Assembly: GCA_001871195.1 (NCBI GenBank)
Contig: MNXA01000008.1
Span: 1-37,758 of the forward strand
Length of the DNA stretch: 37,758 nucleotides
Direction: 5' to 3'
Origin: Zetaproteobacteria bacterium CG1_02_55_237
GTDB lineage: Bacteria; Pseudomonadota; Zetaproteobacteria; Mariprofundales; Mariprofundaceae
Below the pieces are notes generated by a model. It saw only the letters and a list, made by a program, of their open reading frames with translations, made no database searches and was not told where the DNA came from. A program made the translations under genes and the position numbers. Positions 1-37,758 of the stretch are shown piece after piece (position 1 is the stretch's first letter; the number at the start of each line of letters is the position of its first letter).

Positions 1-212
1 AGCCGCCCAAGGTCGTCACCGACAACTGGAGCCTGCTTCGGTGCACCAGTGCGTTCCTCCTGCTCAAAATCAAGCCGCCACTGGCGGAGTTGATTCACCC
101 GAATGCCAAGTTCGCGTGCGATCTGCGCCTTGGGACGCTCGCCTATCGCCGCTAACCGAACGGCCTCAAGCTTGAATTCCCTGCTGTATCTTTTGTATTC
201 CTTGCGTTCCAT
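1..212 (-). CDS. IS3-family transposase OrfA (3' part outside window)
   Basis: The first 70 codons are present, starting at the ATG at 212-210 behind AGGGGTGTTAT. The product begins MERKEYKRYSREFKLEAVRL and continues with IARELGIRVNQLRQW. This is the typical N-terminal helix-turn-helix of IS3-family OrfA proteins (transposase_8/COG2963 type), which binds the IS ends. The DDE catalytic domain would be made by programmed frameshifting into orfB, which is not visible here. The frame runs open off the left edge, so whether the copy is intact cannot be judged. Confidence 0.85.
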   Translation of the reverse strand, partial: MERKEYKRYSREFKLEAVRLAAIGERPKAQIARELGIRVNQLRQWRLDFEQEERTGAPKQAPVVGDDLGR

Positions 213-273
213 ATAACACCCCTTCAGAGATAGTAGCTAATCTCAGGGTGTCCACCAAACGTGGGTAGGATCA
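1..273 (-). mobile_element. IS3-family insertion sequence, left end (partial)
   Basis: On the minus strand the element begins at 273 with TGATCCTACCCACGT and continues to GGTGGACA. This resembles the TGATC..ACCCA..TGGACA terminal repeats of IS3-subgroup elements. It is followed within 65 bp by an orfA-type transposase start. The rest of the element, including orfB and the other end, lies outside the window. The junction at 273/274 falls inside an open reading frame of the neighbouring AT-rich gene, which suggests the element inserted into that gene. Confidence 0.8.
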
Positions 274-316
274 CGCTGAATCAAACGTACCAAAAGCTTA
301 TAGAGCATTACAGGAT

Positions 317-916
317 GTGGAAGATAAATTAAATGGCGTACTAGATTGTTATTTCTTCAGAGTGACAGATAAGCATGGGGGGTTACCTTTCGCCAAGGAT
401 CTTGAGAAACTTATTAATTCGATTTCAAATTGGGATGAATATCTAATGGATAGAAGAATAGCTTCAGGAAAGCCATCCTTTAGACTAAGTCTTGATTCAT
501 GTTCTAAATCGGATTTTGGAAACGCTAAGCAAGTTTGGGTTGTTTGGATTCGCCCTGTATTAAACATTATTCGAGACTTGGCACTTAATTGTGCGAATCG
601 GAAGCATAAAATTCCAGATCCCTGGGCTCCTTCGGCAGAAAAAGCTGATGCATGGGTGCATGTAAAGTTCTTTCCTGAGTATGTGGAAATTTCGTTAGCC
701 AATTCTTGCTCAAGGAATAAGAAGCCAGATGATATTTTTGTTGAAGTAGAGAGAAATGCATCAACTAAGACTCGGTGGGACAATGTTTATGCGTTTGGCG
801 GATCTATCGAGCCTACAAAGCAGATCAAAGGGAATCCTGAACTTTTCGCAGTGACAGTGTCACTGCCATACGCACCTTTTATGAATTCTAATCGTGAGAA
901 AAGGAATGATTTATGA
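317..916 (+). CDS. IS-truncated protein with degenerate histidine-kinase ATPase-like C-terminus
   Basis: I do not recognise this gene by name. The reading frame is open upstream of the nominal GTG at 317 all the way to the IS3 end at 273/274, and there is no good ribosome-binding site, so it is probably the 3' part of a longer gene. The C-terminal half resembles a HATPase_c fold: an N-box-like helix (VLNIIRDLALNCANRK), a strand pair VHVKFF/VEISLANSC, a GGSI turn, and a final strand ELFAVTVSLPY like the closing strand of kinases. No DxGxG nucleotide box is visible, so ATP binding is doubtful. It overlaps the next gene by ATGA, implying translational coupling to a receiver-phosphoesterase. Base composition is AT-rich, unlike the rest of the window. 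The kinase-like assignment is inference from pattern only. Confidence 0.6.
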   Translation: MEDKLNGVLDCYFFRVTDKHGGLPFAKDLEKLINSISNWDEYLMDRRIASGKPSFRLSLDSCSKSDFGNAKQVWVVWIRPVLNIIRDLALNCANRKHKIPDPWAPSAEKADAWVHVKFFPEYVEISLANSCSRNKKPDDIFVEVERNASTKTRWDNVYAFGGSIEPTKQIKGNPELFAVTVSLPYAPFMNSNREKRNDL

Positions 917-2364
917 AATATAAGCTAATGGTAATCGATGACAGTATTCACCAGAGGGCTGACAGTTACAGAGACGTTCTCACGACAAGTGATTTTGAGC
1001 TTGTGATAGTCAAAAGTGCTGAAGAGTTGGAACAATGCTTTAGCACTACTCCTGTCGATGGTTATCTTGTTGATGTCATTTTAAACACGGGAAGTTGGCA
1101 GAAATATGGAAATGCAGGATCTCTTTTTTCGAGGTTAGGGCCTCCGCCTCGGCGAGCTCCAGTTTTTCTTGTAAGTATGAATTGGGGAGAGCCAGAAACA
1201 ATCCAAACGCTCAATACCATTAATCAGATTCGAGATTTGGAAGTGTTGAGATATTTGGTATGGCCTGACTTCATTAAGGCGGGAAGGCTTGATAACAATC
1301 CAGATCTTGTTGCTCTAAGAGGTAAGCTTTTTGATGATCTCTCAATTTGGCATCAACGAAGCTCGTTTCGACCAGAGGATGATGAAAATATCCGGATTCT
1401 TATCTTGGCAGATCTCCAATATGGAGATCCGCACACCTCTTCTAATGCTGCGTTCAGTGAGCAGTGGGTCTCGAGAGTGTTGCGGAAAGATGATCTAATG
1501 CCAGACATTTTGATCATAGCAGGTGACATCGGTTTTTCTGGTACAGCAACAGAATACAGAGAGGCAAAGAAGAGGCTTGAGGAGAATTTATTGAATGAAT
1601 TGTGGGCGGCTTCAGCCCTCGACAATATGCGGGAACGTGTCCTAATGGTGCCTGGGAATCATGATGTAAATTTGCGTTACCTTGCTTGTAATGGGTATAA
1701 GTGGGAAAGGGACAAAATGAAATGGGCGCTTCTCGAGCCTTCAACTCAAGATAAGAAAGTGGCTGATGACACCTTTTCACTCGAAGCTTTTCGGCAATTT
1801 GCAGTTGCTACAAATGGATCTAAGGCTTGGGATGATGGCGAGGTCTCTTCACATTTGGATAGACGGTTTGAAGGCTGCGGTCTTCGCTTTTACCTATTAA
1901 ATAGTTCGCGCTACACCTCCTTGAATAATCCTAAAAGAGTGGAGTTCGGAAGTGAAGATCTTGAGGCGATTAGTAGAAGTTTGGGAAGCAGTGATAATCC
2001 AAAAGACTTTATCAATATCGTAGTTTCACATCATGGGATACAGACAGGAGCCTCAAGTGAGCAAATAGCAGACTGGGAAAATGTTGGGAAGCAGTTTTTT
2101 ATGATGAACCATGTTGGGATTTGGGTTTTTGGGCATTATCATAAGGAGAAGTTTTCAGTCGAAGATATTGGTTCTAACAAACTTAATTTGGTGCAAGCGC
2201 CAACGCTCAGAATTGCCCCTGGAGAAAGCATTTGTAGGGGGTTTACATTGATTGATATGAAGCGAACTGATGGTGTTGTTGTTGGAGGGGAAGTTCGCTT
2301 TTATCGTCTTGACGCATCTGGCGCACCATTAGGAGAACCTGTTTGCAACCAGCTTGTGATTTGA
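913..2364 (+). CDS. Receiver domain fused to calcineurin-like metallophosphoesterase
   Basis: 483 residues in two domains. Residues 1-130 look like a response-regulator receiver: acidic pair D9/D10 in MVIDDS, candidate phospho-acceptor D54 in YLVDVIL, S88 in VFLVSMN, and a lysine near 122. Residues 160-450 form a calcineurin-like phosphoesterase with GD (IIAGDIG, D205), GNHD (VPGNHD, 249-251), an SHH histidine pair (373-374) and GHYH (407-410). Motif I, usually DxH, reads D167-L-Q169, a His-to-Gln change. An effector phosphodiesterase or phosphatase gated by phosphorylation of the fused receiver is the natural inference; the substrate is unknown. The start ATG overlaps the upstream stop (ATGA) and has AAGGAA before it. 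AT-rich composition suggests transfer. No membrane segment or signal peptide is visible. Confidence 0.8.
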   Translation: MKYKLMVIDDSIHQRADSYRDVLTTSDFELVIVKSAEELEQCFSTTPVDGYLVDVILNTGSWQKYGNAGSLFSRLGPPPRRAPVFLVSMNWGEPETIQTLNTINQIRDLEVLRYLVWPDFIKAGRLDNNPDLVALRGKLFDDLSIWHQRSSFRPEDDENIRILILADLQYGDPHTSSNAAFSEQWVSRVLRKDDLMPDILIIAGDIGFSGTATEYREAKKRLEENLLNELWAASALDNMRERVLMVPGNHDVNLRYLACNGYKWERDKMKWALLEPSTQDKKVADDTFSLEAFRQFAVATNGSKAWDDGEVSSHLDRRFEGCGLRFYLLNSSRYTSLNNPKRVEFGSEDLEAISRSLGSSDNPKDFINIVVSHHGIQTGASSEQIADWENVGKQFFMMNHVGIWVFGHYHKEKFSVEDIGSNKLNLVQAPTLRIAPGESICRGFTLIDMKRTDGVVVGGEVRFYRLDASGAPLGEPVCNQLVI

Positions 2365-2426
2365 ATAGTAAATGTTGAGTGAGACTCATCGCAGAATTCA
2401 GCGTGGCGAGGGTCAGAGTGGCGAGG

Positions 2427-2488
2427 GTCAGGCTTTGAATGGCGGATTTCAGACAAGGGGGCGGGGTTAGGTTGGAGGCCAGAGAGGT
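2427..2488. repeat. Direct repeat, copy A
   Basis: This segment reads ggtcaggctttgaatggcgg onward and matches copy B at 2737-2797 with a few substitutions. It is preceded by a short tandem (gcgagggtcag twice, 2406-2431). Copy B covers the last codons of the YgjP-like metallopeptidase gene, so copy A looks like a duplicated gene end. It may mark an old recombination or insertion boundary of the AT-rich cassette. Confidence 0.7.
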
Positions 2489-2577
2489 ATTTCGGGTGGT
2501 ATTTCGGGGTCGGGACCAAGCCAAGTGATTGGAATGAAGGAAAATCTGCTCCGAAAATCTGGATAATATGAGCTTAG

Positions 2578-2748
2578 AAGCTTCTTTTTGGGGGCGAAAA
2601 GGGGCGTTTAAGAATCAGTTTGCTGGATGAGGCTTTGTGCGAGGCGATCAGGCAGAAGATGATCGTTGAAATGCTGTATGACGATGATGTCGAGTACCGC
2701 CTGTTTGCCCCGGATGTGCGAAATCGCAGGTTCGGGGTCAGGCCTTGA
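2578..2748 (+). pseudogene. Small ORF fragment, possibly WYL-like
   Basis: A short frame between the two direct repeats encodes SLLDEALCEAIRQKMIVEML and then YDDDVEYRLFAPDVRN before stopping inside copy B. The pattern of an LxxAIRxK helix, a hydrophobic strand, YDD and then a strand plus P resembles the start of WYL-like domains, but it is too short to be a working domain. There is no convincing start codon or ribosome-binding site; TTG at 2620 is the only candidate. It is best read as a gene remnant, with low certainty. Confidence 0.3.
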
Positions 2749-2797
2749 ATGGCGGATTTCAGCCAAGGGGCGGGGGCTGGTTCGGGGACCAGAGCGG
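2737..2797. repeat. Direct repeat, copy B
   Basis: This is the second copy of the roughly 60-bp repeat also found at 2427-2488. It overlaps the 3' end and stop codon of the minus-strand metallopeptidase gene. The 310-bp spacing encloses the small WYL-like fragment. Confidence 0.7.
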
Positions 2798-3301
2798 TTC
2801 TCCGCCTGATTCCAGCCAGGTGAGGTAGGCGCGCACCTCGAATTCGAGCTGGTGATAGTCCGGCTCCATATTGCAGCACAGCTTGTAGAATGATTTGTCA
2901 TGTTCGGATTCTTTCATGTGGGCAAGTTCATGCACCACGATCATGCGCAGGAATTCGGGCGGCATATCCTTGAATACCGTTGCCACATGAATCTCGCGGC
3001 TGGCCTTGAGCTTCGCCCCATGCACCCGGGACTTGCTGGTGTGCATGCCGAGCGCATTGCGGGTGAGATGCAGGGTGCTGTCGAAAGCCACCTTGTTGAG
3101 CGGCCCTGCCTTGCGCAGGTGGATGTCTTTCAGCTTTATCACATAATCATAAAGCGCCTTGTCGCTGCGCACCGTATGGCTGTGCGGGTATTTCTGCAGC
3201 AGCCAGTCGCCCAGCCTGTTCTGCTCGATCATCTGTTGGATCTTCTCGGTCAGTTCGGCGGGGTAGCCGGCCAGATAATTCGTCGGTGGCTTGGGGCGCA
3301 T
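2759..3301 (-). CDS. YgjP-like (DUF45/M48-type) metallopeptidase
   Basis: Predicted zinc metallopeptidase of the YgjP/DUF45 group, about 180 residues. The HExxH motif appears as VVHELAHMKESEHDKSFYKL; the following histidine of EHDKSF is the usual third ligand. The ending PDYHQLEFEVRAYLTWLESG is typical of the family. I chose the ATG at 3301 (MRPKPPTNYLAGYP), which gives about the length of E. coli YgjP. A longer frame to 3436 exists but would translate through the terminus of the adjacent repeat element, so its first 45 codons are not credible. No signal peptide is seen, so a cytoplasmic protein is expected. The physiological substrate is not established for the family. Its 3' end is duplicated as copy A of the nearby direct repeat. 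Confidence 0.8.
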   Translation of the reverse strand: MRPKPPTNYLAGYPAELTEKIQQMIEQNRLGDWLLQKYPHSHTVRSDKALYDYVIKLKDIHLRKAGPLNKVAFDSTLHLTRNALGMHTSKSRVHGAKLKASREIHVATVFKDMPPEFLRMIVVHELAHMKESEHDKSFYKLCCNMEPDYHQLEFEVRAYLTWLESGGEPLWSPNQPPPLG

Positions 3302-3313
3302 GCCGCAGCCTAG

Positions 3314-3588
3314 AGGGATGCTCTGAAGAACTATACATGGACGCGACAGCGGCTTTGCGAAATGGGATGCAAGGCGCGAGGTGAAGAGCATGGTGGTTCC
3401 ATGGGAGAACCTCGCAACGCCGCAGGCCGTTCGCAAAGCCTTGTCCCGAAGGGTTGCGCCCCAATCGGGCCCTCACTGTGTCAGCCGACTTGGCATCGTA
3501 GCTACGGCTACGACCTGCATCGGCTTCCTTGTGATCATCCCGATTGGTGCAGTAACGCGGCCTATGGATAGTTTTCCAGAGCATCCCT
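3314..3588. mobile_element. MITE-like element with imperfect terminal inverted repeats
   Basis: The segment begins agggatgctctgaagaacta and ends with the near-complement tagttttccagagcatccct. The termini (3314-3338 and 3562-3588) pair over about 25 bp with a few mismatches. Inside are nested palindromes: ggctttgcga (3351) against tcgcaaagcc (about 3430), gcgaggt against acctcgc, ccatg against catgg, and tcgtagctacggctacga near 3498. No credible protein is encoded; open frames across it are artefacts. The structure fits a non-autonomous miniature element or large folded repeat lying between two genes. Confidence 0.6.
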
Positions 3589-3638
3589 GGTCCCTGATGG
3601 CGATTGCAGCCATGCATGCAGGGAATTCGGGGTTCGGC

Positions 3639-4232
3639 TTACCAGGCCTGGTAGGCGGTGTAGGCCGCGTAGGCGGCGAGCAGCAGGAAGAGGACGCCGC
3701 TGATCTGGTGCAAAAGCTTAAGCGGCATTTTTTGCAGGATGGTGCGCCCGGCCCACACACCCAAGGCCGAGGTGCTGGCTAAGGCGAGGGTGGCCCCGAC
3801 CCAGACGGCCAGCGGGATACTGGTGCTGCTAAGCGCAACCACCGCGATCTGGGTTTTGTCGCCGAATTCGGCCACGCTGATCAGCAGAAAGGTGGTGAGA
3901 AATACGCTGCGCCCACTCTTCTCGGCAAGCTCTTCCTCCCCTTCATCCTCGCCGCCGGCGCGCAGGGCATGGATGCCGAAGGCCGCGAACAACACGGCAA
4001 CAATCAGCGAGATATAGAATTCCGGAATCAGGCTGGCGATGCCCATGCCGAACATCACGGCCAGTGCATTGAGCAGGGCGAAGGCTGCGGCGGCTCCAAG
4101 GATGATGGGCAGAGGCCTGTGGCGGGCGGCCAGCACCATGCACACCAGCTGGCTTTTATCGCCGATTTCAGCGGCAAAGATCAGCAGGTAACTGGTCAGA
4201 GAGGCGGAGAGCCAGGCAAGGGTTTCTGTCAT
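3639..4232 (-). CDS. GDT1/TMEM165 (UPF0016) family cation exporter
   Basis: 197-residue integral membrane protein with about six hydrophobic segments in two homologous halves. Each half carries the family signature E-x-G-D-K-[ST]: FAAEIGDKSQ near residue 20 and VAEFGDKTQ near residue 124. An acidic cytoplasmic loop (GGEDEGEEELAEKSGR) separates the halves. Family members export Mn2+ (MneA of Vibrio) or exchange Ca2+/Mn2+ for protons; here manganese export is the likeliest role by homology. The gene is alone on its strand between the MITE-like element and divergent trkH. I looked for a yybP-ykoY manganese riboswitch in the 155-bp divergent region and saw none. Confidence 0.85.
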   Translation of the reverse strand: MTETLAWLSASLTSYLLIFAAEIGDKSQLVCMVLAARHRPLPIILGAAAAFALLNALAVMFGMGIASLIPEFYISLIVAVLFAAFGIHALRAGGEDEGEEELAEKSGRSVFLTTFLLISVAEFGDKTQIAVVALSSTSIPLAVWVGATLALASTSALGVWAGRTILQKMPLKLLHQISGVLFLLLAAYAAYTAYQAW

Positions 4233-4387
4233 GCGCGCAGCCTAGCACCGCATGGCCCCGCCGCTAAAAAATCTTTCAGGGTCAACCCGCCACGGGGGGT
4301 GTAGCAAGGCATGCCCGGGAAATTTGTGCTACAAGCTATAGACCGCCTGGCCTGTTAAAGGCGCTGGCAGGGAGGCATGCACCGACC

Positions 4388-5851
4388 ATGGTTAGTCAGG
4401 CAGCTGAACTCAGATACGCGGTCCGTCCGCTGCTTATACTGAAATACTTCGGTCAGCTCTCGCTGGTGCTGGCCGTGCTGACCCTGGTGCCGCTGGCGGT
4501 ATCCCTGATCTACGGTGAAACATCTATCGGCTTGAGATATGGCGTGATTGTGCTGGGCCTGCTGCTTGGCGGCGCTGCGCTGGCACGATTGCATGCCCCT
4601 GCCAATATGCAGGCCAACGAGGGCATGGTGCTGGTGACCCTGATGTTCCTCTTTACCCCGTTGGTGATGAGTTATCCGATGATGGCATCCGGCCTGCCGT
4701 TCATCGATGCGCTGTTCGAGGCTGTTTCCGGCGTCACCACCACGGGGCTGAGCACCACGGCAACACTTGCCGGCATGCCCGATACCTTCCTGTTTTCACG
4801 GGCCTGGATGCAGTGGTACGGTGGTCTGGGCATTGTCGTGCTGTCGCTGGCCCTGCTGATTCATCCGGGGCTGATTGCCAAGGGGCTGGCCAATAACGAA
4901 AGCGATGTGGACGATCTCATCGGCGGCACCAAACTGCATGCCCGGCGCGTGCTGACGGTGTACGTCATCATGACCGTCATCGGCATTGGCGGTGCACTGC
5001 TGGTAGATATGGATGGTATGGATGCGGTGCTGTACACCATGGCATCGGTCTCGACCGGCGGCTTCGCGCCGTATGACAACAGCCTGGCGCAGCTCGATCT
5101 GGCAGCACAAAGCTGGGTCACCCTGCTGTGTCTGGCCGGAGCCATTCCGCTCACCCTGTATTACCATGTCCTGCGCCAAAGGCAGCACCGTCCTGTGGAT
5201 ATGCTGCAATTGTATTCCATGATCGGCGCGGTACTGGTCGCCACCCTGCTGCTCGGTGCCAGCATGCGACTGCTGGACGGGATGCCCTGGGCGGATGTTC
5301 TGCACCATGCACCGATGCTGGCCTTCTCGGCGCAGAGCACGGCCGGCTTTGCCTCCATGCCTGTGGCGGATCTGGATGCGGATTCCAAGCTGGTGCTGAT
5401 CTACTCCATGCTGATCGGCGGCGGTGCAGGCTCCACGGCAGGCGGCATCAAGCTGCTGCGTCTGCTGATTGTCTTTGCCGTGTTCCGGATATTCATCCTG
5501 CGTGCCTGCGTGCCGCAGCATGCCGTGCTGGAGCCTGTGCTGGGCAAAAGGCAACTGCAGCCCGACGAGATTCAGGAAGCCATGCTGCTGATCCTGCTGT
5601 TCGTGCTGGTGGTGGCGCTATCCTGGCTGCCCTTCGTCGTCATGGGCTACAATCCCCTTGATGCGTTGTTCGAGGTGGCTTCGGCTACCGGTACGGTGGG
5701 GCTGACGAGTGGTATCAGCAGCGCAGACCTGCCGTCCCTGCTCAAGGCTGTGTTATGCGTGGATATGCTGATGGGTCGGCTTGAAATTATCGCCTGGCTG
5801 GTGCTGCTGTATCGCGGCACATGGTTCGGCCGGAGAATGGAGGCAACATGA
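4388..5851 (+). CDS. trkH: TrkH/KtrB-type potassium uptake channel subunit
   Basis: 487-residue membrane subunit of Trk potassium uptake. The four pore-loop selectivity segments are recognisable: SGVTTTGLST, ASVSTGGFAPY, SAQSTAGFAS and SATGTVGLTSG, each with the key filter glycine. The stretch GGAGSTAGGIKLLRLLI is the conserved region of the gating loop and following helix. AGGGAGG at 4369-4375 precedes the ATG at a somewhat long spacing of 12 nt; the nearer ATG at 4377 is out of frame. The stop overlaps the trkA start (ATGA), so the two are co-translated and presumably form the membrane channel and its cytoplasmic regulatory ring. Confidence 0.93.
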   Translation: MVSQAAELRYAVRPLLILKYFGQLSLVLAVLTLVPLAVSLIYGETSIGLRYGVIVLGLLLGGAALARLHAPANMQANEGMVLVTLMFLFTPLVMSYPMMASGLPFIDALFEAVSGVTTTGLSTTATLAGMPDTFLFSRAWMQWYGGLGIVVLSLALLIHPGLIAKGLANNESDVDDLIGGTKLHARRVLTVYVIMTVIGIGGALLVDMDGMDAVLYTMASVSTGGFAPYDNSLAQLDLAAQSWVTLLCLAGAIPLTLYYHVLRQRQHRPVDMLQLYSMIGAVLVATLLLGASMRLLDGMPWADVLHHAPMLAFSAQSTAGFASMPVADLDADSKLVLIYSMLIGGGAGSTAGGIKLLRLLIVFAVFRIFILRACVPQHAVLEPVLGKRQLQPDEIQEAMLLILLFVLVVALSWLPFVVMGYNPLDALFEVASATGTVGLTSGISSADLPSLLKAVLCVDMLMGRLEIIAWLVLLYRGTWFGRRMEAT

Positions 5852-6558
5852 GAGTCGCATTTATCGGCGCCAGCGAGGTCAGTATCTGTACAGCCAAAGC
5901 CCTGATTAAAAAGGAACATGAGGTTGTCATCATTGAAGCCTCTAGAGAAAAGATAGATGAGTTATCCAAGGAAATGGACTGCAGCTTCCTGCAGGGTGAC
6001 GGCAGCCGTCCGGATATCCTGCGCGAGCTCAATCCCGGCCAGACGGATATCCTGTTCTGCCTGACCAATGACGACCATGCCAATCTGATTGCCAGTCTTA
6101 TCGGACGTTCGCTGGGCTTCAAGCGCGTGGTTACAAGTATTGCCGATGCCCAGTTTGAAACCATCTGTCTCGAACTGGGACTGAAGGATACGATCGTGCC
6201 GTCACGCACCATCAGCCGTTACCTGGAGGATATGGTCGGCGGCAGCGAAAACATCGAGCTATCCACCATCATCAAGGATGAGGCCCGTTTTTTCACGCTG
6301 ATTGCCAGAGAAGAGGATGCCATAAGCCCCGCGGAGCTTGCGCTGCCTGAGGAGGCCAGAGCCATCTGCTATTACCGCGATGGCAAGTTCATGCATGCCG
6401 GAGCAAAGACCAAATTCGTCAAGGGTGATGAAATCATCATCCTGACACACAGCAAGAATATCCCGGCCCTGCAGGAGCGCTGGCATGCCAAAGCAGACGG
6501 CACGGGAGCGATTGATATGCAAGGCGGACAGGAAGCCGAAAAAGGGGAGAAGTCATAA
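5848..6558 (+). CDS. trkA: TrkA-type RCK regulatory subunit with altered glycine motif
   Basis: 236 residues, starting at the ATG that overlaps the trkH stop with GGAG at 5838-5842. One TrkA-N (RCK) domain is followed by one TrkA-C domain (about 140-220), half of the two-repeat E. coli TrkA, as in KtrA-like proteins. The Rossmann core is clear: VAFIGASEVSICTAKALIKK, VVIIEAS, and FLQGDGSRPDILREL. The dinucleotide loop, normally GxGxxG, reads GASEVS, losing the second and third glycines. Downstream elements such as ILFCLTNDDHANLIASLIGR and VVTSIADAQFE are normal. Nucleotide preference or binding may therefore be changed. The C-terminal tail is short and charged. Confidence 0.88.
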   Translation: MRVAFIGASEVSICTAKALIKKEHEVVIIEASREKIDELSKEMDCSFLQGDGSRPDILRELNPGQTDILFCLTNDDHANLIASLIGRSLGFKRVVTSIADAQFETICLELGLKDTIVPSRTISRYLEDMVGGSENIELSTIIKDEARFFTLIAREEDAISPAELALPEEARAICYYRDGKFMHAGAKTKFVKGDEIIILTHSKNIPALQERWHAKADGTGAIDMQGGQEAEKGEKS

Positions 6559-6596
6559 TACGATGACGGCATGCGCCTTTGCGGCGAAAGCGTTTC

Positions 6597-7463
6597 TTAT
6601 ATCTGTGAATGTGCGGGTTGAAGCTGCCCGGCTTGCGGCGGTTTATAGGTTTTAACCCGGTTCCTTCCCGTTTCCTTGGCTTCGTAAAGCGCGGCATCGG
6701 CATTTTCGATCAGCTGTTGTGCCGTGCTTGTCTGCTCGTCCAGTTCGGCAACGCCGATGCTGACAAACACCCGCACGGCCTGCTTCGCCCTGGATTCGCT
6801 GCTCAGCACCAGTTCGTGCGAGCCGATATTATTACGCAGGCGCTCGGCCAGTTCGCGGCCTGCTTTCGCTGTGCTATCCGGCGCAATGATCACGATCTCC
6901 TCGCCGCCATAGCGGGCGGCGATATCGGCATCGCGGATAACACCCAGAATCAGCTCGCCGACATAGCCCAGCACCAGATCGCCGGCCTGGTGTCCGTAGA
7001 CATCGTTAACCTTTTTAAAATGATCAATATCGACCATCAGGACGGAAAGCGGTAGCCCGTAACGTTTGGCCCTGCCGATTTCGGTGGCCAGACGACGATC
7101 CATATAGCGGCGGTTGTAGATGCCGAGCAGGGGGTCGGTGATGCTTTCCTCTTCCAGCAGGGCCATGCGCCGCAAATCGATGGCGGTGCGATGGAACAGG
7201 GTGCCGGTGACCCACACGAAGCAACTGCCGAAAAAGAAGACGGCCGGGACGATCAGATCACGCAGTTGATTGCTCAGCAGGTGTTCCCAGAAAAATGCGG
7301 CATAGCCGACATAGCCGGCGATGAACACCATGATCATCAGCATCAGCAGTTGCCAGTACTGCCTCACATTGCCAGTCGGCAGCAGGCCGATCAGCGAATA
7401 CGCCGGCTTGATCGAGGCTGCCAGGATCAGGATGCCGAGAAGGATCAGGCCGAGTGCGGTCAT
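6597..7463 (-). CDS. Membrane-anchored diguanylate cyclase (GGDEF)
   Basis: 288 residues. The first 95 contain about three hydrophobic segments without a recognisable sensor fold. A GGDEF domain follows from ITDPLLGIYNRRYMDRRL through VDIDHFKKVNDVYGHQAGD to the active site RYGGEEIVI, a competent GGEE[FI] variant. The inhibitory site RxxD appears as RDAD five residues before GGEE, so product inhibition by c-di-GMP is expected. ASIGVAELDEQ-like and ADAALYEAKETGRNRV motifs complete the domain. It converges tail-to-tail on trkA with only 38 bp between stops and no obvious terminator hairpin. Confidence 0.9.
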   Translation of the reverse strand: MTALGLILLGILILAASIKPAYSLIGLLPTGNVRQYWQLLMLMIMVFIAGYVGYAAFFWEHLLSNQLRDLIVPAVFFFGSCFVWVTGTLFHRTAIDLRRMALLEEESITDPLLGIYNRRYMDRRLATEIGRAKRYGLPLSVLMVDIDHFKKVNDVYGHQAGDLVLGYVGELILGVIRDADIAARYGGEEIVIIAPDSTAKAGRELAERLRNNIGSHELVLSSESRAKQAVRVFVSIGVAELDEQTSTAQQLIENADAALYEAKETGRNRVKTYKPPQAGQLQPAHSQI

Positions 7464-7533
7464 CAGTATGCCGCTACAGTGGGAAGGAAAAGGTTGTACA
7501 TGCCGCCACTATACCACCCGTGGCGGATGGGAT

Positions 7534-8049
7534 TCAAATATCCAGCGGGGGCAGGGAAAGATGCTCGCAGGGCAGCGGCCAGTCGGGGTGGATGGCTTCG
7601 CTAACGGTGAGCAGGGCCAGATTCGGATGCTTTGCAAAGCGGGCCAGATAGGGTAGCAGGGCGGTGTCGAACAGCGGGTCGTGCGGGTCGCTTCTTAACA
7701 GATCGACATTGTGCAGGATCAACAGGGCGGGAGCGGGATTGTGCGCCAGCGCGGCGAGGAGATTCCCGAGGTCCGAAATGGTTGCGTCATCCAATCCGGC
7801 CTGCGCGCAGAGATCGCGCAGCGTGGCGGGAAAATCAGTGGCACAGAACTTCATGTCGGCATAAAGCACGCGTATCTCTGCGGGTAGGACGCTGCGCAGG
7901 TCGGCCACGGTGCGCCGCCGGCCCAAGCCGTGCGCGGCGCACAGGTTGATGCTCGCACCTGCGGAGAGGCGAGCGGCCAGTGATGCAGTGAAGGCCGGGC
8001 GCAGCAGCGCCTCACTGTCCGGGGGAATATCCTGTTCCTGATCAGCCAT
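7534..8049 (-). CDS. Orphan protein with degenerate AAA/STAND-like P-loop fold
   Basis: 171 residues, unnamed. It reads like a short ATPase core: a loop AAHGLGRRRTVADLRSVLP where a P-loop would be, a strand RVLYADMKFC, helices LRDLCAQAGL, a Walker-B-like strand ALLILHNVDLLRSDPHDP, and a sensor-like strand LALLTVSEAIHP. The invariant lysine of GxGK[ST] is replaced by arginine and the Walker B acid position is NVD. ATP hydrolysis is therefore uncertain; it may be a scaffold. The gene lies between the GGDEF gene and divergent transaldolase, 70 bp upstream of the former on the same strand. Function unknown. Confidence 0.6.
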   Translation of the reverse strand: MADQEQDIPPDSEALLRPAFTASLAARLSAGASINLCAAHGLGRRRTVADLRSVLPAEIRVLYADMKFCATDFPATLRDLCAQAGLDDATISDLGNLLAALAHNPAPALLILHNVDLLRSDPHDPLFDTALLPYLARFAKHPNLALLTVSEAIHPDWPLPCEHLSLPPLDI

Positions 8050-8179
8050 ACGTCATATTTGTCAGCGCATGCCTTAAAGTCCAGTCTGGGTGATATATCT
8101 TCGGCGATGGGTCCGCTTGGTTGTTATTCGGGCTGTGCAGGACAACAATATAGTTTGACCCGAGGCATTGGAGGTTTAT

Positions 8180-9136
8180 GTGAAAAGAAGATTGGAACAG
8201 TTGCGCCAGATGACAACGGTGGTTGCCGACACCGGCGATATCGAGGCCATTCGCAAGTGGAAGCCTGTGGATGCCACCACCAACCCGTCGCTGCTGCTCA
8301 AGGCTGTGAGCATGCCCGAATATGCTCATTTTATGGATGAAGCGGTGGCCTGGGCCCGTGAGCGGGGTAGTGAGCCAGAGCGCATCATCGCGGATGCGGG
8401 CGACAAGCTGGCAGTGATGATCGGCTGCGAGGTGTTGCAGATTGTTTCCGGCCGCATCTCCACCGAGGTGGACGCCCGCCTGTCCTTTGATACCGAGGCG
8501 ACGATTAAGCGCGTACACAGCTTGATTGAGTTGTATGCGGCGCATGGCGTCGGGCCTGAGCGCATCCTTATCAAGATCGCCTCGACCTGGGAGGGGATTC
8601 GCGCCGCCCAACGCTTGCAGCGCGATGGCATCGACTGCAATCTGACACTGCTGTTTTCGATGGCACAGGCTCGCGTGTGTGCCGATGCCGGCGTGTTTCT
8701 TATTTCTCCATTCGTCGGTCGCATTATGGACTGGTACAAGGCGCACGAGGGTCGCGATTTTACAGCGGCGGAGGATCCGGGCGTGCAGTCGGTGCAAAAC
8801 ATTTACCGTTATTACAAGAGCCACGGCTATACCACCGAGGTGATGGGCGCGAGCTTTCGCAATATCGGCGAAATTCTCGAACTGGCCGGTTGCGACCGGC
8901 TGACCATCAGCCCGGGCCTGATGCAGGAGCTTGATGCCTCGGCTGAACCTGTAAAGCGCATGCTTGCTGACGACGGCACACGTAGCGCCCGCGAGCCGTC
9001 TCTAGGCGAGGCTGCTTTCCGCTGGCAGCTTAATGAGGATGCCATGGCCAGCGAAAAGCTTGCCGAGGGCATCCGCAACTTCACTGCCGATCAGCTCAAG
9101 CTGGAGGCCCTGCTGGGCGAACGACTCGGCGCCTGA
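8180..9136 (+). CDS. tal: Transaldolase
   Basis: 318 residues, class I transaldolase of the TalB type (E. coli 317 residues), transferring a dihydroxyacetone unit between sedoheptulose-7-P and glyceraldehyde-3-P in the pentose phosphate pathway. Diagnostic blocks are [13 protein letters not shown], the Schiff-base lysine in [42 protein letters not shown] and [10 protein letters not shown]. The start is the GTG at 8180, five bases after GGAGG (8170-8174); a TTG at 8168 in frame would lie on the Shine-Dalgarno itself, and the ATG at 8178 is out of frame. A cytochrome gene follows 16 bp downstream and may share the transcript. Confidence 0.93.
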
Positions 9137-9152
9137 GCCAAGGAGTAATCTG

Positions 9153-9593
9153 ATGTTCAAAAAATACGTATGGGGTTTATCGCTGGGCCTGCTCATCGGG
9201 CTGCCCGCTGTGCTGTTCGCGCTTCCGGGCGCAGGCATGGCGGGGTCGCTGGATGAGTCGGTTCAGGAGGGCAGGGCGTTGTTTATGACGGGCACATTCG
9301 GTGGAAACGGGCGCAGTTGCAACAGTTGCCACACGGGCGACGGGACGACGCTGGGCGCACTGCCCAACGGCAAGGCGATTTCCAGCCTGAATAATGCCGC
9401 CGCCATCTTCCCGCGCTACAACGCGCGGCTCGGGGTGGTGCTGAGCTTGCAGGATCAGGTGCATAACTGCATTGCCGGTGCGCTTGAGGGAACTCCTCCG
9501 GCCAGCGACAGCAGGGAGATGGTCGCGCTGATCAGTTATCTGACCTCGCTTGCGCAGGGCAAAGCCATCGATATGGGCGGCAAGCCGGAATAA
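9153..9593 (+). CDS. Periplasmic one-heme cytochrome c, SoxA/TsdA-like
   Basis: 146 residues with AAGGAG just before the ATG. An N-terminal signal (FKKYVWGLSLGLLIGLPAVLF) directs it to the periplasm; cleavage near AGMAG is plausible. There is one heme site, CNSCH in GRSCNSCHTGDG. No obvious distal methionine is present in the expected loop; instead the C-terminal part VHNCIAGALEGTPPASDSRE resembles the region of SoxA and TsdA in which a cysteine serves as the sixth heme ligand, followed by MVALISYLTSLAQG as in those proteins. Electron transfer or sulfur-compound chemistry are both possible; the partner is not encoded nearby. It follows transaldolase by 16 bp. The ligand assignment is inference. 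Confidence 0.8.
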   Translation: MFKKYVWGLSLGLLIGLPAVLFALPGAGMAGSLDESVQEGRALFMTGTFGGNGRSCNSCHTGDGTTLGALPNGKAISSLNNAAAIFPRYNARLGVVLSLQDQVHNCIAGALEGTPPASDSREMVALISYLTSLAQGKAIDMGGKPE

Positions 9594-9618
9594 GGGGAAA
9601 GGTACTGCCAGTCTGCCC

Positions 9619-10488
9619 TCAAGCCTGCTCCAGCAGGGTTTTGACGGCGGCGAAATCCTGCTCCAGCAGGGCTGCATCAGCATCGGGGGAGAAGAGCCCG
9701 GCGAGCTCGTTGCCCAGCGGCAGGTGAGCGCCGTTTTCCCGGGCCGCGGCGATGACAAACTGCATGTCCTTGGCCATATGCTTGAAGGGGAACTGCGGCG
9801 GGTAGGCCTTGGTTTTAAACATATTCTCTTTGAGCTGAAACAGGGTACAGGCGAGAGGCCCGGAAGCCACTGCATCGAGCAGGGTTTCCACATTCAGGCC
9901 CGAACGCTCGGCCAGATGTACGGCCTCGGCCATACCCTCCATCATGATGCCGAGCAGCAGATTGATAGCCAATTTCATGCTTGAGCCGCTGCCCGATTCA
10001 CCACAGCAAATTACCTTCCTGCCCATGCTGAGCAACAGCGGCTCCTGTGCCCGGATGGCATCCTCCGGGCCGCCGGCAAGGATGACCAGCGTGCCCTGTT
10101 CGGCAGGAACCTTCGAACCGGAGACCGGCGCATCGATCATGGTGATGCCCTTTCCGGCCAGCGCTGCTGCCCAGTCTTTGCTGCAGGCCGGCGGCACGGT
10201 ACTCATATTGATCACGGTTTTACCTGCGCAATTGCCGTGCAGGAGTCCATCCTCCCCGTGCAATACCGCATCCACAGCTTCCTGCCCGGTGAGCATCAGG
10301 ATGATGATATCCGAGGCATCGGCCAGCTGTGCCGGCGTGTCTACCACCTGTGCTCCTGCCGCGCGCAGGGTCTCTGCCTTGCCTGCCGTGCGGTTGTATA
10401 CGCTCAGCGCATGCCCGTGTTTGAGGATATTGGCGGCCATGGCCTGCCCCATGATGCCGAGGCCGATAAAACCGATGCGTTGTGTCAT
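9619..10488 (-). CDS. NAD(P)-dependent beta-hydroxyacid dehydrogenase
   Basis: 289 residues of the 3-hydroxyisobutyrate dehydrogenase/tartronate-semialdehyde reductase family, which includes bacterial succinic-semialdehyde reductases. It has an N-terminal Rossmann motif IGFIGLGIMGQAMAANILK, the NRT pattern after beta-2 that favours NADPH, the substrate loop DAPVSGSKVPAEQGTL, the catalytic lysine in GSSMKLAINLLLG, and a helical C-terminal dimer domain ending AKDMQFVIAAA. The ATG is preceded by AGGAGGAATCAC, a strong ribosome-binding site. It converges on the cytochrome gene and is divergent from the glycine-zipper gene. The exact substrate cannot be told from the sequence. Confidence 0.88.
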   Translation of the reverse strand: MTQRIGFIGLGIMGQAMAANILKHGHALSVYNRTAGKAETLRAAGAQVVDTPAQLADASDIIILMLTGQEAVDAVLHGEDGLLHGNCAGKTVINMSTVPPACSKDWAAALAGKGITMIDAPVSGSKVPAEQGTLVILAGGPEDAIRAQEPLLLSMGRKVICCGESGSGSSMKLAINLLLGIMMEGMAEAVHLAERSGLNVETLLDAVASGPLACTLFQLKENMFKTKAYPPQFPFKHMAKDMQFVIAAARENGAHLPLGNELAGLFSPDADAALLEQDFAAVKTLLEQA

Positions 10489-10655
10489 GTGATTCCTCCT
10501 GAATGCTGCGCTGGCCTTGCAGGATAAAGGGTTCTGCCGGTTTTTACAGTTTTGTTACATTGTTTTTCATGCCTTTTACCAAGCCCATACGCTTGCACAC
10601 ATTTCTCCCCCTAAAGTTCTCCTCATTGAGGGACACAATCCCCAAGGAGATAAAA

Positions 10656-11120
10656 ATGAAACGAATCCTTATCGCAACCATGTTGAGCACCGCATTGCTG
10701 GCAGCGCCAGTTGCCCAGGCTGCATCCAATCAGGATCGGGCCATGGCCACGGGTGCTGTGGTCGGTGCAACGGCCGGAGGTGTTGTCGGCGCAAGCCAGA
10801 ATCAGGCTCTCGAGGGTGCCATCTTCGGTGCTGTTCTGGGCACCATTGCCGGAGCTGTCATTGCCAGCAATCAGCAGGCGGTCTATGTCGCGCCGCAGCG
10901 CACGCATTATCAACCGGTCGTGCGGCATCATTTGCCGGTTGTGCGGCACTATCAGCCGGTTGTGCATCATTACAAACCTGTCGTGAAGCGCTATCAGCCG
11001 CAGGCTAATCATTACCAGCCACGTGTGCGTCAGGTTGCCTATGCCCGTCCGCAGCAGCACAGGTCCGAGCGCTATGTCGCCCCGCGCAGCTATGGCCATG
11101 AGCGTGGTGAAAGGGATTAA
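10656..11120 (+). CDS. Glycine-zipper envelope protein with histidine-rich heptad repeats
   Basis: 154 residues, start ATG six bases after AAGGAG. A signal peptide (KRILIATMLSTALLAAPVA, cleavage after AQA) is followed by a glycine-zipper hairpin of two segments, GAVVGATAGGVVGA and GAIFGAVLGTIAGAVIA, of the kind found in outer-membrane-associated zipper proteins. Residues 84-125 are six heptads of the type HYQPVVR, HHLPVVR, HYQPVVH, HYKPVVK, RYQPQAN, HYQPRVR. The tail is basic. The heptads are unlike known domains I can name; metal or anionic-polymer binding is possible. A strong terminator follows, so the gene is probably a single unit. It is conserved in style but not in any named family I can assign. 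Confidence 0.8.
   Translation: MKRILIATMLSTALLAAPVAQAASNQDRAMATGAVVGATAGGVVGASQNQALEGAIFGAVLGTIAGAVIASNQQAVYVAPQRTHYQPVVRHHLPVVRHYQPVVHHYKPVVKRYQPQANHYQPRVRQVAYARPQQHRSERYVAPRSYGHERGERD
10905..11030 (+). repeat. 21-bp coding tandem repeat (six heptads)
   Basis: Six imperfect 21-bp units encode the [HR][YH]xPxxx heptads of the glycine-zipper protein. The first four are closely similar (H[YH][QLK]PVV[RHK]) and the last two have drifted. The nucleotide period is exact, so unit number could vary between strains. Confidence 0.8.
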
Positions 11121-11160
11121 AGCCTGCTGTCGCAGGGCAAATGCGGCACAGGGTGTTTCT

Positions 11161-11198
11161 CCCGATACGGGCCGGAAGGCCCGTGTCGGGCCCGTTTT
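11161..11198 (+). terminator. Rho-independent terminator-like hairpin
   Basis: cccgatacgggcc and ggcccgtgtcggg pair over 13 bp, with one G-U, around a GGAA loop, followed by cccgttttct. It ends transcription of the glycine-zipper gene; the T-tract is short. Confidence 0.7.
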
Positions 11199-11296
11199 CT
11201 GCAGCCCTTATAGGGGATTTGTATACAAGTGAAATACCCGACCATGACGCGAGGTCTTTCATTGTTTATTCATAAAATTTTGATTAATCTTGTGCC

Positions 11297-11581
11297 ATGA
11301 GTATGACTCTTGGATTGGCCTTGCGGTTCGGCGATTACCCGCCGGCAGTAATGCTGCCGTCTGCGCCTGTTATGGCTGACAGACGCGCCGCCGTTATTGA
11401 AGCGCAGCCTATTCATGAGAGTGCAGCCATCTCCACCGGCAATTCTCTTTCCGATGGCAGACTGCGCAGGGGTATGCAGAGCAACCAGTTTTTCCGCAAT
11501 GAGCCCCTGACCTACACTGCGCAAGGCACTTCCGATGTTCCTTCCGAAGGCAACGGCTTCCTGATCGACCTCTACATCTGA
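11297..11581 (+). CDS. Small hypothetical protein, 94 residues
   Basis: Not recognised. The frame gives a soluble protein beginning MSMTLGLALRFGDYPPAVML and ending GNGFLIDLYI. It has no signal peptide, cysteines or clear fold; the middle is polar with several serine/threonine and arginine residues, and the hydrophobic end (LIDLYI) resembles the closing motif of some small uncharacterised proteobacterial proteins. The upstream sequence attgattaatcttgtgcc lacks a good ribosome-binding site, which lowers confidence. A frame on the opposite strand (11270-11623) is also open. Between 11199 and 11296 I see only AT-rich sequence that could hold a promoter. Confidence 0.4.
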   Translation: MSMTLGLALRFGDYPPAVMLPSAPVMADRRAAVIEAQPIHESAAISTGNSLSDGRLRRGMQSNQFFRNEPLTYTAQGTSDVPSEGNGFLIDLYI

Positions 11582-11691
11582 ACTCCTTCCGGGTTCGGAC
11601 GACCCGGGTGACATCCATTGCATGCAGAGCGATTCCTTACCGGACGACAGTACGTTAAATTAACCCAAAAGATATATGTTAAGTCTTATTA

Positions 11692-11708
11692 TTGGCACCC
11701 GACTTGCT
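11692..11708 (+). promoter_or_regulatory. Sigma-54 (RpoN) promoter
   Basis: TTGGCACCCGACTTGCT matches the -24/-12 consensus YTGGCACGNNNNTTGCW at every defined position but one. GG (11694-11695) and GC (11706-11707) are separated by the required 10 bases. The predicted start near 11719 lies just ahead of GGAGG (11731) and the ATG at 11741. Expression should therefore need an enhancer-binding activator; its site was not located. Confidence 0.8.
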
Positions 11709-11740
11709 AGTAAAATGAATGCCATTCGTTGGAGGTCTGC

Positions 11741-13099
11741 ATGTTTAATCTTTCTACAGCCGATCCGGCAGACGTTGCCCGTTTTTTTGAGGCAGCCGGA
11801 GTTGGCATTATCGTTTTTGATGTTGCGGACCATTGTTCTCTGCATCTGGTGTGTACCAATGGAATCTACCGCAGCATGTACGGCATGGAGCACGAACCTG
11901 CTGCCGGCTTAAGCGTGCATGATTTCCTTTCCCCTTATATCCAGCAACACTATCTCCAGCAGTTTCAGGATTGCTGCGATAGAAGGGTTGCGGTGGATGA
12001 TGAATTCCAGCTGGACCTGCGTGGAAAGACCCTTTGGCACCGGGTGCGCATGGTTCCTGTTTTCGGGAAGGATGAGACACATATCTCGCGGGTTTTTGCA
12101 ACAAGTGTTGATATCACGCAGGAGAAGTTGCTCGAAGAGGAGCTGGGGATTGTCAGTGCCCGTCTCGAGGCGATTGTTGATTCCACCTATGACGCCATCG
12201 TTTCCATTGATAACAAGCATACCATCAACACATTTAATCAGGCGGCTGAAGACCTGTTTGACTATACCCGCGAGGAGATGGTGGGTAAAAACATGGAAGT
12301 GCTTCTGCCTCAGGCTTCCCGGCCGCAACATGCCGGGCATATCGATAATTTTGGCCAGTCGCCGTTAAAGTCCCGCCCGATGGAAGCGCGTGTGGAAGTG
12401 GCAGGCTTGCGCAGGGATGGAAGTACCTTTGCTGCCGAGGTGGCGATTGCTAAAATTAAGGTGCATGGCGAGGTGGAATACACAGCCATTATTCGTGACA
12501 TCTCGGCCCAGATGCGCCTTCTCGATGAACTCAAGCATCGTGCGAAAACCGACCCCTTAACTGGCATTGCAAACAGGCGGCATTTCTTTGAAGCGACGCG
12601 AGGGGAGATTGACCGTTGTCAGCGCTATGATCACCCCCTGTCGCTGCTGGTGCTGGATCTGGATAATTTCAAATCAATCAACGATACCTATGGTCATGCG
12701 ATTGGTGATGAGGTACTCAAGGCCTTGAGCAGGGTTCTGAAGAAGCGCTCAAGAAAACTCGATGTGCCGGCGCGTCTGGGTGGAGAAGAGTTCTGCCTGC
12801 TGATCCCCGAAACCACACTTGAGCATGCCCATGAGCTGTGCATCCGCCTGCTCGAAGATATTCGTGGCATTCATACCGCTATACCGGCGCTTGGTGAGCG
12901 GGTGGTGACCGCCAGTATTGGTCTTGCTACATATCGCAAGGGCGGGGAAGACGTCGACATGCTCGTGCAACAGGCGGATGAGGCGATGTATGCGGCAAAG
13001 CATTCAGGAAAAAACAAGGTCTGTCTGGCTGATTGCAGGGATTTGCGTCAGGGTGAAAAAGGACTGCCTGATGGGTCAGGTGACTTCTGCAGCGTGTGA
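11741..13099 (+). CDS. PAS-PAS-GGDEF diguanylate cyclase
   Basis: 452 residues, start ATG five bases after GGAGG. Residues about 10-135 form a first PAS-like sensor (FEAAGVGIIVFDVADHC through ATSVDITQEKLLEEEL), residues 140-265 a second PAS (LEAIVDSTYDAIVSIDNKHT ... YTREEMVGKNMEVLLP ... AIIRDISAQ), and 270-435 a GGDEF domain (KTDPLTGIANRRHFFEA, LDLDNFKSINDTYGHAIGDE). The active site is RLGGEEFCLL, and RKLD five residues before it is a complete RxxD inhibitory site. No membrane segment is seen, so it is a cytosolic sensor making c-di-GMP in response to an unknown signal or cofactor. It is a single gene between a sigma-54 promoter and a bidirectional terminator. Confidence 0.92.
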   Translation: MFNLSTADPADVARFFEAAGVGIIVFDVADHCSLHLVCTNGIYRSMYGMEHEPAAGLSVHDFLSPYIQQHYLQQFQDCCDRRVAVDDEFQLDLRGKTLWHRVRMVPVFGKDETHISRVFATSVDITQEKLLEEELGIVSARLEAIVDSTYDAIVSIDNKHTINTFNQAAEDLFDYTREEMVGKNMEVLLPQASRPQHAGHIDNFGQSPLKSRPMEARVEVAGLRRDGSTFAAEVAIAKIKVHGEVEYTAIIRDISAQMRLLDELKHRAKTDPLTGIANRRHFFEATRGEIDRCQRYDHPLSLLVLDLDNFKSINDTYGHAIGDEVLKALSRVLKKRSRKLDVPARLGGEEFCLLIPETTLEHAHELCIRLLEDIRGIHTAIPALGERVVTASIGLATYRKGGEDVDMLVQQADEAMYAAKHSGKNKVCLADCRDLRQGEKGLPDGSGDFCSV

Positions 13100-13121
13100 C
13101 TGCTGTCGTTCGGATGAAAGC

Positions 13122-13155
13122 AAAAGGCCCTGCACATCACATGCAGGGCCTTTTC
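13122..13155. terminator. Bidirectional terminator
   Basis: aaaaggccctgca and tgcagggccttttct form a perfect 13-bp stem with A- and T-tracts on either side, between the convergent GGDEF and EamA genes. It should serve both strands. Confidence 0.9.
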
Positions 13156-13173
13156 TTTCAGGCCGGACAGGCT

Positions 13174-14067
13174 TCACAGGCGCTGAAAAAATGCCCTGAG
13201 CCTGACGGCATGGCCGCCCGTTTCAAACAGTGCCAGACCCGAAAGGATTAGCGTCGCACCCAGCACGATCTCCATGCTCAGTGGCTCGCCATTGAACATA
13301 TTACCCAGCGCCAGGGCCGTTACCGGGGTGATCAGCGTAATCATCGCTACCCGCGTTGCCTGCCCCTTCTTCAGTACATAGTAATACAGGGCGAAACCGA
13401 GCACCGAGCCGAACAGGGCCAGATAGGCAATCGAGCCTGCGGTTCTTGCCGACACATCCACAGGCGGCCCGTTGCTGCTCAAAAACCAGGTGAGCAGAAA
13501 CAAAGGCGTGGCAATGGCCAGTCCGCCGCTGGTCAGCACAATCGCCGGCACATCAGCATTGATACGCTTGACCCATACAGCACTTGCCGAGTGGATCAGC
13601 ACAGATAGCAATACGCCGCCAATACCAAAGACCATGCGCTCATCCATATGCATGCCTGTCGCGAAGATCACCGCCAAACCTGCCAGTCCGAGAAACATGC
13701 CTGCCAGTCGCGCGGGGGTCAGTGCCTCGCCCTGCAGCCAGAGCCGTGCCATGAGTCCTGTAACCACTGGCGTGAGACCGAAGATCAATGAAATCCAGCC
13801 TGATGGGATGAACTGTGCAGCCCAGTACACGGAAAGCATGGCGCCATAGATGCCGAGACCTGCCGCCACATAGGCCTGCATGGCGCGGCGATGCCATTTC
13901 ATACCATTACCAAGCAAGGCCGCCACGATCAGCGCCAGCACGGCACCGATCGCCATGCGGCTGGTCACGCCGAATACAAAGCCGACGTCCTGACTGCTCC
14001 ACAGAATAGCCAGCGGGGTTGTGCTCCAGATCATGATTACGCCTATGTATGCCATTGGCACAGACAT
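13174..14067 (-). CDS. EamA/DMT-family transporter
   Basis: 297 residues with ten predicted transmembrane helices, arranged as two EamA repeats (about 5-135 and 145-285). Typical elements are WSTTPLAILWSSQ at the start, YWAAQFIPSGWISLIFGLTP at the end of the first repeat, and LFGSVLGFALYYYVLKKGQA in the second, with LITPVTALALGNMFNGEPLS. The start ATG at 14067 has AGAAGGAG six bases upstream; an in-frame ATG at 14106 would skip it. Family members export amino acids, purines or other small metabolites; the substrate here is unknown. The 220-bp leader contains two terminator-like hairpins and a short ORF, suggesting attenuation control. Confidence 0.88.
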   Translation of the reverse strand: MSVPMAYIGVIMIWSTTPLAILWSSQDVGFVFGVTSRMAIGAVLALIVAALLGNGMKWHRRAMQAYVAAGLGIYGAMLSVYWAAQFIPSGWISLIFGLTPVVTGLMARLWLQGEALTPARLAGMFLGLAGLAVIFATGMHMDERMVFGIGGVLLSVLIHSASAVWVKRINADVPAIVLTSGGLAIATPLFLLTWFLSSNGPPVDVSARTAGSIAYLALFGSVLGFALYYYVLKKGQATRVAMITLITPVTALALGNMFNGEPLSMEIVLGATLILSGLALFETGGHAVRLRAFFQRL

Positions 14068-14109
14068 CTTAATCTCCTTCTCTCCTTTCTTTGATGGTAG
14101 AGCCAAACA

Positions 14110-14147
14110 AAAACGGCCACGGATTCGCTTGAACCCATGGCCGTTTT
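14110..14147 (-). terminator. Terminator/attenuator hairpin in the EamA leader
   Basis: On the minus strand aaaacggcca pairs with tggccgtttt, and the stem continues past one mismatch through gggttc and gaatcc to a small loop; TTTTTGTTTGG follows. The hairpin ends 42 bp before the EamA start codon, in its own leader, where read-through would be needed for expression. Confidence 0.75.
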
Positions 14148-14154
14148 GAAAAAT

Positions 14155-14181
14155 CCGATCGTCAGCTTTTGCTTACATCGG
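14155..14181 (-). promoter_or_regulatory. Second leader hairpin followed by a T-tract
   Basis: The minus strand reads ccgatgtaagc-aaaa-gctgacgatcgg, a stem of about 10 bp with a bulge and an A4 loop, followed by ATTTTTC. It lies immediately upstream of the stronger hairpin at 14110-14147 and contains the stop codon of the possible 38-codon leader ORF. The arrangement is attenuator-like. Confidence 0.5.
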
Positions 14182-14289
14182 AACGCTTATCACAACGCAT
14201 GGGCACAGGGGTAGGGCTCGTTTGACCGGAAGCCAGACGATAGCTCGAACCATTTTGTGTGCGGGCTGCGTATACATGGTGCGAATCAT
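14173..14289 (-). CDS. Possible 38-residue leader peptide
   Basis: A short frame starts MIRTMYTQPAHKMVRAIVW and ends with LCPCVVISVPM, its TAA lying inside the first leader hairpin. It is basic, contains one tryptophan and a CPC pair, and has no run of one regulatory amino acid. No good Shine-Dalgarno precedes it. TTGACA at about 14308-14313 on the minus strand could be part of a promoter. It is antisense to the extended upstream frame of the HD-GYP gene. Its reality rests on position only: a short ORF whose stop overlaps a hairpin ahead of a transporter gene. Confidence 0.35.
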   Translation of the reverse strand: MIRTMYTQPAHKMVRAIVWLPVKRALPLCPCVVISVPM

Positions 14290-14396
14290 GGTGGGCAGGC
14301 AAGGGATGTCAACGTATCTGCTTGTCACTGCGTTGGATTGACGCAGCAGCTATTGCCGCCGTCTACCGGCAAGAAAAAAGATTCCAGCTAAAGTTT

Positions 14397-15584
14397 ATGG
14401 TCCGGCAAGCGATAGTTTCTAATTGGTGGTTATCTGTAAGCAAGGGGGTGAGTGTGCTCAGCAGTCAGATTGAACAGATTCACTACAACCTGAATGAGTC
14501 GTTTCCGGGGCTCTGCCGGATATCTATTGCGATCTATGATAAAAATACCGATATGCTCAAGACCTTCACGCAAAGCAACCAGGGAGCTGTGCCGATTCAG
14601 TACTACTCAAGCAGACTGAACAAATCGGAATCACTTTCCAGGCTGGTGGAGGAAAGAAGCACCAGGGTTATCGACGATATTACCTTGCTTAATGAAGACC
14701 AATATCACACAAAGAAAATAAAGGACGCCGGCTACCGATCCAGCCTGACTTATCCGATTTATAACCGGGATACGTTTATCGGCATTCTCTTTATGAATGC
14801 AAAGGAGATTGGTTTTTTCAGTGAGGCGATTGTTAAACGACTTTCCATCTTCATTCACCTGATTTCCACCTTGCTGATAGCGGAGACACAGCCGATTAAA
14901 ACATTGAACGGGGCGGTGGCCACGGCACGTGAATTCAGCCGCATCAAGGATGAGGAAACCGGCGCCCATCTGGCCAGGATGTCCCACTATTCGCGCGTTA
15001 TCGCCTTGGCCATCGCCGAGCTGCATGATCTGAATGATGAGGCGATTGAGTACATATTCCAGTTTTCGCCATTGCACGATGTCGGCAAGGTGGGCATACC
15101 GGACTCGATTATTCTCAAGCCGGGAGCCTTAAGCGATGCCGAGAGGCGAATGATCCAAACCCATGTATCCATCGGGGAAAGCATCATTCATACCATGGTG
15201 GACAGGTTTGATCTTGGTGCTGTTTCAAACGTGCAGATGCTGCGCAATATCGTTACTTATCACCATGAGCTCTATGATGGTTCCGGCTATCTGCGGGGCC
15301 TCAAGGGCGATGAGATTCCCATCGAAGCCAGAATCACCACCGTTGCCGATGTGTTTGATGCGTTAACGACCAAGCGTTCGTACAAGCCAGCCTGGAGCAA
15401 TGCTGATGCATTCATGTTCCTCGAAGACAATAAGGGGATAAAATTTGATCCGGACTGTGTCGATGCGCTGGTCAATAATGCCGAGCTGGTCGAGGCAATT
15501 CAGAATCGTTTTCAGGAAGATATGCCGGGAGATAGGGGCGGCCTGCCCGAATCAGATCTGCAGCTCCGGCTTGTCGCGTCATAG
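14397..15584 (+). CDS. GAF/HD-GYP c-di-GMP phosphodiesterase-like protein
   Basis: About 395 residues from the ATG at 14397. GTG at 14448 or 14454 behind AAGGGGG is an alternative start, and the frame upstream to 14259 looks non-coding. The N-terminal 160 residues resemble a GAF sensor (LCRISIAIYDKNTDMLKTFT ... YRSSLTYPIYNRDTFIGILF). The HD-GYP domain has HDVGKVGIPDSIILKPG (HD), THVSIGESII, a second histidine pair YHHELYDGSGY, and ARITTVADVFDALTTKRSYK. The GYP triplet is GYL in YDGSGYLRGLKGDEIP. Metal-binding histidines and aspartates are retained, so c-di-GMP hydrolysis is likely but not certain. It is monocistronic. Confidence 0.85.
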   Translation: MVRQAIVSNWWLSVSKGVSVLSSQIEQIHYNLNESFPGLCRISIAIYDKNTDMLKTFTQSNQGAVPIQYYSSRLNKSESLSRLVEERSTRVIDDITLLNEDQYHTKKIKDAGYRSSLTYPIYNRDTFIGILFMNAKEIGFFSEAIVKRLSIFIHLISTLLIAETQPIKTLNGAVATAREFSRIKDEETGAHLARMSHYSRVIALAIAELHDLNDEAIEYIFQFSPLHDVGKVGIPDSIILKPGALSDAERRMIQTHVSIGESIIHTMVDRFDLGAVSNVQMLRNIVTYHHELYDGSGYLRGLKGDEIPIEARITTVADVFDALTTKRSYKPAWSNADAFMFLEDNKGIKFDPDCVDALVNNAELVEAIQNRFQEDMPGDRGGLPESDLQLRLVAS

Positions 15585-15606
15585 TCAGCTGATTTATTCC
15601 GTGAAC

Positions 15607-15650
15607 AAAAAAAGGCCTGCCATCCGGGGGAGGGAAGAATGGCAGGCCTT
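15607..15650 (-). terminator. Rho-independent terminator of 6S RNA
   Basis: On the minus strand aaggcctgccat pairs with atggcaggcctt across a C-rich loop, followed by seven T. It lies about 30-60 bp downstream of the 6S RNA fold on the same strand. The T-tract shows the direction is minus, not that of the HD-GYP gene. Confidence 0.85.
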
Positions 15651-15664
15651 GGGGGCTTCTTTGG

Positions 15665-15850
15665 CAGCGATCTAACGCTGCACTGGCGTTATGACCTATT
15701 GTGAACTGAACCCTTCAAGCGAAGGTGGGCGCCGCATCCTGGCATCAGGTATCCCGATGAGGGGACACACACAACCACGATAGACCAAGCTCCCGTTCAG
15801 AACGCATCGGCTCAGACAAATAGGTCACAACGCCAGTGCAACGAAACTTT
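15665..15850 (-). ncRNA. ssrS: 6S RNA
   Basis: A long-range stem closes the region: tgcactggcgttatgacctatt (15679-15700) pairs with aataggtcacaacgccagtg (15819-15838) with one mismatch. Read on the minus strand, the interior has landmarks of proteobacterial 6S RNA: CTGAGCCGATG on the 5' side, GCGGCGCCCACCTT, and CTTGAAGGGTTCAG on the 3' side, comparable to the CACCUUGAACC..GGGUUCAAGGGUU region of E. coli. A terminator follows and a CATAAT box lies about 30 bp upstream. 6S RNA mimics an open promoter and sequesters sigma-70 RNA polymerase in stationary phase. Exact ends are estimates. No ygfA/fau homolog is adjacent. Confidence 0.8.
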
Positions 15851-16059
15851 CTCGTCTATGTGGATACATTATGACATGGTGGAAATTGATTTGGAAGGGT
15901 TTATTTACACCCTTGCGGAGCGCCTGTGATTTTTCTCCAACGTGGCCCCGTAGCCCGCTATTGCACGCAGAAGACCGCATAACAGGGCTTGAATTTCGCG
16001 CCGATAAATATTGAAGATTTTCGTTTGCGTTCAGTTTTCAGTTGTGATTAACTCCCTCG

Positions 16060-16635
16060 ATGCAGGAAGATCGGATTCGTCATCAGATTCTGGAAGCGGC
16101 GGCGCGGCGGTTTACCGACTACGGTTACGGCAAGACAACTGTGGCCGAGATAGCCCGTGATTGCGGCATGAGTAGCGGCAATGTGTACCGCTATTATGAA
16201 AGCAAGGAAGGCATCGCCATTGCCGGTGTCGAGGAAAAGCTTGAAGAGAAATTGGGCACCTGTGAAGCGGCGACGGATGATTCATCTCCGGCAATCGAGC
16301 AGTTGCGCCAGTACCTGCTGGCCCGCCTGCGTTTCACGCATGCATTTAATTGCGGGGGCTCGCATCTGCATGAACTTGTACAATTAATTACCGAGCGACA
16401 TCGCGATCTCATCGATAAGTGCGATGCGCGCGTGATCGGCTGGTTGGCACAGATTATCGGGCGCGGTATCGAGCGCGGTGAATTCAGACCGTTGGATGCG
16501 AAGCAGGCGGCCACATCGATTTCCGTGGCAACGATGGTGTTCAACGTTCCGACCTTTATGCAGGAGCCGATTGAGGACATGGAAGCGAAGTTGAATGGCC
16601 TGCTTGAATTGCTGCATCAGGGGTTGAAGGCATGA
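16060..16635 (+). CDS. TetR-family regulator of the efflux operon
   Basis: 191 residues. The N-terminal helix-turn-helix is typical: QILEAAARRFTDYGYGKTTV, AEIARDCGMSSGNVYRYYES, KEGIAIA. The C-terminal helical ligand domain ends IEDMEAKLNGLLELLHQGLK; its sequence is family-variable, so the inducer cannot be predicted. The stop overlaps the start of the outer-membrane factor gene (ATGA), making this the first gene of the tetR-oprM-mexE-mexF-like operon and probably an autorepressor. The ribosome-binding site is weak (ACTCCCTCG before ATG). No clear palindromic operator was found in 15905-16059. Confidence 0.9.
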   Translation: MQEDRIRHQILEAAARRFTDYGYGKTTVAEIARDCGMSSGNVYRYYESKEGIAIAGVEEKLEEKLGTCEAATDDSSPAIEQLRQYLLARLRFTHAFNCGGSHLHELVQLITERHRDLIDKCDARVIGWLAQIIGRGIERGEFRPLDAKQAATSISVATMVFNVPTFMQEPIEDMEAKLNGLLELLHQGLKA

Positions 16636-18140
16636 TATTGCGTGTTGTCGGATTACTATGTGCTGTTGCCGTGTCCGCCTGTGTGGTCGGGCCGGATTTC
16701 AAGCAACCGGATGCCCCCAAGACCGGGCAGTACACGGCTGCAAAGTTGTCCCTTGAGCAAGCCGATTCCAGCTCAGATCAGAAGGTGGTTGCCGGCAGTG
16801 AGGTGCCGCTGGACTGGTGGAAGATGTTCGGTTCGCAGAGCCTGAACAGGCTAATTGAGCGCGGGCTGGCCAACAGCCTGACGGTGACGGCGGCCAGGGC
16901 ACGCCTGCGCGAGGTGCAGGAGAATCTGAATTCGCAGGTCGGTGCTGTGCTCTATCCGAATGTGGATGCCAAGGGTTCGGTTTCCCGGCAGAAGATTTCC
17001 GGCACCGCATTCGGTGGCAACTCGCGCATCTACACCCTGCACAATGCCTCGGTCAGTGCCAGCTACGGCATTGATTTGTTCGGCGCCAGCCGTCGTTACC
17101 TCGAAACCCTTGAATCCCAGGTTGATTACGAGCAGTACCAGTTGCAGGCGGCGCGTATGACCCTGGCTGCAAATATCGTGACGGCGGTGGTCAAAGAGGC
17201 TTCGCTGCGCGCCCAGATCAGGGCAACTGAGCAGATCATTGCCGACAACGGAGCGCAGCTCGGTATGATTGAGCAACAGTATGCACTGGGTGCGGTGGCG
17301 CAATCCGCCGTACTCAGCCAGCGAACTGCTCTGGCGCAGGCACGCACATCCCTGCCCGATCTTCAGAAACAGCTGCAACAGAATCGCCATCTGCTCAATG
17401 TACTGGTCGGGGATTTCCCTTCCAGTGAGCTTGCCGAATTCACCCTCGATAGCCTGCATTTGCCACACGAGTTGCCGCTTAGTCTGCCATCCATGCTGGC
17501 ACGCCAGCGGCCCGATATCCTGGCTTCCGAGGCGCTGTTGCATCAGGCCAGCGCCAATGTCGGGCTGGCGACCGCCAATATGTATCCGAGCATCACCCTC
17601 TCAGGCAGCTACGGCAGTGAGTCGCGCACCATCGCTGGCATGTTCAAGCCCGGCAGCACGGTGTGGGATGTGGGGGCAGGGCTGGTGCAGCCGCTGTTTC
17701 ATGCAGGCGAACTGCGTGCCAAAAAGCGCGGTGCGGAGGCTGCGTACGAACAGGCGCAGGCCAATTACCGCGAGGTGGTGCTGAACTCATTCCGCGATGT
17801 CGCGGATACACTGATGGCACTGGAAATGGACGGGCAAAGCCTGAAGCTGCAACAGGATGCCGAGGATGCAGCGCATGCCTCGCTTGAACTGGTGCAGGAG
17901 CAGTACAAGGCCGGGGCGGCCAGCTATCTGGAGTTGCTCAATGCCAGCCAGCAATACCAGCAAACCAGTATCAGCCGTACGCAGGCTCAGGCTGCGCGCT
18001 TTGCCGATTCGGCGGCATTGATTCATGCCCTCGGCGGTGGCTGGTGGAACAACGATGTTCATGCATCGACAGAGAAAACAGCTGCGTCAGGCGAATCCGT
18101 ACCTGTCGCACAGCATCAAAACCGGGGAGTTAACCCATGA
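16632..18140 (+). CDS. Outer-membrane efflux lipoprotein (NodT/OprM type)
   Basis: 502 residues. It has a lipoprotein signal with lipobox VSAC (ILRVVGLLCAVAVSACVVGP) and two OEP repeats: ANSLTVTAARARLREVQ with YGIDLFGASRRYLETLESQV, then RPDILASEALLHQASANVGL with VQPLFHAGELRAKKRGAEAA. The TolC-fold trimeric channel spans the outer membrane and periplasm and receives substrates from the adaptor and pump encoded next. It is 20-40 residues longer than many NodT proteins because of a polar C-terminal tail. Both ends overlap neighbouring genes by ATGA. Confidence 0.92.
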   Translation: MILRVVGLLCAVAVSACVVGPDFKQPDAPKTGQYTAAKLSLEQADSSSDQKVVAGSEVPLDWWKMFGSQSLNRLIERGLANSLTVTAARARLREVQENLNSQVGAVLYPNVDAKGSVSRQKISGTAFGGNSRIYTLHNASVSASYGIDLFGASRRYLETLESQVDYEQYQLQAARMTLAANIVTAVVKEASLRAQIRATEQIIADNGAQLGMIEQQYALGAVAQSAVLSQRTALAQARTSLPDLQKQLQQNRHLLNVLVGDFPSSELAEFTLDSLHLPHELPLSLPSMLARQRPDILASEALLHQASANVGLATANMYPSITLSGSYGSESRTIAGMFKPGSTVWDVGAGLVQPLFHAGELRAKKRGAEAAYEQAQANYREVVLNSFRDVADTLMALEMDGQSLKLQQDAEDAAHASLELVQEQYKAGAASYLELLNASQQYQQTSISRTQAQAARFADSAALIHALGGGWWNNDVHASTEKTAASGESVPVAQHQNRGVNP

Positions 18141-19267
18141 CAAAACGAATGATCATCATGCTTGTTCTGGTCGGACTGGTGTTCGGCGGTATCTTTGGTT
18201 ATCAGGCCTTCAAGAGCATCATGATGAAAAAATACATGAGTGCGATGGGCATGCCGCCGCAAACGGTATCCACCATGCTGGCGGAAGAGCAGTCCTGGCA
18301 GCCGACGATTGAGTCAGTGGGTAGTCTCAGTGCCGTGCGCGGTGCTGACCTCAGCACCGAGGTTCCCGGTATCGTTTCCGAAATTCACTTCAGCGATGGT
18401 GAGGATGTCAGGGCCGACAGTGTGCTGATGGGCCTCAACGCCGACAGCGATATCGCCAGGCTGCATTCGCTGCAGGCCGCCAGAGATCTGGCGGCAAGCA
18501 CCTACCAGCGCGACAAGGCGCAGTTCGGCGTCAAGGCGATCAGCCAGCAGGCCCTGGATGCCTCCGATGCGGCGCTCCGTCAGGCAAGGGCCAACCTTGC
18601 CGAACAGCAGGCTCTGGTGAATAAGAAGGTGATCCGTGCACCTTTTGCCGGACGACTCGGCGCGCGCAATGTTGATGTCGGCCAGTATGTCAATGCAGGA
18701 ACGGCCATTGTCACGCTGCAGGCACTTGATCCGATCTACGCCGATTTCTATCTGCCGCAGCAGTCGCTGGGCATGGTCAGTGTCGGACAGGATGTGACGC
18801 TGAAAACCGATGCCTGGCCTGACAAGGGCTTTGCAGGAAAAATCACGGTCATCGATCCCAAGGTCGATGTGAATACCCGCAATGTCAGGGTGCGTGCCCT
18901 GCTGAAAAATGCCGAAAAGAAACTTCTGCCCGGTATGTATGTCAGTGTGGATATCGTGTCGGGTCAGGCCCGCAAGTATATTACGCTGCCGCAGACGGCG
19001 GTGACCTATAACCCCTACGGTAATATCGTCTATCTGGTTGAGGATCAGGGTAAGGACGACAAGGGCAGGGCGAAACTCATTGCCAAACAGGTTCCCGTCA
19101 CCACAGGTAAAACACGCGGCGATCAGGTTGCCATTTTGAGCGGGGTGAAGCCGGGCGATACCGTGGTCACCACAGGCCAGATCAAGCTGCGCAATGGTTC
19201 ACCCGTGGCAGTAAACAACAGCATTCAGCCGGGTAACGATCCTGATCCGAAACCCAAAGATGAGTAA
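18137..19267 (+). CDS. RND periplasmic adaptor (membrane-fusion protein)
   Basis: 376 residues, anchored by an N-terminal hydrophobic segment (MIIMLVLVGLVFGGIFGYQA) without a lipobox. The order is typical of HlyD/AcrA-type adaptors: lipoyl half VGSLSAVRGADLSTEVPGIV, a helical hairpin (about 110-165), second lipoyl half KKVIRAPFAGRLGARNVDVGQYV, beta-barrel and membrane-proximal domains ending GVKPGDTVVTTGQIKLRNGS. It links the RND pump to the outer-membrane channel. The methionine-rich stretch MMKKYMSAMGMPP after the anchor is unusual but of unclear meaning. Confidence 0.92.
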   Translation: MTKRMIIMLVLVGLVFGGIFGYQAFKSIMMKKYMSAMGMPPQTVSTMLAEEQSWQPTIESVGSLSAVRGADLSTEVPGIVSEIHFSDGEDVRADSVLMGLNADSDIARLHSLQAARDLAASTYQRDKAQFGVKAISQQALDASDAALRQARANLAEQQALVNKKVIRAPFAGRLGARNVDVGQYVNAGTAIVTLQALDPIYADFYLPQQSLGMVSVGQDVTLKTDAWPDKGFAGKITVIDPKVDVNTRNVRVRALLKNAEKKLLPGMYVSVDIVSGQARKYITLPQTAVTYNPYGNIVYLVEDQGKDDKGRAKLIAKQVPVTTGKTRGDQVAILSGVKPGDTVVTTGQIKLRNGSPVAVNNSIQPGNDPDPKPKDE

Positions 19268-19282
19268 GGCGGAGCCCCGTCC

Positions 19283-22200
19283 ATGAACTTTACCGACATC
19301 TTTATCCGCCGACCTGTGCTGTCCATGGTGGTCAGCCTGTTGCTGCTGGTTCTGGGTCTGCGCTCCTTCGGCGTGCTTCCCGTATTGCAGTTCCCGCTCA
19401 CCCAGAATGCAGTCGTTACGGTGACTACAACCTACTACGGCGCTGATCCTGATCTGGTTGCCGGTTTCATTACCACGCCGCTGGAGAATGCCATCGCGCA
19501 GGTCAACGGCATTGATTACATGACCTCGACCAGCACCAACAGCAACAGCACCATCTCCGTGAATCTCAAGCTGAACTATGACCCGGACAAGGCGCTTACC
19601 GAGATGACTGCGCAGATCAGCTCGGTGCTCAACCAGCTGCCGCCACAGACGCAGAAGCCGGTGATGAAGATCAGCATCGGCCAGACGATTGATGCCATGT
19701 ATATCGGTTTTTCCAGCGAACAGATGGCATCCAATTACATCACGGACTATCTGTTGCGCGTGGTGCAGCCCAAGTTGCAGGCGGTGGATGGCGTGCAGAC
19801 CGCCGAACTGCTGGGCAGCAAGAATTTCGCCCTGCGTGTCTGGATGGATCCGGACAAGCTGGCTGCCTACGACCTGACAGCTACCGACATCAGTACGGCG
19901 CTGGCGCAGAATGACTTCCTTTCCGGAGTGGGTAATACCAAGGGTCAGATGGTGCAGGTGAATCTCAATGCTTCCACCAATCTGCATTCGGTGGACGAGT
20001 TCCGTAATATGGCCATCAAGCAGCAGGGTGATGCCATTGTCAGGCTCAAGGATGTCGCCAAGGTTACGCTGGGTTCCGACGATTATGATTCGCAGGTTTC
20101 TTTCGATGGCAAGAAGGCCGTGTACATCGGCATTCAGGTGGCCCCTTCAGCCAATCTGCTTGATGTGATTGCCGGTGTGCGCAAGGCGTTCCCGGATATT
20201 CAGGCGCAGCTGCCGCAGGGTATCAACGGCAAGATCGTTTACGATTCCACCAAGTTTGTGAACAGTTCCATCCACGAGGTTATCAAGACCCTGCTGGAGG
20301 CATTGATCGTCATCACGCTGGTGGTTTTCGCCTTTCTGGGCTCGCCGCGTTCGGTGGCCATTCCGGTGATTGCCATCCCGCTGTCGCTGGTGGGTACATT
20401 CACCTTTATGATGTTGTTCGGCTTTTCCATCAATCTGTTGACCCTCCTGGCCTTCGTGCTGGCCATCGGTCTGGTTGTGGATGATGCGATTATCGTGGTG
20501 GAGAACGTCAACCGGCATATCGAAGAAGGCATGAAGCCGATGGATGCCGCTATTCAGGCGGCGCGCGAACTGGCCGGCCCTATCCTGGCCATGACCACGG
20601 TGCTGATCGCGGTTTTCGTGCCCATCGGCTTTCAGGGTGGCTTGACCGGTGCTTTGTTCTCCGAGTTCGCCTTCACGCTGGTCGGTACGGTAACCGTATC
20701 GGCCATTATTGCCCTGACTCTGTCACCCATGATGAGCGCTCGCCTGCTCAGGCCGCATGCGGCAGATGATAAAGGACTGGAATCCCGCGCCGTGCATGCC
20801 ATTGACCGGCGTTTTGAGATGCTGCGCGACTGGTATTCGCGGGGTCTGCATGGCTCGCTGGACAGCGTGCCGGTGACGGCGGTATTTGCGCTGATCGTGC
20901 TGGGCAGTATCTATTTTCTCTATGCCGGTGCGAAACACGAGCTGGCGCCTCAGGAGGATCAGGGTGTGGTTATCACCATGGCCACGCCGGCACCGAATTC
21001 GACGCTGGAACAGCGCACACCTTATATGCGCAAGATTTACGAGACCTTTGCCGGACATCCGGAAACTGACCACGTGTTCCAGATGGATGTGCCAGGGCGC
21101 CTGATTGCCGGCATGGTGCTCACCCCATGGGATCAGCGCAGCAAGTCCGCCAGCGATCTGCAGCCGGTCGTGCAGGGCGAACTGGCCCAGATAGCCGGCG
21201 TGCGGGCGGTAGTCTTTCAACCGCCGTCCCTGCCGGGCAGCCGCGGCCTGCCCATCCAGTTCATTATTGGCACGACGGACCCGTTCCTGCGTCTTAACGA
21301 GGTGGCGCAGAACTTTCTGCACGAAGCCCAGAAGAGTGGCATGTTCATGTTCCTTGATTCGGACCTGCGCATCGATCTGCCTCAGGCCACCGTGGAGATT
21401 GATCGCAACAAGGCCGCACTGCTTGGGCTGACCATGAAGGATGTCGGCGATGCCCTTGCCTCCATGCTCGGCGGCGGCTATGTCAATTACTTCAGCCTTT
21501 CAGGTCGCTCCTACAAGGTGATTCCACAGGTGCAGCAGGCATACCGGCTGAACACGGATCAGCTGCTGAATTATTACATCCGCACCGCTTCCGGCGTTTC
21601 AGTACCTTTGTCCACTGTGGTGCATATCTCGAACAAGACCACGCCGGAATCGCTGAACCATTTTCAGCAGCTTAATGCAGCAACTATTCAGGGAGTTGCA
21701 CAGCCGGGGGTGACACCGGGTGAGGCTCTGGAATATCTGAAGGGTCTGGCCGATCGCAGCTTGCCGTCCGGCTATTCCATCGATTATGGCGGCCAGTCGC
21801 GCCAGTTTATGCAGGAATCCAGCGGCTTTGTCGTCACCTTCGCTTTCGCCCTGATCATCATCTTTCTGGCCCTGGCGGCGCAGTTCGAGAGCTTTCGCGA
21901 TCCATTGATTATTCTGGTGTCGGTGCCTATGTCGATTGCCGGGGCGCTGGTGTTTATCAGTCTCGGCGTTGGCGGTGCAAGCCTGAATATCTATACCGAG
22001 GTGGGACTGGTGACGCTGATGGGGCTGATCAGCAAGCACGGTATTCTCATCGTCGAGTTTGCCAATAATCTGCAGAGTGAGGGCAGGTCCAAGCGTGAGG
22101 CAATCGAGGAAGCTGCCGGTATTCGCCTGCGGCCGATTCTGATGACCACGGCAGCCATGGTGCTGGGCGTTGTGCCGCTGATTACCGCCAGCGGTGCCGG

Positions 22201-22336
22201 TGCCGTATCGCGCTTCGATATGGGTCTGGTCATTGCCAGCGGCATTTCCATCGGCACGCTGTTCACCCTGTTTGTGGTGCCGGCGGTGTACATGCTGCTG
22301 GCTACCGACCGGGCAAGGCTGAAGGTGCCCATCTAA
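19283..22336 (+). CDS. RND-family efflux pump, HAE1 type
   Basis: 1017 residues with twelve transmembrane helices and two large periplasmic loops. It starts MNFTDIFIRRPVLSMVVSLL as HAE1 pumps do. The proton-relay aspartate pair is in helix 4 (VLAIGLVVDDAIIVVENVNR), and the repeat in the second half reads VGLVTLMGLISKHGILIVEF. The lysine-equivalent in helix 10 is in SKHGILIVEFANN. It is placed in the hydrophobe/amphiphile family rather than heavy-metal pumps because it has DD in helix 4. Substrates may be antibiotics, bile-like compounds or metabolites; no specific one is shown. Fifteen bases separate it from the adaptor, and a strong terminator follows at 22361. Confidence 0.95.
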   Translation: MNFTDIFIRRPVLSMVVSLLLLVLGLRSFGVLPVLQFPLTQNAVVTVTTTYYGADPDLVAGFITTPLENAIAQVNGIDYMTSTSTNSNSTISVNLKLNYDPDKALTEMTAQISSVLNQLPPQTQKPVMKISIGQTIDAMYIGFSSEQMASNYITDYLLRVVQPKLQAVDGVQTAELLGSKNFALRVWMDPDKLAAYDLTATDISTALAQNDFLSGVGNTKGQMVQVNLNASTNLHSVDEFRNMAIKQQGDAIVRLKDVAKVTLGSDDYDSQVSFDGKKAVYIGIQVAPSANLLDVIAGVRKAFPDIQAQLPQGINGKIVYDSTKFVNSSIHEVIKTLLEALIVITLVVFAFLGSPRSVAIPVIAIPLSLVGTFTFMMLFGFSINLLTLLAFVLAIGLVVDDAIIVVENVNRHIEEGMKPMDAAIQAARELAGPILAMTTVLIAVFVPIGFQGGLTGALFSEFAFTLVGTVTVSAIIALTLSPMMSARLLRPHAADDKGLESRAVHAIDRRFEMLRDWYSRGLHGSLDSVPVTAVFALIVLGSIYFLYAGAKHELAPQEDQGVVITMATPAPNSTLEQRTPYMRKIYETFAGHPETDHVFQMDVPGRLIAGMVLTPWDQRSKSASDLQPVVQGELAQIAGVRAVVFQPPSLPGSRGLPIQFIIGTTDPFLRLNEVAQNFLHEAQKSGMFMFLDSDLRIDLPQATVEIDRNKAALLGLTMKDVGDALASMLGGGYVNYFSLSGRSYKVIPQVQQAYRLNTDQLLNYYIRTASGVSVPLSTVVHISNKTTPESLNHFQQLNAATIQGVAQPGVTPGEALEYLKGLADRSLPSGYSIDYGGQSRQFMQESSGFVVTFAFALIIIFLALAAQFESFRDPLIILVSVPMSIAGALVFISLGVGGASLNIYTEVGLVTLMGLISKHGILIVEFANNLQSEGRSKREAIEEAAGIRLRPILMTTAAMVLGVVPLITASGAGAVSRFDMGLVIASGISIGTLFTLFVVPAVYMLLATDRARLKVPI

Positions 22337-22360
22337 ATCTTGTTAAAGGGCATGGAAATA

Positions 22361-22389
22361 AAAAGGGGTGCTGCAATGCACCCCTTTTT
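22361..22389 (+). terminator. Rho-independent terminator of the efflux operon
   Basis: aaaaggggtgc and gcacccctttttg form a stem of about 10 bp with a short loop and T5 tail, 25 bp after the pump stop. It can also act on the convergent host-attachment-family gene. Confidence 0.9.
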
Positions 22390-22404
22390 GTTTCCGGTCT
22401 GTTG

Positions 22405-22842
22405 CTACAGATATTCCGGGAAATAAGCCCGCACTTCATCGGCCCCCATCGGCACAAGATTGTTGTTCACCTCCATGGCGACGGCTTCCTGCACCGGTTT
22501 GCTGTAGTGCTCACGTATAATGCCCAAAAAGGCGGGTGCTGCAGCTATATATAATTTACTGCATGTGCCCGTGGTGCAGGCATGATGCAGGTAGTCCGTG
22601 AGGTGTTTGGCAAAGACGACGGATTCGTGCTTTTTCGGATCCATCTCCTGCTCCATCGCATGGCGTCCCTCGCCGGATGAGTCATAGGTCCTGCCGGGCA
22701 GGTCGGAGCTCAGTTCGCGATCATGCAGCCGACCCCGCGGGTGTTCGAAGCGATGATGCTCTGACAAGTCGCCTTTGCCGCCGCTGCTTTTGTAGATGAT
22801 GGCCTCGGCATTGCCGGCTGTCAGAATCCAGATGGTTTGCAT
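22405..22842 (-). CDS. Host attachment-family protein (PF10116-like)
   Basis: 145 residues. It resembles the 'protein required for attachment to host cells' family: starting MQTIWILTAGNAEAIIYKSS, a variable middle (HPRGRLHDRELSSDLPGRTY), then FAKHLTDYLHHA, LYIAAAPAFLGIIREHYSKP and NNNLVPMGADEVRAYFPEYL. In this family the central part often carries a HPE/SRxxEL-like motif. The biochemical function is unproven; plant-attachment phenotypes in Agrobacterium gave the name. The ATG at 22842 is six bases after AGGAG; the frame extends upstream without a better site. It is probably a single gene. Confidence 0.8.
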   Translation of the reverse strand: MQTIWILTAGNAEAIIYKSSGGKGDLSEHHRFEHPRGRLHDRELSSDLPGRTYDSSGEGRHAMEQEMDPKKHESVVFAKHLTDYLHHACTTGTCSKLYIAAAPAFLGIIREHYSKPVQEAVAMEVNNNLVPMGADEVRAYFPEYL

Positions 22843-22953
22843 ATGCATCTCCTGTGACTTACAAGTAACAATACCTATTATAGCTGAGAGTGGCATTGTT
22901 TTCTTGGCTGCATCCTTTCACAGGTCTTGGGGTGCTTAAGTGAGGGCCCGTTA

Positions 22954-23901
22954 CTAGGTGTGTAGCTTATCCTCGTTCGACTCCGGCTGGAGAATCGGCA
23001 CGCCGCTTGGCGGTAACGGTGCCGGCATGGCGCGTTCGCGGGCGACGATGATGCCGGCAGCTGTGATGAATAACATGCCGCCAAGACCCATGAGATCGGG
23101 CAGTTCATTCCAGGCGAGAAAACCGATCAGGCCGGCGAATAACAGGCCGGTATAGCCCAGCGGCGATACCTGGGTGACCGGCGCTCGTCTGTAGGCCGAG
23201 GTCAGGCCGAGTTGCCCCAGACTGCCGAACAGACCGACGGCCAGCAGCCAGGCCCAGTCCATGCCCTGTGGCCAGACAAAGGACCAAAGCAGGGGAATGG
23301 CCGAAACCATGGAGGCGATCAGCGCGAACCAGACGACGATGCTGACCGGATCGTCCGTGTCCGAAAGCCGCTTGGTTACGGTCAGTGCAAGCCCTGCCAG
23401 TGCGCCGGAGGCCAGACCGGTCAGGCCGGGCAGGGAAACCACATTGGCCGAGGGATGGAACAGCAGGGCAAGGCCGACAAGGCTCAGGCCCAGGCCCCAG
23501 CGGCGGGCTAGGGTCCAGTCCTCCTTCAGCCAAAGCACGGCAAACAGCGCGATAAACACCGGCGAGGTGTAGTTGAGCATCAGCGCATCAGCCAGATGCA
23601 GGCCCTGAAGAGCGTAAAAGTAGAGATACATGGCTGCCAGCCCGGAGAGGGCGCGCAGCAGATGCAGAGGGAAGCGCTTGGTTCTCAGCGAGACATGGTT
23701 GTGATGCATCAGGGGCAGGAGCATCAGCAGGGCGATGAAATTGCGGAAAAAAACCACCTCGGTCTGTGGCAGGTCGCTGCTTGCCACGCGTACGCAGGCG
23801 GCCATGGCGGCAAAGCTGGCAGCCGAGAGCAGCGCAAAGCCGAGCCATGCAGCATTGCCCGGCAAGCTGCCGGATGGGGAAAGTTTAAGGCTTACAGGCA
23901 T
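22954..23901 (-). CDS. EamA/DMT-family transporter (second copy type)
   Basis: 315 residues, ten transmembrane helices in two EamA domains: WLGFALLSAASFAAMAACVR, VVFFRNFIALLMLLPLM and LNYTSPVFIALFAVLWLKED in the first; LFGSLGQLGLTSAYRRAPVT, GYTGLLFAGLIGFLAWNELP and GGMLFITAAGIIVARER in the second. The RFPLHLLRALSGLAAMYLYF block places it near drug/metabolite exporters of the RhaT/SAM-carrier subgroup, but the substrate is not known. I place the start at ATG 23901 (MPVSLKLSPSG); an upstream ATG at 23952 would translate a repeat-like intergenic segment. It is not closely similar to the other EamA gene in this window. Confidence 0.88.
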   Translation of the reverse strand: MPVSLKLSPSGSLPGNAAWLGFALLSAASFAAMAACVRVASSDLPQTEVVFFRNFIALLMLLPLMHHNHVSLRTKRFPLHLLRALSGLAAMYLYFYALQGLHLADALMLNYTSPVFIALFAVLWLKEDWTLARRWGLGLSLVGLALLFHPSANVVSLPGLTGLASGALAGLALTVTKRLSDTDDPVSIVVWFALIASMVSAIPLLWSFVWPQGMDWAWLLAVGLFGSLGQLGLTSAYRRAPVTQVSPLGYTGLLFAGLIGFLAWNELPDLMGLGGMLFITAAGIIVARERAMPAPLPPSGVPILQPESNEDKLHT

Positions 23902-24026
23902 GGTGCTGAGCGCACAGAAGTGTTGGCGATACGCCTTGCCCGAAGACGCCAAGCCTGTTTCTGCATGCGTTGCAGAACTGGATGCGCGCCGCTGGCCGTT
24001 GCATAAGGAATGTCGATTACAGAAGC

Positions 24027-24956
24027 TTAGGTTCTCAGCGCTTCGGGCAACTGGAAAATAACATGTTCCTCAGCGGTTTTCAGTTTCTGCACCTGCTCAT
24101 CTGCGCCAAGTTCACGCAGTCTGGCCAGCAGGCCCTGCACCAGTTCTTCGGGGGCCGATGCACCTGCCGTGACGCCGATGCATTTCGCGCCATCCAGCCA
24201 TGCAGGATCGACGTCTGCAGCTGTATCAACCAGAAAGGCACGTGCGCCCTGACGTTCGGCCACCTCACGCAGACGATTGCTGTTCGATGAGTTCTTCGAG
24301 CCGATAACCAGTACCACATCGCATTGCTCACCCATGGCTTTGACTGCTTCCTGCCGGTTGGTCGTGGCATAGCAGATATCGTCGCGCTTCGGGCCGGTAA
24401 TGTCCGGGAAACGAGTCCTCAGTGCCTGCACGACATCGCGCGTGTCGTCCACGGAGAGTGTGGTCTGAGTGACGTAAGCCAGCTTCTCAGGATCGCGCAC
24501 TTCGAGTTTTTCTACTTCGGCAGGTTCGGCGACCAGTAGCACGGCACCCTCCGGGGCCTGCCCCATGGTTCCTTCCACCTCGGGATGACCTGCGTGGCCG
24601 ATGAGTATTACCTGATCACCGTTACGGTAGTGACGAATCAGTTCCATATGCACCTTGGTGACCAGCGGGCAGGTGGCGTCGATGACCTGCACATCGCGCT
24701 CTTTTGCTGCCTGCTGCACGGCTTTGCTGACCCCGTGCGCGGAGAAAATAAGCAGGGCGCCATCCGGGGCATCCGCCACTTCGTTGATGAACACGGCACC
24801 CTTGCGACGCAGGTTCTCCACGACATATTTGTTGTGCACGATTTCGTGGCGCACATACACCGGAGCGCCAAAACGTTCGATGGCCTGTTCGACCACGGCA
24901 ATGGCTCTGTCTACACCTGCGCAGAAGCCGCGCGGTTCCGCCAGCATCACTTTCAT
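24027..24956 (-). CDS. ispH: 4-Hydroxy-3-methylbut-2-enyl diphosphate reductase
   Basis: 309 residues, last enzyme of the MEP isoprenoid pathway, forming IPP and DMAPP through a [4Fe-4S] cluster. The cluster cysteines are clear: C12 in [14 protein letters not shown]96 region in [13 protein letters not shown], and C197 region in [11 protein letters not shown]. The catalytic glutamate lies in [14 protein letters not shown], and [11 protein letters not shown] is the diphosphate-binding signature. The start is the ATG at 24956 ([10 protein letters not shown]); the frame runs on to 25130 across a 64-bp palindrome, which is not plausible coding. Ribosome-binding sequence at this ATG is weak. The gene is divergent from bcp. 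Confidence 0.95.
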
Positions 24957-25008
24957 GTCAATCGCACTCGCATGATGTTCAAACTCCTCGATGAAATTCA
25001 CCAAACAA

Positions 25009-25072
25009 TAGGGACTGTTCACATGAAATGCGAGGATGGCGGCTGGCTCGCAATTCGCGGGAACAGTCCCTA
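25009..25072. repeat. 64-bp imperfect palindrome between ispH and bcp
   Basis: tagggactgttc and gaacagtcccta are perfect 12-bp inverted arms; inside, gaaatgcgag pairs imperfectly with ctcgcaattc, leaving a short GC-rich loop. The resulting hairpin fills most of the 157-bp divergent intergenic region. It may be a REP-type palindromic repeat or a regulatory stem in the leaders. There is no T-tract, so it is not a terminator. Confidence 0.65.
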
Positions 25073-25113
25073 GTATGCCCTGCCGCAAAGGGTAGAAACA
25101 AGGAGATTTCCGT

Positions 25114-25590
25114 ATGACATATACAATCAATCCGGGCGATGCAGCCCCCGATATCGAACTCCCCGTCTGGCCGACAGGAATGCTGAAGCTGTCTGATCTG
25201 CGTGGTCGCTGGGTGGTACTGTATTTCTATCCCAAGGACAGCACATCGGGCTGCACCACCGAATCCTGCGGCTTCCGCGATGCCGAGCCGGACTTCTCCG
25301 GCGTTGATGCGGCCATCGTCGGGGTCAGCCGTGATTCTCTGGCCTCGCACCAGAAGTTCGCAGAGGCGCAGTCGTTGAATTTCCCGCTTATTTCGGATGC
25401 CGATGAAGCCCTGTGCAAGGCATTTGATGTGATGCAGATGAAGATGAATTACGGTAAGGAGTCGCTCGGTGTGGAGCGTTCCACCTTCCTGATCGATCCG
25501 GATGGCGTGGTGCGCGAGGCATGGCGCAAGGTGAAGGTGGATGGCCATGTCGTCGCTGTGCTGGCCCGATTACAGGAACTCAGGGGCTAG
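25114..25590 (+). CDS. bcp: Thioredoxin-dependent peroxiredoxin (Bcp/PrxQ)
   Basis: 158 residues reducing hydrogen peroxide and organic hydroperoxides in the cytosol. The active-site block is [20 protein letters not shown], with peroxidatic Cys about 47 and resolving Cys five residues later, as in PrxQ-type 2-Cys enzymes. The usual DxxG and [20 protein letters not shown] elements are present, as is [20 protein letters not shown] near the end. AAGGAG precedes the ATG. Only two bases separate its stop from coaBC, so the two are one transcript with dut and the methyltransferase. Confidence 0.94.
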
Positions 25591-25592
25591 GC

Positions 25593-26780
25593 ATGCTTTC
25601 AGGCAAGCGGGTTCTGCTCGCCGTCAGTGGCGGCATCGCTGCCTACCGGGCGGCGGAGCTTGCGCGCCTGCTTATCAAACAGGGGGCCGAAGTTCGTTGC
25701 GTGATGACACGCGGAGCTTGCGAATTTATCACCCCGCTGACCTTTGAGGCGCTGACCGGTCAACAGGTGCACACCGAGCTGTTCGATCTTACGCGAGAGC
25801 GCGAAATGGGTCATATCAAGCTGGCGCGCTGGGCCGATGTATTGCTCGTTGCACCGGCTACGGCAGATATCATCGCGCGTTTCGCGCACGGTATCTGCGA
25901 CAATCTTCTGGCAACCCTGTTTCAGGCACGGCGCGGGCCGGTGCTGCTGGCGCCGGCGATGAATACCGTCATGTGGGAAGCGGAAGCCACACAACGCAAC
26001 GTCCGTCTGTTGCAGGATGGCGGTGTGCATCTGGTCGGTCCTGCCGAGGGTGATCTGGCCTGCGGTGAAACGGGCTTCGGGCGGATGAGTGAGCCCTCCG
26101 ATATCCTTGCCGCTCTTTACCCCCTGTTGCTGGAGCAGACGCTTGCCGGGCAGCGCTGGGTGATTAACGCCGGACCGACGCGCGAGAGCTGGGATGGCGT
26201 GCGCACGCTGAGTAACCGCGCCAGCGGCAGGCTGGGTGCGCTGCTTGCCGAGGAGGCCACGATGCGAGGTGCCGAGGTGCAACTGATCGCCGGGCCAGGC
26301 ACTCCGGCCACATGCGCGACAGTAGAGCGACAGAATGTGGAAACAGCAGCCGAGATGCTGCTGGCTTGCGAAAAGGCGGCGGCCGGTGCGGATGTGTTTG
26401 TCGCCACGGCAGCGGTCAGCGATTACCGCTTCGCCGAGCAGCACGCAGGCAAGCTCAAGCGTGGTGCAGGCAGCCTGACTGTGCAACTTGAAGAAAATGC
26501 GGACATCGTGGCGTATATCGCCGGTATGGAAGACCGCCCGCGCAGGGTGGTGGCCTTTGCCGCCGAGTCCACGGCGCATACAGAGTTGGCCGGCAAGAAG
26601 ATGCAGGCCAAGGGTGCGGATGCCATCTTTGCCAACGATATCACGCGCATGGGTGTAAGCCGCGGTGCGGGCTGGTGGATATCCGGCGATTCAGTCCACG
26701 AGGCTGAAGACATGGATAAAGTGGAGCTGGCGGCGTGGCTTGTGTCGCGCGTGATTGAAATGCAGGAAGGGGTTAAGTGA
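25593..26780 (+). CDS. coaBC: Bifunctional phosphopantothenoylcysteine decarboxylase/synthetase
   Basis: 395 residues performing two coenzyme A biosynthesis steps. The CoaC half (1-185) is a flavoprotein: VLLAVSGGIAAYRAAELARL, catalytic histidine in GHIKLARWADVLLVAPATAD, APAMNTVMW and the flap cysteine in EGDLACGETGFGRM. The CoaB half follows from WVINAGPTRESWDGVRTLSN, with GRLGALLAEEATMRGAEVQL, FVATAAVSDYR, KLKR and a final dimer region ANDITRMGVSRG. The ATG at 25593 lies 2 bp after bcp; the longer frame from 25521 overlaps bcp and is rejected. The stop overlaps dut (TGATG). Confidence 0.96.
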   Translation: MLSGKRVLLAVSGGIAAYRAAELARLLIKQGAEVRCVMTRGACEFITPLTFEALTGQQVHTELFDLTREREMGHIKLARWADVLLVAPATADIIARFAHGICDNLLATLFQARRGPVLLAPAMNTVMWEAEATQRNVRLLQDGGVHLVGPAEGDLACGETGFGRMSEPSDILAALYPLLLEQTLAGQRWVINAGPTRESWDGVRTLSNRASGRLGALLAEEATMRGAEVQLIAGPGTPATCATVERQNVETAAEMLLACEKAAAGADVFVATAAVSDYRFAEQHAGKLKRGAGSLTVQLEENADIVAYIAGMEDRPRRVVAFAAESTAHTELAGKKMQAKGADAIFANDITRMGVSRGAGWWISGDSVHEAEDMDKVELAAWLVSRVIEMQEGVK

Positions 26781-27238
26781 TGGGTAAGGAAACCGTGAAC
26801 ATTCGAATTTGCCGCTTGGCGCATGGCGAGGGTATCGAATTGCCGCATTTCGCCAGTGCATTGGCTGCCGGTGCCGATATCCGTGCTGCGCTGCGTGAGG
26901 ATGTGGTGTTGCATCCGGGTGAACACAAGCTTATCCCGAGCGGTTTTAGTATGGCTCTGCCGGCAGGTTTTGAGGCGCAGGTTCGGCCACGTTCGGGTCT
27001 GGCGCTCAAGCATGGTATCGGCGTGCTCAACAGCCCCGGTACGATTGACGCTGATTACCGTGGCGAGGTCGGAGTGATTCTGATCAATCACGGCGATACG
27101 GATTTTCATATCCAGCGTGGTGACCGCATTGCCCAGATGGTAATTGCCGCGTTGCCGGTGGTGGATTTTATCGAGGTAGACGAGCTCGATGATACCGAAC
27201 GGGGAAGTGGCGGTTTCGGCAGCTCCGGCCGGAAGTAA
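26780..27238 (+). CDS. dut: dUTP pyrophosphatase
   Basis: 152-residue trimeric dUTPase hydrolysing dUTP to dUMP. The five motifs are present: AGADIRAAL (1), RPRSGLALKHGIGVLN (2), GTIDADYRGEVGVILINHG (3), RGDRIAQMVI (4) and the C-terminal phosphate-binding arm RGSGGFGSSGRK (5). The ATG at 26780 shares its A with the coaBC stop (TGATG), giving translational coupling; coaBC and dut adjacency is common in proteobacteria. The GTG at 26777 is an unnecessary earlier start. Confidence 0.96.
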   Translation: MGKETVNIRICRLAHGEGIELPHFASALAAGADIRAALREDVVLHPGEHKLIPSGFSMALPAGFEAQVRPRSGLALKHGIGVLNSPGTIDADYRGEVGVILINHGDTDFHIQRGDRIAQMVIAALPVVDFIEVDELDDTERGSGGFGSSGRK

Positions 27239-27247
27239 TAATCTGAC

Positions 27248-28330
27248 ATGATGCAGCGTGCTGCCGGCCTGTTGTATGAGCGGGGAGTGGAAATAGCAAG
27301 CCGCATGGCAGAGTCGCCGGCCTTGGCAGGCGATGGGCGCAAGCCACGCATTGCCGTTATCAATGGCATTCAGCATCCGGCACTCGATCTTCTGGCCAGG
27401 CAGGCCGGTGAGCTTGTGGTGCAGCAAGTCAGGCGCGACACCTGCCTGGAACTGCAACGCGCCGGCCATGTGATTCGCCGTGAAATTCGTGAGGGGCCGT
27501 TTGACATCGTGCTGGTACTGACTGGACGGCAGCGTGAACAGACCATGGGCTGGATTGCCGGCGGTGCGCGCCTGCTGGCCGGAAGCACTGCGCCTTCCGG
27601 GGGTGTGCTGCTCACCTGTGCAGCCAACGACATGGGGGCCAGAGGTTATGAGAAGCGGCTCAGCCAACTGAGCAGCGAGATCAGCGTCAGCAGCAAGTCG
27701 AAGTGTCGCCTTGCCATGCTGCACGGCGACAGCTTTGAGCACCCTGAAGCACTGGATGGCTGGATTGCGGCTGCCGCGCCAAGATTGCTGCCGGACACCG
27801 GCCTGATTTCCCGTCCAGGCGTGTTCAGTTGGGACCATCCGGATACCGGTTCACGCCTTCTGCTCGAGCATCTGCCATCTGATCTTGCCGGTCGCGGCAT
27901 GGATCTTGGCTGTGGCAACGGCTACCTGTCCTGCCATGTGCTCAGCCGTTATGCCGGTTTAAAGGAATGGCATGCCGTGGATGTCGATGCCGTGGCACTG
28001 GATTGTGCGGCGCAGAATTTACGGGCCCTGAAAACAGCGTGCAGTGTGCATACCCACTGGATCGATGCGACACGCGAGAACATGCCGGGAGGCATGGATG
28101 TGATTCTGCTCAATCCCCCGTTTCACAAGGATAAGGCAGATCTCGTTGCCCTGGGTCAGGCCATGATCATGGCGGCGCAGCGCAGCATGCAGCCGGCGGG
28201 GAGCCTGTTCCTGGTGGCCAACCGGCATCTGCCTTATGAGCTGTTGCTGTACCAGAGTTTTGAGCAGGTCCGCACCCTTTTCGATGGCGATGGCTTTAAG
28301 GTTATTCGTTGCGATGGTGTTCAGAAATAA
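27248..28330 (+). CDS. RsmC/RlmG-like class I RNA methyltransferase
   Basis: 360 residues in two domains like RsmC (16S m2G1207) and RlmG (23S m2G1835): a divergent N-terminal half (about 30-165) and a C-terminal MTS catalytic half. The SAM site is GRGMDLGCGNGYLSCHVLSR, with the acidic residue in AVDVDAVALDCAAQN and the catalytic NPPF motif in VILLNPPFHKDKA. RsmC-like FSWDHPDTGSRLLLEHLP precedes the SAM site. It follows dut by 9 bp and is the last gene of the bcp-coaBC-dut transcript. Which rRNA guanine it modifies cannot be read from sequence alone; RsmC is the better fit. ATG 27251 is an equally good start. Confidence 0.85.
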   Translation: MMQRAAGLLYERGVEIASRMAESPALAGDGRKPRIAVINGIQHPALDLLARQAGELVVQQVRRDTCLELQRAGHVIRREIREGPFDIVLVLTGRQREQTMGWIAGGARLLAGSTAPSGGVLLTCAANDMGARGYEKRLSQLSSEISVSSKSKCRLAMLHGDSFEHPEALDGWIAAAAPRLLPDTGLISRPGVFSWDHPDTGSRLLLEHLPSDLAGRGMDLGCGNGYLSCHVLSRYAGLKEWHAVDVDAVALDCAAQNLRALKTACSVHTHWIDATRENMPGGMDVILLNPPFHKDKADLVALGQAMIMAAQRSMQPAGSLFLVANRHLPYELLLYQSFEQVRTLFDGDGFKVIRCDGVQK

Positions 28331-28425
28331 ATCAGGATGAATGCCTCAGAGAGCGCAGCGTAAATCAGAAGAACCGCCCGAACCTTATCTCCGAGAGCCT
28401 TGTGTTCACTCTCTGCTGGCAGGCT

Positions 28426-29484
28426 TCAGCTAAAAGTGGCTGATTTGACGATGACCTCATAACACTTCACCGGTTCATCGCGGTTTTTCACCTTGATGGC
28501 ACCCTTTTCACGCATCGGTATGGCATGCTTGCAGTAGGCATATGTCTTCTCACCGACAATGACCTCCTGCCCTTCGGCCATTTGTTCCAGCCGGGCTGCG
28601 ACGTTGACCGTATCGCCAATCACCGTGTAGTCCATGCGATTTTTGGCGCCGACATTGCCGACCACGACGTTGCCGGTATTGATGCCGATGCCGACCTGAA
28701 AAACCTGCAGGCCGCGGGCGTTACGTTCCTGCATCAGCTCTGAGATCTTTTTCTGCATCTCTACCCCGGTTCGTACAGCGGCCAGCGGAGCGGCGGTTTT
28801 GTCTTTCTGGGGAGAGAAGACGGCCATCAGTTCGTCGCCAACAAACTTATCAAGAATACCGCCATGCTTGAAAATGATGCCGACCATGGCGTCGAAGTAT
28901 TCGTTGAGCATGGTAATGACCTGTTCCGGGGTCATGCCTTCCGACATGCTGGTGAACGAACGGATATCAGCAAACAGCAGGGTTGCTTCGCAGCGCTCGT
29001 TTTTCAGCGGGTCGGCATCCTGCGATAGAATCATCTGTTCGATCACATCGTTGCCGACATAGCGCGCAAGATAGTCGCGCAATACCGATTCCCGCTTCAG
29101 TTTTTCAGTCAGTTCATTCATTTTGGCAGCATGTTGTTTGAAACGATTAACCAGCTCGGAAAAAATTCGTTTTCCCTTGTCTGTCTCGGCAGCCAGCGTG
29201 CGAACATGCTGCTCGATCTGATGCAGTTCGGGGGATGCGCCCTTGGCCAGCGGCTCGGCCTCCTTGCGCTTGCCTGCGGCAATCAGGCCGGTTGATTGCG
29301 CCAGACGGTGGATATGCCCGCCCTGCGCCCGCAGGATGAAAAGGCCGGCCAGCATGCTGATCAGGGCGGCTACAGCCAGTCCGGCCGTTATCAGATCGGG
29401 GGTTCCGCCGCTGAGAAACAGCATGGCGGCTCCTATCGCGGCCGGGATAAGGGCGAGTAGAGCGAATATCAGGCCTGTGTGCAT
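28426..29484 (-). CDS. Class III adenylate cyclase with membrane anchor
   Basis: 352 residues from the ATG at 29484, five bases after GGGAGGG; the frame upstream to 29568 lacks a site. Two transmembrane helices (GLIFALLALIPAAIGAAMLF and ITAGLAVAALISMLAGLFIL) precede a HAMP-like and coiled stretch, then the cyclase domain (about 160-340). Metal aspartates are in LLFADIRSFTSMSEG and KFVGDELMAVF; the lysine before the latter and aspartate in DYTVIGDTVNVAARLE are the adenine-selecting pair, and N/R of NVAARLE are transition-state residues. cAMP rather than cGMP is therefore likely. It is the last gene of the minus-strand series, 135 bp after gspB. Confidence 0.9.
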   Translation of the reverse strand: MHTGLIFALLALIPAAIGAAMLFLSGGTPDLITAGLAVAALISMLAGLFILRAQGGHIHRLAQSTGLIAAGKRKEAEPLAKGASPELHQIEQHVRTLAAETDKGKRIFSELVNRFKQHAAKMNELTEKLKRESVLRDYLARYVGNDVIEQMILSQDADPLKNERCEATLLFADIRSFTSMSEGMTPEQVITMLNEYFDAMVGIIFKHGGILDKFVGDELMAVFSPQKDKTAAPLAAVRTGVEMQKKISELMQERNARGLQVFQVGIGINTGNVVVGNVGAKNRMDYTVIGDTVNVAARLEQMAEGQEVIVGEKTYAYCKHAIPMREKGAIKVKNRDEPVKCYEVIVKSATFS

Positions 29485-29619
29485 GATCCCTCCCGAGAAT
29501 CTCCTGCGGACCGGGTGAAACAGCAATTCATCCGTGTAGTCCATTGATGGCAAGATGTAATCATGCACGCAAGGGCCTGATGATGTAAACCGGACGCGTA
29601 AGCCGCAGGTGAATGCATA

Positions 29620-30405
29620 TCAGTTGCCGCTGCGCACACGGTTGGCAAAAAGGTCGATGCGGAAGGGCGTGTCGCGGAATGACATCTCCACCCCGCTCGG
29701 GGTGATGGCAACAAGCCTGAGGCCGGGAGATATGGTATCGCCCTCGCGCTGGATGTGTCCGTTGATGAAGACCATGCGGGCTGCCGGGCGCTCATCAAAG
29801 ATATGCCCGGAGATTTCGATGGATGGAATTGCCTGCTGCACATTCAGCGGCAGCTTGTTTTTTAGCGGCGGTGGAGCCTTTTTCTGGGGAGCAAAGTCGG
29901 GCAAAGCCAGAGCTGCCGGAGCTTCTGCCTGCGGGGTGGATGGCGCTGGCTGCTGATTGCCCTGCAACCCTGCAGGCTGGATGTTTGCTTTTGGCGAAGC
30001 CTGTGCCGGGATTTCGGAGGGGAGGATTTCGCTGCTTGCCGTTAAGGGCGCTGAGTCCGCGACCACAGGTGCAGTGGCAGGGGTTGGCTCGCTGACTGCA
30101 TTGCTTGCCGGGTTATGCAAGGCCGGTGCTGTTGTGTTTTCGGCAGTGGCTGGCAAGACGGGAGCGGCGACTGGCTCAGGCTGAGTTACGGCTGATGACT
30201 GCAGTTGATCGTTCGTTTTCCCGGGAAGTAGCAGGAAGGTGGCAGCGAGGACAAGGCCTGCTACCGCACCACCGAATAACGCATACTGCCAGCCGGGACG
30301 ATGCTGCTGTCTGTTGCTTGCGGCATGGCTGCTGTGGATGGAGGGGAGCTCAGCCTGCCGGGCCTGCATATCCGATTTTTTCAGGGCATCGAGAATAAAG
30401 GACAT
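29620..30405 (-). CDS. gspB: GspB/PulB-like type II secretion assembly protein
   Basis: 261 residues, MSFILDALKKSDMQARQAEL at the start as in ExeB/GspB. There is one transmembrane helix (about 43-60), a long proline/alanine-rich periplasmic linker (65-180), and a C-terminal T2SSB domain from IPSIEISGHIFDERPAARMV through INGHIQREGDTISPGLRLVA. With the ExeA-type ATPase it helps position the secretin through peptidoglycan. The start overlaps the gspA stop (TGATG), as in the exeAB operon of Aeromonas. No secretin or other gsp core gene is in this window. Confidence 0.9.
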   Translation of the reverse strand: MSFILDALKKSDMQARQAELPSIHSSHAASNRQQHRPGWQYALFGGAVAGLVLAATFLLLPGKTNDQLQSSAVTQPEPVAAPVLPATAENTTAPALHNPASNAVSEPTPATAPVVADSAPLTASSEILPSEIPAQASPKANIQPAGLQGNQQPAPSTPQAEAPAALALPDFAPQKKAPPPLKNKLPLNVQQAIPSIEISGHIFDERPAARMVFINGHIQREGDTISPGLRLVAITPSGVEMSFRDTPFRIDLFANRVRSGN

Positions 30406-32204
30406 CAGTGACTCGTTGCCGTTTGCGCTTCGCTTAAGTCCGGCATGAGCCGTGGACCGGGTTCATGCAGTTGGGTGTTTAACTGGATCAGGGTTCTCGG
30501 GCCGGCTACGCCATCGGGAAATAGACCAGCATCCGACTGGAACTGACGCAGCTTGCGAACCCAGCGGCCTTGATAAATGCCTGAAATGCGTTGGTTTTTT
30601 TCCTTTCCGGCAGCGGTAGGATCAAGCATGGACAGGCGTTCATTCAGCCATTTAGCGGAGGGGCCGGCGGTCCCGGGAAGGATATCGCTCTGATAGGCCT
30701 GTGGGGTGCGCCACAGCAATGTGAATTTACTCATCCAGTGCTGGCTGAGTTGCTCCAGCGGCAGTTCGATTTGCACATCACCGGCGACGGCGCGGGCGGT
30801 CGATCCGCTGATGGAGACGATGGTGATAAAGGCAATATCCCCGCTGTCACTTTGCCAGGGCAGGACAGCCGGCCGGTTCAGCAGGCGTAGCCGACCCAGG
30901 TCGCCCACCTGTTGCAGGCAGGCCAGCCCCTGTGTGTCGGCAAAGGTGCAGGGATCGGTATCGTTCGGCAGGTCAATTCCCCAGACGGCGAACAGGTCGC
31001 GGAATGCAGCCTGCTGGTCTTGCAGGATGCCGCCGTCGGCGGGTTCTGCGATGAGCGTTTCTTCCACAGTATCACTGAGCGCGATATCGGCCGGACTTGT
31101 TTCGTTAAGGGCTTCCTGCTGAGCTGTTGCGGGCTCCGGTGTTGCCGCATTCGGAGTCGGCGCTTCCGGTGTTGTCGCAACCGGTGTCGGTGTTTCCACC
31201 GCTTCGTCAACGATGATCGGCGGGCCTGGTTCAATCTGTGCGGCGGATTCGCTCACGATTTCGGGAGTCTGGCTTGGCGGCTGCATCCAGCGATTGGCTG
31301 CCCATGTGCTTGCGCTTAGCAGCAGGATGCCGAAGGCGACCCATGTCAGAGCCGGTTTCCAGCCGGCAGCACTGCTGGCTGTTGCCTGCTCGCCAAGCAC
31401 CTCGCGGGCGGCTTGCTGTGCCATGGCCTTGCTGATGTGTGATACGCCGCCGGCAAACGCGCCGAGCATGGCGCGGTCGCAGATCAGATTGATCAGGCGC
31501 GGGATACCTTTGCTCTGGCGGTAAATAAAGCGCTGTGCCGCCGGTGAAAAGATCGCCCGATCACAGCCGGCAATAGCGAGCCGGTGCGTGATATAGGTCT
31601 GCATATCGGAGTGGCTCAGTGCTTTCAGGTGGTAGCGGGCTGTGACGCGTTGCGAAAGCTGGCGCAGCTCATCGCGTGCCAGCTTATCCTGTAGCTCCGG
31701 CTGGCCGAGCAGAATAATCTGCAACAGCTTGCGCTCGTCGGTTTCCAGATTGGTCAACAGGCGCAGCTGCTCAAGCACATCGGTATCGAGGTTCTGCGCT
31801 TCATCAATCACCAGCACGGTGTGCCGGCCTTCGGCATAGCGGGCCAGCAGATAGTGATTGATGGCATCGACCAGCAGTCGGTTGTTCAGATTGTCGGCGG
31901 CGTAGCTGATGCCCAGCTCATCGCAGATGTTGGCCAGCAGATCGACGACGGACAGGCGCGGATTAATGATGAAGGCAACATCGGTGTCTTCGGGAACCTT
32001 CTCCAGCAGGCAGCGGCACAGCGTGGTTTTTCCCGTGCCGACTTCACCGGTGAGCAGCACGAAACCACCATCGTGGCCGATACCGTAAAGCAGATGCGCC
32101 AGCGCTTCACGGTGCTGTTCGCTCATGAACAGGAAACGCGGATTCGGCGCGATGGAAAAGGGTGCTTCCTTCAGGTGGAAATGCTGAGCGTATAAAGTCG
32201 TCAT
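30405..32204 (-). CDS. gspA: ExeA/GspA-like AAA ATPase with peptidoglycan-binding domain
   Basis: 599 residues. An N-terminal AAA domain (1-270) has Walker A GEVGTGKTTLCRCLLE, Walker B TVLVIDEAQNLDTDVLEQLR and a sensor RLINLICDRAML. A transmembrane helix (ALTWVAFGILLLSAS, near 290) follows, then a proline/threonine-rich linker, a C39-like or uncharacterised domain (about 405-530), and a C-terminal PG_binding_1 repeat GIYQGRWVRKLRQFQSDAGL. In Aeromonas, ExeA binds peptidoglycan to let the ExeD secretin assemble. The start is ATG 32204 (MTTLYAQHFHLKEAPFSIAP, the family's usual beginning); the longer frame to 32279 overlaps the lipase gene. Confidence 0.93.
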   Translation of the reverse strand: MTTLYAQHFHLKEAPFSIAPNPRFLFMSEQHREALAHLLYGIGHDGGFVLLTGEVGTGKTTLCRCLLEKVPEDTDVAFIINPRLSVVDLLANICDELGISYAADNLNNRLLVDAINHYLLARYAEGRHTVLVIDEAQNLDTDVLEQLRLLTNLETDERKLLQIILLGQPELQDKLARDELRQLSQRVTARYHLKALSHSDMQTYITHRLAIAGCDRAIFSPAAQRFIYRQSKGIPRLINLICDRAMLGAFAGGVSHISKAMAQQAAREVLGEQATASSAAGWKPALTWVAFGILLLSASTWAANRWMQPPSQTPEIVSESAAQIEPGPPIIVDEAVETPTPVATTPEAPTPNAATPEPATAQQEALNETSPADIALSDTVEETLIAEPADGGILQDQQAAFRDLFAVWGIDLPNDTDPCTFADTQGLACLQQVGDLGRLRLLNRPAVLPWQSDSGDIAFITIVSISGSTARAVAGDVQIELPLEQLSQHWMSKFTLLWRTPQAYQSDILPGTAGPSAKWLNERLSMLDPTAAGKEKNQRISGIYQGRWVRKLRQFQSDAGLFPDGVAGPRTLIQLNTQLHEPGPRLMPDLSEAQTATSH

Positions 32205-32238
32205 AAGTGTGACAGCCTGAGGGAAATTGTTCCGTCTG

Positions 32239-32970
32239 TCATGCGCCCTCGACATGTCGAATCCACTTTCCGATGTCACGATACACGGGTAGGTGTTCGA
32301 ACGGTGCCCTGTGTTGCAGGGGGTTGAGCCAGAGGTTCAGGCCGATCAGCTCGAAATGGTCGCAGGGCAGGGTGGCGATGTGCTCTCCCCAAAGGGCTGA
32401 GGCAACGGAAACCTGCGAATCGTTCCCGCCTTCAACCTCTTCAATCAGGCGTCCGAAGCGACGTGTCAGCCACGGCTGTTGAGATCGATTGCGCGTCGCC
32501 GTGTAACTGCGATAGATCACGCCTTCATGGTCTGGTGTGTGCCGGTTGAATGCGGACATGGCATCAAGCGTTAAATCCGCCACGGCGGGAAGAAGGCGAT
32601 AGGGCGAATACCAGGTGTCCATTTCATGGTCGGCAGCGGTGGAGCCACGGTGTGGTGAGGCAAGTGTGGTCAGGCTGGCGACCTTGTTATGGCCACCCAG
32701 ATGGCTGATGTAGAAGCGGGCATCCACACCTCCCATGGAGTGGGCGATCAGATGCAGCGGGCCATCCACATCGTTCAGGAATCCGGCGAGGAAGCGGGCG
32801 CGTGTTTCGATACGTTGTCCGAACGGCAATTGAGGTGTGAATACCTGCAAGCCCTGTGCCTCAAGCAGGTCGCGTACACCATGGAAATATTCGCGCCACA
32901 GTAGGCGGGTGATGCCCAGCATGCCGCACAGCAGAACAACGCGAGTCTTGGGGCTCTCGTGTTCTTGCAT
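32239..32970 (-). CDS. Alpha/beta-hydrolase, triacylglycerol lipase-like
   Basis: 243 residues. It has the nucleophile elbow HLIAHSMGGVDARFYISHL, with an oxyanion region VVLLCGMLGITRLLWREYFH near the N-terminus. A candidate acid is D of GGNDSQVSVASA and the histidine is in LPCDHFELIGL; this order resembles Pseudomonas-type lipases. No signal peptide is present, so it is not a normal Sec-dependent substrate of the type II system next door. The start codon is ATG at 32970 with weak ribosome-binding sequence; the TTG one codon earlier is possible. It lies 24 bp after purF and 34 bp before gspA. Confidence 0.8.
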   Translation of the reverse strand: MQEHESPKTRVVLLCGMLGITRLLWREYFHGVRDLLEAQGLQVFTPQLPFGQRIETRARFLAGFLNDVDGPLHLIAHSMGGVDARFYISHLGGHNKVASLTTLASPHRGSTAADHEMDTWYSPYRLLPAVADLTLDAMSAFNRHTPDHEGVIYRSYTATRNRSQQPWLTRRFGRLIEEVEGGNDSQVSVASALWGEHIATLPCDHFELIGLNLWLNPLQHRAPFEHLPVYRDIGKWIRHVEGA

Positions 32971-32994
32971 CAATAAGCTTTGAGGCTCGGAGCG

Positions 32995-34431
32995 CTAGTT
33001 GCGCTTGTTGGTAAAGTGCAGCAGGGATAATTGCGGTGAGCGGGGGCTTTCGATGGCCACCGGGTAATCGCCGGAGAAGCATGCATCGCAATGCACGCTG
33101 CGTGGCTTGCCGACGGCACGATAAAGACCTTCGAATGAGACAAAGGCCAGTGAATCGGCGCCCAGAGCCTTGCACATTTCCTCGATATTCATCTTGTTGG
33201 CCATCAACTGGTCTTCATCCGGTGTGTCGATGCCGTAGAAACAGGAGTGTTTGGTTGGCGGGCTGGAGATGCGCATGTGCACCTCTTTCGCTCCCGCTTT
33301 ACGCACCATCTCCACCAGCTTGCGGCTGGTGGTGCCGCGCACGATGGAATCGTCGACCAGCACCACGCGTTTACCCTCGATCAGCTGGCGATTGGGGTTG
33401 AGTTTCAGTTTGACGCCAAAATTGCGGATCGACTGTTTCGGCTCGATAAAGGTGCGGCCGATATAATGATTGCGGATCAGACCCATCTGGAAGGGCAGCC
33501 CTGAGGCTTCGGCATAGCCCATGGCTGGCGGGGTGCCCGAATCAGGCACCGGAATCACGAGATCGGCATCGGCCGGTGCCTCGCGCGCCAACTCTTCGCC
33601 GATGCGATAGCGCGCCTGATACACGTTAACACCTTCAAGGTTGGAATCAGGGCGAGCGAAATAGACATATTCAAATACGCAGAAACGCGGTTCCGGTTTT
33701 TCGAACAGCTTGATGCTTTCAATGCTGTTTTCCTCAATGACCACCATCTCGCCCGGCTCAACATCGCGCACATAGGTCGCGCCAATCAGGTCGAAGGCAC
33801 AGGTTTCGGAGGAAAGCACCCATGAGTCACCCAGCTTGCCAAGCACCAGCGGGCGCAGGCCATGCCGGTCGCGTACCCCGACAAGGCGTTTTTCAACCAG
33901 CACCAGCAGCGAGAAGCCGCCCTGCAGCCGCATGACAGCTTCGGCGAGCCGCTCGCGCATGCTCTTTGCCCGGCTTCTGGCAACCAGATGGATAAGCACC
34001 TCGGTATCGGAGGTTGACTGAAAGATGGAGCCCGTTTGTTCCAGTTCGTGGCGCAGATCGGTGGCATTGACGATGTTGCCGTTGTGGCACATGGCAATGC
34101 CGCCGTGGGCGTATTCGTAGGAGAAAGGCTGGCAGTTACGCAGGCCCGAATCGCCCGAGGTGGAGTAGCGCACATGGCCGATAGAGCGCTGTCCCTTGAG
34201 TCTTTTAAGGTCCGACTTGCCGAAAATATCGGCGACAAGGCCCATGCCGCGATGGCTGTGAAACTGGCGCCCATCGGTGGTCACGATGCCGGCTGATTCC
34301 TGGCCGCGGTGCTGTTGGGCGTAGAGTCCCAGATAGGTCAGGTTGGCCGCTTCGGAATGGTCGAATACACCGAAAACGCCGCATTCGTCATGGAAATGAT
34401 CGTCCAGTGGATCAAGCTGCGTTTTGTTCAC
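32995..34431 (-). CDS. purF: Amidophosphoribosyltransferase
   Basis: 478 residues, first enzyme of de novo purine synthesis. A 16-residue propeptide ends HFHDE before the catalytic cysteine (CGVFGVFDH); the glutaminase half contains HRGQESAGI and GHVRYSTSG. The PRTase half has the PRPP loop VVLVDDSIVRGTTSRK. Cysteines in FCVFEY, HSCFYGID and SVHCDACFSGDYPVAI match the four ligands of the [4Fe-4S] cluster of the B. subtilis type, so this is the iron-sulfur, processed form rather than the E. coli form. It overlaps cvpA by ATGA, the classical cvpA-purF arrangement. Confidence 0.97.
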   Translation of the reverse strand: MNKTQLDPLDDHFHDECGVFGVFDHSEAANLTYLGLYAQQHRGQESAGIVTTDGRQFHSHRGMGLVADIFGKSDLKRLKGQRSIGHVRYSTSGDSGLRNCQPFSYEYAHGGIAMCHNGNIVNATDLRHELEQTGSIFQSTSDTEVLIHLVARSRAKSMRERLAEAVMRLQGGFSLLVLVEKRLVGVRDRHGLRPLVLGKLGDSWVLSSETCAFDLIGATYVRDVEPGEMVVIEENSIESIKLFEKPEPRFCVFEYVYFARPDSNLEGVNVYQARYRIGEELAREAPADADLVIPVPDSGTPPAMGYAEASGLPFQMGLIRNHYIGRTFIEPKQSIRNFGVKLKLNPNRQLIEGKRVVLVDDSIVRGTTSRKLVEMVRKAGAKEVHMRISSPPTKHSCFYGIDTPDEDQLMANKMNIEEMCKALGADSLAFVSFEGLYRAVGKPRSVHCDACFSGDYPVAIESPRSPQLSLLHFTNKRN

Positions 34432-35054
34432 TGCATTGCCTTTTTGATAATGGATTCTACCGCCTGTTTATCCGGCAGCGGGATGTCCGGGATGTTGTTG
34501 CTTGTCGGTTCTTTGGCCGGAGTGGCTTTGGCAGTCGGTGTCTTGTTTGCGGGTTTTGCGCTGCCTTTACCCTGGCGCGAAAACGGATAGCCCTCGGGGA
34601 TCGTCCTGCCAAGCAGATCGCCCATCTGAACGGCATAGGGGGTCAGCACGCTGTTTTTCATCCATGCGGTGTCGGGCTTGGCGTAGGTGGTGTAGATGAG
34701 AAAAAACAGGCCGATGAGCAGCAGGCCGCGGGCCAGGCCGAAGACCATGCCCAGCGTTCGGTCGGAAGCAGTCAGATCAGCCATGTCCACCAGTTTGCGG
34801 ATCAGGGCACCAATCAGGGCAACGACCAGCATGACCGAGATGAAGACCAGCCCGAAGCCGGCCAGGCCTGCAGCCGTGCTGTTGGGTATCCAGCCCTGAA
34901 CCATTTCGGTGGCCATGCCGGACGCACGTCCGGCAATCATAAAGGCCGCTACCAGCCCGATCAGGGAGATGATTTCGCGCACAAAGCCACGCCACAGGGA
35001 GAGCACCATGGAAAAGCCAGTAATGGCCAGCAACAGATAGTCGAATAAGTTCAA
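34428..35054 (-). CDS. cvpA: CvpA family membrane protein
   Basis: 208 residues with four transmembrane helices: FDYLLLAITGFSMVLSLWRG, REIISLIGLVAAFMIAGRAS, AAGLAGFGLVFISVMLVVAL and LGMVFGLARGLLLIGLFFLI. WRGFVREIISL and DRTLGMVFGLARG are family landmarks. The C-terminal 60 residues are a polar lysine/proline-rich tail that is longer than in E. coli CvpA. The gene overlaps radA and purF by ATGA on both sides. CvpA is needed for colicin V production and envelope-stress tolerance in enterics; its molecular role is not settled. Confidence 0.92.
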   Translation of the reverse strand: MNLFDYLLLAITGFSMVLSLWRGFVREIISLIGLVAAFMIAGRASGMATEMVQGWIPNSTAAGLAGFGLVFISVMLVVALIGALIRKLVDMADLTASDRTLGMVFGLARGLLLIGLFFLIYTTYAKPDTAWMKNSVLTPYAVQMGDLLGRTIPEGYPFSRQGKGSAKPANKTPTAKATPAKEPTSNNIPDIPLPDKQAVESIIKKAMQ

Positions 35055-36436
35055 GCAAGCCCCGCTTGCGCAGCCTCGGCCATATTACGTACGGCTCGAT
35101 ACTGCACCTTGGCATTCGAATCAGGCGGCAGTGTAGCAGCGAGTTTTGCTTCCTGCACCCTCGCGTGGTTGTGACGTGGCAGCAGCAGTTGTGTGAAGCC
35201 CATGCCGACGGCTTCGCGCACCCTTGCTTCAGGCTGTCCCACAGGGCGAATCTCGCCGGTTAAGCCAACCTCGCCGAAAGCGGCCATATTGGCTGGCATC
35301 GCTCGTTCCTGATAGGCGGAAATAATGGCTAGCATGACGGCCAGATCGGCAGCCGGCTCCATGATGCGTGCCCCGCCGACCACATTGACGTATACATCCT
35401 GCTGCCCGAGCGGCAGGCCGATGCGGCGTTCCAGCACGGCAGTCAGCATCGATACGCGACCATTATCGAGCCCAACTGAGCTGCGCTTGGGCGTGGAATA
35501 CACACTCGGTGCAACCAGTGCCTGTACTTCAACCAGCAGCGGGCGGGTGCCCTCCATGCAGGCCAGAATCACCGAGCCGGGCACATCCACGGCGCGTTCG
35601 GCGAGGAAGATGCGTGAGGCATCCTGAATGCCGATCAGGCCCGCATCACCCATTTCGAAAACGCCGATTTCACCGGATGGTCCGAAACGGTTCTTCACGG
35701 CGCGCAGGATACGGTGCGCATGCCCCCGGTCGCCCTCGAAATACAGCACGGCATCCACCATGTGTTCGAGTACGCGCGGACCTGCCAGTGAGCCGTCCTT
35801 GGTGACATGGCCGACCAGCACCATGGCATGGCCAAGGACCTTGGCGCTGCGAATCAGGGCTGCGGCACAATCGCGCACCTGCGCCACTGTGCCGGGCGCG
35901 CTGGAAAGCCTTGATGTCACGGTGGTCTGAATTGAATCGATAATCACCGTATCGGGGCGTGTCTTGTCGATGGTGGCGAGAATTGCCTCCAGATCGCAGC
36001 TGGCGGCAAGCACGATGTTTTCGTGGATGGCTTTGAGGCGTTCGCCGCGCATACGCACCTGACGGACGGATTCCTCGCCGGTGACGTATAGCACCCGTCC
36101 GGACATGGCCAGTTGATGTGAGGCTTGTAATAGCAGGGTGGATTTACCGATGCCCGGATCACCGCCGATAAGGATGGCAGAACCGGGTACGATGCCGCCG
36201 CCCAGTACCCGGTCGAGCTCCGGCAGGCCGCTGGTGCGGCGCGGCGTGTCCGATGTGTTGATGCTGCTGATCGGGGTGGTTGTAAGGATGCTCCCTGAGG
36301 AGCCCTGCGGCGCGACTGTCTGCCGCACCTCCTCACTGATGGTGTTCCACTCCTGGCAATCCGGGCATTGCCCCATCCATTTGCGGTGCTCAGCGCCACA
36401 TGACTGACACACATAGATGTTGTTTGTTTTGGCCAT
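35051..36436 (-). CDS. radA: DNA repair protein RadA
   Basis: 461 residues. It has an N-terminal zinc finger (YVCQSCGAEHRKWMGQCPDC), RecA-like ATPase with Walker A ILIGGDPGIGKSTLLLQASH, Walker B PDTVIIDSIQTT, the RadA-specific motif RAVKNRFGPSGEIGVFEM, and a C-terminal Lon-protease-like P domain (VYVNVVGGARIMEPAADLAV, AAFGEVGLTGEIRPVGQPEA). RadA drives branch migration in recombinational repair and transformation. It heads the radA-cvpA-purF minus-strand unit. Divergent from rpsT across 168 bp. Confidence 0.97.
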   Translation of the reverse strand: MAKTNNIYVCQSCGAEHRKWMGQCPDCQEWNTISEEVRQTVAPQGSSGSILTTTPISSINTSDTPRRTSGLPELDRVLGGGIVPGSAILIGGDPGIGKSTLLLQASHQLAMSGRVLYVTGEESVRQVRMRGERLKAIHENIVLAASCDLEAILATIDKTRPDTVIIDSIQTTVTSRLSSAPGTVAQVRDCAAALIRSAKVLGHAMVLVGHVTKDGSLAGPRVLEHMVDAVLYFEGDRGHAHRILRAVKNRFGPSGEIGVFEMGDAGLIGIQDASRIFLAERAVDVPGSVILACMEGTRPLLVEVQALVAPSVYSTPKRSSVGLDNGRVSMLTAVLERRIGLPLGQQDVYVNVVGGARIMEPAADLAVMLAIISAYQERAMPANMAAFGEVGLTGEIRPVGQPEARVREAVGMGFTQLLLPRHNHARVQEAKLAATLPPDSNAKVQYRAVRNMAEAAQAGLA

Positions 36437-36516
36437 GCGCCAAGCCTAGCCGATTCCGCCTGCGGCGGTAGCCGGAAGATTAAAGACGGGGGTATTTAAA
36501 GGGGTTGGCCTGAGTG

Positions 36517-36544
36517 TTGACAACAAAAGGGGATTGCGTACATT
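36517..36544 (+). promoter_or_regulatory. Sigma-70 promoter of rpsT
   Basis: TTGACA (36517-36522), a 16-bp spacer, then TACATT (36539-36544). The -35 box is a perfect match and the -10 box matches four of six. It lies 60 bp before the rpsT start in the otherwise empty radA-rpsT region. Confidence 0.65.
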
Positions 36545-36604
36545 TCGCGACCCGAATAACAGGGCGGTCCTGCATGAGAGCAGTATCGCGCAAGGAGTAA
36601 GAGA

Positions 36605-36871
36605 TTGGCTAACCATGTTTCCTCAGCAAAGCGTGCCAGACAGGCCGAAAAGCGCCGCTTCAACAACCGCAACCGTAAGGGTGCGATGCGTACCGCCATC
36701 AAGGGCGTGCTTACTGCCGTCGCTTCCGGCGATGCTGAGGCTGCTGCCGAGGCACTGCGCAAGGCCACCGCGCTGATCGACAGCGCCGGCCGTCGTGGAA
36801 CGATTCACAAGAATCAGGCTTCGCGCCGTGTGTCCCGCCTGAGCGCCCGCGTCAAGAGCATCGCTGCTTAA
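36605..36871 (+). CDS. rpsT: 30S ribosomal protein S20
   Basis: 88 residues of the basic helical S20: ANHVSSAKRARQAEKRRFNN, RNRKGAMRTAIKGV, KATALIDSAGRRGTIHKNQA, SRRVSRLSARV. It binds 16S rRNA early in 30S assembly. The start is TTG at 36605 behind AAGGAG (36591-36596); no ATG or GTG precedes ANHVSS. E. coli rpsT also uses UUG, where it limits translation and allows autoregulation, so the same control is likely here. Single-gene unit with its own promoter and terminator. Confidence 0.96.
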   Translation: MANHVSSAKRARQAEKRRFNNRNRKGAMRTAIKGVLTAVASGDAEAAAEALRKATALIDSAGRRGTIHKNQASRRVSRLSARVKSIAA

Positions 36872-36895
36872 GCACCGAGCCTCGCGAACAAATCA

Positions 36896-36923
36896 AAAGC
36901 CCGCCTTCCGGCGGGCTTTTTTT
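36896..36923 (+). terminator. Rho-independent terminator of rpsT
   Basis: aaagcccgcc-ttcc-ggcgggcttt, a perfect stem with a UUCC loop and T7 tract, 25 bp after the rpsT stop. The A-run before it may also serve the convergent comEA-like gene. Confidence 0.93.
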
Positions 36924-36936
36924 GTGCATGGCTGCC

Positions 36937-37209
36937 TTATTCCTTTGCTTCCCCGGTAGTTAAATCATCCTTGATCTTTTCCAGAGTTTTCTTGCCGATG
37001 CCCTTCACGTGTTTCAGCTCTTCAACACTCTTGAAGGCACCGTGTTCATCCCGGTAGGTCACAATCATATCGGCAATTTTTGCACCGATGCCATGCACTT
37101 TCTGCAGTTCCTTAGCGGTTGCGGTATTGATGTTCACCGCATCCCCTGCCCATGCAGTGCCGATGGCCATAAATATTGCAACCAGCATGCTCAATACAAT
37201 TTTTTTCAT
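36937..37209 (-). CDS. ComEA-like secreted helix-hairpin-helix protein
   Basis: 90 residues, start ATG at 37209 behind AAAGGGGGGATTAACC. A signal peptide (KKIVLSMLVAIFMAIGTAWA) is followed by two helix-hairpin-helix units: VNINTATAKELQKVHGIGAK and FKSVEELKHVKGIGKKTLEK. This is the minimal periplasmic ComEA form that binds incoming DNA during natural transformation; it has no transmembrane anchor beyond the signal. No other competence gene is adjacent. It converges on rpsT. Confidence 0.92.
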   Translation of the reverse strand: MKKIVLSMLVAIFMAIGTAWAGDAVNINTATAKELQKVHGIGAKIADMIVTYRDEHGAFKSVEELKHVKGIGKKTLEKIKDDLTTGEAKE

Positions 37210-37518
37210 GGTTAATCCCCCCTTTGTTTTGTTTGCTGTGATATGCCCGTTCCATCGGGCGCATATCAGACGGAAAAATTTACTCTCCTGATTTTATGAT
37301 GTAATTCCCATAAATAAGGGATGGCATGAGGAATGCGCTCACTGTTTAATAACAATGTCAGGTATGCCCGCTGTGACAAGAGACAAGTCGCGAGCGAGGT
37401 GGTGTTTGGCATTCTGTGAATGAAAGGCAGGGTAGGCGAATCTGCTCCATGGATAATGTTGGCAACAAATAGAGTTGTCCGGTTTTAGAGCACAAGGGTT
37501 GTCCGGTTTGGTTTTGGT
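37210..37518. other. Intergenic region before the right-hand IS
   Basis: Apart from the hairpin at 37239-37268 I see no gene in this stretch. Near its right end gttgtccggttt occurs twice in direct orientation (37474-37485 and 37498-37509). This is probably the terminal region of the transposable element whose transposase ends at 37519. Confidence 0.5.
37239..37268. repeat. Hairpin upstream of the comEA-like gene
   Basis: tgatatgcccg and cgggcgcatatca form an inverted repeat around ttccat, 30 bp upstream of the start codon on the minus strand. There is no T-tract, so an operator or leader stem is as likely as anything else. Confidence 0.4.
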
Positions 37519-37758
37519 TCATATTGCTGCCTTCAGCCTTGGTAGTGGTAGTTCCGGCTTGCTGGCCTTGGGCTTCAGAAGAGGCTGAAACTCGGCGAGT
37601 TTTCTTGGCCCGTGGAAGATGGCCATGCTGCCATCGGTATAGCAGTGAACACGCACTCTGGCTTTGACATAATGGTGTCGGTATTCATTGCTGGGGATTT
37701 GCAGGGTTCTGCCCTCAAAGCTGACGGTGTTGTCTTTGTTGACTGTGCGTTCGTGCTT
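37519..37758 (-). CDS. Transposase, C-terminal 79 residues (5' part outside window)
   Basis: The frame enters from the right edge and ends TGA at 37519. The visible part runs KHERTVNKDNTVSFEGRTLQ, then YRHHYVKARVRVHCYTDGSM and AIFHGPRKLAEFQPLL. A beta-rich C-terminal domain with R-V-h-x-DG-x-hAIFH is typical of the tail after the integrase core in ISNCY/IS481-like transposases, which have a DDE core upstream. The family call is from pattern memory. It is unrelated to the IS3 element at the left end. Confidence 0.7.
   Translation of the reverse strand, partial: KHERTVNKDNTVSFEGRTLQIPSNEYRHHYVKARVRVHCYTDGSMAIFHGPRKLAEFQPLLKPKASKPELPLPRLKAAI

Follow-up and report, generated by a model that had tools for sequence, protein, structure and literature searches.

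A conserved leader upstream of an EamA-type transporter gene in Mariprofundaceae is likely a ribosome-mediated transcription attenuator

In a marine relative of iron-oxidising bacteria, the leader of an EamA-type transporter gene is likely to be a ribosome-mediated transcription attenuator, as judged from sequence comparison and folding models. Within the window (the whole 37,758-nt stretch of DNA that was analysed, from Zetaproteobacteria bacterium CG1_02_55_237), the leader occupies the minus strand between a TTGACA box at 14312 and the end of an intrinsic terminator at 14106. The gene that follows (13174–14067 (−)) encodes a 297-aa protein and has its own Shine-Dalgarno-like AAGGAG; a PF00892 match and an ATG at 14067 bear out its earlier identification as an EamA transporter. 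Matches of the protein in NCBIfam are sub-threshold only (best 2A78, 58.7 bits with a cut-off of 230, then YddG, 47.5 bits with a cut-off of 300), and no solved relative was found by sequence (best E 0.11). Beside the leader, a divergent plus-strand gene encodes an HD domain with a sub-threshold GAF match. The genes 3′ of EamA differ in size and strand between genomes, as judged from ORF positions, and were for this reason dropped as a source of hints on the substrate.

Alignment of the leaders of orthologous transporters, a check proposed in the sequence-only reading of the window, revealed that the leader is conserved and that its ORF is apparently under coding selection. The leader is present at 16 of the 17 full-length EamA orthologues at least 60% identical to the window protein (L002–L016 and L018, the window itself being counted), and is missing from Mariprofundus erugo (L017, G038) though EamA is present there. 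A covariance model built from the 16-leader alignment found the leader in 20 of 74 Mariprofundaceae genomes, once per genome, a 21st match (L057, in G020) being the antisense of the terminator palindrome. In all 20 genomes the gene that follows it is EamA, in the same orientation (in G035 the EamA match covers its first 77 residues only), and most of the neighbours on its other side are not shared, the biggest common cluster comprising 4 of 20. A search of 78 genomes of the class, including the 74, returned no further leaders and none away from EamA, with filters that lose some weak matches. The model matched none of 13 more distant EamA loci of the family (L019–L031), and further such genes (L104–L109) have no terminator upstream; L019 and L024, flagged by a looser pipeline, look by eye like false positives, an upstream gene of the usual kind ending in its terminator. 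A 6S RNA (RF00013, 54.3 bits) is found near the leader at 15671–15847 (−) of the window, with sub-threshold matches (36.6–39.8 bits) in L043 (767–924 (+)), L044 (2911–3068 (−)) and L049 (2884–3048 (−)), and its presence near the EamA leader in four genomes suggests an old neighbourhood. A DUF805 RNA (RF03081, 79.4 bits) lies near the EamA locus of G005 (L052, 512–581 (−)), and L047 has at its edge (2912–3162 (−)) a match to the cspA thermoregulator (RF01766, 115.4 bits).

The predicted leader promoter is sigma70-like. Its −35 box TTGACA (14307–14312 (−)), singled out earlier from the window alone, is above chance, with TTGAC kept in 19 of 20 homologues and TTGCA in one, and is followed after a 16-bp spacer by the −10 box CATGAT (14285–14290 (−)). 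An xAnnnT hexamer occupies this position, 16 bp after the −35 box, in all 20 loci; the −35 box begins 34–37 nt 5′ of the leader ATG and the hexamer ends 6–9 nt before it. This places the leader ATG at the expected transcription start, and the leader ORF is therefore probably leaderless, with its ATG at the predicted start. The 38-codon ORF previously proposed here survives as a short ORF but not in its start: the ATG chosen for it falls inside the −10 hexamer, which rules out translation from it with this promoter, and it is the ATG at 14277 that is conserved as start. Many loci carry a G+C-rich stretch between the −10 box and the start (14278–14284 (−) in the window), a feature known from growth-rate-controlled promoters.

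The leader ORF, MYTQPAHKMVRAIVWLPVKRALPLCPCVVISVPM (34 codons plus stop, 14173–14277 (−)), begins at the next in-frame ATG after the one first proposed; leader peptides of the 20 loci are 29–34 aa long. By these comparative tests codons 2–20 are under coding selection. Across 19 of the 20 loci (L056 was excluded, as was one inserted codon of L048) they contain no stops, their BLOSUM score is 0.91 versus −0.27 ± 0.27 in column shuffles (0/1000 as good), and the synonymous fraction is 0.26 versus 0.15 (0/1000); conservation is lowest at third positions and replacements are conservative. In the same test on 16 loci, with three columns of the L015 insertion removed, 0/2000 and 9/2000 shuffles reach the two scores. 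Such selection is what would be expected of the translated ORF of an attenuator. One Trp codon is shared by all 20 loci; Leu comes next in 19 of them, and Arg stands five codons on in 18. The Mariprofundaceae ORFs contain no run of a single control codon, having one Trp codon each (20/20), and thus lack the several codons for one amino acid that mark the leader of an amino-acid operon. Arg is not enriched in the Mariprofundaceae peptides (fraction 0.103 versus 0.106, with the near-duplicate L043 and one of two gammaproteobacterial loci with identical peptides dropped from the composition test). The last codons behave differently. The nucleotides of a CCYGTG stretch are kept there while being read in frames 2, 0 and 1 in 15, 4 and 1 loci, respectively, and the ORF is open through the stretch in 20/20; on this comparison the last codons are conserved as RNA, unlike the protein-like codons 2–20.

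The intrinsic terminator (14106–14147 (−)) is a 17-bp hairpin with a loop of 4 and a T tract, whose 5′ arm ACGGCCATGGGTT (14144–14132) is termed region 3 and whose 3′ arm is region 4. For the 98-nt region that holds the hairpin, the folding energy is −43.7 kcal/mol versus −24.5 ± 3.3 for shuffles (z −5.8), and a hairpin with a T tract is found upstream of EamA in 20/20 loci, so that an intrinsic terminator precedes the putatively regulated gene, as in leader-peptide attenuators. The stronger hairpin with a T tract that had been noticed near the transporter is thus confirmed. The distance from terminator to EamA ATG is 41 nt in the window, counted from the T tract, and 34 nt in G007, which would leave little room for another promoter. 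Over 16 loci the spacing ranges from 34 to 156 nt. The spacers of L037, L045 and L053 (144–156 nt) contain DNA that looks repeat-like by eye (e.g. ACCACGAAGGCACAGAG in L037), suggesting that the stretch 3′ of the terminator tolerates insertions. As for the terminator itself, an origin as an uptake sequence or repeat was rejected: among 13 genome matches, those with fewer than 3 mismatches are only the terminator, on both strands.

A second hairpin, which overlaps the stop codon (14154–14182 (−)), is strong in the window, as had been reported, but is not conserved across homologues: the spacer that contains it has a mean folding z of −0.76 versus shuffles in 20 homologues. With folding barely beyond that of shuffles, this region offers no conserved second terminator, and the idea of tandem terminator-like stems in the leader has to be given up for want of a conserved first stem.

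The antiterminator strand is predicted to lie in the last codons. Region 2 (14191–14209 (−), with CCTGTG at 14209–14204) contains the CCYGTG(c)GCCG stretch, which is complementary to the terminator 5′ arm ACGGCCAYGGGTT; in the window the best duplex segment (14205–14191) has an energy of −16.6 kcal/mol. Over the loci the 2:3 duplex has a mean energy of about −14.6 kcal/mol, at the optimum of the offset profile, and 127 of 140 cells are paired, compared with at most 50% in slid versions. The best site for the terminator arm is near the stop codon in 15/20 loci versus 8.4 ± 2.2 in shuffles (0/300 as high) and elsewhere in 5/20. Locus by locus, shuffled leaders often pair with the arm just as well as the real one, duplexes as low being found in 159/300 shuffles for L045, 114/300 for L056 and 108/300 for L048. 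The covariation that had been suggested as a check was found in part. A hairpin that encloses the invariant TGG codon within the ORF (14218–14241 (−)) covaries, with GC, UA and CG at one pair, whereas the 2:3 pairing has no compensatory double changes, column make-up alone giving the same score (435/500 shuffles); its support is therefore conservation across reading frames rather than covariation. The complementarity would also explain the constant sequence of the terminator arm. With moderate support, region 1 (GCACA, codons 6–7, 14258–14262 (−)) may act as an anti-antiterminator by pairing with UGUGC of region 2; it is the best upstream window, with 85% of cells paired in 16 loci. Another candidate antiterminator in the ORF, GTGGCC, was rejected as it occurs only in part of the loci and forms a weaker second duplex peak; it is nevertheless the best duplex in L037, L038 and L040.

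How a ribosome would affect the pairing was modelled for the 20 loci by partition function, with the RNA taken up to the terminator loop and the ribosome footprint masked. The mean 2:3 probability is 0.68 when the footprint lies five codons 5′ of Trp, 0.61 when Trp occupies the A site (at least 0.5 in 15/20 loci, below 0.5 in 5/20) and 0.62 four codons after Trp, and falls to 0.01 with the ribosome on region 2. A ribosome at the stop codon gives 0.16 and an RNA free of ribosomes 0.41, 2:3 being predicted in the latter state in 11/20 loci including the window (0.89). Complementarity and folding together point to an antiterminator that would be exclusive with the terminator and exposed or masked by the ribosome, a halted ribosome being predicted to switch the gene on and a running one to switch it off.

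Our results suggest the following mechanism for the EamA leader. Transcription would start at or beside the ATG of the leaderless ORF. A ribosome running smoothly would cover region 2 in the last codons, allowing the terminator 3:4 to form and keeping EamA off, while a ribosome halted in roughly the first 19 codons would leave region 2 free to pair with region 3, with readthrough into EamA as the consequence. In four of 20 loci (G000, G001, G005 and G104) a ribosome at the stop codon leaves region 2 free, the window being among them (0.69), where the OFF state would thus depend on a ribosome positioned within the last codons. The conserved promoter, the coding selection, the 2:3 complementarity, the terminator and the linkage to EamA are read directly from the aligned genomes; from them we infer that the ORF is translated, that termination occurs and is conditional, and in which direction control would act. 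Of the two modes of control first envisaged for this leader, the coding selection, the RNA-level antiterminator and the linkage to EamA in 20/20 loci favour control through translation of the small ORF.

Many of the EamA genes examined in Gammaproteobacteria have a leader of the same plan, a likeness in layout. A Thalassolituus EamA gene (L036) also has a terminator just upstream, and the search was extended from it through genus, family and order. A terminator with a 14–50-codon ATG ORF ending at it is found at 41 of 58 distinct gammaproteobacterial EamA loci, a count that is not a rate for the class since only the best-scoring places were fetched (the best 30 of 82 at order level and the best 30 at family level). 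Duplicates were dropped (L144 of L139, L165 of L113), and the longest ATG ORF was taken, although some loci (e.g. L140 and L157) look better in another frame. The plan occurs at 3/58 loci on the other strand and in 0/57 windows 450–850 nt upstream, the latter being a lenient control because these windows are probably mostly coding. The best complement to the terminator arm is near the stop codon in 28/41 loci versus 14.8 ± 2.9 in shuffles (0/300), but the pairing at an individual locus often does not exceed that of shuffles. The gammaproteobacterial peptides are rich in Arg (fraction 0.176 versus 0.111, z 6.2), and WLRR, found in those of L137 and L141–L143 and in shorter ORFs of L140, recalls WLVARR of Mariprofundaceae. 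Nine EamA loci at phylum level, from eight genomes (L095–L103), are without the leader plan. Arg-rich ORFs and terminators upstream of EamA recur through the Thalassolituus group (L111–L119, L123–L132, L135 and L136), most with a GGCCGC core, and L133, L134 and L139 are without such a leader; the group's leaders are a good second system for testing. No Rfam family reaches threshold in 18 gammaproteobacterial loci; a sub-threshold Thr_leader match in L172 (2531–2601 (−), 31.7 bits with a cut-off of 55, E 0.058) overlaps the terminator and ORF end of that leader.

As to what would halt the ribosome, our leading guess, held tentatively, is slowed translation, caused by a ribosome-acting compound or by general translation stress, a trigger that would suit a drug or metabolite exporter. 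Shortage of a single amino acid, which would be Trp for Mariprofundaceae and Arg for the gammaproteobacterial leaders, is a possible though rather unlikely trigger, and joint action of the nascent peptide with a particular small molecule is an improbable one. It is similarly doubtful, if conceivable, that these leaders form, in Mariprofundaceae and Gammaproteobacteria, a widespread, undescribed attenuator family of the EamA clade, in which a sensor peptide (Trp then Arg in Mariprofundaceae, Arg-rich elsewhere) and the exported molecule together stall the ribosome and so open transcription of the exporter. The exporter probably responds to the very compound or stress by which the leader ribosome is stalled, and a reporter built on the leader could then reveal the substrate or signal. 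The leader thereby offers a testable control circuit for a group of uncharacterised exporters.

The rival explanation that survives best, with a low probability, is that the leader is an independent small gene, for a small protein or a terminator-ended small RNA of about 170 nt, with EamA transcribed from elsewhere. The leader is indeed a complete unit with its own promoter and strong terminator, its spacing to EamA is variable with repeat-like inserts by eye in some spacers, and a released leader RNA could act in trans, as described for rnTrpL of S. meliloti in the part of the source available (PMC7298713). Against it stand the complementarity of the last codons to the terminator arm and the recurrence of the leader plan before EamA in Gammaproteobacteria; moreover, the far-side neighbours change, the class search detected no copy away from EamA within the limits of its filters, and the shortest spacers have little room for an EamA promoter. 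A riboswitch that binds a ligand and contains the ORF only by coincidence, the other mode of control envisaged at the outset, is very improbable. A conserved hairpin with compensatory changes and the possible 1:2 pairing could belong to one, but they are also the whole of the conserved RNA structure beyond the terminator, the ORF is under apparent coding selection, and by eye there is no conserved unpaired core apart from sequence explained by codons or by 2:3. Rfam yields no match to the window leader at E ≤ 5 and none to the leaders of the 20 Mariprofundaceae loci at E ≤ 0.5 (matches lie outside the leader only), in agreement with the first impression that the window leader matches no familiar riboswitch class. 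That the features arose by chance in the divergent promoter region of the HD-domain gene on the other strand has a negligible probability: simple scans of 12500–16000 are not above shuffles (one promoter, with the −35 box of the leader, versus 3.0 expected; three terminators versus 2.6, the main terminator not among them), but a leader kept in 20 genomes with mostly different upstream neighbours already contradicts it.

The ribosome-mediated attenuator resembles those of the trp and his type in having exclusive pairings chosen by ribosome position. It differs from them in lacking a run of control codons and in preceding a transporter gene rather than a biosynthetic operon. TnaC, likewise a short leader peptide with a conserved Trp, is Rho-dependent and of other sequence, and serves as an analogy only. 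Descent from a trp attenuator was considered and rejected: in five genomes trpE has an opposite-strand tRNA-Ala within about 200 nt upstream and, by eye, no leader of the EamA type. Among the matches listed from the open-licence literature, none reports a leader-peptide attenuator of EamA or attenuators in Mariprofundus, and the terms EamA, DUF6 and Mariprofundus are absent from the main text of a 2010 survey of premature terminators (PMC2965389). The predicted start of the transcript at the leader ATG has a parallel in trpL of Sinorhizobium meliloti, whose leader ORF is leaderless, its ATG forming the 5′ end of the transcript, according to the available passages of PMC7298713; if the start maps as predicted, the EamA leader would add one more leaderless leader ORF to the few known. 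In the toiL uORF of E. coli topAI, which senses ribosomes stalled by several drug classes, a short ORF is likewise present, but toiL acts on the ribosome-binding site and Rho, whereas the EamA leader has an intrinsic terminator (PMC12121999, excerpts). The BmrB leader of bmrCD in Bacillus subtilis is comparable in plan as a short ORF with terminator and antiterminator before a transporter gene: in the accessible sections of PMC4191407, the ORF's own sequence forms the alternative structures, its translation decides termination, and stalling of the ribosome is the proposed cause of readthrough. There the multidrug transporter is of the ABC type, the ORF has 53 aa, the terminator lies inside the coding region, and induction by antibiotics was shown by experiment. 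The EamA leader would accordingly be a fresh case of a known attenuator mechanism.
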